A DNA stretch of 64,000 nt. Source: a virus. Below are positions 1-64,000 of the stretch, in pieces. The position numbers and the translations under genes are program-made. Position 1 is the first letter of the stretch, and the number at the start of each line of letters is the position of its first letter. The notes under the pieces are model-generated. The model was not told the origin of the DNA and made no database searches. It saw only the letters and a program-made list of their open reading frames with translations. The stretch spans positions 1-64,000 of the IMG/VR virus record IMGVR_UViG_3300020419_000009; one strand, written 5' to 3'.

Positions 1-173
1 ACAGCTCTACCGATTTCAGTAACAGGATATACTCTTTGATTAGCATTCCTTACACCACCTTGGATGCATATACCTTTAAGATACAAGTCCTTACCACCCG
101 TATCTTTATTCTCAGTATGCTCCACGACCATTTTAGCTTGATCGAATGATAGTGTCTCTGTTAAGTTTAACAT
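1..173 (-). CDS. 21: Prohead core protease gp21 (N-terminal part, runs off left edge)
   Basis: The first 57 or so codons of a minus-strand gene, starting at ATG 173-171; the rest lies beyond the window. After a short lead the translation reads YLKGICIQGG, then a segment with NANQRVYP. The pattern of an extended strand followed by an N-x-N-x-R-x-Y-P motif is typical of the N-terminus of T4-type prohead proteases (gp21, peptidase family U9), which cleave scaffold and internal head proteins after L/I-x-E during capsid maturation. The catalytic residues are outside the window. It lies directly downstream of the acidic core-protein gene, the usual head-gene order. The identification rests on the N-terminus and context only. 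Confidence 0.75.
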   Translation of the reverse strand, partial: MLNLTETLSFDQAKMVVEHTENKDTGGKDLYLKGICIQGGVRNANQRVYPVTEIGRA

Positions 174-190
174 CTACCTTTAGTCCTCAA

Positions 191-1177
191 TTATGAACCG
201 ATAATACTTTTTGCATCAGTTCCAGTTTCGCCTGCGCCTTTCTTTTCAGCGCCGTGGCCTTTAGCATTTTTCATTGACTTTGAAGCTTTTCCGCCTGGTA
301 CGTTAACGTTTCCTGCATTGTCCTCTTTTGGAGTATTTCCTGCAAGTCCGCCTGCTGTACCTTTTGAATCACTTTCTCCGCCTGCGTTTAAGTTAGAAGC
401 TGTTCCACCCATTTTGTTAGCACCTGCTACTGGGCTTTTAGCTTTGTTGTCTTCGCCTTTTGGCATAGCAACTTTTTCTACATATTCACGCATTTGTTCA
501 GCTTGTGACTTTGTACCTTCAAAAGGCATTTCGTCTGGCTGTTCCATGCTAAGTTCGGAAGTTGGCTCAAATGCCTCTTCCTTCTCTTCATCATCCATAT
601 CCATGTCAGCGGCATCGTCGTCATCCATGTCGTCTTCGCCGTCGTCACCTTTATCAGACATCATTTTTTCAAATTCTGCCTTTAGATCATCAAGAGCATC
701 TTCTAGGTCGACAACACGATCTTCAATTTCTTCTGCATCGTCTCCACCCATTTCGTCTCCACCTTCATCGTCGCCAGCTTCCATGTCATCGATCATGTCG
801 TCTGCCGCGTCGCCGCCCATTGGGTCAGCTTCTGGTGTAATTCCAAAGTTTTCTTCAACTTCTTTGTCTGTAGCTTCTTCTACATCTTCGTCTGAAGCTT
901 CGTCAACTTCTTCATCTGATTCTTCTTTGACTTCGTCATCATCTGAAGCTTCATCAACTTCTTCATCTGATTCCTCTTTCATCTTGTCGTCTTTTTTCTT
1001 CTTATCTTTATAAGAACCTTCGTCGACTTCAAGATCAGTCATTTCATCTTCTAGCATTTTTTCATAAATGCCACGAGATTTATCTATTACAAATTCATGA
1101 AATAACGAATCTGCGCCTTCGCGATCGTTATTAACTAGTTTTTCGAGCATTTGCTCTAATTTGGATTTATCTGCCAT
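191..1177 (-). CDS. Acidic prohead core (scaffold) protein, gp67/gp22-like
   Basis: A 328-residue, very acidic protein. Residues 1-45 form a predicted helical segment (EQMLEKLVNNDREGAD, then SRGIYEKMLEDE) resembling the start of T4 gp67-type core proteins. Residues of about 50-115 are near-perfect acidic repeats built on EESDEEVDEAS. The middle is Asp/Glu/Met-rich with one helical stretch (DRVVDLEDALDDLKAEFEKM), and the C-terminal 100 residues are Gly/Asn/Lys-rich and probably disordered. Such proteins fill the prohead as scaffold and are degraded by gp21, the next gene. An AGGAG ribosome site precedes the ATG. A sigma70-type promoter and a late-like box (TGTAAATA, minus strand 1227-1220) lie upstream. 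Assignment to gp67, gp68 or gp22 is not settled by the sequence. Confidence 0.65.
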   Translation of the reverse strand: MADKSKLEQMLEKLVNNDREGADSLFHEFVIDKSRGIYEKMLEDEMTDLEVDEGSYKDKKKKDDKMKEESDEEVDEASDDDEVKEESDEEVDEASDEDVEEATDKEVEENFGITPEADPMGGDAADDMIDDMEAGDDEGGDEMGGDDAEEIEDRVVDLEDALDDLKAEFEKMMSDKGDDGEDDMDDDDAADMDMDDEEKEEAFEPTSELSMEQPDEMPFEGTKSQAEQMREYVEKVAMPKGEDNKAKSPVAGANKMGGTASNLNAGGESDSKGTAGGLAGNTPKEDNAGNVNVPGGKASKSMKNAKGHGAEKKGAGETGTDAKSIIGS

Positions 1178-1219
1178 TGTTTTCTCCTGTTATGGTTGTT
1201 TGGTAAGGCTGTCTAGTAT

Positions 1220-1261
1220 TATTTACACTTTTATTATAAAATGCATGGAAAATGGTGTCAA
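1220..1261 (-). promoter_or_regulatory. Sigma70-type promoter, TTGACA-N17-TATAAT
   Basis: On the minus strand the -35 box TTGACA (1261-1256) and -10 box TATAAT (1238-1233) are both exact consensus, with a 17-base spacer. A late-like octamer TGTAAATA (1227-1220) lies just downstream. Both point toward the core-protein gene starting at 1177. It would let the host polymerase transcribe head genes independently of the portal gene upstream. Confidence 0.75.
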
Positions 1262-1283
1262 AACGGGCTTTTTTGACACGTCA

Positions 1284-1883
1284 TCAAAAATCATAGTATC
1301 TTTTGAACTCACTTAGTGTAATGTGAGTGAGATTTGCAACCTTTTTTAATTGTTTAGGTATAAAATCGTCCCCGTCTTCTACTATCCTTATATATTTTGT
1401 ACTTGCGTGTGATTCACAAGTTGAAGCAGTTTGTCTTTCCCAATTACCAAAATACGTAGGCGGTTCATGGGTTTTCTTATAATTCTGTGTTCCTGCGTAC
1501 AAGTTATTTACCTTTGTACGCTCACCTTTATCATCTTTTTTACCGTGAAAATCAAAACCTATTATATAGATAGTATCATGATGGTGTGTACTTGCTAGCC
1601 AAAGTGCTGTTGGACCACTACTCCAACCTTTACTAGGCTGAAAATAATTGAATCCTTCCATACCGTGATATGCTTTATTTGGATTGGTCCATACTTGATT
1701 TTCCATCTGCCATCTATGCTGATTAATTTCAAGAATCATTTTGACATCTACTGCTACAAGATAATCAGGTTGATAATGCCTATACACTGCATTGCAGGCA
1801 TATACTTTTCCGTAGGGTTTTAGAGAAAAAAGATCTATATCTTTACGACTCTCGCCATTTCCTATAACGAAAGCTACCGTCAT
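1284..1883 (-). CDS. MptE/DUF115- or glycosyltransferase-like protein in the head gene cluster
   Basis: A 199-residue protein opening with FVIGNGESRKD, a glycine-rich nucleotide-binding-like loop after a first beta strand. It continues with YACNAVYRHY and DYLVAVDVKM, and later YIIGFDFHG. This layout resembles small enzymes of the DUF115/MptE-like and GT29-like type, which bind a phosphorylated nucleotide or nucleotide-sugar. Whether it is an active transferase is not known; no family-defining catalytic residue can be claimed. It sits between the portal and the core scaffold genes on the same strand, 11 bases after the preceding small gene, so it is probably expressed with the head genes. It has no role in known T4 head assembly and may be an accessory insertion. 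Confidence 0.5.
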   Translation of the reverse strand: MTVAFVIGNGESRKDIDLFSLKPYGKVYACNAVYRHYQPDYLVAVDVKMILEINQHRWQMENQVWTNPNKAYHGMEGFNYFQPSKGWSSGPTALWLASTHHHDTIYIIGFDFHGKKDDKGERTKVNNLYAGTQNYKKTHEPPTYFGNWERQTASTCESHASTKYIRIVEDGDDFIPKQLKKVANLTHITLSEFKRYYDF

Positions 1884-1894
1884 GGGCTAACCTC

Positions 1895-2137
1895 TTATAC
1901 TGCTTCAGGTTGTGCTTGAATGCCGTACATCTGTTTAATAAACTCTAGCTCTTTTTCAGATTCTTCTTGGTGTATCTCAGATGCTTTTCTGGCTTTGTTA
2001 ATTTGTCTAAGTGTTAATCTTGTTTTACGTTTGTCGTCACGCTTTACAATACTCTCATCATCCGTAGGATCATAAGTCTTGTCCTCGATAGGCTCAATAG
2101 TTTCTTTATCAAAATAAAATATCTCTCTAAGTATCAT
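1895..2137 (-). CDS. Small conserved head-locus protein downstream of portal
   Basis: An 80-residue charged protein starting MILREIFYFDKET, with a central Lys/Arg segment (KRDDKRKTRLTLRQINKARKA) and a helical Glu-rich end. It lies 8 bases after the portal stop and 11 bases before the next gene, all on the minus strand. In T4 the small core proteins gp67 and gp68 occupy this position; by position and size it could be a gp68-type protein. The likeness is positional and no motif proves it. A CATAAATA sequence on the minus strand (2150-2143) lies too close to the start to be a convincing promoter. Confidence 0.55.
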   Translation of the reverse strand: MILREIFYFDKETIEPIEDKTYDPTDDESIVKRDDKRKTRLTLRQINKARKASEIHQEESEKELEFIKQMYGIQAQPEAV

Positions 2138-2145
2138 GCTATTAT

Positions 2146-3879
2146 TTATGCCTCTGCTGGAGGATCTGCTTGTGGAACTCCTCCGTCACCACCTGCACCT
2201 GTTGTATCAGTTGCTCCTGCTTGAACTGTTGGATCTGATTCATCTGGTGGTGTATCTGTTGCATTATCTAGATCTGATTCAATACCGGCTCCACTTATTC
2301 CTGCACCTCTCATTTCACCCTGTGAGTCTGTAGGTTGTTGAACAAGCGTTTCTACATTTTCTTCTTTCCAATAACGTTCGTTCTCTGCCACTTCCGCATC
2401 TGACATTCCTAAAAATCTTTTCATTGCATATCTATTACTAATAAACGGAATAGTTTGTATCTGTGTAAATGTTCCGATACGCTGATTGTCTAATTCTGAT
2501 TGTCTATAACTTGCAAAGTTTTGTGGTGGTTGAAAAATTAAATCAAACATTGCAATATCAATGTTAATACCTTTTTCTAATAGATATCTTTTAAATTCTT
2601 GGTTAAACACTTCGACAACTAGATTTTGTAATCTTTCACAATACTTGTTGAACCTTAGTTCTTGTATGTATGCAGTACCAACTCTACCATCATTAAACTG
2701 TGCTTGACCTTCATCTTGTGCCGCCGCTGGTAAGTATGAGCTAGGAATACGTAAACCTCTTACAAGTTTATTTGTAAAGTATTTCAAGTCATCAATTTCA
2801 CCTAGATTTGTACCACCTGGCAAAGTTTCAACCTTAGATCCACGTCCTTCAGCTGTTTGAGGAAAGAAGTAATCTTCGTTTGTTGATAGAGGATTGTAAG
2901 CACTATCGATTACTGATGTGCCTCCACCAGTTTTTGACGGAATACGTCTCTGATGGATCTCTGTTTTTACACGTTCTACGAACTGCATTGCTAAGTGTGA
3001 CGGCATGTTACCTACATCAACATAAAAAACTCTTCTTTCAGGAGCTCTTTGTGTTCTGTAAATAATAATTGCGTCTTCTAAAAGTTCTTTTTGTTTATAT
3101 ACTTTAAATATTGATTCCAACAAAGAATTACCAAATGGTGCATTGTTGTCCATACCTTCTGATAAACTTAGATGTACCATGTGATTGGCATCTACTGCAA
3201 CTTCTTTTTGTTTATCTATACCAAATCTAGATGAACTGCTTTGTGTTGATGTGTTACCAACCATTCCTCTTACGCTACCTGTTAGGTACCCGTCTCCACC
3301 ACCTGTTACTTTTCCGTTGGTAGTATAAGGAGTAGTTGCAACCTTGTCAACAAAGTTTAAATTTATATCTTTAACAATATATTGTTCTGGCTTTTTACCT
3401 TCTGATTCGTTTACAATGATACTTGATACTTTTGCAGGATCAACGTGAAACCAGGTTTTTGTTTCTGGATCTCTAATAAAAAATGCATCACCAAATTTAA
3501 AAACATTACGCACTATTTTAAACATGCGTGTTTCAAAACTGTTTTGTTTATTCCACTGTTGTAGATACTGTTCAATTACCTTTATTTCAGAGTTGGTTGC
3601 TTTTTGTTTAAAGTCCAAAGTAAAGGTTGTTTTATTTTGTGTGTTTTGTTGTGTACAAAATTCTGCAAGTATGTCAAGTGCCGCATTTACTTCAGAATCT
3701 TGATCCATAACATTGTATTGGCCGTAACGTTCTACTCTGTTAGGAGCACCGGTATATACATCAGGTAAAAAACTTGAATAATTTGTTCTTGCTGGACCTG
3801 GTTGTGATCCTGTGTATGACAAGGGACTGCTAGATCCGCCGCCTGTTTCTATTGTCGTAAAATGTCTTTTCCAGCTCAT
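2146..3879 (-). CDS. 20: Portal vertex protein gp20
   Basis: 577 residues, near the usual size of T4-type portals (T4 gp20 is 524). It forms the dodecameric ring at one capsid vertex through which DNA is packaged and ejected, and to which the neck binds. Recognisable blocks are DVYTGAPNRVERYGQYNVMD near residue 40, the central YRTQRAPERRVFYVDVGNMP near 275, the following VKTEIHQRRIPSKTGG, and EIDDLKYFTNKLVRGLRIPS near 365, all highly characteristic of gp20. The C-terminal 60 residues are Gly/Asp/Thr-rich and probably flexible. It follows the tape-measure gene by 24 bases on the same strand and leads the head genes. Confidence 0.95.
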   Translation of the reverse strand: MSWKRHFTTIETGGGSSSPLSYTGSQPGPARTNYSSFLPDVYTGAPNRVERYGQYNVMDQDSEVNAALDILAEFCTQQNTQNKTTFTLDFKQKATNSEIKVIEQYLQQWNKQNSFETRMFKIVRNVFKFGDAFFIRDPETKTWFHVDPAKVSSIIVNESEGKKPEQYIVKDINLNFVDKVATTPYTTNGKVTGGGDGYLTGSVRGMVGNTSTQSSSSRFGIDKQKEVAVDANHMVHLSLSEGMDNNAPFGNSLLESIFKVYKQKELLEDAIIIYRTQRAPERRVFYVDVGNMPSHLAMQFVERVKTEIHQRRIPSKTGGGTSVIDSAYNPLSTNEDYFFPQTAEGRGSKVETLPGGTNLGEIDDLKYFTNKLVRGLRIPSSYLPAAAQDEGQAQFNDGRVGTAYIQELRFNKYCERLQNLVVEVFNQEFKRYLLEKGINIDIAMFDLIFQPPQNFASYRQSELDNQRIGTFTQIQTIPFISNRYAMKRFLGMSDAEVAENERYWKEENVETLVQQPTDSQGEMRGAGISGAGIESDLDNATDTPPDESDPTVQAGATDTTGAGGDGGVPQADPPAEA

Positions 3880-3903
3880 ATTTTTTCCTAGTCGATACCT
3901 ATA

Positions 3904-6438
3904 TTACCCATGTGCGTTATTGTTTAACGCCTTCACAGCTTTTGTGTTTTTCTGTGTTTCTGCAATAAGTCTCTCAACAGCACTATTACTTATGCCTCCT
4001 CCTGCAAAGGCGCCTTCCGTACTGGTATTATCTGCTGTTCTCATTTCTTTTCTAATTTTGGAGCCTGTACTTGCATCATTATCCTTCTCTATAAGTGAAG
4101 TTGGATCAGGGCCAATTGAACCTTGTAAACTGCCTGCTCCACTATTTGAAGAAGAAAATAAATTCGAAACAGCTCCAATTCCCTTTTTTACCCAATCCGG
4201 AGTAATACTCTGCAATAAAGCACTCCAATCAATATCAAAAAGTGATGCAAATGAATCCCATAATTTTTGCATTGATTTTACTAGGGAGTCTTTGAGGTCT
4301 ACAAAGTAGCTTTTAACGTTTTCCCAATCAAAATACGCTGTTACACCGGCCACAATACCTGCAACAATTCTTGCCCATGGATTTAAATTGGTGAACAATG
4401 CTACAAAGGCACCACCTAACACGGTAGCTATTTCACCCCATGGTATAGCATCCATTAGCTTGTCCCAGCCAATTTTTACTGCGTTTGTAACTTTCTGTAT
4501 TATCGTATCCAATAGTGTACCGTCTTCAAACATCTGTACAAGGTTGTCCCAAAAAGGAATCAAAGTGTTATTAAAGAAGTTTTCTGCTTTGGTCATTGTT
4601 TCGTTTACAAACTTTGTTACCTTATCCCACATTTGCTCAAAATCGCCTCCTGGTGCAAAAAACTCTTTGACGTTTTTAATTCCTTCTTTAAGATCTTGAA
4701 TTAATCCTGCCCAATCTATTTCACCCACAGCTCCAAATATTTCTTTGGTATCATTGTAAAACTTTTTAAATTTGTCTGATAAGCCAGCCCAATCAACGCT
4801 TTCGAACCAGCCTATTATATCTTTCATTCCATCCTTAAATATGTTCCAATACTTTGTTGTTCCTTCTGACCATTCTTGTAATTTTTTTGTCCAGTCAGTT
4901 TTCATAAAGTAGTCATATGTATCACCAGCCCAATTTTTGAGTTTTTCCCAACCTTTTATTAACATATCTGAATTCATAATTTCATCATATGTTTTCTTCA
5001 GCATAGGCATTACTTTTTGTTCGAACATTACTAACAGTTCATCAAACATTTTTCCTGCTTCTTCCGTAGTGGGGAGAAATTTTTCAAAAGCATCTGCTAA
5101 TTTGTCTAGTATTCCACTGTCTAGCAAGAACACTTTAAATTTTGCCGCCAAGGATTCTATTGTTCTATTAAATTCTGTTGCTCTTTCTGTTAGTGAGTCT
5201 CTAGCTTTTTGTTCTCTATTAATAAACCCGCCGTCTACATTTTGTAAGGATTTCAATGCACCTGCTTGTGTAAATGCTTCGTACAACTGATTACCACTGC
5301 CTCTAAGAGCATCTAATTGGGCGGCTGTCATTTTATCTGCTTTATCGTTTACTTCCTTTGTAACCTGTACCAAGAAGTTATTTGCCTGTTCTTCTGACAT
5401 ATCACCAAAGTTCTTTGCCTGTGCTCTAAAAGTATCACTTGAGAACATTAATGATCTTGTCAATTCATCTGTAGGAACTCCGTCTGCAATGTCAATTAAT
5501 GAGCCTTGTACTGCTGTAAACTCTTTAGGTAACAACTGTAAGTTTTTAGTTAATGCGGAAGTACCGTCAGCCATTTGTTTTTGTATTCTTATGTCTCTGG
5601 CCATCATCTTCTGTTGTTCTTCAACATCTTTTCGACTTTTACCTGTAATTTTAGCAATTCTGTCTAATTCTTTTGAATAATTAATAGTTCCATTAATTAA
5701 TTCTTGTTGAGTCATATTCTGTCTTCTACCATACATGGTTTGTAAGTCGCTGTATGCTATTAGGTTATCATTCAATTCTTCTGTAGTAAAACCCATTGCC
5801 ATGAGTCTTGTACCTGCATCACTGTATCTTAATTCCTTACTAAATCTTGCAAAGTTCTTAGCACCATCTCCAACTGATGAACCAAACTGTCTTAAAACTA
5901 AACCGTCGCTATTAATAACTTTTGCAAGTGCTTCTGTTGCCATTGAAGCCTCTGCCGCCGCTCTAGTAATACCAAACATGTTATTACCAAAGGAAGCACC
6001 AACTGATGTTAAATCTCTAAACTGATCAACCTGTTCATCTAGTATACCACCTATCTGTCCTAGTGCTGGTCCTATTAAAGGAAAGTTGGAAAAGAATCCA
6101 CGCATGGATTGATCGCCGGATAATAATGTATTTGCAAAGTTGGGTACTGCTCCAACAACACTCATTATTGCACTTAATAGTAAATTAAATGCTCCTGATA
6201 CTACTCCACCTGCCGCTTTTCCTAATCCTGATATTTCTTCGGCCGCTTCAGCGGAAGCAGATCCTACTGCCGCTATGTTTTTGGCTGATTCTGAGGATAC
6301 TAGTCCTCTACCACTAGCTGGATTGAGTGGACTTGCTGGTCCTCCCAATATTTTAACCAAACTTCTTAAAGTGGCTTCTGATGCCGCATTTTCGGCTGTA
6401 ACTTCGCCAATGCCGGGTATGTCAATTCTTACTGCCAT
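3904..6438 (-). CDS. Tail tape measure protein (gp29-equivalent)
   Basis: 844 residues, starting MAVRIDIPGIGEVTAENAAS. The protein is long, helical and repetitive, with Trp-rich amphipathic segments between residues 450 and 700 (repeats of the type W-x2-L-x2-W-x2-G and D-W-A-G-L). Hydrophobic stretches lie near residues 80-110 (FNLLLSAIMSVVGAVPNF) and near 685-715 (LGGAFVALFTNL, then ARIVAGIVAGVTAYF). Length, helical character and membrane-like stretches fit a tape measure, which sets tail length and is threaded through the tail tube. It lies next to, but divergent from, the gp26/gp51-like chaperone that would coat it. No catalytic domain is visible. A large internal virion protein of another type is the main alternative. 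Confidence 0.65.
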   Translation of the reverse strand: MAVRIDIPGIGEVTAENAASEATLRSLVKILGGPASPLNPASGRGLVSSESAKNIAAVGSASAEAAEEISGLGKAAGGVVSGAFNLLLSAIMSVVGAVPNFANTLLSGDQSMRGFFSNFPLIGPALGQIGGILDEQVDQFRDLTSVGASFGNNMFGITRAAAEASMATEALAKVINSDGLVLRQFGSSVGDGAKNFARFSKELRYSDAGTRLMAMGFTTEELNDNLIAYSDLQTMYGRRQNMTQQELINGTINYSKELDRIAKITGKSRKDVEEQQKMMARDIRIQKQMADGTSALTKNLQLLPKEFTAVQGSLIDIADGVPTDELTRSLMFSSDTFRAQAKNFGDMSEEQANNFLVQVTKEVNDKADKMTAAQLDALRGSGNQLYEAFTQAGALKSLQNVDGGFINREQKARDSLTERATEFNRTIESLAAKFKVFLLDSGILDKLADAFEKFLPTTEEAGKMFDELLVMFEQKVMPMLKKTYDEIMNSDMLIKGWEKLKNWAGDTYDYFMKTDWTKKLQEWSEGTTKYWNIFKDGMKDIIGWFESVDWAGLSDKFKKFYNDTKEIFGAVGEIDWAGLIQDLKEGIKNVKEFFAPGGDFEQMWDKVTKFVNETMTKAENFFNNTLIPFWDNLVQMFEDGTLLDTIIQKVTNAVKIGWDKLMDAIPWGEIATVLGGAFVALFTNLNPWARIVAGIVAGVTAYFDWENVKSYFVDLKDSLVKSMQKLWDSFASLFDIDWSALLQSITPDWVKKGIGAVSNLFSSSNSGAGSLQGSIGPDPTSLIEKDNDASTGSKIRKEMRTADNTSTEGAFAGGGISNSAVERLIAETQKNTKAVKALNNNAHG

Positions 6439-6465
6439 GAATAATGTACTCTGTTTATCCTAACC

Positions 6466-6473
6466 TATAAATA
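6466..6473 (+). promoter_or_regulatory. T4-type late promoter, TATAAATA
   Basis: An exact match to the T4 late -10 octamer on the plus strand, 42 bases before the ATG of the gp26-like gene at 6516, which is preceded by an AGGAG site. It lies in the only gap between the divergent tape-measure and gp26 genes. Confidence 0.75.
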
Positions 6474-6515
6474 CTAAGCTATATTAATTAATTATATTTA
6501 GCAGGAGAAATAAAC

Positions 6516-7439
6516 ATGGTAGATAATAATATGAGTCAAAGTACAATGATACAAGGTATTCCTAGTCCAGCACCAAAACAAGCTGGTAATCCACTAGCGA
6601 AACACCTAAGACAACCTAAAATCTACATCAAATTGCCTAGCGGAGGAAACTATTGGCCAAAAGGTGCATTAGAAATTTCCGAAAACGGTGAATATCCTGT
6701 TTATGCAATGAACGCCAAGGATGAAATTACTTTCAAAACACCTGACGCATTGTTAAACGGACAAGCAACTGTTGATGTGATTCAGAGTTGTATGCCCAAC
6801 GTTAAGGATGCCTGGCAGGCTCCTTCGATTGACATAGACGTTATGTTGGTAGCAATAAGAATGGCCAGTTTTGGTCAGATGCTAGACATGTCAGGAAAGA
6901 TACCTGGAACGGAAATTACTAAAGATTTTCAACTTAACTTACAAACAGTGTTAGACAATTACTATGTCCAACAGTTTGAAGATACATTTAAAATTGACGG
7001 ATTTACTGTTCAGATGAAACCAGTGAGTTATATGACTATGACTCAGCAGACTGTCAAGGCTTTTGAGGAACAGAGAATATTTTCAATTGTTAATGACGAC
7101 GATACAAATCCGGCAGAAAAGTTAGCTAGATTTCAAAAGGCTTTTAAAAATCTCACAGACATGAATGTCGGTGTTATAGTTGACAGCGTTATAGCTATTC
7201 AACCAGATGGCGAAAGTGATGCTGTTACCAACAAGATATTCATTAAGGAATTTATTGAAGGCACTGAAGCTTCGATTTATAATCAAATTGCTGATCACAT
7301 TACAAAGATGAGAACAAGGTTTACTCAACAACCTATAACTGTTAATGCTACAGAAGAAGAGATCAAAAATGGTGCTCCAAAAACTTTTGAAATGCCTATT
7401 GTTTTTGATCAATCCAATTTTTTCGGCTCCGGATCTTAA
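6516..7439 (+). CDS. 26: Baseplate hub/tail assembly chaperone gp26-like
   Basis: 307 residues when read in frame 0. Conserved blocks of the T4 gp26-like family are visible: IKLPSGGNYWP near residue 33, then GEYPVYAMNAKDEITFKTPD, LLNGQATVDVIQSCMP and SIDIDVMLVAIRMASFGQ. In T4, gp26 is needed for hub assembly; related proteins act as tail assembly chaperones on the tape measure. Start ATG 6516 has a good AGGAG site, and a TATAAATA late box lies upstream. Near the 3' end, at TTT TTC (7419-7424), a slippery heptamer followed by a hairpin suggests that some ribosomes shift to frame -1 and make a 379-residue fusion. Confidence 0.85.
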   Translation: MVDNNMSQSTMIQGIPSPAPKQAGNPLAKHLRQPKIYIKLPSGGNYWPKGALEISENGEYPVYAMNAKDEITFKTPDALLNGQATVDVIQSCMPNVKDAWQAPSIDIDVMLVAIRMASFGQMLDMSGKIPGTEITKDFQLNLQTVLDNYYVQQFEDTFKIDGFTVQMKPVSYMTMTQQTVKAFEEQRIFSIVNDDDTNPAEKLARFQKAFKNLTDMNVGVIVDSVIAIQPDGESDAVTNKIFIKEFIEGTEASIYNQIADHITKMRTRFTQQPITVNATEEEIKNGAPKTFEMPIVFDQSNFFGSGS

Positions 7440-7478
7440 CGAAACCACTCGACGAAATCCTAGCCGAGGTTAAGGTCC
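7418..7478 (+). promoter_or_regulatory. Programmed -1 frameshift signal (slippery site plus hairpin)
   Basis: The heptamer T TTT TTC (7418-7424) lies in the zero frame as AAT TTT TTC and fits X-XXY-YYZ. After a 6-base spacer comes a 10-bp stem, 7431-7440 paired with 7469-7478 (GGATCTTAAC with GTTAAGGTCC, one G-U pair). A second 4-bp helix lies inside it (CTCG 7448-7451 with CGAG 7465-7468). The zero-frame stop TAA (7437-7439) lies inside the stem. A -1 slip continues with CGG at 7424 into an open frame ending at 7654. Confidence 0.85.
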
Positions 7479-7654
7479 TAGAAGGAGAGGTCAAGCAAGT
7501 AAAAGATACACTTTACAAGTTGTGTTGGTACATGCGTGGAAGTTTATCTGTTTCAGAAGCATATTGCTTGACCAATGAAGATATTGAAATCATGAATCAA
7601 ATCATTACCGATAACTTGGAAACAGCTAAAAAGACTGGACAGCCTTTCTTTTAA
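7424..7654 (+). CDS. gp51-like extension of gp26, reached by -1 frameshift
   Basis: This 76-codon frame has no ATG, GTG or TTG start in its first third, and the frame is closed by a stop a few codons upstream, so independent initiation at full length is unlikely. Read from the slippery site it encodes a helical stretch (EILAEVKVLEGEVKQVKDTL), then WYMRGSLSVSEAYCL and a C-terminal ETAKKTGQPFF. An M-R-G-x-x-x-x-x-E-A block with a terminal K-x-x-G-x-P-F-F is typical of the short gp51/tail-chaperone partner in T4-like phages. The product would be a gp26-gp51 fusion of 379 residues, parallel to the G/GT chaperones of lambda. The last four bases overlap the convergent gene on the minus strand. Confidence 0.75.
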   Translation, partial: RLRILTKPLDEILAEVKVLEGEVKQVKDTLYKLCWYMRGSLSVSEAYCLTNEDIEIMNQIITDNLETAKKTGQPFF

Positions 7655-8403
7655 TCAGCGTTGAGTTTTGCAGACTTAGGTGTAATAACCTTATAGCCTT
7701 GTTTCTGTAGAAGTGTTACTGCTTTTGCAATTTCAGGATTTACTCCAACCTTGTTTAACTTAGCAGAAGATTGTGTATTAGCAACTGCGTCAGCATCGCC
7801 ATATTGGCTTTTTTGCAGTTTACCACCTAGTTGTGATTGGAATCCTTTACGTACAAATCCTTTAAGAACCTGTTTAACTTGGCTTTTGCTTAAATTAGCA
7901 TCAGCTTCGTTAATTCTAGATTCACCATACATGCTGTTAGCTAATGGCAGTTCCATTTGTTTATCTGGAGTAAGATCTGACTTCTTAGGAGCTAGTTTAT
8001 CTTTAACTTTTTTAGCCGCTCCAACTACCGCACTTGCTCCGGACTTAGCCGCGCCAGCGGCCGCCTTAACGCCTTTTTTAGCAGATTTGTAACCCTTTTT
8101 CATGCCACGTGTCATACCTTGTTCTTGATTAATAAAACGCATTACTTCGGAAGGACTACCAGCAAACCCTTTTGCCGCAATATAGTTAGCAAGACCTTTT
8201 GCTGTCATACCTTGGTTTTTTGGATCCTGCTTTGTTACAGCATAAAATTCTTTGTATAGGTCGTTAACTTCTTGATCTATTTCAACATCCAGCTGTGCCG
8301 CTTTGCCCATAGCTGTGTTCTTACCTAGTGTACGCTTTGCATAACGCAAAGGACCTTCATTGGTCTTTTTCTTGGTTTCTGTTAAAATATCTAAAACTTG
8401 CAT
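7651..8403 (-). CDS. Lys/Ala-rich putative capsid-internal protein with gp21-type cleavage signal
   Basis: 250 residues. The N-terminus MQVLDILTE is followed by a basic stretch; an L-T-E at residues 7-9 fits the L/I-x-E rule of the gp21 prohead protease, as in the short capsid-targeting sequences of T4 internal proteins. A second I-N-E occurs near residue 165. Residues of about 105-145 are Lys/Ala-rich with repeats of the GAAKxxxxxxxGAAKK kind, resembling histone H1-like DNA-binding tails. No enzymatic motif is seen. A TATAAATA late box lies 21 bases upstream on the minus strand, consistent with late expression. The role as a packaged and possibly ejected protein is inference from the signal and composition. 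Confidence 0.5.
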   Translation of the reverse strand: MQVLDILTETKKKTNEGPLRYAKRTLGKNTAMGKAAQLDVEIDQEVNDLYKEFYAVTKQDPKNQGMTAKGLANYIAAKGFAGSPSEVMRFINQEQGMTRGMKKGYKSAKKGVKAAAGAAKSGASAVVGAAKKVKDKLAPKKSDLTPDKQMELPLANSMYGESRINEADANLSKSQVKQVLKGFVRKGFQSQLGGKLQKSQYGDADAVANTQSSAKLNKVGVNPEIAKAVTLLQKQGYKVITPKSAKLNAD

Positions 8404-8423
8404 GTTTAACTCCTATTCTATTA

Positions 8424-8431
8424 TATTTATA
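8424..8431 (-). promoter_or_regulatory. T4-type late promoter, TATAAATA (minus strand)
   Basis: The plus strand reads TATTTATA, giving an exact TATAAATA on the minus strand, 21 bases upstream of the ATG at 8403 of the putative internal head protein. Confidence 0.7.
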
Positions 8432-8467
8432 CTTTTGAATCCAAAAATACTTATTAAATAAATCCAT

Positions 8468-8653
8468 ATGATTACTAGATATAGAATCATGGACAGTTCC
8501 GATAATCAAGTAGCGGAGGCAAACAGTCCCGAAGAATGTGACCAAATCATTCATCATTTGGGCGAACAAAACCCTTGCGAACAGTACTCCGTGGAATCGT
8601 TTAACGTAAGTAGTGTTAAACCAGGATTTGGACGTGATCCAGATTTGCATTAA
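8468..8653 (+). CDS. Small conserved protein of marine T4-like phages, function unknown
   Basis: 61 residues, MITRYRIMDSSDNQVAEANS at the start and PGFGRDPDLH at the end. It is acidic, with two Cys in the middle. The sharply conserved-looking end and its compact fit between the late box region and a hairpin at 8656 argue that it is a real gene. No function can be given. A perfect 8-bp hairpin begins three bases after its stop. Confidence 0.55.
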   Translation: MITRYRIMDSSDNQVAEANSPEECDQIIHHLGEQNPCEQYSVESFNVSSVKPGFGRDPDLH

Positions 8654-9059
8654 TGGAATGAGCTAAACGCTCATTCGTGTTATCGCTTTCGCTCAAACAC
8701 TTATTATATGTGTAATATTAAGTGCGAAGCACTTACGTTTCATGTAGATTGTTTAGTCAGACGGAACCTTACAGCAGGCTCCATCATCCCTAGCTTCATG
8801 TGAGTTCGCATAGCCGAGATCGGAAATAGGTATTTGACTTTGCTACTGGGCTCTGACCTTTCCCAACCTACGTCGACATCACGAAAAATTTGCAAAACCG
8901 CTTTACCGCTTCGCGGGTTTCTCGCTATCCCCTGCTTCGTTCCTAGTGCATGGGGTTTTCGTAGCAAATAGCCTAGTGGACTCGCCAGTTCTGATGTAGC
9001 TCGTAGCTACACCTCAAAGCGGATCGAGGTACCCCGATCAAACAATGTCCGTATATTGC
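8654..9059. other. Gene-poor GC-rich block with several hairpins; candidate structured RNA
   Basis: About 400 bases without a convincing gene, clearly richer in G and C than the flanking AT-rich genes, particularly 8740-9050. Inverted repeats include GAATGAGC/GCTCATTC (8656-8663 and 8669-8676), TAAGTGC/GCACTTA (8719-8725 and 8729-8735, loop GAA), TGTAGC/GCTACA (8995-9000 and 9006-9011) and GATCG/CGATC (9022-9026 and 9035-9039). A 75-codon minus-strand open frame (8967-8740) has no family resemblance I recognise and odd codon use for this genome. The block lies immediately downstream of a GIY-YIG nuclease gene on the same strand. It could be a structured RNA, an intron-like or transposon-derived remnant, or foreign DNA. 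I do not recognise the family. Confidence 0.45.
8656..8676 (+). terminator. Hairpin after the 61-residue gene, possible terminator
   Basis: A perfect 8-bp stem, GAATGAGC and GCTCATTC with loop TAAAC, starts three bases after the stop at 8653. No T-run follows, so it may be a processing or RNA-end structure rather than a simple intrinsic terminator. Confidence 0.4.
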
Positions 9060-9482
9060 CTATATTGTTTTAAGTTGTTCTTTTAAGATTTTTGAACTGC
9101 CTACCCGCACATTAATGATACCATTATAGTAATCATCGGTTTCTAGTACTCTGCGGTCAAATTGTTCCTTAGCCTCTAAGTAGCTCATTAAGCCTCTGCT
9201 TTTACACATATAAAGTATTTCTCTTGTAAAATTTTCTTGTCCTAGTTGTTCTACGTCTGCAATTAGATGATCTGAGGAACCCCAATATTCTTTCCAATCG
9301 CTTTCAACTTTGCTTCTTCTTTTGTTTTTCTTGCCTTTTAATGGAGGTTTTGTTTTCTTAAATTTTGCTAACTTTTTGCCTATGTACTTACGTCCGTTGG
9401 TTGTATTGGTAATTAGATATACAAATCCTTCGATATCCTCTGGGAGAATTTCTACTTTTTTTCCTTGGTAAGTCCACTGCAT
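9060..9482 (-). CDS. GIY-YIG family endonuclease (Seg/homing-like)
   Basis: 140 residues. The GIY-YIG core is seen at FVYLITNTTNGRKYIGKK (about residues 21-38), with the first motif as V-Y-L and the second as Y-I-G. A Lys-rich stretch follows (KPPLKGKKNKRRSK), then WKEYWGSS and an E-A-K-E segment near residue 127 that may carry the catalytic Glu. The likely role is site-specific DNA cleavage, as in the Seg and homing endonucleases that spread within T4-like phages. It ends at the edge of the GC-rich hairpin block and is transcribed toward it, which suggests a mobile unit but does not prove it. There is a short 18-base gap to the next gene upstream. Confidence 0.8.
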   Translation of the reverse strand: MQWTYQGKKVEILPEDIEGFVYLITNTTNGRKYIGKKLAKFKKTKPPLKGKKNKRRSKVESDWKEYWGSSDHLIADVEQLGQENFTREILYMCKSRGLMSYLEAKEQFDRRVLETDDYYNGIINVRVGSSKILKEQLKTI

Positions 9483-9500
9483 ATGGATACTTACCCTAGC

Positions 9501-9725
9501 CTAATCTACAGTGTGGTCGGTCTTGGAATTATGCTTATAATGAATCTCGTCCATGCGTAATTTTGCAAGTCTACGTATTTCTCTTAGCCACTTACGACTT
9601 TCTCGATGTGTACGCACAGAGTTTCTAGCCTCAAATGCCTCGTTTGCCTTAAAATATGCCATATAAGCCTTTGTTAATAAATCATGTGTATCATCATTCA
9701 TTGAATATTTCCACATCATTTTCAT
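9501..9725 (-). CDS. Small helical protein next to gp46, function unknown
   Basis: 74 residues, rich in charged and aromatic residues (DLLTKAYMAYFKANEAF, then SRKWLREIRRLAKLRM). It overlaps the end of gp46 by 32 bases and is therefore probably translated with it. Two amphipathic helices are likely. Its tight link to gp46 in the same operon suggests a role in recombination or replication, but no known domain is visible. The start at MKMMWKYSMNDD offers several in-frame Met codons; the third or fourth Met may be the real start. Confidence 0.55.
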   Translation of the reverse strand: MKMMWKYSMNDDTHDLLTKAYMAYFKANEAFEARNSVRTHRESRKWLREIRRLAKLRMDEIHYKHNSKTDHTVD

Positions 9726-11469
9726 ATGATGTAAAGCCGTTCTCCTTGATCACTTTTAAAACGTGTGTTACTCTACCAACAAGTTCGTCTTTGTGTGATA
9801 TTAGGTATACGTTTTTGTTTCGCTCTCTACCCATCTTTTTGAGTACAGCTAAACTATTCTCTACACCACTAGTATCCATACCTGAATCAATAAGCTCATC
9901 TATGAACAGCAGATTAATATTTTGATACAAGCTCTCCCAAACATCTCTGAATGCAAAGCTCATACCAAGAATCAATCTGTTACGTTCACCCCTGGAAAGA
10001 TTATCAAAATCGAGATCCTGACCAAGTTGTGTGATTTCAACAGCCAAGTCGTTCATGAAAACAACTTGATGAGGTAATCCTAATTTGTCAAGATAGTGGG
10101 TGAGCCTATTGTTCAGGTATGCCAAGTTTTGATCAATAATCTTTTTTCGAATAAAAGAATCTTTGTTAGTTAATAACTTTAACAAAAACTCTTGATGTTC
10201 TCTAAGACTAGTGAGCTCATTGACTGTAGTCCAGTCAATTTCTTGGATTCCTTTGTTTTTTAAATCATCAATCTGTTCTTGATAAGGATCTGTTTCATTA
10301 CTAGAATTGTCAAAAGCAGATTTTAATTGTTGTACGTTTTGTTTGTGATCATAAACTTCTTTAATAGTTTCATAAAAAGTTTCGGGTCTTCCATTTATAT
10401 CACCTATACCTTTTAACTGATCGTTTGCTATTTTTAGTTTGTCATTAATTTCTGTTTGATATGATACTGCATCATCATATTCTTTTTGTTTTGTTTTTTC
10501 AATTTCTTTTTTCTTTTCTTCTTGTAAGTCTTGACCACAAGCATAGCATTTTGCGTCAGCAAGACCTTCTATATCTTTTGAAACTTTGTCTACAGACTTA
10601 TCTGCTCTCATTAATGCAGAGTCAAGTGTAGAAGTTTCTTTTTTTAGATTATTAATCTTTGTATTCAATTCTTCCCAATTTTGTAACTGTTCGTGCTTTG
10701 CAATTTCTTTATCTACATCAAGATGTTCAAGTTCGTCTATACCTTTTTGTAGTTTATCTATGTTAGTTTTTTTAGTTGTTTCCCAAGCACTTTGTTTTAA
10801 TTTTAGACTTTCTATAGTTTCTTCTATCCTATCATTACTTTGTTTTTGTGCATTTATAGTTGCATTCTCTTCTGTAATAGCATCTTTTGTACTTTTAATT
10901 TTTTCTTTCAAAGACTCTGCTTTTTCAGATAATATAGTAATACCAAGCAACTGTTCAATAATATCTTTTTGGTCATTTACTTTCATACTTAGGAACGGTT
11001 CAGTATAAGTGTTTAATGCAAGTATGTGTTTAAACATATTATGACTCATACCTAACAGTTCATTTATAGTTTCTTGTGTTTTTCTACTGTCACCTTGGCT
11101 TTCGTCTACTAGTTCTTGTTCTTGATCATTAATAAAAAACTTTAATAAATTAGGACCCCGTCCTCTTTCTACTTTATAGCTAGTACCATCTTTTTCAAAA
11201 GTCAGCGTAACTAACATGCCCTTGTTATTAGTCTTGTTAATAAGGTTATTTCTTTTAATATTTGTAAGTGCTAACCCGTATAATGCATAACTTAATGCAT
11301 TTACAATAGTTGTTTTACCGGTTCCGTTTCTAGAACCCATATCATCACCACCTTGATCAAGATTTTCACCGAGAACTAGTGTTAATTGTTGCTTGTCAAA
11401 GTCTACTGCCTGGGTTTGGTTACCCACACTCATAAAATTTCTAACTGTAAGATTTTTTATTTTAATCAT
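9694..11469 (-). CDS. 46: Recombination endonuclease subunit gp46 (Rad50/SbcC-like)
   Basis: 591 residues. The Walker A motif is GSRNGTGKTT at residues 45-54, followed by a long coiled coil. A CYACGQDL zinc hook lies near residue 308, a second coiled coil follows, then the ABC signature LSRGERNRL near 491 and Walker B LLFIDELID near 518. This is the complete layout of a Rad50-type SMC ATPase. With gp47 it resects double-strand ends for recombination-dependent replication and host DNA breakdown. Its start overlaps the gp47 stop by four bases, indicating coupled translation. All key motifs are intact. Confidence 0.95.
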   Translation of the reverse strand: MIKIKNLTVRNFMSVGNQTQAVDFDKQQLTLVLGENLDQGGDDMGSRNGTGKTTIVNALSYALYGLALTNIKRNNLINKTNNKGMLVTLTFEKDGTSYKVERGRGPNLLKFFINDQEQELVDESQGDSRKTQETINELLGMSHNMFKHILALNTYTEPFLSMKVNDQKDIIEQLLGITILSEKAESLKEKIKSTKDAITEENATINAQKQSNDRIEETIESLKLKQSAWETTKKTNIDKLQKGIDELEHLDVDKEIAKHEQLQNWEELNTKINNLKKETSTLDSALMRADKSVDKVSKDIEGLADAKCYACGQDLQEEKKKEIEKTKQKEYDDAVSYQTEINDKLKIANDQLKGIGDINGRPETFYETIKEVYDHKQNVQQLKSAFDNSSNETDPYQEQIDDLKNKGIQEIDWTTVNELTSLREHQEFLLKLLTNKDSFIRKKIIDQNLAYLNNRLTHYLDKLGLPHQVVFMNDLAVEITQLGQDLDFDNLSRGERNRLILGMSFAFRDVWESLYQNINLLFIDELIDSGMDTSGVENSLAVLKKMGRERNKNVYLISHKDELVGRVTHVLKVIKENGFTSYENDVEIFNE

Positions 11470-12476
11470 AGCTCACCATATATTCCCAACAGCAAATTCT
11501 TATCATAGTTTTCAGTGTCAATAGCAGTAATCTCCTTAGTAACAATTTGATCTACACTTTCAAACTGTGTTATGTCTATATCTGTATGAATCTCTTCATC
11601 TTGTTGGCTAGGAATAAGTGTAATTTCTCTACAATCATAATCATTTACAAATGTTTCTTTTATAAAACTTGCTTCTTCATAAGAAATAGGTAAATCCAAT
11701 GTTACTCTAAGATACATTTTTGATTTTAAAACTGCTTCTTTTTCATCTAATAATTTTGATAATTTAAGTGTTCTATACTTAGGACAATCGTCCCAGTTAA
11801 TGTAATGAGGTTCTTTATTATTTTCCTTATCAAGAATCATCATTCCTCTATCATCGTCCCATGCATCTGCATAGTTGTGTGGAAAAGCATTTCCTAAGTA
11901 ATGTATTCTTCCTTGAATCTGTCTTTTATGGAAATGACCTGAAAATACATATTCTTGATTTTTAAAATGTTCAGCTTTTAGTTCTCCAGTGTCAGGCATC
12001 TGAACCATAGCATTCATATAAAAATTTGGAAGTTCAAAATGTCCAAACATATACTTTGCTTTAATCTTAGAAATCTTTTTCCATTCTTCTCCAACTAACC
12101 AAGGAACAAGTGCTACATCATCTTCTACTAGTATTTCATCTACGTAAGTGATACCAGGAATATGTTTACCAAATTCAACACTATAAACATCACGTTTGTC
12201 TTTGTAATATAAATCATGATTACCAGCAAAGAAATAAAATTTCTCAAATGCCGCACCCAGTTTTTCTAAGCATCTTGTTGTTGTGTCTAGTGTCTGTACA
12301 TTAATTGTATTACGATTATGATGCCAGTCGCCACAAAATATTCCAGTTTCACAACCGTTGGCTTTTGCTTGGTCGATAAACCAATCTACAAACTCTTCGC
12401 AATCTTGTAAATGTACCTTACTGTTAGACTTCAACCCAAGGTGAATATCAGTAAATACCGCCGCTTTTTTAAACAA
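11466..12476 (-). CDS. 47: Recombination endonuclease subunit gp47 (Mre11/SbcD-like)
   Basis: 336 residues with the metallophosphoesterase signature: FTDIHLG near residue 8, GIFCGDWHHNRNT near 45, FFAGNHDLY near 82, GHFELPN near 145 and SGHFHKRQ near 180. These contain the Asp, His and Asn residues that bind the two metal ions. It forms the nuclease of the gp46/gp47 complex. A perfect sigma70-type promoter lies about 20 bases upstream of the ATG, so it can be transcribed separately from the sigma-factor gene before it. It is followed by gp46 with a four-base overlap. Confidence 0.95.
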   Translation of the reverse strand: MFKKAAVFTDIHLGLKSNSKVHLQDCEEFVDWFIDQAKANGCETGIFCGDWHHNRNTINVQTLDTTTRCLEKLGAAFEKFYFFAGNHDLYYKDKRDVYSVEFGKHIPGITYVDEILVEDDVALVPWLVGEEWKKISKIKAKYMFGHFELPNFYMNAMVQMPDTGELKAEHFKNQEYVFSGHFHKRQIQGRIHYLGNAFPHNYADAWDDDRGMMILDKENNKEPHYINWDDCPKYRTLKLSKLLDEKEAVLKSKMYLRVTLDLPISYEEASFIKETFVNDYDCREITLIPSQQDEEIHTDIDITQFESVDQIVTKEITAIDTENYDKNLLLGIYGEL

Positions 12477-12496
12477 ACTACAATCCTTCCTAGTGT

Positions 12497-12525
12497 ATTA
12501 TAAACAAAAACAAATGTTTTGTCAA
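12497..12525 (-). promoter_or_regulatory. Sigma70-type promoter, TTGACA-N17-TATAAT, before gp47
   Basis: On the minus strand, TTGACA (12525-12520) and TATAAT (12502-12497) are exact consensus with a 17-base spacer. The gp47 ATG is at 12476. It lies just after the stop of the sigma-factor gene. Confidence 0.8.
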
Positions 12526-12533
12526 GTGTTTTT

Positions 12534-13409
12534 TTACTTTTTGGCTGAACTAGTAGTAGTTGTTGCTGTAGTTGTTGCCGTAGTACTAGCTTCTTTAATA
12601 TGCTTATCCCTGTTTCTTTCCCATTCACCTTGTGCCTGTCTAGTATAACTAGGATTCATATTGTTCATTTCTAAAATGTCATCTCTAATATTTTGATTAC
12701 GTTTTTCGATATTAATAACTCTTACGAAAGAATTGGTTACTGCCGCAGTATAGTATGCAAATGGATTATTTGATTTTGATTCATCAAATTGTAATCCAAT
12801 TTGTGACAACTGTAAAATTGCTTGTCCACGCATTTCATCATTGTAAGTGTACCCACGTACATTTCCTCTGGTAGCATATCTATCACATAACTTCATCCAC
12901 ATCATAGCTAACTTATTAGTAGCTTGTCCGTGACCTTTGTTAAAGTAACCGTTTTCCATACCGCCTTCCCAGTGACTTTTTCCTACTAAAACAAGTTCGT
13001 TTTTGTCATTGAATACGTAATGTGCAAAAGGAGGAAAGTTTAGCTTTACTTTAGTGTCAGCTACTGTCTTAGGATTCTTTTTTCTACCAGGTTCTTCTGG
13101 TATGTGATCAAATGACATTATTCTAAAAACAAGATCTGTTTTTTGTACTTTTCTATAATCTACTTCAAATTGTGCAAGTTTAACTCTTTTTCCTTCATTC
13201 TTTGCTTTTTCAAATGCCTTTTGTTGCAATCTTTTTGCTTGATTTCTTTTGGCCTCAGCTATGGTTCTAATGTTTATTTTATCAATACTTGGCAGTATGA
13301 TATCGTACATTGCGTAGTCATTATCGGTATAACTACAGAATGTGTTCTTGGACTTGGCTATTTCCGCCAAAATGTCCTTGTTGTTGAGGTAATTAATTCT
13401 TTTATTCAT
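12534..13409 (-). CDS. 55: gp55-like sigma factor for late transcription
   Basis: 291 residues. The central part (about 170-240) has a sigma region-2-like segment: NKLAMMWMKLCDRYA, then YTYNDEMRGQAILQLSQIGL and NPFAYYTAAVTNSFVRVIN. This resembles the highly reduced T4 gp55 family, which binds host RNA polymerase core and recognises the TATAAATA late -10 box. The C-terminus is a Thr/Ala/Lys-rich tail (about 20 residues). In T4 the C-terminus of gp55 carries the sliding-clamp contact; here that tail differs and the contact cannot be seen. A perfect sigma70-type promoter lies upstream, fitting early expression. TATAAATA boxes elsewhere in the window are its expected targets. Confidence 0.8.
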   Translation of the reverse strand: MNKRINYLNNKDILAEIAKSKNTFCSYTDNDYAMYDIILPSIDKINIRTIAEAKRNQAKRLQQKAFEKAKNEGKRVKLAQFEVDYRKVQKTDLVFRIMSFDHIPEEPGRKKNPKTVADTKVKLNFPPFAHYVFNDKNELVLVGKSHWEGGMENGYFNKGHGQATNKLAMMWMKLCDRYATRGNVRGYTYNDEMRGQAILQLSQIGLQFDESKSNNPFAYYTAAVTNSFVRVINIEKRNQNIRDDILEMNNMNPSYTRQAQGEWERNRDKHIKEASTTATTTATTTTSSAKK

Positions 13410-13432
13410 GTTTTCTCCAGTTTACATACCAC

Positions 13433-13461
13433 ATTATAATACACTCTGTTAATTTTGTCAA
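13433..13461 (-). promoter_or_regulatory. Sigma70-type promoter, TTGACA-N17-TATAAT, before the gp55-like gene
   Basis: On the minus strand, TTGACA (13461-13456) and TATAAT (13438-13433) are exact, with a 17-base spacer, 24 bases from the ATG at 13409. The -35 box abuts the late-like box of the divergent plus-strand gene. Confidence 0.8.
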
Positions 13462-13468
13462 CTAAATA
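13461..13468 (+). promoter_or_regulatory. Possible late promoter, ACTAAATA
   Basis: Six of eight match the TATAAATA late box, 19 bases before the ATG at 13488, with an AAGGAG ribosome site between. It touches the -35 box of the divergent early promoter. Confidence 0.4.
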
Positions 13469-13487
13469 ATAGAAAGGAGTTAACCAA

Positions 13488-14414
13488 ATGGCAATAGGCG
13501 ATCCCAAAGTAGGAACATCAGGAAGCGGACAAAATCCTAATTCAGGTAACAAGCCTTCATTTATCAGTAAGGTATTTGAGGGTGCTAAGGATATAGGACA
13601 AGACATATACAAAGGTGCAGGTGAGTTTGCTGACAATTACATGTCCTCCGTTCGTGGTAAAAATTTACCCGGTAAAGCTGACGAATTTGGAACAACCGAA
13701 GACGGAACAGCTTTTTGGGGATATGGCGATTTAGAAGGTAAAGATTGGCGAGTTTCGTTAAGCGTACCTAACAATGCAAACTTTAAAAATTCCAAGCTAT
13801 TGACACCTCTTTCGCATACTGGAAATAGGATGGTGTTTCCTTATACACCAACTATTATATTGAGCCACTCTGCAGGGTACAATCAAATCCAGCCTATACA
13901 TAATAATTATCCCTTTTTTGCATACCAGAATTCACAAGTGGATCAGCTTGTTATTACAGGACAATTTTACAATCAAAACAGCATAGAAGCACAATATTGG
14001 ATAGCATGTTTACATTATCTAAGATCTGTAACTAAGATGGATTATGGGACAGGACAAAATGCAGGAGCGCCACCTCCTATCGTAAAACTTAATGGTTATG
14101 GAGATTACGTTTTTAAAGATACTCCTGTGTTAATCACAAACTTTACAGTTGATATGCCTACAGAAGTTGATTATCTTGCAACAGGAATATCAACAGGAAG
14201 AGATACACCAGTTAATGATCCAAGACCAGGACCTATGGGAAGAAATGATAAAAGTAGAGTTGAACAATTATCGCAAGATGGAAAAATTACTTGGGCGCCT
14301 GTAGAATCTCAATTTACGGTTACATGTCAACCTATCTACAGCAGAGATAAAGTTGAAAAATTTAATTACAAATCTTTTGTTAACGGTGACGGTATTACAG
14401 GAGGATTTATTTAA
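13488..14414 (+). CDS. Baseplate tail-tube cap/initiator protein (gp48/gp54-like)
   Basis: 308 residues, first gene of the plus-strand baseplate operon. A Gly/Ser-rich start is followed by a folded core with FPYTPTIILSHSAGYN near residue 120, HNNYPFFAYQNSQVDQLVI and QYWIACLHYLRSVTKMDYG near 180. These blocks are typical of the gp48/gp54 family, which caps the baseplate hub and starts tube polymerisation. Only one such gene is in this window, so it may act as either or as both. An AAGGAG site lies upstream, and the stop overlaps the next ATG. The exact T4 counterpart is uncertain. Confidence 0.7.
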   Translation: MAIGDPKVGTSGSGQNPNSGNKPSFISKVFEGAKDIGQDIYKGAGEFADNYMSSVRGKNLPGKADEFGTTEDGTAFWGYGDLEGKDWRVSLSVPNNANFKNSKLLTPLSHTGNRMVFPYTPTIILSHSAGYNQIQPIHNNYPFFAYQNSQVDQLVITGQFYNQNSIEAQYWIACLHYLRSVTKMDYGTGQNAGAPPPIVKLNGYGDYVFKDTPVLITNFTVDMPTEVDYLATGISTGRDTPVNDPRPGPMGRNDKSRVEQLSQDGKITWAPVESQFTVTCQPIYSRDKVEKFNYKSFVNGDGITGGFI

Positions 14415-14701
14415 TGTCTAATCCCTACGCAAACACAAGTATACTTCCAGATGGAACATTAGATTTATTACAAATCAGAGCTGTGCCTGGATACGCCGAT
14501 GATGCGTTATATACAATTGAACCACAATATCATCAAAGACCAGATCTGTTAGCATATGATTTATATACGGATCACAAACTATGGTGGATATTTGCACAAA
14601 GGAACATGGATGTGATGGAAGATCCGGTATACGACTTGACCGCAGGAAAACAAATTTATTTGCCACAAAAAGACAAAGTTTTTGATCTACTAGGAGAATA
14701 A
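14414..14701 (+). CDS. 53: Baseplate wedge protein gp53
   Basis: 95 residues. The hallmark segment RPDLLAYDLYTDHKLWWIF (near residue 41) is followed by AQRNMDVMEDPVYDLTAGKQIYLP, a LysM-like short fold shared by T4 gp53 and many tail proteins. gp53 binds the wedge and triggers hexagonal baseplate formation. It is shorter than T4 gp53 (196 residues), as in other marine relatives. It overlaps the previous gene by one base and sits one base before the next one. Confidence 0.85.
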   Translation: MSNPYANTSILPDGTLDLLQIRAVPGYADDALYTIEPQYHQRPDLLAYDLYTDHKLWWIFAQRNMDVMEDPVYDLTAGKQIYLPQKDKVFDLLGE

Positions 14702-14702
14702 C

Positions 14703-17420
14703 ATGTCAGATGCTACGGCAAAAATTAGAGAATGGACTGCTAAAAATAAAGATAAATTAAATCAAGAAGCAACTGAATTTAATGACGGTGAATACGGTAA
14801 AGCAATTAGTAACACCTCAATACCTAGCCAGAATAATATTGTCCAAGTAGACGACTTCGCAGAGTATGAAGCTAGTACATCTGATAGAGGTAAGGCAACA
14901 AAGACTGAGAAAAAAGAGCAAACTCCTTTTTACCAAGATGCTATACTTAGACAAGCATTTAAAATGGCAGACAAATACAGTGGTCCAGGGTTTCCATTAG
15001 AAAACCAACTTGAAAAGTTTGCAAGTGTGAATTTTATTTTTTCTTTAGGAGTACTTTCTACATACGAAACTAATTTTCCAGATATAACCTATAAACCAAA
15101 TGGTATTGAAAATGGTAAATTAATTTTAAAAAGCGGAGGAATTACAGACTCACAAGGGACCTCTAGAAAACCAAAAATTTACGCTGAAGGATTATACGGA
15201 ATAGACACAGCATATTTTATAGATGATGTTACTATCGATACTATAATTGCTCCAACCACAAAGGTAAGAGGATCAAACGCTGTTACTATAGAATTTAAAA
15301 TCAATGAACCATATAGCATGGGTAATTTACTACAAACAATGCGTATAGCGTCAGGTAATGCAGGATATGAAAATTATTTACATGCAGTATATTTGCTTAT
15401 GATAGAAACAATAGGATATGACGATAATGGTAAACTAATAAAAGGGGAAACAAGGCATATTCCAATGCAAATTTATAATATGGAATTTGGAACTTCTACA
15501 GAAGGATCTGTTTACGAAGTACAAGCTATTCCTTTTAATGAAACTGCGTTGTCAGACATACATCAAAATTTACAAGCCGACTTTACTATTTCCGGAAGAA
15601 ACGTTGAAGAAATGTTACAATCAGGTTTGAATAGTTTAGCTACTAATATTAATACAAATAAAATTAATAATAGAAGCACTAAGTTTAACGACTTTGGTAA
15701 TCAAGCGGATGTAGACGAATATTTAATATTGTTTCCTTTAGATACTACAAGTAAAACTTTTACAAACACAATTAGTAAGTTTGATAATAAAGCAATTGAG
15801 GGAGATTTTGCATACAAAGAATTTAGTTTGACAGAAGCATTTGGTAAAGATAAGTTACAGCCTTTCCCTTCAACAGGTTTTAAAATACAAGGTGAAGATT
15901 TTTCTCCTAAGATAGAAGACCAAATGTATACGTATATTCAAGGACAGGCCGGATGGAGTATAAAACGTTCTAATCTAAGCGAAGGAATAAAACAGAAATA
16001 CACAGGAGTCAGAGGAGAAGTAAATTCAATTGGAAAAGCAAAAATTAGTTTAGTTGACCCTTTATCAGGTAACGAAAAGCCACCTTTTGGTGTAGGAAAT
16101 TTTGCATATGACAGAGAGAACGGTGTTATTAAAAGGGACCAAACTACGATTAATACTAACGAAAAAACAATACAATTTACAAAAGGAACTAGTATTTCAA
16201 AAATTATTGAAGAAGTTGTAATGATAAGTGCATATGGTGATAGAATTAATGATGAAGGTGTTATAAAAAATAGAGATGGCTGGATTGATTGGTTTAGGGT
16301 AACAACAAGTGTATACGCACTAGACGGCAAAGCAACAGAAGAAATCACAGGTAGAAAAGCAAGGATATATGTTTATAAAGTAGTTCCTTACAAAGTACAC
16401 AGAAGTGTATTCATTATGCCTAATGATCCTCCTGTTGGATATGATAGAATTAGAGAACAGGCATGTAAGCATTACAATTACTTGTACACAGGAAAAAACA
16501 AAGATGTTTTAGATTTTGATCTAAATTTTAAGAATGCGTTTTTTCAAGCAATAGCAAATGATAGTGGAAACAAAGCAGGTAATACTTCTTTAGCTGAAAA
16601 AGGTAACAACACAACAGATGTAGAAAAAGACACAAATAATGGCAAGACTGTTCCTGGAAATTCAGATGGTGCTAGGATGGAAAAAACTGCAGATGCCTAC
16701 GGAAATCCTATCACAGCTGGTGCTATAACTGAAACGCCTTCTCTTAGAGTAGCACGTGCCTTCAACGAAGCACTAATGAACAGTGATGCTGACTTAATAG
16801 AACTTAACATGACCATAATGGGAGACTTGTATTTCTTAGCAGATAGCGGAATGGGTAATTATGTTTCTGCTGGTACCAAAGCATTAAATTTAAAAGCAGA
16901 CGGAACAATGGATGTAGAAAGTGGACAGGTAGATGTCTTAATTAATTTTAGAACTCCATTAGATATAAGCACTAGAGGACCAATGTTTGATGGCAAGTCG
17001 ATAGGTGTAAAAGATTTTAGTGGACTATACAGTCTTTATAAAGTAGAAAATATGTTTAGTTCAAATGAGTTTAGACAAGTGTTACACGGAGTTCGTAGGA
17101 AAAATCAAGGTAAACCTATACAAGTTGCTGACTTGTTGTATATTGATAAAGAGGCTAGAAAAAAGAGAATAGCTGATGCAAAAGCTAACGGAGACGAATT
17201 TGATGTAGCGTTAGCAGAAGCAGATCTAAATGGTGACAACAGACTTACACCGCTTGAAATATCCAAAGCACAATCAATGGGAGTTGATATAAAGAATGCT
17301 AAATTAATTGCTGAAGGAAAACATGAAAAGATAAGAACTAAGCGTATTGAAAAGAAAAAGCAATTAGAAAAAGACAAAGCTAATCCTAACCTTGGATTAC
17401 CAATGCGAGGATATATGTAA
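14703..17420 (+). CDS. Baseplate hub protein (gp27-like), with EF-hand-like loop
   Basis: 905 residues. The N-terminal half is hub-like (VNFIFSLGVLSTYETN near residue 105, a conserved start of this large marine hub family). The C-terminal fold ends in GLYSLYKVENMFSSNEFRQ (near 780), like the gp27/gpD-type hub domains where a strand pair ends in a G-x-Y-x-V...F-x-Q-x-L pattern. A calcium-loop consensus DLNGDNRLTPLE lies at residues 841-852 (D1, N3, D5, L8, E12). The protein would hold the gp5 spike in the baseplate centre. It precedes gp5 directly, as gp27 function requires. It is far longer than T4 gp27 (391), and the extra mass has no assigned role. Confidence 0.65.
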   Translation: MSDATAKIREWTAKNKDKLNQEATEFNDGEYGKAISNTSIPSQNNIVQVDDFAEYEASTSDRGKATKTEKKEQTPFYQDAILRQAFKMADKYSGPGFPLENQLEKFASVNFIFSLGVLSTYETNFPDITYKPNGIENGKLILKSGGITDSQGTSRKPKIYAEGLYGIDTAYFIDDVTIDTIIAPTTKVRGSNAVTIEFKINEPYSMGNLLQTMRIASGNAGYENYLHAVYLLMIETIGYDDNGKLIKGETRHIPMQIYNMEFGTSTEGSVYEVQAIPFNETALSDIHQNLQADFTISGRNVEEMLQSGLNSLATNINTNKINNRSTKFNDFGNQADVDEYLILFPLDTTSKTFTNTISKFDNKAIEGDFAYKEFSLTEAFGKDKLQPFPSTGFKIQGEDFSPKIEDQMYTYIQGQAGWSIKRSNLSEGIKQKYTGVRGEVNSIGKAKISLVDPLSGNEKPPFGVGNFAYDRENGVIKRDQTTINTNEKTIQFTKGTSISKIIEEVVMISAYGDRINDEGVIKNRDGWIDWFRVTTSVYALDGKATEEITGRKARIYVYKVVPYKVHRSVFIMPNDPPVGYDRIREQACKHYNYLYTGKNKDVLDFDLNFKNAFFQAIANDSGNKAGNTSLAEKGNNTTDVEKDTNNGKTVPGNSDGARMEKTADAYGNPITAGAITETPSLRVARAFNEALMNSDADLIELNMTIMGDLYFLADSGMGNYVSAGTKALNLKADGTMDVESGQVDVLINFRTPLDISTRGPMFDGKSIGVKDFSGLYSLYKVENMFSSNEFRQVLHGVRRKNQGKPIQVADLLYIDKEARKKRIADAKANGDEFDVALAEADLNGDNRLTPLEISKAQSMGVDIKNAKLIAEGKHEKIRTKRIEKKKQLEKDKANPNLGLPMRGYM

Positions 17421-20206
17421 TGGCAACACAAACAAGAACCACAGGTAACGTTGTTCCTAGATTAAATGCTGGACCATATGTAGCCAGGGTAGTCAGTCAT
17501 TTAGATCCTAGACGAAGCGGAGATTTACGTGTTGAATTATTATCTACAGTAAAGTCTGGACAAGATCCTTTCTTTGAACCAGGACAACTTTTTACAGTAA
17601 GATATTGTACGCCATTCTATGGAGTAAATGATGTAAACAGTAACGGTAAACAACCTGGATACCAATACACACAACAAAGTTATGGTTTCTGGGCAGTACC
17701 ACCTGATCCGGGCGTTAAGGTGTTGGTTATTTTTGCAGAAGGACAAGCAAACCAAGGATACTGGATAGGGTGTATTCAAGACGAGTACATGAATAATATG
17801 GTACCTCAGGGACAGGTTACAAAAAAAGGAGCATATATAGATCAAGATGATCCAAATCTCACAGCAGATTATAAAGGCAGGTCTTTGCCTGCTGGTGAAT
17901 ACAATAAAAAACTTTCAAACAACATAACAAATCCTGACCTAGCATTAGCTCATTTCAATCCATTATTTTCCCGGGCTTTGTCTACACAAGGTTTAGTAGA
18001 TGATATTCACAGAGGACAATCAACAGCAAGTGCTAGGAGAGATATTCCTAGTACAGTGTTTGGTATAAACACTCCTGGTCCATTAGATAAAAGAGACGGC
18101 GCCCCAAGAGGACCATATGGCCCTAAAGGACAAACAGTTAACCAATATAGAAGTAGACTAGGCGGCTCAAGTTTAGTAATGGATGACGGAGACTCTGAAA
18201 TATATAGAGCAGGTAATCCAGGAACAACAGGTTCAACATATTACGATATAGGTAAACTTCCTGAAAATGCTTCTAAAGTTGATAAGACTTTACCATACGG
18301 AGATTCTGTAAGATTTAGAACACGTACAGGTCATCAAATATTGATGCATAACTCTGAAGACTTGATTTATATAGGAAATTCAACAGGTAGTGCTTGGCTT
18401 GAATTAACTTCAAACGGTAAGATAGATATTTACGCTAGTGATAGCATAAACATTAGAACTGAAACAGATCTTAACATCACAGCTGATAGGGACATAAACA
18501 TCTTAGCAGGGAGAGATTTTAATTTAACAACCGGTAGAGATAAAAAAGTCAATGTAGGAGTAAACAATGATGTGATCATTGGAAACAATGATGCTAAAAA
18601 AATTGGAGTTAACCAAGATCTTAAAGTAAGTGGTTCTAGACAAAAAGCAATAGGTGGAGATGAAGACGTTCAAATTGCTGGCGCACAAAGATCAACTATA
18701 TCAGGAGATTATAACTTACAGGTAGGACAAGATGGACACATTGCTGTAAATGCCAACTTCCACAGCAAAGTTGTAGGAGATTATAGACAAACTATAAATG
18801 GTGCATTTAACTTGAATACAGTTGGAGATAACAAATTTACAAGTGGAGCAAATACACAAATAAAAAGTGCATCAGCAAACAAATTAGATGCAGGAACAGT
18901 GACAAGTATTTTAAGCGTAGGAACACATTCTGAAACAGCATCTCAAGTACACATGAATAGTACAGTACCTGCTACGGCGGCTGACTCGGCTGATTCAATT
19001 GGAGACACATTTACCAAGTCTGTAACTAACCAAGCAGTTGACGACAGTAATCAGATTTTAGATAAAGATGGAACTGCTATTGCTGACTTGCGTGTTACAG
19101 CAGATGCCACAAGAGCAGTTGAAGCCTTAGAAGCAAAAACGCCGAGACGTGTACCGTTACATGAACCTTGGGCAGAGCATGAAAATTTAAATCCTTCTGC
19201 TCATGGTCCGGGCGTTACAGAAAGTATTATTCAAACGTCTCCTTCATTAAGGACAGCATCACCAACGTTGGAGAAAGAATCAGATATGCCTGAACGTAAC
19301 AGTACTTCGGGTGTGTTTAGGGCGGGAGATTCGGACCCGACAGAAATAGATATAGACAAAGTGTTTAAAACAAATGACGATGGCAATGTTGGAACACAAC
19401 CGGCAGAACCAATATCACAAATAGAGTCAAAGAGATTTTTCTTAAGCGAACTAATAAAAGGCATAGGTTTAGATCCTGTAGAGGCATTAAAAAGCGGAGA
19501 CAATGGTGGAGCAGGTCAGGCACTAGGTATGGCTCTTGCCCAAATACAAGCAGAAAGTAAATTTAAGCCTAGCAGTGAAAATCTAAATTATAGTGCAAAA
19601 GGATTAAGGGCAACTTTTAAAATGTTTAGAAAGCCAGGCGGTCGTGCATTGTCAGAGCAGTTGCATAGAAGACCTGTTGAAATAGGCAGTGTTGTATATG
19701 GAAGTAGAATGGGCAACGGAGGACCTGAAACTGGAGATGGCTACAGATACAGAGGTCGTGGGTTAATCCAATTAACAGGAACAGATAATTATAAGTTATA
19801 TGGAGGATTTGCCGGAGTTGACATTTATAAAAATCCAGAGTTAGCTAATGATCCTAAGGTTGCTTGTAAACTAGCAGTGGCTTATTTGACACAAGGTCCA
19901 AAGGCAAGATTTATCACTTGGACTACTACTGATTTTACTTCATTAGCAAAACAATTTAAAAATGCTATAGGATATGCTGACTTAGATGGAGCAAAAACAA
20001 TAGCCAGAAGAGAATCGGGACAAGGGTTTTGGCAACAAATTAAAAATGGTGATCTTACACCATTAGCTGATGTTACACCACCAACAGCAATAGAAAAAGG
20101 AAGTACAAGCATAGTAGAGGAAAGAGATTTGCAAACATCACAAGGAAATCCTCCTTCAGAAACTTCAACAGATAATCTGCAATCATCACAAGGAAATCCA
20201 CAGTAA
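17420..20206 (+). CDS. 5: gp5-like cell-puncturing needle with OB, beta-helix and GH19-like domains
   Basis: 928 residues. The N-terminal 150 form an OB-fold (YVARVVSHLDPRRSGDLRVE, later GFWAVPPDPGVKVLVIF). Residues of about 340-470 are a triple-stranded beta-helix with VgrG/gp5-type repeats (INIRTETDLNIT and similar). After a linker, residues of about 680-870 match GH19-type lytic domains: QIQAESKF with a likely catalytic Glu at 712, then ENLNYSAKGL and GDGYRYRGRGLIQLTG near 772. The protein trimerises, pierces the outer membrane and cuts peptidoglycan. The lytic domain lies after the helix here, whereas T4 gp5 has its lysozyme between OB and helix. Confidence 0.85.
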   Translation: MATQTRTTGNVVPRLNAGPYVARVVSHLDPRRSGDLRVELLSTVKSGQDPFFEPGQLFTVRYCTPFYGVNDVNSNGKQPGYQYTQQSYGFWAVPPDPGVKVLVIFAEGQANQGYWIGCIQDEYMNNMVPQGQVTKKGAYIDQDDPNLTADYKGRSLPAGEYNKKLSNNITNPDLALAHFNPLFSRALSTQGLVDDIHRGQSTASARRDIPSTVFGINTPGPLDKRDGAPRGPYGPKGQTVNQYRSRLGGSSLVMDDGDSEIYRAGNPGTTGSTYYDIGKLPENASKVDKTLPYGDSVRFRTRTGHQILMHNSEDLIYIGNSTGSAWLELTSNGKIDIYASDSINIRTETDLNITADRDINILAGRDFNLTTGRDKKVNVGVNNDVIIGNNDAKKIGVNQDLKVSGSRQKAIGGDEDVQIAGAQRSTISGDYNLQVGQDGHIAVNANFHSKVVGDYRQTINGAFNLNTVGDNKFTSGANTQIKSASANKLDAGTVTSILSVGTHSETASQVHMNSTVPATAADSADSIGDTFTKSVTNQAVDDSNQILDKDGTAIADLRVTADATRAVEALEAKTPRRVPLHEPWAEHENLNPSAHGPGVTESIIQTSPSLRTASPTLEKESDMPERNSTSGVFRAGDSDPTEIDIDKVFKTNDDGNVGTQPAEPISQIESKRFFLSELIKGIGLDPVEALKSGDNGGAGQALGMALAQIQAESKFKPSSENLNYSAKGLRATFKMFRKPGGRALSEQLHRRPVEIGSVVYGSRMGNGGPETGDGYRYRGRGLIQLTGTDNYKLYGGFAGVDIYKNPELANDPKVACKLAVAYLTQGPKARFITWTTTDFTSLAKQFKNAIGYADLDGAKTIARRESGQGFWQQIKNGDLTPLADVTPPTAIEKGSTSIVEERDLQTSQGNPPSETSTDNLQSSQGNPQ

Positions 20207-20514
20207 TGCTTAAAGTATGTAGAGAAACTGATACACTAGACACAGGGCATGGATGCGATAGCACAACTACTCTTGATACACCTTCTCAAGGCACAGTATT
20301 TGCCGAAGGCTTATTAGTTGCCAGAAAAACAGATCCTACAGTAAGCCATGAAATAGATCCTGAACCATGTAGCTCTCATACCGCTACAGTCAATGTAGGT
20401 GATACCACAGTTTTTGCAGTGGGATTAGCTGTTGCAAGAGTAACAGATTCAGCAGATAGTGGATCAATGACATCAGGTGCCGCTACAGTTTTCGCCAACG
20501 GACCAGCAGGATAA
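20206..20514 (+). CDS. PAAR-like spike tip protein
   Basis: 102 residues with a PAAR-type pattern: GHGCDSTTTL, VFAEGLLVARKTDP, HTATVNVGDTTVFAVGLAVA and GAATVFANG near the end. Repeats of V-F-A-x-G-L with short turns and one central Cys-Ser-Ser-His segment fit a cone-shaped PAAR fold that sharpens gp5-type needles; the Cys and His residues could bind a metal. The start overlaps the gp5 stop (TAATG), so translation is coupled and the products meet in the same complex. Role follows T4 gp5.4. Confidence 0.75.
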   Translation: MLKVCRETDTLDTGHGCDSTTTLDTPSQGTVFAEGLLVARKTDPTVSHEIDPEPCSSHTATVNVGDTTVFAVGLAVARVTDSADSGSMTSGAATVFANGPAG

Positions 20515-20522
20515 ATATTAGT

Positions 20523-20957
20523 ATGGCAAAAGAATTATATAAAGAAATAACACTTACACAACCAAAAAATCCACAGCCACCGGTAAAACAAAAGGCTTAT
20601 AGGGGGTTTAGTACTGTAAATGTTGAAAATAATGCATTTCAATTGTTTGATCTAAGTTTAATAAAACAAGATCTAATAAATCACTTCAATATTAGGCAAG
20701 GAGAGAAACTATCTGATCCAACATTTGGTTGTATTATTTGGGATGCCTTATTTGAACCATTAACTGAAGAGCTCAAGGATGCTATTGTACAAAATGTTAC
20801 AGGAATAGTGAATAGTGATCCAAGAACGGCCGCATCAGAGGTAAAAGTTAACGAGTTTGAATCAGGACTACAGATTGAATGTACGCTAAGATATCTTACC
20901 TATAATATCAGTGAAAATTTAAGACTGCAATTTGATAAGAATAACGGTTTATTGTGA
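20523..20957 (+). CDS. 25: Baseplate wedge protein gp25
   Basis: 144 residues with the gp25/W-rage pattern: LINHFNIRQGEKLSDPTFGC (from about residue 57), IIWDALFEPLTEELKDAI, and a C-terminal LQIECTLRYLTYNISENLRLQF. gp25 is one of the most conserved contractile-tail proteins; it joins the wedge to the inner tube/sheath. Its short spacing from the PAAR gene and the next wedge gene fits T4-like order. A GATAAATA lies just before the start but is too close to be a convincing late box. Confidence 0.9.
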   Translation: MAKELYKEITLTQPKNPQPPVKQKAYRGFSTVNVENNAFQLFDLSLIKQDLINHFNIRQGEKLSDPTFGCIIWDALFEPLTEELKDAIVQNVTGIVNSDPRTAASEVKVNEFESGLQIECTLRYLTYNISENLRLQFDKNNGLL

Positions 20958-20986
20958 TAGAATTAACTACTTGGTTAATATAAAAT

Positions 20987-20994
20987 CATAAATA
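20987..20994 (+). promoter_or_regulatory. Late promoter, CATAAATA, before gp6
   Basis: Seven of eight bases match TATAAATA, 27 bases before the ATG at 21022. It lies in the 64-base gap after gp25, which also holds an ATTAAC/GTTAAT hairpin (20962-20967 and 20974-20979). Confidence 0.55.
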
Positions 20995-21021
20995 CTGCTA
21001 GTATAATATAAAGGATTGACA

Positions 21022-24000
21022 ATGTCATCAACTGATAGACAAAATAGGTTATTACTCGCAGAAGATTGGAAGAAGATTTATCAAAGTTTTAGGAATGCAG
21101 AATTCCAAAGCTATGATTTTGACAGTCTAAGACGGGCAATGATTACCTATCTTAGAAATAATTATCCGGAAGACTTTAATGATTACATTGAAACATCAGA
21201 ATATCTAGCATTAATAGATTTAATTGCTTTTTTAGGACAAAACATTGCCTATAGAGTTGATCTTAATGCAAGAGAAAATTATTTAGAACTAGCAGAACGT
21301 AGAGAGTCGGTATTACGTCTAGCAAGATTATTATCATACAATCCAAGAAGGAATCAAGCCGCTAACGGTTTATTAAAATTTGACTCTGTAAAAACTACTG
21401 AGTCATTAGTAGATAGCAATGGAAATAATTTAGCAGATCAAACTATTATATGGAATGATCCTAGTAACACAAATTGGGCAGAACAATTTACTAGAGTGTT
21501 AAATTCAGCATTACCAACTAATAATACAGTAGGTAAGCCAGGAAAAAACACTGTATTGAATTCAGTACGTACACAAACTTATAGATTTAATTCTTCAAAT
21601 ACTGATGTACCTATTTTTACTTTTACAAAAGGAGTAAATGGAATATCAACACCATTTGAAATAGTATCAACAGATATAGATTTAGATAATTCTGTTTTAG
21701 AAGAAGAGCCACCACTACCTGGAAATCAGCTACAGTTTTTATATAGAGAAGATGGCAGAGGTAATGGTAGTAGTAATACAGGATATTTTTTACATTTCAG
21801 ACAAGGATCAATGACAACTGGTGATTTTACAGTTGCTAATCCATCAGCAAATCAAAGAATAAACATCGAAGCAGAAAATATAAACGACTCTGATGTTTGG
21901 TTATTTAAATTAGACAATGATGGTATTGTAGAAAAACTTTGGACCAAGGTTCCAGCTACTGAAGGAAACAATGCAATATTTAATAGTTTATCAAAAGGAG
22001 TTAGAGATTACTATGCAGTTCAGACGAGAACTAATGACGAGATATCTTTAATATTTGCAGATGGCACATTTGGAAATGTACCAAGCGGATCGTTTAGAAC
22101 TTTTTATCGCACTAGTGCAAACAGATCAATGAGAATTGCTCCAAGTGAACTTACAGATATAAATTTTAGTTTTGATTATTTGAGTAAGTCAGGTAGATCC
22201 GAGACTATGTCAGTTACTTTAGAATTAAAAGATACCATAACAAATGCAAGTACATCAGAATCTAGTGCAAGTATAAGAAACTATGCACCACAAACTTATT
22301 ACACACAAAACAGGATGATAACAGGAGAAGATTATAACATAACTCCTTTAACAACCAACCAAGAAATTATTAAAACAAAAGCTACCAACAGAATATCAAG
22401 CGGAATAAGTAGATATTTTGATCTAAAAGATGTAACAGGAAAGTATTCTAGTACAAATCTTTACGGATCAGATGGTGTGCTATATAGAGAAGAATATGAA
22501 AGCAAAAAAACTTTTACGTTCTCAACACAAACTGATATTGAAGGACAAATAGAAAATACAATTCTACCTACTATACAAAGCAGAGCAATAAGCAATTATT
22601 ACTTTGGTAATTATTCAAAGATTATTGTTAGTGATTTGAATGCTACCTGGACACAGTCTACTAAAGGCACAAATATATCCACAGGATTACTAAAAAATAC
22701 TGGAGGAGTTGAATTTCAAGTAGGAAGTTTTACTGGAGGTTCATTAAAATATGTTGAAACAGGTGCTTTGTTGAAATTTAAGCCACCAGCAGGATTTTAT
22801 TTTATAGGAGAAGGTGAACTAACTTCTGTAGCTAGTGAAAAAGGAGCCAGTTCATACAAATGGGTGAAAGTAATTAGCGTAGATGGATCAGGAACAACTG
22901 TAAATGCAACTACAGGAGCAGGACCAATTGTTTTTAATGAAATTTTACCTGCAAATAGTATATTAGAAGAAGTAAAACCTAAATTAGTCAAAGATATTAC
23001 TGCTGATGTAAGATCGCAAATAATTGATCAAGTATTTGCTTATAAAACTTTTGGATTACGATATGATCAAGTGAATAGAATTTGGCGTGTAATTATTAAT
23101 GAAAATTTAAATGTAAATGATAAGTTTAGTAATGGTAAAACTGGAGATGTAACAAATAATAAATTAGATGCAAGTTGGATTATATTGTTTCAAACTAACG
23201 GAGAAAAATATACAGTCACTAATAGAGGATTAAGATATATCTTTGAAAGCGATAAAGAATTATCTTTCTATTACGACAGTCAAAATAAAATTTACGATTC
23301 TTCAACAGGACAGTTAGTTAAAGATAAAATTGGAATAATGAACTTTAATAATAAACCTGATTCATTAGATAATTTTAACAATGACATTGACTGGGAAATT
23401 GTTACAGAATACAGGAACACCGATGGATATATCAATAGTAAGAAAGTTGAAGTCAGCTTCTTTGATCTAAATGATGACGGATCTGTTGATGATCCTGATA
23501 TATTTGATAATGTAGTTGCTCCGGCAACTAATTCTTTAACAAAATATATATTCTTAAAGAAAGAAACAACTGATCAAGGATTTTCGAAATATAATTATCT
23601 ATCAACAGGTTCTACCATTCAAGTTAAAAGCACCGAAACAGATATTGGAGCATATTCTCAATATGCAACAGATCCTACAGTATTTTATATTGTTGATCAA
23701 AATAATTTTAAGATATTGTCCGGAGGAACACTAAGTTTAACAAGCGACTATCAAGCGTTTGTTGGTAGGGATTCATTAAAATTTCACTACGTTCATAGTG
23801 CAGATGAGTCTAATAGAATAGATCCAAGTGTAAGTAATATAATTGATATCTATTTGTTAACTAGAAGCTATGATATTGAGTTTAGAAAGTTCCTAGCAGG
23901 AACGGTTACAACTAAACCGTTACCTCCAAGTGTAGACAACTTGTTTCAACAGTATGGACAAAACATTAATAACACAAAAAGTATCAGTGATGAAGTAATT

Positions 24001-24579
24001 TATCATCCTGTAAAATATAAAGTATTATTTGGTAAACATGCAGAAGAAAATTTACAAGCTACATTTAAGGTAGTAAAAAATAATGAAAATGTTATTAATG
24101 ATAACGATATCAAAGTAAGAATTGTACAAGCGATTAATAGATATTTTGCTTTACAAAACTGGGACTTTGGAGAAGTATTTCATTTTACGGAACTAGCAAC
24201 TTTCGTTATGAACAGTCTAGCACCAGATTTAGTCAACTTTTTACTTGTTCCTAAACAAGGATCATTGTCTTTTGGTAGCTTATACGAAATAAAAAGCGAA
24301 AACGATGAATTATTTGTAAGTGACGCAACAGTTTCAGACATAGAAGTTATAGATAGTGTAACAGCATCTAGAATACAAGCATCAGGAACAGTTTTAACTG
24401 CGTCAACTTCAGCAAATACGGGAATACAAAGTCAAGCATTGACTGTAACGTCCACATCCGCTACAACAACAAGTACAGCGTCAACTTCTACTTCATCTAC
24501 TTCTTCAAGTAGCAGTGGTAGTTCATCAGGATCTGGCGGCGGAGGTAGTTCAGGCGGCGGTGGAGGCTACGGTTACTAA
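21022..24579 (+). CDS. 6: Baseplate wedge protein gp6
   Basis: 1185 residues, about twice T4 gp6 (660). The ATG at 21022 is chosen over TTG 21016 because AAGGA (21011-21015) has normal spacing only to the ATG. The N-terminus (SFRNAEFQSYDFDSLRRAM, then YLALIDLIAFLGQNIAYRVDLNARENYL and RLLSYNPRRN) is strongly gp6-like. The C-terminal core has VNFLLVPKQGSLSFG near residue 1075. A calcium-loop-like DLNDDGSVDDPD lies at about 815-826, and the last 50 residues are a Ser/Thr/Gly low-complexity tail. gp6 dimers form the inner baseplate ring. Confidence 0.9.
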   Translation: MSSTDRQNRLLLAEDWKKIYQSFRNAEFQSYDFDSLRRAMITYLRNNYPEDFNDYIETSEYLALIDLIAFLGQNIAYRVDLNARENYLELAERRESVLRLARLLSYNPRRNQAANGLLKFDSVKTTESLVDSNGNNLADQTIIWNDPSNTNWAEQFTRVLNSALPTNNTVGKPGKNTVLNSVRTQTYRFNSSNTDVPIFTFTKGVNGISTPFEIVSTDIDLDNSVLEEEPPLPGNQLQFLYREDGRGNGSSNTGYFLHFRQGSMTTGDFTVANPSANQRINIEAENINDSDVWLFKLDNDGIVEKLWTKVPATEGNNAIFNSLSKGVRDYYAVQTRTNDEISLIFADGTFGNVPSGSFRTFYRTSANRSMRIAPSELTDINFSFDYLSKSGRSETMSVTLELKDTITNASTSESSASIRNYAPQTYYTQNRMITGEDYNITPLTTNQEIIKTKATNRISSGISRYFDLKDVTGKYSSTNLYGSDGVLYREEYESKKTFTFSTQTDIEGQIENTILPTIQSRAISNYYFGNYSKIIVSDLNATWTQSTKGTNISTGLLKNTGGVEFQVGSFTGGSLKYVETGALLKFKPPAGFYFIGEGELTSVASEKGASSYKWVKVISVDGSGTTVNATTGAGPIVFNEILPANSILEEVKPKLVKDITADVRSQIIDQVFAYKTFGLRYDQVNRIWRVIINENLNVNDKFSNGKTGDVTNNKLDASWIILFQTNGEKYTVTNRGLRYIFESDKELSFYYDSQNKIYDSSTGQLVKDKIGIMNFNNKPDSLDNFNNDIDWEIVTEYRNTDGYINSKKVEVSFFDLNDDGSVDDPDIFDNVVAPATNSLTKYIFLKKETTDQGFSKYNYLSTGSTIQVKSTETDIGAYSQYATDPTVFYIVDQNNFKILSGGTLSLTSDYQAFVGRDSLKFHYVHSADESNRIDPSVSNIIDIYLLTRSYDIEFRKFLAGTVTTKPLPPSVDNLFQQYGQNINNTKSISDEVIYHPVKYKVLFGKHAEENLQATFKVVKNNENVINDNDIKVRIVQAINRYFALQNWDFGEVFHFTELATFVMNSLAPDLVNFLLVPKQGSLSFGSLYEIKSENDELFVSDATVSDIEVIDSVTASRIQASGTVLTASTSANTGIQSQALTVTSTSATTTSTASTSTSSTSSSSSGSSSGSGGGGSSGGGGGYGY

Positions 24580-27500
24580 TGGCACAAGATGAAAAAGGAA
24601 TTCCAATAGCAGGTGACAACAATCAGCGTAAAACAGCTGATATGCTTCCACGTTATTTTAGAACAACAGCAAATAATAAGTTTTTAAGTAGTACACTGGA
24701 TCAGCTTATGCAACCTGGTGTGGTTGAAAAAGTTGATGGATTCATTGGTAGAAGAGATGCAAAAGCATGGAAAAGTTCAGACAATTATCTAAGTGACGTT
24801 AGCAACGATAGAGAAAACTATCAACTTGAGCCCGTAGCAACTATAACTGATAATCTAGGTAATAATACTTTTTATAGAGATTATAGAGATTATATTAATA
24901 GTATAAAAATAAGAAACGGTGACACAAGTGATCACAGTACCTTAAATGCACAAGAATACTATGCATGGGATCCACATATAAATTGGGATAAGTTTGTAAA
25001 CTTTAGAGAATATTATTGGCTACCAACAGGTCCTAATACTATTCCAGTTTATGGTAGTTCTAGAGAAATTCAAAGCACATTTTCTGTAAGAAAGCAAAAT
25101 AATGTAGATAATGATTCTTACATCTTTTCTAAAGATAATGCAGTTAGTAATCCTACACTTACTTTATACAAAGGTCAAACGTATACCTTTGATATAGATT
25201 GCGTTGACATGCCATTTTCAATTAGGACTTCTAATAGTATTGCAGACGACACTAACTTATACACAAAAGGGGTTAGTCAAAATAATACAGAAACAGGAAC
25301 AGTAACTTGGACTATAGATTTAGAATCTCCTGATACGTTATTTTATGTAAACAGTAATGACAATGAGGCATCTGGACTTATTATAATAAAAAATATTGTA
25401 GATAATACCTATTTAAATGTTGGAGAAGATATTTTAGATAGAAAAACATACAAAATGCAAAATGGTTACGAATTAGCAAACGGTATGCGATTAGAATTTG
25501 TCGGCGACATAACTCCTACAAAATATGCTACAGGAACGTGGTATGTTGAAGGAGTAGGTGAAGGAATAAAATTAGTTTCAGCCGAAGATGTAGGAATAAG
25601 TGCAAGTTATCTTGCAGATCTTACTACACAATTTGATAACACTTCATTTGATGCATTACCTTTTGATGATGCTATATCTTACGCAAACAAAAAAGATTAT
25701 ATTGTAATTAATAAACAATCTAAAGATAGAAACCAATGGTCTAGATATAATTTATGGACACACAAATCAGTTTTAGAAACAACAGCGGCTATCAACGGAA
25801 CATCAATTTCAGTTGATCAAAATTTTAGAGCAACTAGACCTATTATAGAATTTGAGGCTGGACTAAAATTATATAATTTTGGAACAGAAGCTAAAGTAAA
25901 CGTAGATCTTGTTGATACTGTAACAACTGATGTCTTTTCAGACATCGAAGGTCAAGCTGGTTACTTTGTTGACGGCACAGAATTAGTATCAGGCATGAGA
26001 GTTTTATTTACAGCAGATCCTGACACATTAGTTGCTGGTAAAATTTATGAAGTTACATTTATAAAGCAAGTAAACAAAACACAAATAGCATTAAAAGAGA
26101 CGACAGATACAGCACCACAAACAAATGAAACAGTTTTGGTAAAAGCAGGAACAAGATATAAAGGTAAGATGTTCTATTATACAGGAACAACTTGGAAATT
26201 AGGTCAAGATAAAATAGGAACTAATCAACAACCTTTATTTGACTTGTATAACGATTCAGGCACTGCATTAAGCACATTGTCAGGAAGTACATTTACAGGA
26301 AATAAAATATTTTCTTATAAAGTAGGAACAGGAACTGCGGATACAGAATTAGGTTTTGCTTTATCTTATAGAACAATAGAAAACAGTGGTGATATTACCT
26401 TTGATTTTAATTTACTTATGGACACATACCAGTACGATTTTGGAACAACTGTTTTAAATGTTAGAACTGATACAGGACTATTAAGAAAATATCAAACAAG
26501 AACTGCATATTCTGATGTATCGGGTTGGACAAAAGCAAAAAATAAATCTTCTCAACCTGTAGTTTTGCAATATACTTCTGGACCAAGAACAAATAATTTT
26601 ATTATAGATAGTTACGAAAAGAGCGGAGATTTAAATGATCTTACATATAAGGTATATGTAGATAACATCAAGAAAGTAGAAAATATCGACTTTACAATTG
26701 ATAGAATAAACAGTTATGCTTATGTAAGATTTTACACAGACTTATCTATAAATCAAAAAGTTGTAATTGAAACTAAATCAGCAACACCTAAAAATTCTAG
26801 AGGATATTACAAATTTCCTACGAACTTAGAAAAAAATCCTATGAACGAAAACATAACGGATTTTACCTTCGGAGAAGTTTTAGATCACGTGGATAGCATT
26901 GTTGACGAAGTGCCCGGCTTTTTAGGAACTTTTCCAGGAAACAGTAACTTAGGCGATTTAGGATTAGTTTCAAAATATGGACTTAAATTTGTTCAACATT
27001 CTGGACCAATCAATTTAGCATTGTATAATCTTACCAATAAAGAATTTGATATGGTAGAAGCTATCAAATATTCAAATAGAGAATACATTAAATTTAAAAG
27101 AGAATTTTTAAGAGTTGCAAATGACTTAGGATTTGAAGCAGAAGACAAACAGCATGTTGATAAAATTTTATTAAGTCTTACAGAAACTAAAACAAACAAA
27201 GATCCTTTTTACTTTAGTGATATGATTCCATTCGGCGGCGATACAACATTAACATATGAGATTGAAGACATTTCTCAAACTATTTTTCCTCTAACAAGAA
27301 CTATAGATTTCACAACATTAAACGAAAATGCTATACTTGTATATTTAGATCAAACACAGTTAATTAAAGATAAAGATTACACAGTTAGTACAGATGGTTT
27401 CATTACAATTACAGCTACTATCACAGCAGGACAGAAACTTTATGTATACGAATACGAATCAACAGATGGTTGTTGGGTACCTCCTACTCCTACAAAGTTA

Positions 27501-30500
27501 GGACTGTATCCTAAGTATCAACCAGAAGTATATTTAGACGATACGTATATTACAGCAATACCTGACGAAACTGGTCCATACAAAATTTACGGAATAGACG
27601 AAACTACAAATCTAAATTATAAAAATAAATTAGGTTGGTTTTATCCACTGTTTACAGATGAAGTATCAGCTCAAGCACAAGACAGAAGACTTGGAGGAAC
27701 AGGAGTAGCCCATACGCACACGTTTAAAGGATACAACAGAGTATTTTACATGCCTAGTTCTGCTATGAGCCATGCAACATACGATACAAATTCATATCCT
27801 GAATGGCCGTCTGCAAAGCCTATGATACAAGGACATGACGGATCGTTATGGAGATGTTTTGGAGATTACAGAGATAAACTTCTATTAGATCTTGAAAAAA
27901 GAATATTTAATAATTTAAAACAAGAGTATGATGAATCTGTATTAGATGTAGCAGACTTTGTGCCATCTAAAAATCGCAACACAAACACAACTAGACAAAG
28001 TATATCTAAGTTAGTTACACCTGAATTTAATGAATGGTTAGCAACTGTAGGAAATCCAGATGCGACTCAAAACATATCTTTTTTAAGAGGTAATAGTTTC
28101 AGTTATAATTATTCCTATGCAGGAGATCCTAACGGTAAACCAGTAGCAGGATTTTGGAGAGCTATTTACAAAGATTTTTATAACACTGATCGGCCTCATA
28201 GCCATCCTTGGGAAATATTAGGTTACAAGATAAAACCTAGTTGGTTTGATACAGTTTATGGTGTTGCTCCATATACAAGTAATAATTTATTGTTATGGGA
28301 AGATATGAGTAAAGGTATTGTAAGACAGCCTAATACAAAAGTAACTTATCGTAATAAATTTAAAAATGCAGATATTTACAAATATATACCTGTAAATGGA
28401 CAAGGTAACTTAATTAGTCCGTTAGAATCAGGATATGCATTTGGATCACCTGATAGTGATTATCAAAGAGACTTAGTATTTGGAGACGAAGGTCCAACAG
28501 AAACAGCTTGGCGAAGAAGTTCAAGTTATCCGTTTGCATTAATTAAGGCTTGGGCTCTTACTCGCCCTGCTGAATTTTTTGGAATAGCTTTTGATAGGAG
28601 CAGAATAAAGAGAAATAGTGCAGATCAATTAGTTTATACTGATACATCTAAAAGAATAGAACTAGACCAATTAAAGTTTCCTAACAGTGCAAGTGATACT
28701 GCAAGAATTAATACAGCAGGTATTGTAAACTATATGCAAGGATACTTGTCTGCTAACGAAACAGTAAAGTTTATAGAATATCAAAACAATTTGAAAACCA
28801 TGCAAAATAATTTAGGTTGCAAAATTGGTGGCTTTTCTCAAAAAAGTAAATTTAGATTAATACTTGATAGTAGAACACCTACTAACGAAGGTAATATATT
28901 TGTCCCCGAAGAAAACTACAAATTAGTTTTAACAAAAAGTGTACCCCTAGATGTATACACTTACAGCGGAATCTTAATAGAAAAACTTACAAGAGGATTT
29001 AAAGTAAGCGGATATGATTTATCTAATCCTTTCTTCAATGTTTATCCTGTTTTAAGAAAAGGTACTGATCCTGTTGTAAATGTAGGAGGAGTAAGTGAAG
29101 ACTTTTTAACATGGGCAGTCAACAAAACATATGATGCAGGACAAATTGTAAAAAATGGTAATCAGTTTTATAGAGTATTAATAACACATGATTCAGGTAC
29201 AAGTTTTATTAGTAATAATTACGATAAAATAGATAGACTACCAGTTACAGGCGGCGCAACAGCTTTATTTGCCAAAAACTTTGAAACTAATATTCAAAGT
29301 ATTAATTACGGTACAGTTTTTACTGAAATTCAAGACGTCATAGATGTAATACTAGGTTACTCAAAGTACTTAGAAACTGTAGGATTTGAGTTTAATAATT
29401 TTAATGAAACAATTGAAGAAGTTGAAAATTGGCAGTTGTCTGCTAAAGAATTCATGTTTTGGTCAACACAAGGTTGGGATGCCGGAACTGTTTTAACATT
29501 AAGTCCTAGTGCTAGGCAAATACAATTTGAGAAAAAATATACTGTTGTAGATGACATATACGATAATTTTTATGACTATAGTTTGCTTCAAGCAGATGGT
29601 AAACGTTTACTTGCTGACTTTGCCACAACAGAACGTGATAATTCAAATAAGTTTGGAATACAAGTTAGAAATACAGAAGAAGGAATATATCAGTTAAAAA
29701 TACCTGTTATACAAAATGAACATGCTATAATTTTAGATAACCAAACTGTGTTTAGTGATAAGATTTACAATAGAGCACAAGGATATAGGCAGGAAAGAAT
29801 AAAAGTAAAAGGTTACAGATCAGCAGACTGGAACGGTTCTTTGAATATTCCTGGGTTTATCTTTGATGATGCTGTAATTAATGAATGGACTGAATGGCAG
29901 GATTATAAAATTGGTGATATTGTAAAACACAAACAATACTACTACGTTGCTAAAACAAGTATTACAGGAAATTCTAAATTTATAGATGCTAACTTTGTTT
30001 TATTAAATGAAAAACCAGAACAAAAATTACTACCAAACTTAGATTATAAAGCAAAACAATTTGCAGACTTTTATGATTTGGATAGTGACAACTTTGATCT
30101 TGAGCAACAGAAACTTGCACAACATTTAACATCATACCAGAAAAGAAAATATTTAGAAAACATTATTCCTGATGAAGTAAGTCAATATAAGTTTTTCCAA
30201 GGAATGATTCAAGACAAAGGAACAAAAAATGTTCTTAACAAATTATTCGACAAACTAGGAAGTGCAAATAAAGAAAGTTTAGAATTTTACGAAGAATGGG
30301 CTGTGAGAGCAGGTAGATACGGAGCAACGCAAGGTGATGATGTTTTTGAAATATTATTAGATGAATCTAAGTATAGATTAGATCCTCAGGAAGTAGAACT
30401 TGTCGATGTTATAAATCCACAAGACACAAGTTTAATTTATAAACTAGATCCTAATAATATATTTGTTAAGTCGCAAAATTATGACCATAAGCCGTTTCCA

Positions 30501-33500
30501 ACAAAATATTTCGGAGAAAACGATTTTTATGTACCAAATGCTGGCTACGTAAATCCAGCAGATGTCTATACAAGTGTTACAAATTATAATTTGTTAATTA
30601 ACCAAACACTTTCATCTATTAGTGAAGGTTCATATTTTTGGACAGCAAAAGAAAAGAATCAATTAACTTGGGGCGTTTACAAATATATAACAACAGATTT
30701 AAAAATAGATAGCTTGACTGCATCTAACGCCGATGTGTTTACAGTAACTTTAAATAAATCTCCAAATTTAGAAATAGGAGATGTTATAGGTATAAATGAC
30801 ATTGATACAGCCACAGATGGATTGTATACAATTAGTGATATTAATTTAAACGTTCTTTCATGTAATTCTGTTAGTGATGTGGCTGAAACAGATGCTACAG
30901 TTTATACTGCCGGTACAGGATTTATTACAAAGTTTAAAAAAGTAAGAGTTGCTAATTTAACAAAAGCAGACGAAAATATAAAGCAAGAAGGTAAAGGGTT
31001 ATCTTTCAATGTGTTAGGCAGTAGTACCGACTCAGATACGATTTGGGTAGACGACGATGATACTGGTAAATGGGTAGTGCTTAAAAGCAAACAAGTTTAT
31101 GAACTAAAGCCTGATATTAAAAATATAGGTGCAGGAATACTAGATAGTACAGATAAAGATTTTGGATCTAGTGTAAGTGTAACTAGCGATAATAATTTAA
31201 TTGCTATAACGGCTCCTAAAAATTTAAATGGTAGCGTATATATTTACGGAAGACCTAGCGATAATGCAGAATTTAATCAGATACAAGAAATATTTGAAGA
31301 AACAGTTTTATACGATTCAAATGGTGCGTTTGGTACAAGCACAGCTATTAGTCCAGACGGAAAATATCTTGCAATAGGAAGCCCTAAAGCAAGTAATGTA
31401 AAAACAGCCTATAAAGGTGACTATACCAATACCACAACATATTCTGTAAATGAAATAGTTTTATATAGTGAACAACTTTGGAAAGCTAAAAGATTAGTAC
31501 AAGCAGATGCTTTACAGTTTTTTAGTAATCATGCTTCTAATCAACAAAGTAAAGGCGATGATTATAATACAATTTCAAGTTCTTATCCAACAATAAGTTA
31601 TATGTTGCGAGGTAATCCTAGTATTGCATCAGCACCTACCGATCATATTTTAATACGTGCAGAAAAAGAACAGTTCGAAGGAACAAAATCAGGTGATACA
31701 CTTACGTTAAAATGGAACAGATACACAACAAACACACCGAGTGGTATTGCACCATTCAATGGTGATACAGTTCTAACTGAATCGTACATAAATGGCGATC
31801 ATGAAATAATCGATAAAGTTGAGGCTATAGTAAAAGTTATTAGTGCATTAGCAACTCCTGAGGTAGGAGACGAAATTAACACAGGTAATTGTAAAGCAAT
31901 AGTACAACATAGATATATCGATAATGATAATAATTTACAGATATATTTGAAAAATATAAATGGGCAGTTAGACGCAGTAGGAACAATAACTACAGCAGGA
32001 ATAACAGTAGGTAGTTATACTAGAGAAGAAAACATAACTGATAATTATCATGCAGGATGGTGGTACATTAACGTTGGTTATACATTTACTGGTAGTAATA
32101 TTATAGAATCAAATGCAAATCTTGTAGTGCAAGATATAACTTTACAAGGTGAAGTACAGAACACACCTACTTTTAGTAATATATTAGATACAAAGCAAAA
32201 TGAAAATACTGCTTCAGAACCAACAAAGGTTTCTTACTTTGGTGTTTTAAGTCATGTTCAAGGTGGAACCAGTATAAACTTAATAGATTCAAGGTGGGTA
32301 ATTAGAACCCCACTGAGTCACGGTAATAGTTTTCAAACAGGAGACAAGTTTAGAATTTACTTAAACGATTTATACAGCAATGGTACTAGACAGGATCCAA
32401 GTGATATAAACTTACCTTATACTTACATTAACGATACAGAACACACAGTTGCCGATAAATGGAATGGTTGGACAGAAGCAAGATTAACAAATTTTGACTT
32501 ATCAGGAAATCCTTTCATACCAACAGTAGGACAAACAATTACAGATACTGCCACAGGGTCAACAGCCACAGTTGCTTACATAGAAAGATCTTTTGCTACA
32601 GCAAGGTTTTACCTAAAAAATAAGAGCGGAACTTGGTCAAAAGGAAGTGATTATAATGAAAGTAGTAATGTCACATTTATAGAAAACGATTCGACAGTCA
32701 GAACAGTTGGTCCAATTAATAATACGCATCATGAAAACAGTATATCTGGACCATTACTAGTAATTGATAAAACAGATAATATTCAAATACCAAATACAAG
32801 GGTATTAGAAAATTTAGAATATTGGCTTTATAGTTCTACTCAAAAATCAGGAATAACAGAATCTAGTAATCCACCTGGACCTACTAACCTTGATTGGACT
32901 AGAGTTTATAATATTCCTCTTATAGAAGCAGGAACACAGTCAGCTAATACAATTGAAGGAGCATTTGGAATTTATGAAAGAAAAGGAGCAACATATACTC
33001 TAGTTAATTTCTTTACAGTACCAAATAGTGATAATAATAGACAGTTGGGTAACCAATTAAAGTTTAGACAATCTGATTCTACAACATACAAATTATATGT
33101 ACATGCTAAAGGCAATGAAACAGAAGTTAATCAAGGTCGAATTTATATTATTGATAAAAACGCTACAGACGATTGGTCCTTAGGTAATGATAACAAGTAT
33201 AGAGGATTTTATAAAAATACAGCTACATATTATACGGGTGATTTAGTAAGAGTAGGCGATACGATTTACGAATCATCTACAAACTTGGTGCCTGGTGTTT
33301 TTGTAAGTAATCAATGGACAGTAAAAACAGACGGTGTTGATTTATTAGGATATGTTCCTAACGATACAAATTTTGCTTTAACTGATAGTGTATTAGAACA
33401 AACTAATTTAGAAGAGTTTGGTGAAGACTTTGACATAAGCACAGACGGCTCTGTTATGATTGCAAACGCAAGATACTTAAACGTATCTGATAGTTCTATA

Positions 33501-36500
33501 CCAAACAGAAAAATTGTAGTATACAGAAAAAATGGTAGCCATTATCAATACAGTCAATTATTAGAAGCATTTAGTAGTACAGAAGACTATGCTACAACTA
33601 TTGCAATATCCAATGATGGTAAAAAGATTGCCGTGGGTGCACCTTTAAATAGTGAAGAAGTAATTAACGGAGGATGTGTTTACCTTTATGTTCAATCAGG
33701 TACACAGTACGTATATAAGCAAACATTAAGGCCGGTCGATAAAACACCTAATACTAGATTTGGTGCAAAACTAGATTTTGATGGAAATACATTAGCAATT
33801 AATTCTAAGGGCGGCGATTTATCCACAAACACAAGTTTTGACTTATCTTCAACTACATATGATGGTAGAACAACAGAGTTTAAAATAATTGACAACGATA
33901 GTGGTGTAGTTAGTATCTATGAAACTGTAAACGATACATTAATATACGGACAAGATTTTACATATAATTCTGATACACAAGAATTTGGAAGTATTATGGT
34001 TGTAAAAGATAATCATATATATCTAGGCTTACCTAAACAGGGTATCATAACAAATAACACAAATGACACAGGAATAGTAGCAGAGTACAGAAAACCAGCA
34101 GGAACTTCAACATGGAGTCAAATAAGACAACCTGTGTTACCTGCAGACACTAGCAAATTTAAAGGTATATTTTTATTCAATAAACTAGATAATAGTTTAG
34201 TAACATACCTAGATTATATTGATCCTTTACAAGGAAAAATTGCAGGTCCGGCAGAACAAGAAATTAGTTTTAAAACATCTTATGATCCAGCAAAATTTTC
34301 TATTAGTACTGCTACTGGAATAACAGCACAACCATTAGATTACACAGCAGAAAAATGGGTAGGCAAGTTATGGTGGGATATAGGATCAGCTAAGTTTATA
34401 AATCACCATCAAGGAAACATTACTGAGTCTACACAGAATTTTAACAAATTATTTACTGGAACAACAGTTGATGTTTATGAATGGGTACAGTCTACACTAT
34501 TACCTAGTGAATGGGATACCAGAGCAGGAACTGAAGCAGGATTAACTTTAGGAATAAGCGGAACAACTAAGTACGGAGACACAGCTTATTCAGTCAGAAG
34601 AATTTATGATGAAGCTAGCCAAACATTTAGCAATAACTATTATTACTGGGTGAAAGATAAAAGAACTTTACCTACAAATGAAAATAGGCAAATATCTGGT
34701 TTTGATGTAGCAAGATATATTAGTAATCCTAGTGATGCAGGTTATAGATTTGTTGCTATCTTAGGAAGTAATAGATTCTCAATATATAACTGTGAAGATT
34801 TAATTCAAGATAAAGACATAGGTATAAGTTTTAACTGGTGGACAATAGACAATCAAACGCAAAACACACACAATCAATATCAGTTGTTAACAGACGGTCT
34901 TGAAACAAGTGTTCCAAATACCGAAATAGAACAAAAATGGTTTGATAGCTTAATAGGGTTTGACACCCAAGATAGACCAGTGCCGGATATTAATTTACCT
35001 ATGCGTAAGAAATATGGAAACTTAAATGAACCAAGGCAAAGTTGGTTTGTTAATAAGACAGAAGCTAGAAAAGAATTTGTTGAAAGAACTAATAAAGTAT
35101 TAAAACAAAATCTAATAGTCGACGATAAGGACATAAGTGGACTTAGTGCAATAGATCCACAGCCTACAGTGGCAACTGGTAGATACGATACTACTTCAGA
35201 CAACTATGCACAATTAAGTTTTGTAAGTGTTGCAAGAGTAAAACAAGCAAATATAACGTTAGAAGTAGAAAACGGTAATGTTGTTAATGCATTAATAATA
35301 GATGCAGGTGCGGGTTATATAAATCCTCCTTCCTATGTTATTAGTGACACACAAGGAAGTGGATGTTCATTAACATTTACGCTAGATGCAAACGGTAGTA
35401 TTTCTGCTGTCACTATAGACAAGTCAGGGCAGAATTATACAAGTAACATTTCTTTAACAATTAGAAAATTCTCCGTTCTTGTAAAAAATGATGAAACTGT
35501 CGGAGGAAAATGGGCCATATTTGCATGGAGTGGTTCTGAATGGTTAAGAACAAAAACACAAAGTTTTGACGTAAGTGCATACTGGCAGTATATTGACTGG
35601 TATAAATTAAACTACAATCAATTTACACCTATAGATTTTACTGTTGAAAGTAGTTACCAACTAAGTGGCTTAGATGATAATATAGGTAATGTAGTAAAAA
35701 TTAGAAATGTTGGTACAGGAGGATGGCTGTTATTACAAAAGACAGGTGATACTATGTCCTCTGATTACACTGTAAACTATGATACAATAGGTAGAGAAAA
35801 TGGTACAATAGAATTTAAAAATAGTTTGTATGACGTGTCTAATGAAAATATTGCTTATGACGGTGCAAGTTTTGACAAAATATTTTATGACACAGAGCCT
35901 GTAGAAGAGTTTAGAAGAATATTATCAATTGTTAAAAATAAAATATTTACAGACGATCTTGGCATACATTGGAATAACTTATTTTTTGCAAGTTTAAGAT
36001 ATGTCTTTTCAGAACAACCTAACGTAGATTGGGCTTTTAAAACAAGTTATATTAAAGCAAAACATAATGTAGGATCGTTGACACAAAAAGTGAACTTTCA
36101 AAACGATAACTTGTCAAGTTATGAAAGTTATGTACAAGAAATTAAGCCTTACAAAACTAAGATTAGAGAATATCTAAGTTCGTACGAAAAAATTGATCCT
36201 TCTGCATCTTCAATTACTGATTTTGATCTACCTCCTGTCTATAATGTTGACGCAGGAAAAATTATTCCTCAGAGTGTACAGATTGTAGATAACAAAGTTG
36301 TTTCTGGAACATCTGATATTACAAATTATCCTAGTAAACATTGGGTAGATAATATAGGTTTCGAATTAACTTCACTAACGATCGCTGATGCAGGATCAGG
36401 ATATAATGGCCCTCCTAAAATAAAAATAACAGGCGGCGGCGGATCTGGGGCTGAAGCAAAAGCGTATATTGGTACTGATGGTAAAGTTACTGCGGTAGAA

Positions 36501-39500
36501 ATGTTAAAAACAGGGAGCGGATATCTATCACAGCCAACAATAGAAGTGCAAGGTTCTCAAGCAGACGGATCTATAACAGCAAGAGTAAGTCCAGTTCTTG
36601 GAAAAGGTAAAGCAAGAGCAGTGCATGTTGTTTGTAAATTTGATAGAACAACAGGAGTTTATCTTTTTAATACGTTATCTGAAACACAAACATTTACAGC
36701 AACAAACGACCAACAGATATTTAATGTTAAATGGCCAATGCAATTAAAGTCTACGAAAATTACTGTTACAGTAGACGGTTTAGAATCTTTAAGAAGTGAA
36801 TACACCTTTACTAATATTAAGGATACTTCTAAAGGATATACAAGAAATTATGGAAGAATATTTTTTACAGCACCGCAGTCTGCGGGATCAACAATTATTA
36901 TTACCTATGATAAAGCACCGGACTTATTACAAGCACAAGATAGAATAAATCTTTACTACAATCCTGCAACAGGTATGTTTGGAAAAGAACTTGGCCAAGT
37001 AATGGACGGAATAGATTACGGTGGAGTAGAAGTTAGCAGTTATAGTTTTGGTACAGGAACTGGTTGGGATTCAGATAATTGGTTTACTGGCACATATGAT
37101 ACATTTGATACAACGTATGATGATGAAATTTTTCAGTTAGATGGTAGTACAGAAGTATTTGCATTAACTAATCCTTTAGCAAACGGTGTTGTTTATAACA
37201 TTTATAGGAACGGTGTAAGGATTGACGATCCTAACTTTGGCACAGCTAGTCAAACTAATACCAATGCTGTTATGCAAAGTATTACAGGAGACGGAACTAC
37301 AACAACAGTTACAATAACGAAATCAGTGCAAAGTTTTCAAGCAAATGATGTTGTAGTAATAAGGAAAACTACATCAGATGGTTCTTTCCTTCCAGATCCT
37401 AGGTCATATGATACTTTATTAAGCGGTGGTGATCTACAGTTTACAACAGCTAAAGGAATTAATCCCGAAGATATTGTTATAGATGGTGACGGATTTGTTA
37501 CTCCTACTACTTCTAAAGGTCCTGAAGAGCAAGTACCGGGTCAAATATTAGATTCTGTAGATATTAAAGTATTTCATAGACCAAAAGAAGGTGGAAGCCT
37601 ACTATCTAGTAATTCTTATAACGCCGACGGATCTCGTGTAGAATTTGCATTTGGAATACAGCCTCAAAATAAAGAAGGATTAATTGTTAGAGTAAATGAT
37701 ATAATTCAAGCACAAAATTTATATACAGTAGATTATAGATTAAAAACAATAAGATTTAATTCTGCTCCTACGTCTAATGTAACAGTGAATATTATAAGTG
37801 TAAGTGGTAATGGAGAAAATGTTGTTGAAGCAGATGAATTTATAGGTGACGGAAGTACAACACAGTTTTTAACAAAAGCAAGATGGACATCTAAATTAGA
37901 TTATTACGCAACGGTAAACGGAGTAGCCGTTGAGTCAGTATTAATTCCTAGTACAGATAGTACTGACGAAGATGCTAAAGCAATTATGTCATTTGGTAGT
38001 GCACCACCAGATAATAGTATAATAAACTTTGCTGTATACAGTGCAGTTGATAATTTTAGTAAAATTGAAACACAAGAATTTACAGGTGATGGTTCCTCAA
38101 AAATATTTACTTTAAATAAAACTCCTTATAGTGCTAAGCCTAACAGTCATAATGTAATTGTTAAGCAAGGTAATAAAATTTTAAATCCGGGCTATAATCA
38201 ACAGTTTACAGTTAGTACAGGAGTATCAGAATACTTCTTAGAGATATGGCAAAGACCTATTGGAAGTTTTGATAACTCCGATGTATTAGTTTTACTTAAT
38301 GGTAAAGAATTAACTATTGCAACTGAATACAATATTAGACCTGCTAATAGTTCTGTGATACTAGAACCAGGTATAGGTTCATCTGGAGATACATTAGAAG
38401 TTTATATTAGAACTGATGGTGAATATGCATTTGGAAGTATACAGGTTATTAATAATCAAAATACTTGGGTAGACAGTGGTGCAGATTTACAGTTTACAAC
38501 AGCACCTGCTATTGATGAGAAGATTACAGTATATACATTTAACAAACATGACTCTTTAGATTTTGAAAGAATTAATTACGATGTAGTTTCTAGATCAACG
38601 TTGTCGGTAGGATCAACAGACCATATAGAATACAATCATTTACGAGCTGGATTGGTAAAATTAAGAAAATTAGCCGTAGATGCTCAATTTGTTTGGTTGA
38701 CAGTTAACGGAGTGTTAAAAACTCCTAGCGTAGATTATAAGTTGACTGATGATAAACTGTTTGTTAAATATAATGGTTCTTTTGCTGATAATGATGTTAT
38801 AGAGTTGATACACTTTAGCAGTGACGGTCCTCAACAGCCTAAATTTGGATTTAGCCAATTTAAGGACATATTGAATAGGAACATTTATAAAAGGCTAGGA
38901 GATATATCTTCTATAAAACTAATAAAGCCATTATTAATTACAGATAAAGAAATACATTTAGATAACACAATTAATTTAAGTGCTCCTGACAAAACAAGTA
39001 GCATACCAGGAATAATTTTTATAAATGGTGAAAGAATTACTTATTTGGTCAAAACTGGTAATGTTTTAAAACAATTACAAAGAGGAACACTAGGTACAGG
39101 AGTGCCAACGATACATAATACAGGCAGTGATGTGTATAATGCTAATTTACAGCAAACAGCACCGTATGCCGATTCAACTATTACTGAAAACTTTACTGGA
39201 GACGGATCCACAAGCACATTTATTTTAGGGTTTACACCTAACTCTGCTAATGAATTTGAGGTATTTGTTGCTGGTAAGCGTCTAAGAAAGAACGCAATAA
39301 GCGTTTTTGATGCTACAAAGGATCAAGACTCTCCAGAAGCAGATGTTATATCACCAGCAGAATTTTCAGTAACTGGATCAAGTAATGTTTTAACACTTAC
39401 TAATATACCTACTAACAACGCTAAAATACAGGTAATACGTAAGCAAGGAAAACGCTGGACAGATCCAGGAATTTCACTTAATGATGCGGAAAGTTTGGTA

Positions 39501-39542
39501 GCACGTTTCTTTAAGGCGGAAAAGGTGGAGCTACCAAAATAA
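24579..39542 (+). CDS. Giant baseplate/tail structural protein at the gp7 position (4987 residues)
   Basis: One uninterrupted 14,964-base gene. The N-terminus holds LPRYFRTTANNKFLSSTLDQ, VGRRDAKAW-type segments and AWDPHINWDKFVNFREYYWL, the conserved start of giant structural proteins in marine T4-like phages. Around residues 2190-2260 and 2945-3070 are FG-GAP-like beta-propeller repeats (DFGSSVSVTSDN, AISPDGKYLAIGSPK, AISNDGKKIAVGAPL). Near 3570 and 3936 are two D-A-G-x-G-Y-x2-P-P modules. From about 4230 to 4900 there are repeated beta modules opening with F-x-G-D-G-S-x-x-x-F. The position between gp6 and the fibres suggests the outer wedge (gp7) and fibre-attachment role. Function beyond structure is inference. 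Confidence 0.75.
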   Translation: MAQDEKGIPIAGDNNQRKTADMLPRYFRTTANNKFLSSTLDQLMQPGVVEKVDGFIGRRDAKAWKSSDNYLSDVSNDRENYQLEPVATITDNLGNNTFYRDYRDYINSIKIRNGDTSDHSTLNAQEYYAWDPHINWDKFVNFREYYWLPTGPNTIPVYGSSREIQSTFSVRKQNNVDNDSYIFSKDNAVSNPTLTLYKGQTYTFDIDCVDMPFSIRTSNSIADDTNLYTKGVSQNNTETGTVTWTIDLESPDTLFYVNSNDNEASGLIIIKNIVDNTYLNVGEDILDRKTYKMQNGYELANGMRLEFVGDITPTKYATGTWYVEGVGEGIKLVSAEDVGISASYLADLTTQFDNTSFDALPFDDAISYANKKDYIVINKQSKDRNQWSRYNLWTHKSVLETTAAINGTSISVDQNFRATRPIIEFEAGLKLYNFGTEAKVNVDLVDTVTTDVFSDIEGQAGYFVDGTELVSGMRVLFTADPDTLVAGKIYEVTFIKQVNKTQIALKETTDTAPQTNETVLVKAGTRYKGKMFYYTGTTWKLGQDKIGTNQQPLFDLYNDSGTALSTLSGSTFTGNKIFSYKVGTGTADTELGFALSYRTIENSGDITFDFNLLMDTYQYDFGTTVLNVRTDTGLLRKYQTRTAYSDVSGWTKAKNKSSQPVVLQYTSGPRTNNFIIDSYEKSGDLNDLTYKVYVDNIKKVENIDFTIDRINSYAYVRFYTDLSINQKVVIETKSATPKNSRGYYKFPTNLEKNPMNENITDFTFGEVLDHVDSIVDEVPGFLGTFPGNSNLGDLGLVSKYGLKFVQHSGPINLALYNLTNKEFDMVEAIKYSNREYIKFKREFLRVANDLGFEAEDKQHVDKILLSLTETKTNKDPFYFSDMIPFGGDTTLTYEIEDISQTIFPLTRTIDFTTLNENAILVYLDQTQLIKDKDYTVSTDGFITITATITAGQKLYVYEYESTDGCWVPPTPTKLGLYPKYQPEVYLDDTYITAIPDETGPYKIYGIDETTNLNYKNKLGWFYPLFTDEVSAQAQDRRLGGTGVAHTHTFKGYNRVFYMPSSAMSHATYDTNSYPEWPSAKPMIQGHDGSLWRCFGDYRDKLLLDLEKRIFNNLKQEYDESVLDVADFVPSKNRNTNTTRQSISKLVTPEFNEWLATVGNPDATQNISFLRGNSFSYNYSYAGDPNGKPVAGFWRAIYKDFYNTDRPHSHPWEILGYKIKPSWFDTVYGVAPYTSNNLLLWEDMSKGIVRQPNTKVTYRNKFKNADIYKYIPVNGQGNLISPLESGYAFGSPDSDYQRDLVFGDEGPTETAWRRSSSYPFALIKAWALTRPAEFFGIAFDRSRIKRNSADQLVYTDTSKRIELDQLKFPNSASDTARINTAGIVNYMQGYLSANETVKFIEYQNNLKTMQNNLGCKIGGFSQKSKFRLILDSRTPTNEGNIFVPEENYKLVLTKSVPLDVYTYSGILIEKLTRGFKVSGYDLSNPFFNVYPVLRKGTDPVVNVGGVSEDFLTWAVNKTYDAGQIVKNGNQFYRVLITHDSGTSFISNNYDKIDRLPVTGGATALFAKNFETNIQSINYGTVFTEIQDVIDVILGYSKYLETVGFEFNNFNETIEEVENWQLSAKEFMFWSTQGWDAGTVLTLSPSARQIQFEKKYTVVDDIYDNFYDYSLLQADGKRLLADFATTERDNSNKFGIQVRNTEEGIYQLKIPVIQNEHAIILDNQTVFSDKIYNRAQGYRQERIKVKGYRSADWNGSLNIPGFIFDDAVINEWTEWQDYKIGDIVKHKQYYYVAKTSITGNSKFIDANFVLLNEKPEQKLLPNLDYKAKQFADFYDLDSDNFDLEQQKLAQHLTSYQKRKYLENIIPDEVSQYKFFQGMIQDKGTKNVLNKLFDKLGSANKESLEFYEEWAVRAGRYGATQGDDVFEILLDESKYRLDPQEVELVDVINPQDTSLIYKLDPNNIFVKSQNYDHKPFPTKYFGENDFYVPNAGYVNPADVYTSVTNYNLLINQTLSSISEGSYFWTAKEKNQLTWGVYKYITTDLKIDSLTASNADVFTVTLNKSPNLEIGDVIGINDIDTATDGLYTISDINLNVLSCNSVSDVAETDATVYTAGTGFITKFKKVRVANLTKADENIKQEGKGLSFNVLGSSTDSDTIWVDDDDTGKWVVLKSKQVYELKPDIKNIGAGILDSTDKDFGSSVSVTSDNNLIAITAPKNLNGSVYIYGRPSDNAEFNQIQEIFEETVLYDSNGAFGTSTAISPDGKYLAIGSPKASNVKTAYKGDYTNTTTYSVNEIVLYSEQLWKAKRLVQADALQFFSNHASNQQSKGDDYNTISSSYPTISYMLRGNPSIASAPTDHILIRAEKEQFEGTKSGDTLTLKWNRYTTNTPSGIAPFNGDTVLTESYINGDHEIIDKVEAIVKVISALATPEVGDEINTGNCKAIVQHRYIDNDNNLQIYLKNINGQLDAVGTITTAGITVGSYTREENITDNYHAGWWYINVGYTFTGSNIIESNANLVVQDITLQGEVQNTPTFSNILDTKQNENTASEPTKVSYFGVLSHVQGGTSINLIDSRWVIRTPLSHGNSFQTGDKFRIYLNDLYSNGTRQDPSDINLPYTYINDTEHTVADKWNGWTEARLTNFDLSGNPFIPTVGQTITDTATGSTATVAYIERSFATARFYLKNKSGTWSKGSDYNESSNVTFIENDSTVRTVGPINNTHHENSISGPLLVIDKTDNIQIPNTRVLENLEYWLYSSTQKSGITESSNPPGPTNLDWTRVYNIPLIEAGTQSANTIEGAFGIYERKGATYTLVNFFTVPNSDNNRQLGNQLKFRQSDSTTYKLYVHAKGNETEVNQGRIYIIDKNATDDWSLGNDNKYRGFYKNTATYYTGDLVRVGDTIYESSTNLVPGVFVSNQWTVKTDGVDLLGYVPNDTNFALTDSVLEQTNLEEFGEDFDISTDGSVMIANARYLNVSDSSIPNRKIVVYRKNGSHYQYSQLLEAFSSTEDYATTIAISNDGKKIAVGAPLNSEEVINGGCVYLYVQSGTQYVYKQTLRPVDKTPNTRFGAKLDFDGNTLAINSKGGDLSTNTSFDLSSTTYDGRTTEFKIIDNDSGVVSIYETVNDTLIYGQDFTYNSDTQEFGSIMVVKDNHIYLGLPKQGIITNNTNDTGIVAEYRKPAGTSTWSQIRQPVLPADTSKFKGIFLFNKLDNSLVTYLDYIDPLQGKIAGPAEQEISFKTSYDPAKFSISTATGITAQPLDYTAEKWVGKLWWDIGSAKFINHHQGNITESTQNFNKLFTGTTVDVYEWVQSTLLPSEWDTRAGTEAGLTLGISGTTKYGDTAYSVRRIYDEASQTFSNNYYYWVKDKRTLPTNENRQISGFDVARYISNPSDAGYRFVAILGSNRFSIYNCEDLIQDKDIGISFNWWTIDNQTQNTHNQYQLLTDGLETSVPNTEIEQKWFDSLIGFDTQDRPVPDINLPMRKKYGNLNEPRQSWFVNKTEARKEFVERTNKVLKQNLIVDDKDISGLSAIDPQPTVATGRYDTTSDNYAQLSFVSVARVKQANITLEVENGNVVNALIIDAGAGYINPPSYVISDTQGSGCSLTFTLDANGSISAVTIDKSGQNYTSNISLTIRKFSVLVKNDETVGGKWAIFAWSGSEWLRTKTQSFDVSAYWQYIDWYKLNYNQFTPIDFTVESSYQLSGLDDNIGNVVKIRNVGTGGWLLLQKTGDTMSSDYTVNYDTIGRENGTIEFKNSLYDVSNENIAYDGASFDKIFYDTEPVEEFRRILSIVKNKIFTDDLGIHWNNLFFASLRYVFSEQPNVDWAFKTSYIKAKHNVGSLTQKVNFQNDNLSSYESYVQEIKPYKTKIREYLSSYEKIDPSASSITDFDLPPVYNVDAGKIIPQSVQIVDNKVVSGTSDITNYPSKHWVDNIGFELTSLTIADAGSGYNGPPKIKITGGGGSGAEAKAYIGTDGKVTAVEMLKTGSGYLSQPTIEVQGSQADGSITARVSPVLGKGKARAVHVVCKFDRTTGVYLFNTLSETQTFTATNDQQIFNVKWPMQLKSTKITVTVDGLESLRSEYTFTNIKDTSKGYTRNYGRIFFTAPQSAGSTIIITYDKAPDLLQAQDRINLYYNPATGMFGKELGQVMDGIDYGGVEVSSYSFGTGTGWDSDNWFTGTYDTFDTTYDDEIFQLDGSTEVFALTNPLANGVVYNIYRNGVRIDDPNFGTASQTNTNAVMQSITGDGTTTTVTITKSVQSFQANDVVVIRKTTSDGSFLPDPRSYDTLLSGGDLQFTTAKGINPEDIVIDGDGFVTPTTSKGPEEQVPGQILDSVDIKVFHRPKEGGSLLSSNSYNADGSRVEFAFGIQPQNKEGLIVRVNDIIQAQNLYTVDYRLKTIRFNSAPTSNVTVNIISVSGNGENVVEADEFIGDGSTTQFLTKARWTSKLDYYATVNGVAVESVLIPSTDSTDEDAKAIMSFGSAPPDNSIINFAVYSAVDNFSKIETQEFTGDGSSKIFTLNKTPYSAKPNSHNVIVKQGNKILNPGYNQQFTVSTGVSEYFLEIWQRPIGSFDNSDVLVLLNGKELTIATEYNIRPANSSVILEPGIGSSGDTLEVYIRTDGEYAFGSIQVINNQNTWVDSGADLQFTTAPAIDEKITVYTFNKHDSLDFERINYDVVSRSTLSVGSTDHIEYNHLRAGLVKLRKLAVDAQFVWLTVNGVLKTPSVDYKLTDDKLFVKYNGSFADNDVIELIHFSSDGPQQPKFGFSQFKDILNRNIYKRLGDISSIKLIKPLLITDKEIHLDNTINLSAPDKTSSIPGIIFINGERITYLVKTGNVLKQLQRGTLGTGVPTIHNTGSDVYNANLQQTAPYADSTITENFTGDGSTSTFILGFTPNSANEFEVFVAGKRLRKNAISVFDATKDQDSPEADVISPAEFSVTGSSNVLTLTNIPTNNAKIQVIRKQGKRWTDPGISLNDAESLVARFFKAEKVELPK

Positions 39543-39545
39543 ATA
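39538..39545 (+). promoter_or_regulatory. Possible late promoter, AATAAATA
   Basis: Seven of eight bases match the late box, overlapping the stop of the giant gene, 18 bases before ATG 39564. Confidence 0.35.
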
Positions 39546-39563
39546 CAGTTGTAGGAAAATAAT

Positions 39564-40175
39564 ATGATTGACAATTTTAAAGAAAATAACGGAGTATTAC
39601 TTCAAGGACATATTAAGATTCATAACCCTGAATCTGGTGAAATTCTAGTAGACAAACGAAACGCTATTCATTATGAAAATATGAGTATTTCTTTAGCTGA
39701 GAGTTTAGCAAATGCTGGTTCTGGCTTTATATATCAAATGGCGTTTGGAAACGGTGGTACTAGTATTGACCCGACAGGCATCATTACATATCTTACACCA
39801 AACTCAACAGGTACAAATGCAAGTTTATACAACCAAACATTTATTAAGGTTGTAGACGATAGGAGTGTTAACAATACCGATCCTGCTAGAAACAAGATAG
39901 AATCTAGACATGTAAGCGGTACAAACTACACAGATATATTAGTTACTTGTTTATTAGATTATGGTGAACCAACAGGACAAGATGCTATTGATAATGCAAC
40001 AAACGCCAATAGTTTGTATGTGTTTGATGAGTTAGGATTAGTAAGTTATGATGCATCTGGAACAGGAAGATTACTAACACACGTTATATTCCATCCAGTA
40101 CAAAAAAGTTTGAACAGACTTGTACAAATTGATTATACAGTGAGAGTTCAAAGTTTATCAGGGTTGAATGAATAA
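39564..40175 (+). CDS. Conserved tail structural protein of marine T4-like phages
   Basis: 203 residues with GHIKIHNPESGEILVDKRNA, then AIHYENMSISLAESLA and GFIYQMAFGNGGTSIDPTGI, and late HVIFHPVQKSLNRLVQIDYT. The well-formed blocks suggest a compact beta protein that binds other tail parts; it lies between the giant wedge protein and the fibres, where gp8 or a fibre connector would be expected. No enzymatic motif is visible. I recognise it as a recurrent protein of this phage group but cannot give a T4 counterpart. Its stop overlaps the next ATG by one base. Confidence 0.6.
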   Translation: MIDNFKENNGVLLQGHIKIHNPESGEILVDKRNAIHYENMSISLAESLANAGSGFIYQMAFGNGGTSIDPTGIITYLTPNSTGTNASLYNQTFIKVVDDRSVNNTDPARNKIESRHVSGTNYTDILVTCLLDYGEPTGQDAIDNATNANSLYVFDELGLVSYDASGTGRLLTHVIFHPVQKSLNRLVQIDYTVRVQSLSGLNE

Positions 40176-42256
40176 TGGCTTATACAATAAATTACGCGGA
40201 TACTAACAAAGGTACAATATCTATAGAAGACAGTACGATCAACCAAACTACCAGTTTAGATATACCGGGCAGAAACACTACAAGTTATGGTTCAGTTATT
40301 GCGAATAGTTTTTTAAATGTATTAGAAAATTTTGCTAATACATCAGCGCCAAGAAACCCAATCCAAGGACAATTATGGTATGATAGTTCAACTGGAGTAA
40401 ACACATTAAAACTATATGATGGAACAGGTTGGATAAATGCAAGTGGATTGAAAAAAGGAAATACTGCTCCTACAGTATCTTCGGCACTTACTGGAGACTT
40501 ATGGAGTGATACAGATAACAATCAATTATATATTTTTACAGGATCAGGATGGACATTAGTAGGACCTGAATATAGTGATGGTTTGTTGACAGGATCAAAG
40601 CCGGTAGTCGTAACAGGTAAAGATGAAGTAAACTATACAATTTTACAGACAGAGGTTGCAGGAAGTCCTATAGCAATATATAGCACTAAATCATTTGCAC
40701 CTAAAACAACCATTAACGGATTTGAAACTATACAACCAGGATTAAATCTTTCTACAATTGATATCGGCGGAGCCGGTATAGGAAAATTTTATGGCACAAG
40801 TGAAAAAGCAGAAAACTTAGTAGTAAGTAATGTTAGTGTGCCTGCATCTAAGTTTTTAAGAAGTGATGTAACTAGTACCTCAGACAACCAAATTATTGTT
40901 AGTAATAATAAAGGAATACAAGTAGGACAAGATGCTATTGTTACTTTTGATGTGCAAGGTACATCAGGAGTTGTAACAAATTTAACTTCAGGTGCACCTA
41001 TTGATTTTAAAGTAAACAATTTAGGCACACAGAAAAACGTTATTAGGATTGACTCTACAGAAAAAGTTGGAATAAACACTCTAAGTCCAGCAGAAGCATT
41101 AGATGTAGCAGGATCAATCCAAGCAAGTACAAATTTAATAGTTCAAGGTACAACTGATAGTTCTAGTATAGGAACAGGAGCAGTAAAAATTTCAGGTGGA
41201 GTTGGCATAGCCAAGAAGTTATACGTAGGAACTGACTTAAATGTTGCCGGAACTAGCACAACAGGAACAATATTGCCTAGTGCAACTCAAACACATACGC
41301 TAGGATCATCTACAAACAGATGGTCACAAGTACATGCAGTTGAATTTAGAGGAAATCTTATAGGAAACATTACTGGTACTGTTACAGGTGGTGCCGCAAA
41401 TGCTAATAAGTTAACTAGTGCAAGTACTTTTGAATTATCAGGTGATGTAAGTTCTAATCAAATTACATTTGACGGCCAGATAGGCGGAACTACAAAGACA
41501 TTTACGACAGCGATTAGTAATACGTTTATTGCAAACAAGGCATTAGTAACTACACCAAATACAGATGATGAAATTATAATTAACAGGATTTCAGGTGATG
41601 AAACAGGGGTGTTTAAGATTAGTCAACAAGCATTGACAAGCTCTGTTCCAGTGATACCTATTGGAAGTATTATGCCATACGGTGGTAGTAGTGTGCCGGG
41701 AGGTTGGTTAGAGTGTGATGGACGAGAAGTAAAAATTTCAGATTATTTAACATTATATAATACCATACTATACCAATTCAAGGATCAGAGTCAGGTGACA
41801 TCAGGACAATTTGGTTTACCAGATCTTAGAGGTAGATTTCCACTTGGTGCTGATAACATGGGCGGTACAAGTATAAACAGAGTTACAGACGTAAATGCTG
41901 ATACAGTTGGACTTGGTTCAGGTGTAGAAAGTCGTGCAATTGATGTTAGAAACTTACCTGAACACGAACATGATTTAAGATCACCTAAAGGTGCTCAGTT
42001 TTATGTAATTTTAGATGATAGCGGTACGCCACAGGATGCTGATACTATTCCTTATGATGCACCGACAGGAACTGGAGCAGGACAAGCCAGAACTTCTTCC
42101 GGTGGTGTATTAAATAGAAGAAACATTCAATATAATCAACAAACAGGTTTAGAAACTTATGAAACATTTGATATTACAGAGTTAGGTACTCCGTACAATG
42201 TTATGAATCCGTTCTTAACAGTCAAATATATAATTTATTCAGGAGTTGGGGGCTAA
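40175..42256 (+). CDS. Tail fibre 1 with C-terminal phage collar domain
   Basis: 693 residues. The N-terminal 130 are shared with the next two genes (INQTTSLDIPGRNTTSYG, then LENFANTSAPRNPIQGQLWY and YDGTGWINAS). The middle has beta-rich repeats with GVGIAKKLYVG, typical of shaft segments. Residues of about 490-560 are a tail-collar domain (PIGSIMPYGGSSVPGGWLEC, then DGREV and LPDLRGRFPLGADNMGG), as in T4 gp12 short fibres and other receptor-binding tips. The role is host adsorption, with the N-terminus docking onto the baseplate. It overlaps the following gene by one base. It would be a natural substrate for the modification genes further on, which is inference. Confidence 0.8.
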   Translation: MAYTINYADTNKGTISIEDSTINQTTSLDIPGRNTTSYGSVIANSFLNVLENFANTSAPRNPIQGQLWYDSSTGVNTLKLYDGTGWINASGLKKGNTAPTVSSALTGDLWSDTDNNQLYIFTGSGWTLVGPEYSDGLLTGSKPVVVTGKDEVNYTILQTEVAGSPIAIYSTKSFAPKTTINGFETIQPGLNLSTIDIGGAGIGKFYGTSEKAENLVVSNVSVPASKFLRSDVTSTSDNQIIVSNNKGIQVGQDAIVTFDVQGTSGVVTNLTSGAPIDFKVNNLGTQKNVIRIDSTEKVGINTLSPAEALDVAGSIQASTNLIVQGTTDSSSIGTGAVKISGGVGIAKKLYVGTDLNVAGTSTTGTILPSATQTHTLGSSTNRWSQVHAVEFRGNLIGNITGTVTGGAANANKLTSASTFELSGDVSSNQITFDGQIGGTTKTFTTAISNTFIANKALVTTPNTDDEIIINRISGDETGVFKISQQALTSSVPVIPIGSIMPYGGSSVPGGWLECDGREVKISDYLTLYNTILYQFKDQSQVTSGQFGLPDLRGRFPLGADNMGGTSINRVTDVNADTVGLGSGVESRAIDVRNLPEHEHDLRSPKGAQFYVILDDSGTPQDADTIPYDAPTGTGAGQARTSSGGVLNRRNIQYNQQTGLETYETFDITELGTPYNVMNPFLTVKYIIYSGVGG

Positions 42257-44085
42257 TGGCATATCAAATTAACAAAACAAGTGGCGCATTATTAGTCAAC
42301 TTAGCAGACGGTCAAATAGATATTAATTCAACTGACATTACTTTAATAGGAAAAAACTATTCTGGTTTTGGTGAAGCAATTAACGAAAACTTTGTTAAGA
42401 TGTTAGAGAACTTTGCAAATAGCTCAGCACCATCTCAACCTTTAGCAGGACAAATATGGTGGGATACATCTAACCAAAGGTTACAAGTATACACAGGTAC
42501 ATCTTGGACTACTGGTGGCGGACCTATTGTAAGTGCATCACAACCAGACATGGTAGCAGGAGATTTGTGGATTAATAATAATCAAAATCAAATGTATTTC
42601 TTTGATGGTACAGATCTTACACTTGCAGGACCTATTTACAATGCATTTCAAGGAAAATCAGGACCTGAAACTGTAACAGTTCTTGATAATACAGGCACAA
42701 GTCGTAATATTGTAAAATATTGGATAGGCGGGTCGCTTGTTGGATTATGGAGTAAGATTGCATTTACACCACAAAATATAGATACGATTCCTAACTTTAC
42801 AGGAAATGTTGTAAAAGGATTCAACGTTGTAGATGCAGATTTTGTTTTTGCCGGAACAGCAACAAGAACAGAATCATTAGTTGATTCTTCAGGTGTTGTT
42901 AGAACAGCAGGACAGTTTTTAGCAAGTGATTCAGATGACTCTACAAGTGGTGCATTATCAGTAAGAAACAATAACGGACTAACTATAGGATTAACAGACA
43001 ATAATCAAATAAAAGTTACAAACTTAGGTGTTGTTTCTGAAAACAATGTATCTGGTGAAAACTATATTATTAGAATGACAACTAGTTTAGGTAAAAAAGA
43101 TGCTGTAACTATAGATTCAACAAATAGTAGAATAGGAATTTACAATTCATCACCTAGTGCAACGTTAGACGTTACAGGTGACATGAAAGTAAGTGGTAAT
43201 TTTACTGTAGCAGGTACACAAACTACTTTAGATGTAGAAACTTTAAGAGTAAGAGATAAGCAAATACAGTTAGCTAGAGGCGATGATAGTACATTATTAG
43301 ACAATGCTGGCGTAGATGAATCAGGAATAACGGTAGAATCATCAGGTGGAAACAAAGAATGGTTATGGAAAAATGCAACCAATTCTTGGACATCAAATGT
43401 AAACATCAATATGACAGGCGGAGCAAAACTCCAATCCGATGGTGTTGACCTAATTGATGGTACAACTGCTCCTGGTATAACTGCAATTGGTAACTTGACA
43501 AGTGCTAATATAGGAAATATGAGCTTTGCTGGTATAACAATGACTACTGGAACACCAAGTGCAGGTAATGGATTGCTAATGAATCTTGCAGGTGATTTAA
43601 GCATGGTACAAGCAAGGAAAATTAGGAATGTAAGTGATCCTGTATCAGATCAGGATGTGGCAACTAAAGCATACGTGGATAGTAGTATAGATTTAGAGGT
43701 TATTCCACTGACATTAGATATTACAGGTTTAGGCACGGGTAGTAATTTAAACACAAATATTGCAACAATAATCAACGATATTTCACCGTCAACTACTAAA
43801 AGAGACGGTACAGAAGCTAGAGTGCATTGTACTTCTACTGTAGGAGCAACTGCTACACTATCTGCTTCAAATTTGAATAATAGTTTCAATAAAAGTTTAA
43901 CAACAGTGCAAAAATTAGACGGTAATGGTGCCGATGATGGGTCTGCATCGGTGATTGGAGACGCAACATTTAATGATGTTACTGGTTCTATTACTTCATC
44001 TGTAACAAGGACCTTGAAATTATTTAGAGTTAACAACGGATCATGGGGTTATGTGCAAGACCTAACTCCGGGCAACTTAGTATAA
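42256..44085 (+). CDS. Tail fibre 2, paralogue with a different tip
   Basis: 609 residues. The N-terminus repeats the fibre 1 module (DGQIDINSTDITLIGKNYSG, LENFANSSAPSQPLAGQIWW, SQPDMVAGDLWI). The middle has shaft-like repeats (ATLDVTGDMKVSGNFTVAG) and the sequence DVATKAYVDSSIDLE, a segment often found near fibre tips. The C-terminal 120 residues contain no collar domain and end SVTRTLKLFRVNNGSWGYVQ. Fibre 1 and fibre 2 thus share a docking domain but differ in the tip, presumably for different receptors. It starts at the stop of fibre 1 and is followed by a late promoter. Confidence 0.75.
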   Translation: MAYQINKTSGALLVNLADGQIDINSTDITLIGKNYSGFGEAINENFVKMLENFANSSAPSQPLAGQIWWDTSNQRLQVYTGTSWTTGGGPIVSASQPDMVAGDLWINNNQNQMYFFDGTDLTLAGPIYNAFQGKSGPETVTVLDNTGTSRNIVKYWIGGSLVGLWSKIAFTPQNIDTIPNFTGNVVKGFNVVDADFVFAGTATRTESLVDSSGVVRTAGQFLASDSDDSTSGALSVRNNNGLTIGLTDNNQIKVTNLGVVSENNVSGENYIIRMTTSLGKKDAVTIDSTNSRIGIYNSSPSATLDVTGDMKVSGNFTVAGTQTTLDVETLRVRDKQIQLARGDDSTLLDNAGVDESGITVESSGGNKEWLWKNATNSWTSNVNINMTGGAKLQSDGVDLIDGTTAPGITAIGNLTSANIGNMSFAGITMTTGTPSAGNGLLMNLAGDLSMVQARKIRNVSDPVSDQDVATKAYVDSSIDLEVIPLTLDITGLGTGSNLNTNIATIINDISPSTTKRDGTEARVHCTSTVGATATLSASNLNNSFNKSLTTVQKLDGNGADDGSASVIGDATFNDVTGSITSSVTRTLKLFRVNNGSWGYVQDLTPGNLV

Positions 44086-44088
44086 ATA
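44081..44088 (+). promoter_or_regulatory. T4-type late promoter, TATAAATA
   Basis: An exact late octamer overlapping the stop of fibre 2, 28 bases before the ATG of fibre 3 at 44117. Confidence 0.7.
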
Positions 44089-44116
44089 CATATAACATAC
44101 GATTAGGGGTTAATAC

Positions 44117-45595
44117 ATGGCGTACATAATAAATTTAACAAATGGCACACAGTTAGCTTCCGTAGAAGATGGAACTATTGACCAAACTACCACACTAAAA
44201 TTAGTTGGTAAAAACTATGCTGGTTATGGTGAAATCCAAAACGAGAACTTTGTTCATTTGCTGGAGAATTTTTCAAGTGCAAACCAACCTGCTTCTCCTT
44301 TATCAGGGCAGATTTGGTTTGATAGTTCAGTAAAAAAACTTAAATTTTACGATGGAACTAAATTTAGAACAACAGGTGGAGCAGAAGTATCCACAACACA
44401 ACCGGTTGGTTTAACAACTGGAGATTTTTGGTGGGATTCAACAAACAACCAACTTTACGCACAAAATGCCGCAGGCGCTTTTACCCTAATTGGTCCACAA
44501 AGCATTGGTGCAACTGTAACAGCAATGGTTACAGCTCAAGTAAAAGATAGCAATCAAGTAAACAGAACTGTAATAAGAGGTACTATTGAAGATAATACGG
44601 TCTTTATAGTAAGTAATTCAGAATTTACCATTGACAGCACAGATGCAAGTAATGTTATCACAGGATTTGATGTTGTACGACAAGGTATAACATTAAGAAA
44701 TACCACATCTAGTACAAATGGTGCAACGAGTAGTGCCCATAGATTTTACGGAACGGCTACAAACGCAGACAAGTTAAATGGCCAACCAGCATCTAGTTAT
44801 GCACTTTCAGGAAATGCAAACTTTTCTAGTGTAGTAAGATTTGGAGATCCGGGATATACAGTAGGAGCGGCAAACGATTTAGCTTTTTTCATTGATAGTG
44901 CAGGTTCAGGTAACGAAGCTGTCATAGAAAATACTACAGGACAAAAAATAAGGTTCAAAGTAAAATCAGGTGCAGGTGTATCAACAGAACCAATGCATAT
45001 TTCGGCAACAGGTTTAATACCTACGACAACAGCAACTTATGATATAGGTGATACAAACTTTAAATTTAGAAATATTTACGCCAATTCCTTTATAGGATTG
45101 GCAACTAATGCAACAAATTTACAAGTTGGCTCTAATTTTAGAACAGGTGATGTAAATGCAACAAATAACACTGTTGCTGTAAGAGATTCAAGCGGAAATT
45201 TAGCCGCGAATACATTTAATGGAATATCAACATCGGCAAAATATGCTGACTTGGCAGAAAAATACTCCACTGATCAACATTATCCAGTAGGAACATTAAT
45301 GACTATAGGCGGAGATGCAGAATCTACAGCATGTGAAGGCGACGATACTTGCATTGGTGTTATTAGTACAAAACCTGCTTATTTAATGAATTCAGATGCA
45401 GACGGTCAAGCAATAGCACTAGTCGGAAGAGTGCCTGTAAGGATTACTGGTCCGGTAAATAAAGGGGATAAGGTTTATATTGCTCAAAACGGAACAGCAA
45501 GTGCAGTTACAGTATTAGGCGATATGATAGGTATTGCATTGGAAACAAACGATAGACACGAAGAAACTTTGGTTGAATGTATTTTGAAGTTATAA
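44117..45595 (+). CDS. Tail fibre 3, paralogue with another C-terminal domain
   Basis: 492 residues. The N-terminus again carries the shared module (DGTIDQTTTLKLVGKNYAGY, LENFSSANQPASPLSGQIWF, TTGDFWWDSTNNQLYAQN). The C-terminal 120 residues, from about 373 (AKYADLAEKYSTDQHYPVG) to the end, form a compact domain with LVGRVPVRITGPVNKGDKVY, seen at the end of other phage fibre or capsid-decoration proteins and resembling intramolecular chaperone or peptidase-G2-type ends. No cleavage site is assigned. It has its own TATAAATA box, so it can be made separately from the first two fibres. Confidence 0.75.
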   Translation: MAYIINLTNGTQLASVEDGTIDQTTTLKLVGKNYAGYGEIQNENFVHLLENFSSANQPASPLSGQIWFDSSVKKLKFYDGTKFRTTGGAEVSTTQPVGLTTGDFWWDSTNNQLYAQNAAGAFTLIGPQSIGATVTAMVTAQVKDSNQVNRTVIRGTIEDNTVFIVSNSEFTIDSTDASNVITGFDVVRQGITLRNTTSSTNGATSSAHRFYGTATNADKLNGQPASSYALSGNANFSSVVRFGDPGYTVGAANDLAFFIDSAGSGNEAVIENTTGQKIRFKVKSGAGVSTEPMHISATGLIPTTTATYDIGDTNFKFRNIYANSFIGLATNATNLQVGSNFRTGDVNATNNTVAVRDSSGNLAANTFNGISTSAKYADLAEKYSTDQHYPVGTLMTIGGDAESTACEGDDTCIGVISTKPAYLMNSDADGQAIALVGRVPVRITGPVNKGDKVYIAQNGTASAVTVLGDMIGIALETNDRHEETLVECILKL

Positions 45596-45609
45596 GATAA
45601 GGAAGTACT

Positions 45610-46524
45610 ATGGCAGTAGGAGATACAATAACAGCGGCTCGTTATAATATTATTAGAGCGAGAATTGCCGCAGTTTTAGGTTTAGGCGCAGGCGACGAAG
45701 GGTATGGACAAGCAGTTACAAGTGCAACAGTAGCCGCAGGTGCAACGATTACAGCAACACATATGGCGAATCTTAATACCGACATGATAAAATGTCGTGT
45801 ACATCAAACTGGATCAAGTCCTTCGGAAATTGTTGCTCCGGTAGTAGGTGACACAATTGAAGATAGTAACTCTACGAGTAAAAAAGGGTATGCACAATAC
45901 GAAACTTTAAGCACAACTTGCCAAACAGCAAGATTAAATGTTGATGCAGGACAGCTTGGTTTACAAGCAGGCATTTCAAGCTCGAGAACAGCTAGTTGGT
46001 CAAGTGATATTACTCATATTATGACTGTAACTTTTGGAGGTTACTCAGTTACAAACGGTGACGGCAGTACATCAACTATTACTGCGGCAGATCATATGCG
46101 TGTATTTTTTAATGCAGGCGGAACAATATTATTCAGCGGTACAATTGGATCAGGAAGTTCAGCAATTAACAACGATTGGCGTAACTTAATGACTTCAGTA
46201 GGTACTGTATCTTTTGGTAGATCAACAACATCAAATGGATCAACTGGAACATCATATGGTTATGCAAATTTGCCAACTTCTTATACCACAGTTTTTAACA
46301 AAACTGCTTCAGCTTACTCGGCAAACGATTACTTAATTGAAGGACAGAAAAACGGAAATGTTTTAACATTTAGAATTACATTTAACGAAGATAAAGGTCC
46401 TAATCCAAATTACGATGAAGCAGTAACAGCCACAACAACTAGTACGGTGCAAATGAACAGACCTAACAACTCAAACTCTGTTGATATCACAGCACCAGCT
46501 TTCGCAAATAGCTCTACATTATAA
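45610..46524 (+). CDS. Putative virion structural protein, beta-rich
   Basis: 304 residues, starting MAVGDTITAARYNIIRARIA. A helical N-terminal segment of about 60 residues with VLGLGAGDEGYGQAV is followed by a Ser/Thr/Gly/Asn-rich beta body (HIMTVTFGGYSVTNGDGSTS, MRVFFNAGGTILFSG). Composition and position after the fibres fit a virion surface or fibre-tip protein. An AAGGA site precedes the ATG by 7 bases and the gap to fibre 3 is 14 bases. No enzymatic feature is seen. It recurs in marine phages, with no defined role that I know of. Confidence 0.6.
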   Translation: MAVGDTITAARYNIIRARIAAVLGLGAGDEGYGQAVTSATVAAGATITATHMANLNTDMIKCRVHQTGSSPSEIVAPVVGDTIEDSNSTSKKGYAQYETLSTTCQTARLNVDAGQLGLQAGISSSRTASWSSDITHIMTVTFGGYSVTNGDGSTSTITAADHMRVFFNAGGTILFSGTIGSGSSAINNDWRNLMTSVGTVSFGRSTTSNGSTGTSYGYANLPTSYTTVFNKTASAYSANDYLIEGQKNGNVLTFRITFNEDKGPNPNYDEAVTATTTSTVQMNRPNNSNSVDITAPAFANSSTL

Positions 46525-46525
46525 G

Positions 46526-46533
46526 GTTAAATA
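46526..46533 (+). promoter_or_regulatory. Possible late promoter, GTTAAATA, before the modification operon
   Basis: Six of eight bases match the late box, 27 bases before ATG 46561, with a TAGGAG site between. This is the only gap over 30 bases between the fibres and the radical SAM genes, so if the operon has its own promoter it is likely here. Confidence 0.35.
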
Positions 46534-46560
46534 GTTATACAATAAACTAGGAGTATAACT

Positions 46561-46908
46561 ATGGATAAATCTTTAGACAAAGCCCTTGATTTCTCTAACT
46601 ATATGGTTACGTTTAATAACCAAAAACGCATTATCCATGAAGAATATTTAGAAGATTTGGTAGTGTATCAAAATGGCGGCAAGTTTACTGTAGATAAAGA
46701 GCTAATTTGTTTTGCTAATCATCTAAATGAAAAGGTTGAAACCAAAGTAGTACTGATAGATGACAACAATATACCTGTTGTAATTGAAGACTTGCAAAAA
46801 TTTCTACATGATATTACATCAACATATAGCGAAGCATCTCGAGTATACTATGACAAATATAAAAAAATGATAGACAAGAGAAGTGTGGAAAGTTTAGTTA
46901 ATGTCTAA
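46561..46908 (+). CDS. Conserved small protein at the head of the modification operon
   Basis: 115 residues, starting MDKSLDKALDFSNYMVTFNN, then QKRIIHEEYLEDLVVYQNGG and a C-terminal helix ending SVESLVNV. It is acidic and mostly helical, with a likely short central beta segment (TKVVLIDDNNIPVVIEDLQK). I recognise it as recurring in marine T4-like phages after fibre genes, without known function. A TAGGAG ribosome site precedes the start. It overlaps the following glycosyltransferase-like gene by 8 bases. A role in fibre assembly is possible but unsupported. Confidence 0.6.
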   Translation: MDKSLDKALDFSNYMVTFNNQKRIIHEEYLEDLVVYQNGGKFTVDKELICFANHLNEKVETKVVLIDDNNIPVVIEDLQKFLHDITSTYSEASRVYYDKYKKMIDKRSVESLVNV

Positions 46909-47734
46909 TGGGGTTTTATTGTTTGCAAATAATAATGGCAAGGTTGATTACTTAAAACAAGCAATTTTTTTGGCTAAGAGAGTAAAAGAATATCTTGGTG
47001 TTCCTGTATCTCTAGCAACCAGCAGTAAAAGAAAGCTAACGTATTCTTATGAAAAGGATATGGATCTTTTTGATAAGATAATTGAGATTCCAGATTCTTA
47101 TGAAAATACAAAACGTTATTACGACGGAACTTTGGACCACCAATACCTTTTGTTTAAAAATTATAGTAGAATAGATAGTTATGATATATCACCTTACAGT
47201 AAAACTCTTGTAATGGATACAGATTACATACTCTGTAACGATGATCTTAAACAAGCATTTACATCGAATACCGATTTTCAAATTTATAAAAAAGGAGTAG
47301 ATGTTTGCGGTTGGAGAGAATACAATGAGTTTAATTACATTAATAAAATAGGTATACCTTTTTATTGGGCAACATGTTTTTGTTTCAAAAAAACAGAAAA
47401 TACAAAAATATTTTTTGAATTAATGAAACATTTAGAGAAAAATTGGATTCATTATTCTAAAATATATAATTTAGGAAGTAAAAATTTCAGAAACGATCAT
47501 GTGTTTAGTATTGCAATACATATGATGAACGGATTTGAAGATAGTGACTGGGCAAAAATATTACCCGGTAAGATGTTTTATACGTTAGATAGAGATAAAA
47601 TTTACAAAATTGATAAAGATAAATTAACATTCCTAGTAGAAAAACAAAATAGATCAGGCGAATATACATTAGCCTCTACTAATAAGTCAAATGTGCATGT
47701 TATGAATAAATTCAGTTTGGAAAAATTAATATGA
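46901..47734 (+). CDS. Glycosyltransferase-like protein (DxD, GT-A type)
   Basis: 277 residues. An N-terminal beta strand (GVLLFANNNGKVDYLKQA) with a following helix starts a Rossmann-like half, and the DxD metal/nucleotide-sugar site is KTLVMDTDYI with D106 and D108. A mid-protein FYWATCFCFKK segment could form the acceptor side. The layout resembles GT8-like and similar small GT-A enzymes. The likely reaction is transfer of a sugar to a glycan or virion protein; donor and acceptor are unknown. It overlaps both neighbours and is probably co-translated with the next, similar gene. Confidence 0.6.
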   Translation: MSNGVLLFANNNGKVDYLKQAIFLAKRVKEYLGVPVSLATSSKRKLTYSYEKDMDLFDKIIEIPDSYENTKRYYDGTLDHQYLLFKNYSRIDSYDISPYSKTLVMDTDYILCNDDLKQAFTSNTDFQIYKKGVDVCGWREYNEFNYINKIGIPFYWATCFCFKKTENTKIFFELMKHLEKNWIHYSKIYNLGSKNFRNDHVFSIAIHMMNGFEDSDWAKILPGKMFYTLDRDKIYKIDKDKLTFLVEKQNRSGEYTLASTNKSNVHVMNKFSLEKLI

Positions 47735-48546
47735 AGAAAGGTTATCTATTAATAGCAAGTGGTAAAGAATATGTAAAGCAGGCTTGTTTATGTGCAATGA
47801 GCATCAAAGCCACACAAAAAATAAAAAACGTTTCTTTAGCAACCAATGACTTTGTTCCAAGAAAATATGCATCGTTGTTTGATGAAATTATAGAAATACC
47901 TTGGGTAGATATGAATTTTGCGGCAACTTCTTATATTGCAGAACAACGATGGAAAGCATTTCATATTACACCGTACGAAGAAACTGTTCTGTTAGATACT
48001 GATATGATATTTTTAAGCGAGGTTAGTCATTGGTGGAAATACTTGAGCAAACAAGATATATGTTTTACAAATAATGTATTTTCTTATAGAAATCAAAAGG
48101 TTACAAGTGATTTTTATAGAAAAGCGTTTTCAGAAAATAATTTACCTAGTGTGTACTGTGCGTTTCATTATTTTAAACAGAACGATACATGTTTAAAATA
48201 TTATAAAACATTAGAAAACATTTGTAAAGATTTTGAAAGTTATTATAAGAAATATATTGTAAAATCAAGACCAGAACTATCTAGTATGGATATAAATCAT
48301 GCCCTTGCTTGTTTAATAACAGATACAAATACTAATACATGCGAGTGTTTAAATTTTGTGCATATGAAAAGTAAAGTACAAGATATTGAAAACATATCGT
48401 CTAATTGGTCTGATAGTTTACCTTATTACTTTACTGATGATTTAAAATTAAAAATAGGAAACTATTTACAACATGGAATATTTCATTACACAGAAAACAA
48501 GTTCTGTAATGATGTAATAGCAAAGTATGAAAAGGCAGTACTATGA
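47731..48546 (+). CDS. Second glycosyltransferase-like protein (DxD)
   Basis: 271 residues, a distant paralogue of the previous gene: start MKKGYLLIASGKEYVKQACL, then VSLATNDFVPRKYASLFDEI, and DxD at VLLDTDMIFL (D89, D91). The shared pattern of a first strand, a 'FD-x-I-x-E-I-P' segment and the DxD points to GT-A fold. There is a four-base overlap (ATGA) with the gene before and the one after. The likely role is to extend or build the same glycan as the first enzyme. Specificity is not visible. Confidence 0.6.
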   Translation: MKKGYLLIASGKEYVKQACLCAMSIKATQKIKNVSLATNDFVPRKYASLFDEIIEIPWVDMNFAATSYIAEQRWKAFHITPYEETVLLDTDMIFLSEVSHWWKYLSKQDICFTNNVFSYRNQKVTSDFYRKAFSENNLPSVYCAFHYFKQNDTCLKYYKTLENICKDFESYYKKYIVKSRPELSSMDINHALACLITDTNTNTCECLNFVHMKSKVQDIENISSNWSDSLPYYFTDDLKLKIGNYLQHGIFHYTENKFCNDVIAKYEKAVL

Positions 48547-49085
48547 AACACGAAAAAGTTCATACACCACAATATGTATCTTTTGATCAAAAAACAGGAG
48601 AAGTTTTCTGTATTGGGCCAACAATTCAAGAAGGCTACCAATACATAGAAGTTTCTGATGAACAGATTGAACCTATTAAAACATTCAAAGATAAGATGAC
48701 AGACTATAAAGTTGTCTATAACAAAAAAGAAAGAATGTTTAAATTAAAGAAACTTGTAGTTATTGAAGAAGATATTACATACCAAAAAATAGAAAAGTAT
48801 CAAAATGAAGAAATGGATTTTGATGTACTTTTAAACATTGATAAAAACAAGAAATCATGTTATATTGATACAAGCGAAGAATTATTAGATATAATGCAGA
48901 AAACTAACGTGGAACATAAAAATATTACATTTAGTTTTACTAAAAAAGATGATCCACATATTTTATATGATATGGTTACTTTTGAAATAAACAAAAATAG
49001 TAAACAGTCTATAAAAATACCAAAGCAATATGACGTTTATTCTAATAGTGATATGGCAAAATGTATGTACGGAGAAGTTAAATGA
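48543..49085 (+). CDS. Protein of unknown function between glycosyltransferases
   Basis: 180 residues with no recognised domain. The first 30 (HTPQYVSFDQKTGEVFCIGP) look like a short beta sheet; the rest is a Lys/Glu-rich mix of beta segments and turns, with one Cys in a KSCYIDTSEELLDIM segment. It overlaps both neighbours by four bases. Size and composition suggest a small structural or carrier protein. It is one candidate substrate for the modifying enzymes around it, but it has no leader-like or repeat feature of a RiPP precursor. Confidence 0.5.
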   Translation: MKHEKVHTPQYVSFDQKTGEVFCIGPTIQEGYQYIEVSDEQIEPIKTFKDKMTDYKVVYNKKERMFKLKKLVVIEEDITYQKIEKYQNEEMDFDVLLNIDKNKKSCYIDTSEELLDIMQKTNVEHKNITFSFTKKDDPHILYDMVTFEINKNSKQSIKIPKQYDVYSNSDMAKCMYGEVK

Positions 49086-50002
49086 AAGTAAACATAGCAG
49101 AGCTTGATATAATTTACCTAAGTTACGATGAACCCAATGCAGAAAAAAATTATGCAGACTTATTAAGCAAGGTTCCTTGGGCAAAAAGAGTACACGGAGT
49201 AAAAGGTTCAGATGCGGCTCATAAGGCCTGTGCAGAGTTAAGCACAACAGACAGATTTGTAACTGTTGACGGGGACAATACTATCCGACAAGATTTTCTA
49301 AATCAAGCATTAGACTTTGACGAACATACAGATTTAAAAAATAGTGTAATTAGTTGGTGCGGAAAGAATAGCATAAACGGTTTGCTATACGGCAACGGCG
49401 GATTAAAATGTTGGCCAAAAGAATTTGTTCTAAATATGAAAACGCACGAGAATGCTGATCCAGATAATCCTCATGCACAGGTTGATTTTTGTTGGGACGT
49501 ACAGTATATACAACAAAATAGCTGTTACTCAGATGTTCATAACAACGAAACTCCACATCAAGCCTGGAGAGCAGGTTTTAGAGAAGGTGTCAAGATGGCA
49601 CTGGATAGAGGAGTAAAACCATCACATGAACAGTTTTTAAAAGGTCATTGGAAAAATTTACATAGGCTTTGGATCTGGTTAATGGTAGGAGCAGATGTAA
49701 AAAACGGTTATTGGGCTATTGCTGGAGCCAGAGAAGGTCTTGCTATGACAATGTTAACAGATTGGGATTATGTAAATGTTAGAGACTTTGTACATTTAAA
49801 TGAAATGTGGGCAGACAGAGATCAAATGCCAGATGATGTTTTACATAACGAAATATTTAATCATGGAACAAACTTAATTAATCAGCTAGGAATACCAATT
49901 GCTGTACAGCCTCTGAACGAAGAGCAAAGCCAATTTTTTAAAACAGTTTATCAAAATCCTTCAAGAAACAGCGGCGAGCAATTTGTAATAGATGTAGAAT
50001 AA
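49082..50002 (+). CDS. DGD-type glycosyltransferase-like protein A
   Basis: 306 residues. The opening LDIIYLSYDEPNAEKNY, then AKRVHGVKGSDAAHKACAEL and FVTVDGDNTI (D63, D65), is typical of a family common in marine T4-like phages that resembles GT2-type GT-A glycosyltransferases. GLLYGNGGLKCWPKEFVLNM follows, then a region with HQAWRAGFREGVKMAL. A strictly kept 'Y-G-x-G-G-x-K-x-x-P' pattern is shared with the gene at 51391. It overlaps the previous gene by four bases. Donor and acceptor are unknown; transfer onto fibre, glycan or nucleotide is inference. Confidence 0.6.
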   Translation: MKVNIAELDIIYLSYDEPNAEKNYADLLSKVPWAKRVHGVKGSDAAHKACAELSTTDRFVTVDGDNTIRQDFLNQALDFDEHTDLKNSVISWCGKNSINGLLYGNGGLKCWPKEFVLNMKTHENADPDNPHAQVDFCWDVQYIQQNSCYSDVHNNETPHQAWRAGFREGVKMALDRGVKPSHEQFLKGHWKNLHRLWIWLMVGADVKNGYWAIAGAREGLAMTMLTDWDYVNVRDFVHLNEMWADRDQMPDDVLHNEIFNHGTNLINQLGIPIAVQPLNEEQSQFFKTVYQNPSRNSGEQFVIDVE

Positions 50003-50003
50003 T

Positions 50004-51398
50004 ATGGTAGAACAATTTAAATGGGAAGAACCTGAAAAAGTTTTAGAAAAACTTAATTCGGCAGGTTGTGGATTTTGTCTTGCGAAATGGACGCAGGTGA
50101 CCATGCATCTTGGATCAGGACTAACACAAAGTTGTCACCACGTAAAAGCTCATCCTATAGATTTAAATGACCTTGCATCAAATCCAAGTGTGTTACATAA
50201 CACAGGGTTCAAGAAGAATATAAGAAAACAAATGTTAAACGGAGAACGTCCAGCTGAATGTGATTACTGTTGGCGTATCGAAGATAATACTGGTATGTAT
50301 AGTGATAGGACATGGAAAAGTAGAGATCCGTTTAGTTGGCCACATGTAGACACGATTCAAAATCTTACAGGAAATGAAGACTTTTATCCTACATACGTTG
50401 AAGTAAGTTTTAGTAATGTGTGTAATTTCAAATGTGGATATTGTGGGCCTGCTTTTAGTAGTAAATGGACTGACGAAATTAATGAACACGGTCCTTATTT
50501 TTTTGGTGGAATAAATTGGAGATATAATCAACCAGATGAGTATCAAAAACAAATTCCTAATCGTGAACATAATCCGTACATCGAAGCTTTCTGGAAATGG
50601 TTTCCAGAAGCAGTTAAACACATGCATACATTTAGGATTACAGGCGGAGAGCCATTAATGAGTAAACATACTACAAAGGTGATGGATTATCTAATGGACA
50701 ATCCACAACCTAATTTAGAATTATCTATCAATAGCAATGCATGTCCTCCTGGTAACAACTGGAAAGAATTTGTTGACAAAGTTAAAGTGTTAGAAGATAA
50801 AAAATGTATTAAGCAGTTTATTCTTTTTGTAAGTGCAGAGGGTATGGGTGCTCAACAAGAATACAATAGGTTTGGAATGAACTGGGAAGTCTTTACAAAA
50901 AACGTTGAATATTTTTTAAAAACAACAAATGGTATGTGTAGTTTTATGAGTGCATTCAATGTTTTAAGTATTCCAAGTTTCTTTGATTTTATAAAGTATG
51001 TATCAGGTCTTAAAGATATATATTGGTTTAGAAAAAGCAATCACCAGAGAGTAATAATAGATACGCCATATGTAAGAAGTCCAGGATTTTTAGATGCTAA
51101 GATTGCCACACATGATTTAGTAAAAAAATACCTATATCCTTGTGTACCGTTTATGCAAAAAAATAGATTCTCTGAAAGAGAAGTACAAAAGATGGATAGG
51201 ATAGTAAAAGATTTAGACGTTAGAAACAGTAAACCAGAGGAGTTTGAAAGAGAAGCTATTGAAGGAAGACGTATGTTTTATCAGTGGATCGAACAGTATG
51301 ATAAAAGGCGCGGTACTGACTTTTTAAAAACTTTTCCGCAAATGAAAAAATTTTACGATGAATGCTTAGAATGTAAGAGGCTTGCAGATAATGTATGA
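50004..51398 (+). CDS. Radical SAM protein B1 (twitch type)
   Basis: 464 residues. The N-terminal 100 carry extra Cys (C22, C25, C44, C86, C89) suitable for an auxiliary iron-sulfur cluster. The radical SAM site is CNFKCGYC at C140, C144 and C147, followed by a GGEP motif (TFRITGGEPLMS), the SAM-binding strand LELSINSNA and an adenosine-side KQFILFVSAEG. This is the layout of twitch-domain radical SAM proteins seen in marine phages. It would make a 5'-deoxyadenosyl radical for an unknown substrate. Paralogues are at 56634 and 59220. It starts one base after the preceding stop. Confidence 0.8.
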   Translation: MVEQFKWEEPEKVLEKLNSAGCGFCLAKWTQVTMHLGSGLTQSCHHVKAHPIDLNDLASNPSVLHNTGFKKNIRKQMLNGERPAECDYCWRIEDNTGMYSDRTWKSRDPFSWPHVDTIQNLTGNEDFYPTYVEVSFSNVCNFKCGYCGPAFSSKWTDEINEHGPYFFGGINWRYNQPDEYQKQIPNREHNPYIEAFWKWFPEAVKHMHTFRITGGEPLMSKHTTKVMDYLMDNPQPNLELSINSNACPPGNNWKEFVDKVKVLEDKKCIKQFILFVSAEGMGAQQEYNRFGMNWEVFTKNVEYFLKTTNGMCSFMSAFNVLSIPSFFDFIKYVSGLKDIYWFRKSNHQRVIIDTPYVRSPGFLDAKIATHDLVKKYLYPCVPFMQKNRFSEREVQKMDRIVKDLDVRNSKPEEFEREAIEGRRMFYQWIEQYDKRRGTDFLKTFPQMKKFYDECLECKRLADNV

Positions 51399-52077
51399 TA
51401 TAATTTTTATAAGTTACCATGAACCAAATGCAGAAGAAAATTTTACAAATCTTAACGATAGGTTTAACAGTATAGGTTTGTATGGAGAAAGAGTAAAGCG
51501 TGTAAAAAATGTTAAAGGTATACATAATGCTCATGTAGAAGGAGCAAAACTAGCCAGTACTAGTTATTTTTTTGTTGTAGACGGAGATGCTGTTATTGTT
51601 GATGATTTTGATTTCGATTATGTAACCAAAGATAAAGATATGGTACATGTTTATAGATGTATGAATCCTATAAATGATTTAGTATACGGATATGGCGGTG
51701 TTAAACTACTCCCAACCTGGCTAGTAAGAAATATGGATACAACTACAAACGATATGACAACTAGTATATCAAAAAATTTTAAAGTGCTTAATAAGATATC
51801 AAATATTACTGCATTTAACACAGACCCGTTTAATACTTGGAAAAGTGCTTTTCGAGAATGTGCAAAATTATCAAGTAAAACTATAGATAGGCAAAAACAA
51901 GGAGAAACAGATGAAAGACTTAAAACTTGGACAACCGTGGGACAAGATAGACAGTATGGCGAATATGCTTTGGCAGGTGCTACCGCTGGTATGGAGTTTG
52001 GCCTTTCTAGCGGGTCTGATCTGGGGTTAATAAATAATTTTGAATGGTTAAAGGAACAGTTTAATGGAAACACATAA
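51391..52077 (+). CDS. DGD-type glycosyltransferase-like protein B
   Basis: 228 residues from ATG 51391, preferred over TTG 51382 because the family starts MYDIIFISYHEPNA and an AGAGG site is well spaced to it. Shared features with the 49082 protein are HEPNAEENF, KNVKGIHNAHVEGAKLA, VVDGDAVIV (D64, D66) and LVYGYGGVKLLPTWLVRNMD. Later FNTWKSAFRECAKLSS and QYGEYALAGATAGMEFG are also family blocks. It lies between two different enzyme types, suggesting one pathway. It overlaps radical SAM B1 by 8 bases and the next gene by 14. Confidence 0.6.
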   Translation: MYDIIFISYHEPNAEENFTNLNDRFNSIGLYGERVKRVKNVKGIHNAHVEGAKLASTSYFFVVDGDAVIVDDFDFDYVTKDKDMVHVYRCMNPINDLVYGYGGVKLLPTWLVRNMDTTTNDMTTSISKNFKVLNKISNITAFNTDPFNTWKSAFRECAKLSSKTIDRQKQGETDERLKTWTTVGQDRQYGEYALAGATAGMEFGLSSGSDLGLINNFEWLKEQFNGNT

Positions 52078-52900
52078 ACTATTGGATAGATTTGAATTAC
52101 TGTATCCTTTGAACAGTAAATTAGCTGACTTGCGTAGAGCTTTTATAGATAAGGACCTACATAGTGTATTCAGGTTAATTACAGATAATAATAAAGAAGA
52201 TTTACGTAAAATAATATTAGAAGATAATAAATGGAGTCTATGGAAGATATTAGATTCAATGCTACAAACAAGACTTATACAATCATTAAAATCATTTGAA
52301 ATCAATAAACTAGACATTGATGAAGATTGTTTAAGCCAAGGACAAATTAAAAGTAAATTATGGCTTTTAAAGGAATTACAAAATACAAAACTTGATTTAG
52401 GAACTGTGTTTATCTGTGCAGGGTGGTATGGAACTTTAGCTACAATGCTTTTTGAAAGTAAAATAAACATTGACAAGATAAGAAGTTTTGATATTGATAA
52501 TTCTTGTAAAAAGATTGCTGAAATTTTCAATAAACCCTGGGTAATAGAGGATTGGAAATTTAAACCAGTCACACAAGATATACATGATATAAACTTTGAT
52601 TCACATACCTATACTGTGACTAGGAATGATAGTACAGAATGTTCAATGACTGATTCACCAGATACAATTATAAACACTAGCTGTGAACACATTGACAACT
52701 TTACAGAATGGTATGCAAAAATACCTAAAGGCAAACTAGTAGTTCTGCAAAATAATAATTTTTTCGAACTCAACGAACACGTAAATTGTGTTAACGACTT
52801 GGATGATTTTGCGTGCCAAACACCATTATCGAAAATACTATATGAAGGTGAATTAAAATTAGAAAAGTATACAAGATATATGAGAATAGGAGTAAAGTAA
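52064..52900 (+). CDS. Methyltransferase-like protein (class I fold)
   Basis: 278 residues. A helical N-terminal third is followed by TVFICAGWYGTLATMLFES (near 114), a motif-I-like G-x-G loop in the form AGWYGTL, and SFDIDNSCKKIAE (near 142) where the Asp after a strand would bind the SAM ribose. Then comes IINTSCEHIDNFTEW, like the acceptor-side strand of small-molecule methyltransferases. The motif is not canonical, so activity is not certain. It is in the operon between a glycosyltransferase-like gene and the kinase-like gene; a sugar or peptide methylation is plausible. Confidence 0.5.
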   Translation: METHKLLDRFELLYPLNSKLADLRRAFIDKDLHSVFRLITDNNKEDLRKIILEDNKWSLWKILDSMLQTRLIQSLKSFEINKLDIDEDCLSQGQIKSKLWLLKELQNTKLDLGTVFICAGWYGTLATMLFESKINIDKIRSFDIDNSCKKIAEIFNKPWVIEDWKFKPVTQDIHDINFDSHTYTVTRNDSTECSMTDSPDTIINTSCEHIDNFTEWYAKIPKGKLVVLQNNNFFELNEHVNCVNDLDDFACQTPLSKILYEGELKLEKYTRYMRIGVK

Positions 52901-53446
52901 ATGCAAAAAGTGATACATGATACATACGTATCTAAAATAGTGCATGATCTTGATAAAAATATTCTGATTAAAACACTCAAAAGAAGAGATATTGAACGAC
53001 AATGGTTTGACCTTTATCAGAAACTACAAGAAAAAACTCCTAATGTTGTAAAAATATTTGATATGATAGATAAACGTACCTACACGATGGAATATTTAGA
53101 ACACGTAATTGACAACTTTGATGACTTTACAAAACCACATAGGGCATTTCCTCCTGAAAAAAAGTTTACTAAGTTAGACTTTGTAAGACTTCATAAGTGT
53201 ATATACGGCGTGTGGACATCAGCATTAGAATTAAGTGTAGATTTACCAGATCACCAGTTTTTTATAAACAATGATGCCAAGTTAGCTAATATATGCATAC
53301 TCAAACATAAGAGCGGATATCAATTCAAGTATATAGATGCAGATGGATGGTCAAGAACTAACGGTTATCATGGAATGGATTGTTATTACCAAACACAATT
53401 AAAAATAGCATTACAAATGCAGAGGCTTTTAGTTCCTAATGTATAG
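52901..53446 (+). CDS. Small kinase-like (APH/choline-kinase fold) protein
   Basis: 181 residues. A segment FFINNDAKLANICIL (N124, D125, N130) resembles the catalytic loop of phosphotransferases (usually H/N-x-D-x4-N). FKYIDADGWS (D146, D148) resembles the following metal-binding D-F-G-like strand. The N-terminal lobe is short, and no clear ATP-binding lysine motif is seen, although TYTMEYLEHVIDNF resembles the hinge. It is much smaller than typical kinases, so it may be a degenerate or small sugar/nucleoside kinase. It sits between the methyltransferase-like and radical SAM A1 genes and overlaps the latter by 8 bases. Confidence 0.4.
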   Translation: MQKVIHDTYVSKIVHDLDKNILIKTLKRRDIERQWFDLYQKLQEKTPNVVKIFDMIDKRTYTMEYLEHVIDNFDDFTKPHRAFPPEKKFTKLDFVRLHKCIYGVWTSALELSVDLPDHQFFINNDAKLANICILKHKSGYQFKYIDADGWSRTNGYHGMDCYYQTQLKIALQMQRLLVPNV

Positions 53447-54515
53447 ATACGAAGATATTAGAACAATACACTTAGAGGTTACACAAAACTGCCAAGCCGC
53501 ATGTCCTATGTGTGATCGTAATATGAATGGACAAGGTATCAATCCGCATATAAATTTAGATGAACTTACTCTAAAGGATTGTGAGAAAATATTTTCTCCT
53601 AAGTTTATAAGACAATTAAATACGATGTATATGTGTGGTAACCTTGGAGATCCTATAGTAGCTAAGGATACTTTAGAAATATTCAAATATTTTCGGAAGT
53701 GTAATCCTGACATATGGTTGAGCATGAATACCAACGCTGGAGCAAGAAATGAATCATGGTGGATGGAATTGGCAGACGTATTTGCTAGTCGCGGTGCTGT
53801 TATTTTTAGCGTTGATGGCTTACGATCTACAAATCACATATACCGCCAAGGCGTTGTTTGGGACAAGGTAGAAAGTAGCATGGATGCCTTTATCAAAGCA
53901 GGAGGAAGGGCTCGCTGGGACTTTTTGATATTCGAACATAACCAACACCAAGTTGATGAAGCTAGAGCGTTATCTGAAAAGAAAGGTTTTGAAAAATTTA
54001 TAGCTAAAAAAACTGGTAGATTTTTGACACAAGATAGTAATAAAAAAGATTCACATCAAGCTGTAAGTAAAAAAGGCATAGAAACAGCTACATTAAAGAA
54101 GCCGGATAAAAAGTATCAAAATAATGCTGTAAAGAAACAAAATGTAATTATTAAAAAATACGGCAGTATGGATGCGTATTATGATGCCGCACCTATTGTT
54201 TGTAAAGTAACAAAAGACAATAGTCTATATATTACTGCTGAAGGACTTGCATTGCCCTGTTGTTGGACAGCCGGCAGAATGTATAAATGGTGGCACAAGG
54301 ATCCTTACGTAGAACAAATATGGGATCATATAGATCTTGCAGGAGGCAAAGAAGCCATTGATGCAAAACAGGGATTAGATAAAGTTTTTAACACAGGTAT
54401 ATTTGATACTATTGCTAGGAGTTGGAATTTAGAAAGTTGTGGGTTAGGAAAATTAAAAGTTTGTGCAATGAAGTGTGGTGCAGAATTTGATCCTTTTAGG
54501 GAACAATTTACGTGA
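53439..54515 (+). CDS. Radical SAM protein A1
   Basis: 358 residues. The cluster site is CQAACPMC at C18, C22 and C25, just after the first strand LEVTQN. Then LWLSMNTNAG-type segments and GAVIFSVDGLRSTNHIYRQG lead to RWDFLIFEHNQHQ, a block shared by family A. C-terminal Cys in LPCCWTAGRM and CAMKCG could hold a SPASM-like auxiliary cluster. The family-A layout differs from the B-type (extra N-terminal domain). The substrate is unknown; peptide or sugar radical chemistry fits the architecture. It overlaps the next gene by four bases. Confidence 0.8.
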   Translation: MYRYEDIRTIHLEVTQNCQAACPMCDRNMNGQGINPHINLDELTLKDCEKIFSPKFIRQLNTMYMCGNLGDPIVAKDTLEIFKYFRKCNPDIWLSMNTNAGARNESWWMELADVFASRGAVIFSVDGLRSTNHIYRQGVVWDKVESSMDAFIKAGGRARWDFLIFEHNQHQVDEARALSEKKGFEKFIAKKTGRFLTQDSNKKDSHQAVSKKGIETATLKKPDKKYQNNAVKKQNVIIKKYGSMDAYYDAAPIVCKVTKDNSLYITAEGLALPCCWTAGRMYKWWHKDPYVEQIWDHIDLAGGKEAIDAKQGLDKVFNTGIFDTIARSWNLESCGLGKLKVCAMKCGAEFDPFREQFT

Positions 54516-55564
54516 ATATAGATAATATTAAAAAGATAGAATTAGAAATTACAAGCGACTGTAACGCCGCTTGTCCAGGATGTGCTAGGACGCAGAACTT
54601 AGACATTTTACAAGTACAAAGTTTTTCTTTAGCAGATCTATGTAGGCTGTTTCCTACAAAGAGACATATTGAAAATAAACATTTTAAGTTTTGTGGAGTA
54701 TTAGGTGATCCTTTGATACATCCTGAGTTTGTACAAATGGTAGAATATTTATTATCAAATAATCCCATGCGTGTTAGTGTAAGCACAAATACAGGATTAG
54801 GTACAACAGACGCATGGACCAGACTAGGAGAGTTAGCTTATGCCAATGAAACAAAGGTCCTATGCTTTGACTTTTGTATAGACGGTCATGAGCATACAAA
54901 CCATATTTATAGAGTAAACACAAAATGGAAAGTTATAATGCGTAACCTTGAAGCATTTACTTCTGCGGCCAAAGAAAAGTCAATTGGTTCTTCTTGGACT
55001 TATATTGTTTTTGATCACAATGAACACGAACTTGATACAGCTATACAAGAAGCAAAAAAGTTTGGTTTAAGATTTAACAAAAGAACTGGTATGCGTAACA
55101 GCTATCATGACTGGATAGCACAAATAGGAAAGAAAAATAACAAAATAAAAAAAGTAATTACAACAACAGGATCTAAAGAACACAAGCAAAAAGCAAAGAT
55201 AATGCAATTAGATAACATGATAAAAGAAAATAAAATTGATAGAGATATATTACAAACTATTAAATGTAAATTTTATCATGAAGGTGAAATATTTATAGGT
55301 GCGGATTTAACAATGTGGCCTTGTTGTTTCTTATATGACAGTGCTTTTAAAAACAAGGACAATATAAACAGTAAACTAAGTAAATATTTAAATGGTTGGA
55401 ATAGTTTAAAAAAACAGTCAGTTGAAGATGTGATACAACACCCTTGGTATTTAGATGTTTTAGCACAAAGTTGGAATCCTGAACACGATATGCATTTAAC
55501 ACGATGCATTAGAACTTGTGCATATAATCAAGCATATCATAACAAAAGAGAATATGTGGTATGA
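54512..55564 (+). CDS. Radical SAM protein A2
   Basis: 350 residues from GTG 54512, which overlaps the previous stop; no better start lies near. The cluster site is CNAACPGC at C17, C21 and C24. The family-A blocks are NHIYRVNTKWK and TYIVFDHNEHELD. In the C-terminal part, MWPCCFLYDSAFK and CIRTCAYNQAYHN give the extra Cys of a SPASM-like region. It ends in ATGA overlap with A3. The four family-A proteins differ most in the middle third, so they may act on different substrates or positions. Confidence 0.8.
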   Translation: MNIDNIKKIELEITSDCNAACPGCARTQNLDILQVQSFSLADLCRLFPTKRHIENKHFKFCGVLGDPLIHPEFVQMVEYLLSNNPMRVSVSTNTGLGTTDAWTRLGELAYANETKVLCFDFCIDGHEHTNHIYRVNTKWKVIMRNLEAFTSAAKEKSIGSSWTYIVFDHNEHELDTAIQEAKKFGLRFNKRTGMRNSYHDWIAQIGKKNNKIKKVITTTGSKEHKQKAKIMQLDNMIKENKIDRDILQTIKCKFYHEGEIFIGADLTMWPCCFLYDSAFKNKDNINSKLSKYLNGWNSLKKQSVEDVIQHPWYLDVLAQSWNPEHDMHLTRCIRTCAYNQAYHNKREYVV

Positions 55565-56637
55565 GTTGGCCAGCAAAAGCAAATCAAATAAAAAAACTTC
55601 AAATTGAGTTAACAAATTATTGTCAGGCAAGGTGTCCTGAATGTGCAAGAGAAAAATTGTATGCAGAAAATTATAAAAAACCTGACATACCTTATTTGTA
55701 TGAACTAAACAATAGTTACGTAACATTTAAACAATTCAAAAGTTGGCTAGGCAAAGACGAATGGACAGGTCTACGACTAATAGACTTTTGTGGAAATTAT
55801 GATGAACCTACAACGAATCCAGATATCCTTAAGATAATAGATTGGGTGCTTGGTAGCGATAATTTTTCTAAACAACTTGTTCTTAATATTGCAACTAATG
55901 GAGGCACTAGGAGCACAAAATTTTGGACAGAAGTAGCAAATTTGTGTAAAAAGTACAGAACAAAAGGTACATATTCTAGGTTAAGAATAGTTTGGGGTAT
56001 TGATGGTTTAGAAGATACTAACCATTTATATAGAAGAAATGTTATATGGAAAAAGGTACAAGATAATTTCAGAGCGTTTTTATCTAATGGTGGTTATGGT
56101 TATTGGCAATTCATTTATTTTAAACATAATGAACATCAAGAAGAAGAAGTTAAACAAAGAAGTATAAAGGAAGGGTTTGCAGGTATGAAGTGGAGGGGTG
56201 GTCATTCAAGAGACTATAATAAAACCAAGGTTAAACCTGCTGAGACAGGAAAATTTGAAACTAATTTTGGATATAATCATACTCCAAAAAAACAGATTGT
56301 ATGTAAAGCATTATCAAGACCAGAGTATCATGGACATGATACAGGATTATATGTAACGTATCATGGTTGGGTGATTCCTTGTTGTTGGTGGGGATCGCAA
56401 TTAGAACTTGGAAAAATATATGATACATATAGAACTGATGTTGCAAGTCATAAACTAAATGGAACAAACAGTTTTCAACAAATACTAGATACTGATTGGT
56501 TCTCTAACTTATATGAATACATACAGACACAAGAATCTTCTACCTGTGTTTTACATTGTAAACAGAATGTTTTAAGTACTATAAGCACAGATGATCACAA
56601 AATTAACCACCCAGAAAATAGGATAAGTACAGTATGA
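55561..56637 (+). CDS. Radical SAM protein A3
   Basis: 358 residues. The cluster site is CQARCPEC at C21, C25 and C28, after KKLQIELTNY. The next block is WGIDGLEDTNHLYRRNVIWK, then YWQFIYFKHNEHQEEEV. C-terminal VIPCCWWGSQLELGK and CVLHCKQNVL supply the candidate auxiliary cluster Cys. It overlaps A2 and the next gene by four bases each. Its tight linkage to A1 and A2 suggests tandem duplication. Confidence 0.8.
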   Translation: MSWPAKANQIKKLQIELTNYCQARCPECAREKLYAENYKKPDIPYLYELNNSYVTFKQFKSWLGKDEWTGLRLIDFCGNYDEPTTNPDILKIIDWVLGSDNFSKQLVLNIATNGGTRSTKFWTEVANLCKKYRTKGTYSRLRIVWGIDGLEDTNHLYRRNVIWKKVQDNFRAFLSNGGYGYWQFIYFKHNEHQEEEVKQRSIKEGFAGMKWRGGHSRDYNKTKVKPAETGKFETNFGYNHTPKKQIVCKALSRPEYHGHDTGLYVTYHGWVIPCCWWGSQLELGKIYDTYRTDVASHKLNGTNSFQQILDTDWFSNLYEYIQTQESSTCVLHCKQNVLSTISTDDHKINHPENRISTV

Positions 56638-58043
56638 GCGAGATAAAACCACCATCAGAAACGTTTTGCTTACTACCTTGGGTACATCTAAGCACAAGAC
56701 CGGATGGCAGTATGCGTGTATGCTGTACTGCTAATGCAAGTTCTGTTGGAGCAACTAATGATAAAGAACATGGCGGCCAAGTAGGAATCCTTAAAACAGA
56801 AGACGGAAAACCAAACAACCTAAATGTAAGTGATTTTGAAACAGCATGGAACAGCACTTATATGAAAAATGTAAGAAAACAAATGCTGGCAGGTGAAAAA
56901 CCTCCTAGCTGTTTAAAGTGTTACAAAGAAGAAGCGGCTGGACATAAAAGTAAACGTATGTGGGAAACTAATTATTGGGGCCAGCGTGTAGATTTGGAAG
57001 AAATTCTAAAAAATACAAAAGAAGATGGATCAGTTCCTCCACAATTAGCGTATATTGATTTGAGATTCGGAACAAAATGCCAATTAGCCTGTGTAATGTG
57101 TTCGCCACATGATAGTTCCGGTTGGATAAAAGATTGGAAAGCTATTTTTCCTGCTGTTGAAAACGCTAGTCTAAAAGAAACAATGCAGTGGAAGGATAAA
57201 GGTAGCTATAACGGAAGTAGCTACAATTGGCATAAACAAAATCCTACTTTCTGGAAACAATTCTATGAACAAATGCCAAGTATGCAACAGATTTATTTTG
57301 CAGGAGGCGAAAGTCTTATCATTGAAGAACACTATGAAATACTTGAACATGCAATAAAAATGGGTTACGCAAAAGATTTAGAATTGCGTTATAATTCAAA
57401 TGGTGTTGAGTGGCGTGATGATCTGTTTGAGTTGTGGAAACATTTTAAATTAGTACGGTTCCATTATAGCGTTGATAGTGTGTTTGAAATGAATGAATAC
57501 ATACGTTACCCTAGCACATGGGAACGTACGAAAGAAGTATTCCATATCTTAGATAAAGAAACTAGTAATAATGTAGAAATTACTGTAGCTTGTGCAGTAC
57601 AGGCTTTAAACATTCATTACATTCCTGACTTTATAAAATGGAAGATGGAAGAAAAGTTCAATAAGATTAATATGTGGCCGTTTGGTGCAGGACTAATAAA
57701 CTATCATTTTGTATATCATCCACCACATTTGAATGTAAAGGTTTTACCTAAATGGTTTAAACAAAAAACACGAGAAAAATATCAAGAATTTTATAAATGG
57801 TTAGAAGAAAATTGGGAACTAGCAATACCTAGTTGGCATAAAGGCAAAGTTACTTACGAAGATTGGCGTAATGATGCATACGGAATTAAACGATTAGAAG
57901 GTATGTTGCAATTTATGGAGTCAGAAGATTGGAGTGTAAGACTTCCTGAAATGAAAGAGTTTTTACAGCTTTGTGATACACAAAGAAAATTAACCTTTGA
58001 ACAAACTTTTCCTGATATGAAAGATATTTTTAATGAACTTTGA
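56634..58043 (+). CDS. Radical SAM protein B2 (twitch type)
   Basis: 469 residues. The N-terminal domain opens FCLLPWVHLSTRPDGSMRVC and includes C12, C30, C31, C93 and C96, a twitch/SPASM-like cluster region. The radical SAM motif is CQLACVMC at C149, C153 and C156, followed by IYFAGGESLI and LELRYNSNG. The order N-terminal cluster then radical SAM core is the same as in B1 and B3, the reverse of most SPASM enzymes. It overlaps the previous gene by four bases and the next by 11. Reaction unknown. Confidence 0.8.
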   Translation: MSEIKPPSETFCLLPWVHLSTRPDGSMRVCCTANASSVGATNDKEHGGQVGILKTEDGKPNNLNVSDFETAWNSTYMKNVRKQMLAGEKPPSCLKCYKEEAAGHKSKRMWETNYWGQRVDLEEILKNTKEDGSVPPQLAYIDLRFGTKCQLACVMCSPHDSSGWIKDWKAIFPAVENASLKETMQWKDKGSYNGSSYNWHKQNPTFWKQFYEQMPSMQQIYFAGGESLIIEEHYEILEHAIKMGYAKDLELRYNSNGVEWRDDLFELWKHFKLVRFHYSVDSVFEMNEYIRYPSTWERTKEVFHILDKETSNNVEITVACAVQALNIHYIPDFIKWKMEEKFNKINMWPFGAGLINYHFVYHPPHLNVKVLPKWFKQKTREKYQEFYKWLEENWELAIPSWHKGKVTYEDWRNDAYGIKRLEGMLQFMESEDWSVRLPEMKEFLQLCDTQRKLTFEQTFPDMKDIFNEL

Positions 58044-59223
58044 CACTATTGATTTATTAACAGGAAATAAACTTCAGGTAACTTGGGACCTAGGACGTAG
58101 ATGCAACTATGACTGTTCCTACTGTCCTGCACACCGCCATGATAACTTTAGTCCTCATGCTACACTAGACGAATTAAAAGCAAACACAAAATTTTTGTTT
58201 GAGTATGTAGACATTTACTTAACGCATAGAAAATTAAAAAAAGTTGGTATATCGTTCACAGGCGGAGAACCTACTGTAAATCCTAAGTTTATACAATTTT
58301 CAGAATTTTTACGTGAAGAATATAAACGTTACGAGGGTAAATGGGAAGCTGAACTGTCCTTGACAACCAACGGAGCAATGGGTCCTAAACAAGCAGAAGC
58401 TGTAAAAAATAACTTTGATTTTATGACTTTAAGTTACCATGCAGAAGCAGATGAGAAAATAAAACAACAAATTCGTGACAGGATTTTACAGTTTAAAGAC
58501 TACAGAGATAGTTGGTGGGCCGAAAATCACGATAAAGACATGCGGCATAAGTTTTGGTTTAAAATTAACACAATGTTTCATGCAGAATATTTTGAAGAAT
58601 GCAAAGAATTATGTAACTGGCTTGATGAAATAGGAGTTGAGTATACACCAAGGGTAATAGGTGAATGGGAGGATACAGGATCACTTGCTCACAAATACAC
58701 AGAAACACAACTGCAATGGTTTAAAGATTACTGGCGGAATAAAAAAGAAAAACTTAATAAAGATTCAAACCACAGTTTAAAAGCAGTTGGTGAAAAGACT
58801 ACAGAAAAGAAAAAATTAGGAATGGAAATTGGAAGACCTTGTTGTGGGAACAGAGAAATGTGTTTAAGCAGTAAAGGTAATGATGGAGTAAAAAGCACTT
58901 TTGTAGATAAAACTACATTTAAGGGTTGGCATTGTAGTGTAAATTGGTTTTTCTTACACTTGGAACAACAAACTGACCAAGTGTTTCATCATCAAACGTG
59001 CCAAGCGAGATTTGATGGAACAAGAGGTCCAATAGGAAAAATTAGTGAAGGCGATAAAATAATAAAAAATTTAAAAAAGATGTTTGCTGAAAATAGTGTT
59101 CCAACAATTATATGCCCTAAACAAACATGTAGTTGTGGATTATGTGCACCTAAAAGTTCCTCAAAAGCAAGTTACTTCCAAACAATTAAAAGTCATGTTG
59201 ACGTAGGAGTTTTAAAAACATGA
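58033..59223 (+). CDS. Radical SAM protein C1
   Basis: 396 residues. WDLGRRCNYDCSYCPAHRHD carries the cluster Cys C24, C28 and C31, and VGISFTGGEPTVNP holds the GGEP motif. After a helical middle, the C-terminus has several Cys (GWHCSVNWFFLHLEQ, HHQTCQARFD, and CPKQTCSCGLCAPK), probably for one or more auxiliary clusters. The second family-C member is at 61994. It overlaps the preceding and following genes. The richness of Cys at the end suggests redox or peptide-modifying chemistry; the substrate is unknown. Confidence 0.8.
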   Translation: MNFDTIDLLTGNKLQVTWDLGRRCNYDCSYCPAHRHDNFSPHATLDELKANTKFLFEYVDIYLTHRKLKKVGISFTGGEPTVNPKFIQFSEFLREEYKRYEGKWEAELSLTTNGAMGPKQAEAVKNNFDFMTLSYHAEADEKIKQQIRDRILQFKDYRDSWWAENHDKDMRHKFWFKINTMFHAEYFEECKELCNWLDEIGVEYTPRVIGEWEDTGSLAHKYTETQLQWFKDYWRNKKEKLNKDSNHSLKAVGEKTTEKKKLGMEIGRPCCGNREMCLSSKGNDGVKSTFVDKTTFKGWHCSVNWFFLHLEQQTDQVFHHQTCQARFDGTRGPIGKISEGDKIIKNLKKMFAENSVPTIICPKQTCSCGLCAPKSSSKASYFQTIKSHVDVGVLKT

Positions 59224-60329
59224 CCAAGCATGACTGTTTAGAATCAATTAACAGCTTGTATGTTGAAAAAACTGCAAAAGGATACAACATGAAACCTTGT
59301 TGTTTATGGAAACGCACAGGCAGTCATGGTTTAGGATTCACAGATAAGATAGAAGATTTAATTGATCACCCTGTTTTAAATGAAGTTAGGACAAGATTTA
59401 TTCCTACAGAAACCAGTAATTGGAAACGGGACGAATGTGATACATGTGTTATGAAAGAAAATACTGGCGGAATTAGTAAACGTTTGAGAAGTTTGGAGAG
59501 AGGTTATAACGGCACTATTCAAAGATGGGATATACGTCCAGGACATACTTGTAATTTAAAATGTATAATGTGCAATCCTAATAATAGCTCTAAGTGGTAC
59601 GAAGATTTAGACATTTATGAAAGTTATAACGGAACAACACTTAATTTAGAACAACAAAGAATACGAGAACAATTAGATTGGGATTATATAGTAGATAAGT
59701 GTAAAAACAATGCGAAAGAAATATACATAGCAGGAGGAGAACCGTTTTATATGAAGTCTATTAATGATTTCTTAGATAGATTATCTCAATTCGAATGGAA
59801 TAGAAAAAACACAAGACTAACAATACAAACTAATGCAATGAGTAATTCGGAAAAATTATTAAACATATTAAAGAAGTTTCAAAGGTTAAACTTTAATATT
59901 AGTATAGATGGTTGGGGAAGTGTAAATGAACTAATTAGATTTCCAACAGTACACGAAGAAATGTTAAAAAATGTAAGTCAATTACAAAAATTACAACCGT
60001 GGATGATTTGGAACATGACTGTACAAGCATTGAATTTGCCTAACATTGATAAAACAATAGAAAAAATAGGTGAAACTTGGAAGCCTATTAATCCGCATTA
60101 TTATGATCTTAATAAGCTATGGAGTCCTAGACATTTAAGTATTAATAGTCTTAAACCTAGTGTAGTAGCTAGAGTAAATGCTATGACTAAATTAAAAAAA
60201 ATAAAAGAATTTTGTAAAGATTACAAATATGATGCTAAACAAAATGTAACTATGCAAAAGTTTTTATTAGAACTTGATGAAAAAAGAGGAACCAATAGTC
60301 CTAAGACTATACCTTGGTGCTTTGTATAA
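59220..60329 (+). CDS. Radical SAM protein B3 (short twitch type)
   Basis: 369 residues. The N-terminal domain is shortened (C27, C28, C73, C76 in KPCCLWKRTGS and CDTCVMKENTGG). The radical SAM motif is CNLKCIMC at C111, C115 and C118, followed by IYIAGGEPFYM and a long helical middle with FNISIDGWGSVNELIRFP. It resembles B1 and B2 in order but is about 100 residues shorter. It overlaps the next start (TAATG). It is one of the three twitch-like members and may have a partner substrate in the same pathway. Confidence 0.8.
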   Translation: MTKHDCLESINSLYVEKTAKGYNMKPCCLWKRTGSHGLGFTDKIEDLIDHPVLNEVRTRFIPTETSNWKRDECDTCVMKENTGGISKRLRSLERGYNGTIQRWDIRPGHTCNLKCIMCNPNNSSKWYEDLDIYESYNGTTLNLEQQRIREQLDWDYIVDKCKNNAKEIYIAGGEPFYMKSINDFLDRLSQFEWNRKNTRLTIQTNAMSNSEKLLNILKKFQRLNFNISIDGWGSVNELIRFPTVHEEMLKNVSQLQKLQPWMIWNMTVQALNLPNIDKTIEKIGETWKPINPHYYDLNKLWSPRHLSINSLKPSVVARVNAMTKLKKIKEFCKDYKYDAKQNVTMQKFLLELDEKRGTNSPKTIPWCFV

Positions 60330-61270
60330 TGTGGACAACTGATACACTAGAATGGATTGATATTGAACTTACAAGTTTTTGTAACATTCGTTGCAAAGGC
60401 TGTTTTCGTGTAATATCTAACCACGCTGATAAAATATTAAACAAGACTTATCTTGATCTTGATACTATTAAAGAAAAATTTCGAAAAGAAATGTTTCCCA
60501 ATATTAAGATAATTAATTTTTGCGGTAGTGTTGATGAGCCATGTAGCCATCCACAGTTCCATCAAATAGTAGAACATTTTTCAGACTGGAATGTACACAT
60601 CAATATTGCTACTAATGGTAGTTTGCGTACAACAAAATGGTGGGAGAAGTTAGCAAGTATACTTCCTTCAAGTCATAAAGTTGTATGGGGTATTGACGGC
60701 AGTGATGAATTATCAGAAGTATATAGAGAAGGATCAAGTTTTAAAAAAGTACAGCAAAATTTTAGAGCATTTATTGCCGCAGGTGGCAGAGCTAACTGGC
60801 AGTTTATTGTTTTTGAACATAATGAACATCAGCTTGAAATTGCAAAGCAAATGGCCAAAGACGAAGGCTTTAAAGAATTTAAAACTATAATAAGTCATAG
60901 AAAAGATACAGGCGGAGTAAAGCATAAAAAAGTTGAGGTAGAAGAATCGAATTGTATTAGCTGTAAGTATGCAAATCAAAAAAGAATTTTTGTAAACCAT
61001 ATGGGAAATATAATACCATGCTGTCATCTAAATAGTAAGATGCTTGAATATCCTGTTAGCGGTAATAAGAAAGATAGATTTGAAGAGATACTAGACGAAG
61101 AAAAATATATGGACGACATCAACATAAAAAATGTAAGTGTCGAACAAGCAATAAACGGAAAAGTTTGGAATGCTATTAAAAATAGCTGGGAGTCAAACAA
61201 TAGAATACCAAGATGCGAACAGGTTTGTAAACAGAATAAAAGAGATGTTTTTATAAAGGAACAGTTATGA
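60329..61270 (+). CDS. Radical SAM protein A4
   Basis: 313 residues from ATG 60329 (TAATG with the previous stop); an upstream start at 60314 in the same frame would add five residues and lie inside B3, so it is less likely. The cluster site is CNIRCKGC at C18, C22 and C25. Blocks VYREGSSFKKVQQNFRAF and NWQFIVFEHNEHQLE are family A. C-terminal CKYANQKRIFVNHMGNIIPC and CEQVCKQNKR supply extra Cys. It is separated from A1-A3 by B2, C1 and B3, so the copies are interleaved and not just a tandem array. Confidence 0.8.
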   Translation: MWTTDTLEWIDIELTSFCNIRCKGCFRVISNHADKILNKTYLDLDTIKEKFRKEMFPNIKIINFCGSVDEPCSHPQFHQIVEHFSDWNVHINIATNGSLRTTKWWEKLASILPSSHKVVWGIDGSDELSEVYREGSSFKKVQQNFRAFIAAGGRANWQFIVFEHNEHQLEIAKQMAKDEGFKEFKTIISHRKDTGGVKHKKVEVEESNCISCKYANQKRIFVNHMGNIIPCCHLNSKMLEYPVSGNKKDRFEEILDEEKYMDDINIKNVSVEQAINGKVWNAIKNSWESNNRIPRCEQVCKQNKRDVFIKEQL

Positions 61271-61956
61271 TATTCAAAAACAGCCAACAAGATGTAAACA
61301 TACATGAAGAAGACAATGTTAAAGTAGTTTCCTTAAAGATATCAGGAGGAGCAGATAGCGCCATAGTAGGATTTATGTTATCAAATTATGTAGCAGTTGA
61401 AAGACCGGATATAAAGATTATTCCTATAACAACTAATCATCCAAGAAAACCATACCAAGGTTTATTTGCTAAAAGGATTATTGAATTTTATAAAGAAACA
61501 TTTGGTGATATTTTCGGAAAACATTATATTAATAATCTAGATCAAATAGCAACTAATGAAGATTATAATTCTGCCCAAACTGATATTTTTAATATAGCTA
61601 ATAAAAATGAAAAAATAATATCCAGTTATTCCGGTATAACTTCTAATCCCCCAAAAGATGAAATGGACAAATTTGTAAACAAATATAAGAAAAACGAAAC
61701 AGGTCCTTATGACGATAGGAACGGAAAAAAGTTTTCTGTGATTGCCAATGGTCCTGGAGGCAGTAACGGCTCTAAGAGGCATCTAGTAAACATAGATAAA
61801 AAAGGTGTAGCAGAATTATATAATAATTTAGGATTGATGGATACACTTTTTCCTTTGACAAGAAGTTGTGAAGAAATAACAAATGATTTTAGCAGTCATT
61901 GTGAACATTGCTGGTTCTGTAGAGAAAGGTATTGGGGATTTGGAAGATACATTTAA
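61267..61956 (+). CDS. PP-loop ATPase, QueC-like
   Basis: 229 residues. The PP-loop motif SGGADS is at residues 26-31 in VVSLKISGGADSA, which binds the ATP pyrophosphate. The C-terminus holds four Cys, C201, C212, C215 and C218, in the order Cys-x10-Cys-x2-Cys-x2-Cys (DFSSHCEHCWFCRERYW), like the zinc site of QueC (7-cyano-7-deazaguanine synthase). WbpG/PseA-type sugar amidotransferases also have a PP-loop and are an alternative. It would activate a carboxyl or amide as an adenylate. It overlaps A4 by four bases, so it belongs to the same operon. Confidence 0.7.
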   Translation: MIFKNSQQDVNIHEEDNVKVVSLKISGGADSAIVGFMLSNYVAVERPDIKIIPITTNHPRKPYQGLFAKRIIEFYKETFGDIFGKHYINNLDQIATNEDYNSAQTDIFNIANKNEKIISSYSGITSNPPKDEMDKFVNKYKKNETGPYDDRNGKKFSVIANGPGGSNGSKRHLVNIDKKGVAELYNNLGLMDTLFPLTRSCEEITNDFSSHCEHCWFCRERYWGFGRYI

Positions 61957-61988
61957 AGATTGCAATCTTTTCAAAAAGGTGTTATAAT
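61955..61988 (+). promoter_or_regulatory. Sigma70-type promoter with overlapping dyad, before radical SAM C2
   Basis: TTGCAA (61960-61965), a 17-base spacer and exact TATAAT (61983-61988). A perfect palindrome AAAGATTGCAATCTTT (61955-61970) covers the -35 box and could be an operator. The -10 box ends five bases before the ATG at 61994, so the transcript would be leaderless or nearly so. Confidence 0.5.
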
Positions 61989-61993
61989 ATATT

Positions 61994-63112
61994 ATGTCTG
62001 AAGATTTAAAATGGAGTAGTTATGATTTTTCTAAAATACCGTTTGACGAAATTGTTAAAGTCGGACAGAGGACGCTTATATACAGAGATTTGTTTACTGT
62101 TAGTTGGCTTCTTGGTCGCTTTTGCAACTATAGGTGCAGTTATTGTTGGCCATACGCCAGATCAGATAAAAAAGATCACAGGCCCACACAGCTCTGTTGT
62201 GATACGATCGATGAGATAAAGAGACAGGCCCGTGACAACAATTTTAATAGTTTCCATTTTTCTTTTTCTGGTGGTGAGCCTACTTTTCACCCTGGTTACA
62301 ACGATCTTCTACGGCATCTTGCTAATGATATTAATAATACCAATTATACTTCTATTCATATGACAAGTAATTGTAGTCGTAAATTAAAATGGTTTCAAGA
62401 GTACACTGAAATAGCAAAAGCATTTCATCGTGCTAGTATTACAGCAAGTTTACACACAGAACACGTTAACACTCCACAAAAAATGCAAGACTTTGCAGAC
62501 AAGCTGATACATTGTCAAGAACAAGACGTCCAAGTCACAATAAACATGGTTATGGTACCAGAAATATTTGAAAAGAGTTGGGAAAACGCATTGTTCTTTC
62601 ATGAACAAGGAATTAACGTTACATTAAAACCACAAAGTGATCCTACAGCAAGTTTTGTTGTTAGTGGATACACGGAAGAACAAATGAAGTTGTTACATAA
62701 TGGTATGCCACAGAGAGGGTACACAGAAGTTAAACGTAAGTGGTCTGGTAGACCTAAAGCCCAATGGAAAAGTTGGAAACAGTTTAATACAAAAGAATCA
62801 GTACCTGCACACTTCCAGGTCGAGTTTGAAGATAAAGACGGTAAGAAATGGTACATGGATCAAGCTGAAAGATTTAATGCTTTTAATTTTAACAAGTTTA
62901 AAGGTTGGTCATGTAATGCAGGATATAGTGGAATAATAATTAGAGAACCAGACGGCAGTATCAAAAGATCATACAGTTGTAGAGATGTCCCATTAGGAAA
63001 TATCGAAACAGGCTTTAAATTATTTGATAAGCCTATGCCGTGTATAACAGATAGTTGTGTTAGTAGTGCTGATAGTAAAATACCTAAACAAAAGATTGCT
63101 GAAACTATTTAA
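61994..63112 (+). CDS. Radical SAM protein C2
   Basis: 372 residues. The cluster motif is CNYRCSYC at C44, C48 and C51 in VSWLLGRFCNYRCSYCWPYA, with FHFSFSGGEPTFHPG next (GGEP). The end has CNAGYSGIIIREPDGSIK, SYSCRDVPLGN and PCITDSCVSSAD, a SPASM-like Cys-rich region. It is the nearest relative of C1 at 58033. It follows the operon after a 37-base gap with its own promoter-like sequence. It overlaps the convergent nitroreductase-like gene by 8 bases. Substrate unknown. Confidence 0.8.
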   Translation: MSEDLKWSSYDFSKIPFDEIVKVGQRTLIYRDLFTVSWLLGRFCNYRCSYCWPYARSDKKDHRPTQLCCDTIDEIKRQARDNNFNSFHFSFSGGEPTFHPGYNDLLRHLANDINNTNYTSIHMTSNCSRKLKWFQEYTEIAKAFHRASITASLHTEHVNTPQKMQDFADKLIHCQEQDVQVTINMVMVPEIFEKSWENALFFHEQGINVTLKPQSDPTASFVVSGYTEEQMKLLHNGMPQRGYTEVKRKWSGRPKAQWKSWKQFNTKESVPAHFQVEFEDKDGKKWYMDQAERFNAFNFNKFKGWSCNAGYSGIIIREPDGSIKRSYSCRDVPLGNIETGFKLFDKPMPCITDSCVSSADSKIPKQKIAETI

Positions 63113-63809
63113 TTATTTCCACTGGTATACTTTTATCGTAAGAAGGTGCTTTGTCAAAATATGATTTACCAAATCTTGCGTTTTCAGAATTATTTTCTTT
63201 TACAATCATACGCGGGTGAAAGCCAACTCCTTTATCAATAACTTGTCTATGATATGGTCCGGGTAGTCCTACACCCAAAGTTAATTGTGGTTTTGCAATA
63301 TCTTTTCCGGTAAATTCTTTTAATAATTTTTCAGCTTGTTTATCATCAAAACACCTACAGAATCCTGATTTATAGCCTAAGTAATTAGCACCAAGTGCCG
63401 CCGCTCCTGCACTTATACCTATTTCTAGCATTGTTTGTTGAAAAATGTTTTTTATATCTTTTTCTCTCATGCCTTTAGTCTTACCCATTTTCTTCCTTAC
63501 GTCACTTGTAGAATTGAATGACCACATCATAAGCATGGGAGCATTGGTTTGTGAATTTCTATGTTCAACAAAAAAATCCTTCTTTGGATCTATAGCAATT
63601 TTAAAGAAGCTGTTGTTAAATTTTTGGTTAATACTTACTATTAGTTTATATGACTCTATGTTTTGTTTTGTTGGCATATTGGTACAGACCTGTATTATAG
63701 TATCAATGTCCTGTTGTGGTATTGGTGTGTAATCCCAATTACGCTGGCATCGTTCTGCACCTAAACTTGCTTTCAAAATTTGTTTGTGACGTTTCATATC
63801 TGATTGCAT
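63105..63809 (-). CDS. Nitroreductase-like flavoprotein
   Basis: 234 residues on the minus strand. A helical N-terminus with HKQILKASLGAERCQRNWDY is followed by a nitroreductase-like core: MLEIGISAGAAALGANYLGY, GFCRCFDDKQAEKLLKEF and QLTLGVGLPGPYHRQV near residue 185. These are typical of the FMN-binding nitroreductase fold, which reduces quinones, nitro groups or pathway intermediates. Two starts are possible, ATG 63809 and ATG 63797. It is convergent with radical SAM C2 and overlaps it by 8 bases. As part of the same locus it may supply reducing chemistry; this is inference. Confidence 0.65.
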   Translation of the reverse strand: MQSDMKRHKQILKASLGAERCQRNWDYTPIPQQDIDTIIQVCTNMPTKQNIESYKLIVSINQKFNNSFFKIAIDPKKDFFVEHRNSQTNAPMLMMWSFNSTSDVRKKMGKTKGMREKDIKNIFQQTMLEIGISAGAAALGANYLGYKSGFCRCFDDKQAEKLLKEFTGKDIAKPQLTLGVGLPGPYHRQVIDKGVGFHPRMIVKENNSENARFGKSYFDKAPSYDKSIPVEIIK

Positions 63810-63823
63810 AGTATAATATTTAG

Positions 63824-63831
63824 TTTAAATA
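63824..63831 (+). promoter_or_regulatory. Possible late promoter, TTTAAATA
   Basis: Seven of eight bases match the late box on the plus strand, 22 bases before ATG 63854, with a GGAG site at 63841. The minus strand reads ACTAAATA at 63824-63817, the same octamer as before the gp48/54-like gene, and points toward the nitroreductase-like gene. Confidence 0.4.
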
Positions 63832-63853
63832 CTTTACTGTGGAGAATAATAAA

Positions 63854-64000
63854 ATGGATCTTAAAAAATTTGATAAAAACGGAAAACCTTTAAATTTGAT
63901 TTCTGCTAGTAATCGTAAAAGCCAAGGCAACTTTTATGAATGGTGGAAACAAAATCCTGAAAAATACGAACCAACACAACAAGATATATGGTGTGAAATG
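63854..64000 (+). CDS. Unknown protein, N-terminal part (runs off right edge)
   Basis: At least 49 codons from ATG 63854: MDLKKFDKNGKPLNLISASN, then a Trp-rich part with FYEWWKQNPEKYEP. A GGAG site lies 10 bases upstream and a late-like box 22 bases upstream. It is too short to assign. It starts divergently from the nitroreductase-like gene, and may begin the next operon. Confidence 0.55.
   Translation, partial: MDLKKFDKNGKPLNLISASNRKSQGNFYEWWKQNPEKYEPTQQDIWCEM

Follow-up and report, generated by a model that had tools for sequence, protein, structure and literature searches.

The window analysed here, a stretch of 64,000 nucleotides of viral DNA, carries a gp26-like gene with a slippery heptamer close to the end of its zero-frame ORF, an inverted repeat just downstream, and a further reading frame that is open in the -1 register. 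A divergent tape-measure-like gene adjoins it (Table 1).

Table 1. Features at the gp26-like locus (positions are those of the window).
Feature	Positions	Strand	Basis or proposed role
Tape-measure-like gene, 844 aa, divergent	3904..6438	-	phrog_4200, gene order
T4 late-promoter-like box TATAAATA, 43 nt ahead of the start of the gp26-like ORF	6466..6473	+	sequence match
gp26-like zero-frame ORF, 307 aa	6516..7439	+	short form, proposed G/TAC-N equivalent
Slippery heptamer T TTT TTC	7418..7424	+	sequence; in phase in relatives
-1 frame extension, 76 codons plus stop	7424..7654	+	proposed T part, equivalent of the gp51 C-terminal tail
5' arm of downstream stem, GGATCTTAAC, holding the zero-frame stop	7431..7440	+	10 of 10 pairs with 7469-7478
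Zero-frame stop TAA	7437..7439	+	read from the sequence
3' arm of downstream stem, GTTAAGGTCC	7469..7478	+	pairs with 7431-7440

The junction reads AAT TTT TTC GGC TCC GGA TCT TAA, in X_XXY_YYZ phase with the ORF at 6516-7439. A spacer of 6 nt (7425-7430) separates the heptamer from the stem, one of whose 10 pairs is G-U. The -1 frame runs as FFRLRILTK... up to the TAA at 7652-7654, and its first 34 codons are devoid of ATG, GTG and TTG; the protein joined from 6516-7423 and 7424-7654, the predicted long form, has 379 amino acids. The heptamer near the 3' end of a gp26-family ORF, the 10-bp stem after six bases, the zero-frame stop inside its 5' arm, the -1 frame open for 76 codons without a start of its own, and the resulting pair of 307 and 379 residues had been read from the same sequence in an earlier note, and every one of these elements was recovered as described there. 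In the predicted proteins, TFEMPIVFDQSNFFR would be the diagnostic transframe tryptic peptide and TFEMPIVFDQSNFFGSGS the C-terminal peptide of the zero frame.

The TATAAATA box may act as a promoter, judging by its position; the motif shows no enrichment within the window. A second copy is found at 8424-8431 on the minus strand, upstream of a minus-strand gene of 250 aa. The stop codon of the extension (7652-7654) overlaps tail-to-tail with that of the minus-strand gene at 7651-8403, the two sharing TTAA, although this packing is tight only if the extension is real. Within the window alone, the signal is unremarkable: TTTTTTC occurs 40 times in the 64 kb against 37.7 expected, and an 83-nt segment of the window folds like its shuffles (z = -0.01). 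The proof that the signal exceeds chance is comparative.

The zero-frame protein belongs to the T4 baseplate family PF12322 (T4_baseplate; E 1.8e-9, 38.1 bits, above the curated cut-off of 24.5) and matches phrog_150 (E 4e-13), being the only phrog_150 match in the 99.4-kb contig. An AlphaFold model of the short form (pLDDT 82.7) matches viral T4-like baseplate hub assembly proteins in BFVD, and profile searches of solved structures gave nothing significant. Matches of the same model outside the T4 group include proteins of Bacillus phage SP-15, Siphoviridae sp. ctYh54 and Ralstonia phage RSF1, most of them unannotated.

Relatives were collected in two large sets. A nucleotide search of the first 25 kb of the window against phages found no match, and the 307-aa domain as a query found no relatives among viral contigs, so the extension peptide was used instead; this gave 80 loci, 79 of them readable at the junction, which are referred to below as the window clade. 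A second set of 80 cyanophage-like contigs was found with a peptide starting past the slippery site. Because both sets were retrieved by extension peptides, neither was selected on the slippery site. The heptamer is invariant and in phase in all 79 readable window-clade relatives, where the zero-frame stop follows 3 nt (in most) or 12 nt after it and the -1 frame comprises 78 codons. All 80 cyanophage-like contigs have T TTT TTC/T/A in phase: 77 carry T TTT TTC, and the other three T TTT TTA or T TTT TTT (for example, the in-frame string in contig L176 is T TTT TTA). The same holds for 13 isolates examined, phiM12 being left out of the statistics as a repeat of the phiM7 sequence. Agrobacterium phage Atu_ph07 and Sinorhizobium phage Phosso match the extension in the -1 frame (tblastn), and their junctions, like those of PA5oct and 121Q, read T TTT TTC. 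With the phrog_150 profile, P-SSM2, S-PM2 and the Pelagibacter phage HTVC008M each give a match split in two, of which the latter part lies in the -1 frame; the junction is T TTT TTC in the first two phages and T TTT TTT in HTVC008M. Junctions in phiW-14, KVP40 and DLP6 are T TTT TTC, and those in phiM7, phiM12, Cr30 and pf16 are T TTT TTT.

The bases of the heptamer are kept despite synonymous options, as NNT for S, N, H, D, T or A followed by TTT and TTC, TTT or TTA. In window-clade genes TTC makes up about 35% of Phe codons, and T is the last base in about 63% of the preceding codon class; by these frequencies only some 14% of sequences would be expected to read NNT TTT TTC, an illustrative figure to which no p-value is attached since related sequences are non-independent. 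Loss of the slippery site among relatives, which the earlier note had named as evidence against frameshifting, was found in none of these sets. The slippery site, its phase and their conservation through the T4 superfamily are thus established by the comparison of sequences.

The extension is likewise established as an open frame under selection. Between the window and one of its relatives (L001), the downstream region differs by 20 synonymous and 22 non-synonymous changes when read in the -1 frame, against 0 and 44 in frame 0, and the same pattern of synonymous bias, which the other frames do not show, appeared in all 9 pairs tested; judging from these substitutions, the -1 frame is under purifying selection. 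Residues F1, F2, R3, W37, R40, G41 and P76 of the extension are invariant among 30 relatives. The extension alone has no Pfam match and no significant PHROG match. Its likeness to the gp51 C-terminus, proposed in the earlier note, is weak when the window-clade extension is taken by itself, both against T4-type gp51 (E 0.04) and against a pooled profile of cyanophage, other and T4 tails (E 0.001); the assignment stands on position and on the full-length alignment of the window long form to the cyanophage long form, which runs across the junction (E 5e-9). The cyanophage tail alone aligns with the gp51 tail (E 3e-10), and the cyanophage long form with T4-type gp51 over 240 columns (E 2e-16).

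Taken together, and with a probability of roughly 0.9, the window gene encodes tail-assembly chaperones of the G/GT type (TAC-N/TAC-NC) that would be expressed by -1 programmed ribosomal frameshifting; the slip in vivo, its rate, the stimulation by the stem and the binding to the tape measure protein are parts of this reading that we infer. The reading of the earlier note, in which a -1 frameshift adds a gp51-type C-terminus to a gp26-type domain much as in lambda G/GT, is the one that best accounts for the comparative data. In the proposed mechanism, one mRNA from the gene at 6516-7654 would give two chaperones. The majority of ribosomes would terminate at 7437-7439 and release the 307-aa short form, the gp26-like equivalent of G/TAC-N. 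A fraction of the ribosomes, when tRNA-Phe occupies the P and A sites over UUU UUC, would slip back by one base on U UUU UUC, and in the window lineage the stem-loop at 7431-7478 would slow them. Slipped ribosomes would then read 76 codons to make the 379-aa long form, the putative equivalent of GT/TAC-NC, with a tail resembling the C-terminus of T4 gp51. Most likely, the two forms bind the product of the adjacent tape measure gene and promote assembly of the tail tube, and neither stays in the virion.

The neighbouring gene fits this function. Part of the 844-aa protein matches phrog_4200 (tail length tape measure; E 3e-7), and no Pfam family reaches its cut-off for this protein. There is also a weak match to phrog_14121, a virion structural protein of jumbo phages. 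The order of the tape-measure-like gene is common to PA5oct, 121Q, Phosso and the window, in HTVC008M the downstream gene bears the annotation of a putative tail tape measure and has matches to many families of that kind, and phiM7 and pf16 have tape-measure-like genes downstream. The 844-aa protein is thus the probable client of the chaperone. A short and a long form predicted from one gene that adjoins a tape measure gene are the mark of the G/GT type and are found here, in an orientation unlike that in lambda; by analogy, the pair most likely acts as lambda G/GT does. The HK97 tail assembly chaperone (2OB9) was the top PDB match of a cyanophage-like model (probability 0.72, E 0.85) and ranked 15th for the window model (E 2.4), neither match being significant.

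The alternative that survives best accepts the frameshift and regards the products as structural subunits of the baseplate hub rather than as transient chaperones of the tape measure. T4 gp26 is indeed annotated as baseplate hub, and some genetics places it in the hub (PMC3004832). The same source, however, lists gp26 and gp51 as hub assembly chaperones and describes gp51 as required yet absent from the particle (PMC3004832). Most structural genes nearby in the PA5oct record bear a note on virion mass spectrometry, which the gp26-family gene lacks, papers of later date refer to the T4-like genes as tail assembly chaperones (PMC10885494; PMC12846349), and expression in two forms beside a tape measure gene is a hallmark of such chaperones. 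A structural role of the products is for these reasons improbable, though it is the rival most worth keeping in mind.

A further alternative takes the -1 frame for a small gene in its own right, reached by termination-reinitiation or through a start codon of its own. Public cyanophage records annotate gp51 in this way, and 26 of 62 distinct cyanophage-like sequences have a -1-frame ATG no more than 12 codons from the heptamer. Against this, neither ATG, GTG nor TTG occurs within the first 12 codons of the -1 frame in the window, PA5oct and HTVC008M, nor in 20 of 32 distinct window-clade and 18 of 62 distinct cyanophage-like sequences. Conservation of the tail begins at the first codon past FF (the FFR is invariant), a separate gene would have no need for T TTT TTC, and in T4, Aeromonas and Acinetobacter phages and in one Campylobacter protein a gp26 domain carries this tail as an in-frame fusion. 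Reinitiation was rejected on this comparative evidence of start codons and selection, and a separate gene in general is very unlikely.

The sequences around the heptamer differ among lineages. The exact stem of the window is paired in 100 of 100 cells in 10 distinct close relatives, including one double change from G-C to A-U. Other relatives, such as L021 and L027, keep the 5' arm with a nearer pairing partner, and a third group within the window clade has no clear stem. The 10-bp stem as a general feature was accordingly rejected: it is kept only in close relatives, others having a different hairpin or none. Taken over the whole window clade, downstream folding is weak (mean z -0.63 at 40 nt and -1.15 at 60 nt), and as several members have no clear stem, either a low rate or stimulators of another kind have to be assumed for them. 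In the cyanophage-like and isolate sets, the mean folding z of the 40 nt past the heptamer is -2.2, whereas control offsets give about 0 to -0.5; the cyanophage-like hairpins vary in sequence and register among subgroups. Moreover, 35 of 62 distinct cyanophage-like sequences have an SD-like GAGG upstream, its end 10 nt from the heptamer, and the Glu codon concerned is GAG rather than the alternative in a ratio of 35:11, against 179:496 elsewhere in these sequences; no GAGG-type upstream motif was found in the window clade. The earlier note had named heptamer and stem together as the signal to be sought in relatives; the former proved universal and the latter lineage-specific. From these alignments, the heptamer appears as the constant element and the stimulator as one that varies by lineage.

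The same anatomy bears on transcriptional slippage, in which mixed frames would arise from polymerase slipping on the T6 run. The site is a homopolymer, and runs of seven or more T are present in HTVC008M, phiM7, Cr30 and pf16. Most sites, however, have six T only, and the run never changes its phase; the cyanophage-like set also conserves the position of the stop, the hairpin and the SD-like element. These features agree with slippage of the ribosome and are not expected for polymerase slippage, and this origin of the second frame is very unlikely, judging from sequence. Nothing beyond the change of frame itself speaks for a sequencing error or for a decaying gene posing as a frameshift. This explanation is practically out of the question and already refuted by conservation: the same architecture recurs in 79 contigs of the window clade, each sequenced independently, in 80 cyanophage-like ones and in 13 isolates, and purifying selection acts on the -1 frame.

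With frameshifting as the preferred reading, the two separate genes of T4 can be placed. T4 gp26 and gp51 both match PF12322 over their full length, and the C-terminus of gp26 reads GLKEFFELL where the cyanophage genes read GLQSFF and would slip. The alignments establish the two as paralogues: gp51 is a gp26-like domain with the C-terminal tail fused to it in frame. The label of a gp51-like extension in the earlier note needs correction on this point, gp51 as a whole being a full-length paralogue of gp26 and not the extension alone. In the tree, T4 gp26 groups with gp51 (90/85), the short protein of Campylobacter phage CP220 with its long one (95/91), and the window with Atu_ph07, Phosso, 121Q and PA5oct (100/100), single frameshifted copies being found elsewhere; two long branches leave the Campylobacter part and Aeromonas gp26 unsure. 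CP220 (L123, L126) has two distant gp26-family genes, a short one and one with the tail in frame and without slippery site. This topology suggests that the frameshift gene was split by duplication at least twice, in the T4 pair and in the Campylobacter pair. We are inclined, with some reserve, to regard the frameshift from gp26 to the gp51 tail as ancestral throughout the T4 superfamily, with jumbo phages, cyanophages and KVP40 included; on this view it was lost independently in T4-type and in Campylobacter phages, where the gene was duplicated into a short and a fused long copy.

In the literature, a 2016 review describes the G-T frameshift as widely conserved in long-tailed phages, T4 excepted (PMC5009743). 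Tail assembly chaperones of T4-like phages are the subject of Vladimirov, Gautam and Davidson (2022, Virology 566:9-15), as represented in the papers that cite it, PMC10885494 (2024) and PMC12846349 (2025). According to these citations, some T4-like phages have separate short and long genes, the long one being a fusion (PMC10885494, citing Vladimirov et al., 2022), and poly-T stretches are known frameshift signals in the TAC-N genes of T4-like phages (PMC12846349, citing Vladimirov et al., 2022). The notion that the idea was unpublished was dropped in view of these two papers: as far as their citations convey it, the concept is largely published, and the window locus is a well-supported new example. 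The new clade, the extension to jumbo phages, the anatomy of the signal and the reading of two duplications may be novel, judged on open-licence PMC text. Over most of the T4 superfamily sampled, the G-T rule holds, the exceptions being T4 and the Campylobacter phages with their duplicate genes.

Among known systems, the nearest are the TAC-N/TAC-NC proteins of T4-like phages, which belong to the same family as the window protein (PF12322/phrog_150); compared with the published ones, as far as the citing papers present them, the present comparison adds an uncultured clade allied to Atu_ph07 and Phosso, jumbo phages and a lineage-specific stem. The gp26/gp51 pair of cyanophages (P-SSM2 and S-PM2; phrog_150/phrog_634) has the same heptamer, a stop 3 nt past it and a -1 tail, while it differs from the window in a shorter tail of about 60 aa, an upstream SD-like element, a compact hairpin and a tape measure gene that lies downstream on the same strand. 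The pair is annotated as two genes. In public records, the -1 tail is given as a separate gene for gp51 or hub assembly catalyst at L103:3218-3391, L105:4191-4364, L104:4367-4504 and L114:4010-4171; as the annotated starts lie 3' of the slip site, the long protein is missing from those records, and the gp51 "hub assembly catalyst" of the inspected cyanophage records is most likely just the tail of a frameshift product. Lambda gpG/gpGT resembles the window in having one gene with a -1 slip near its 3' end, a short and a long form and an adjacent tape measure gene. Its slippery site is G GGA AAG instead of T TTT TTC, the window protein is of family PF12322 unlike that of lambda, and the tape measure gene is downstream in lambda and divergent in the window. 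The -1 frameshift in E. coli dnaX, a gene whose product is unrelated, shares with the window a heptamer followed by a stem-loop and with the cyanophage versions an SD-like element about 10 nt upstream; of the two dnaX products, it is the shorter that arises by frameshifting.
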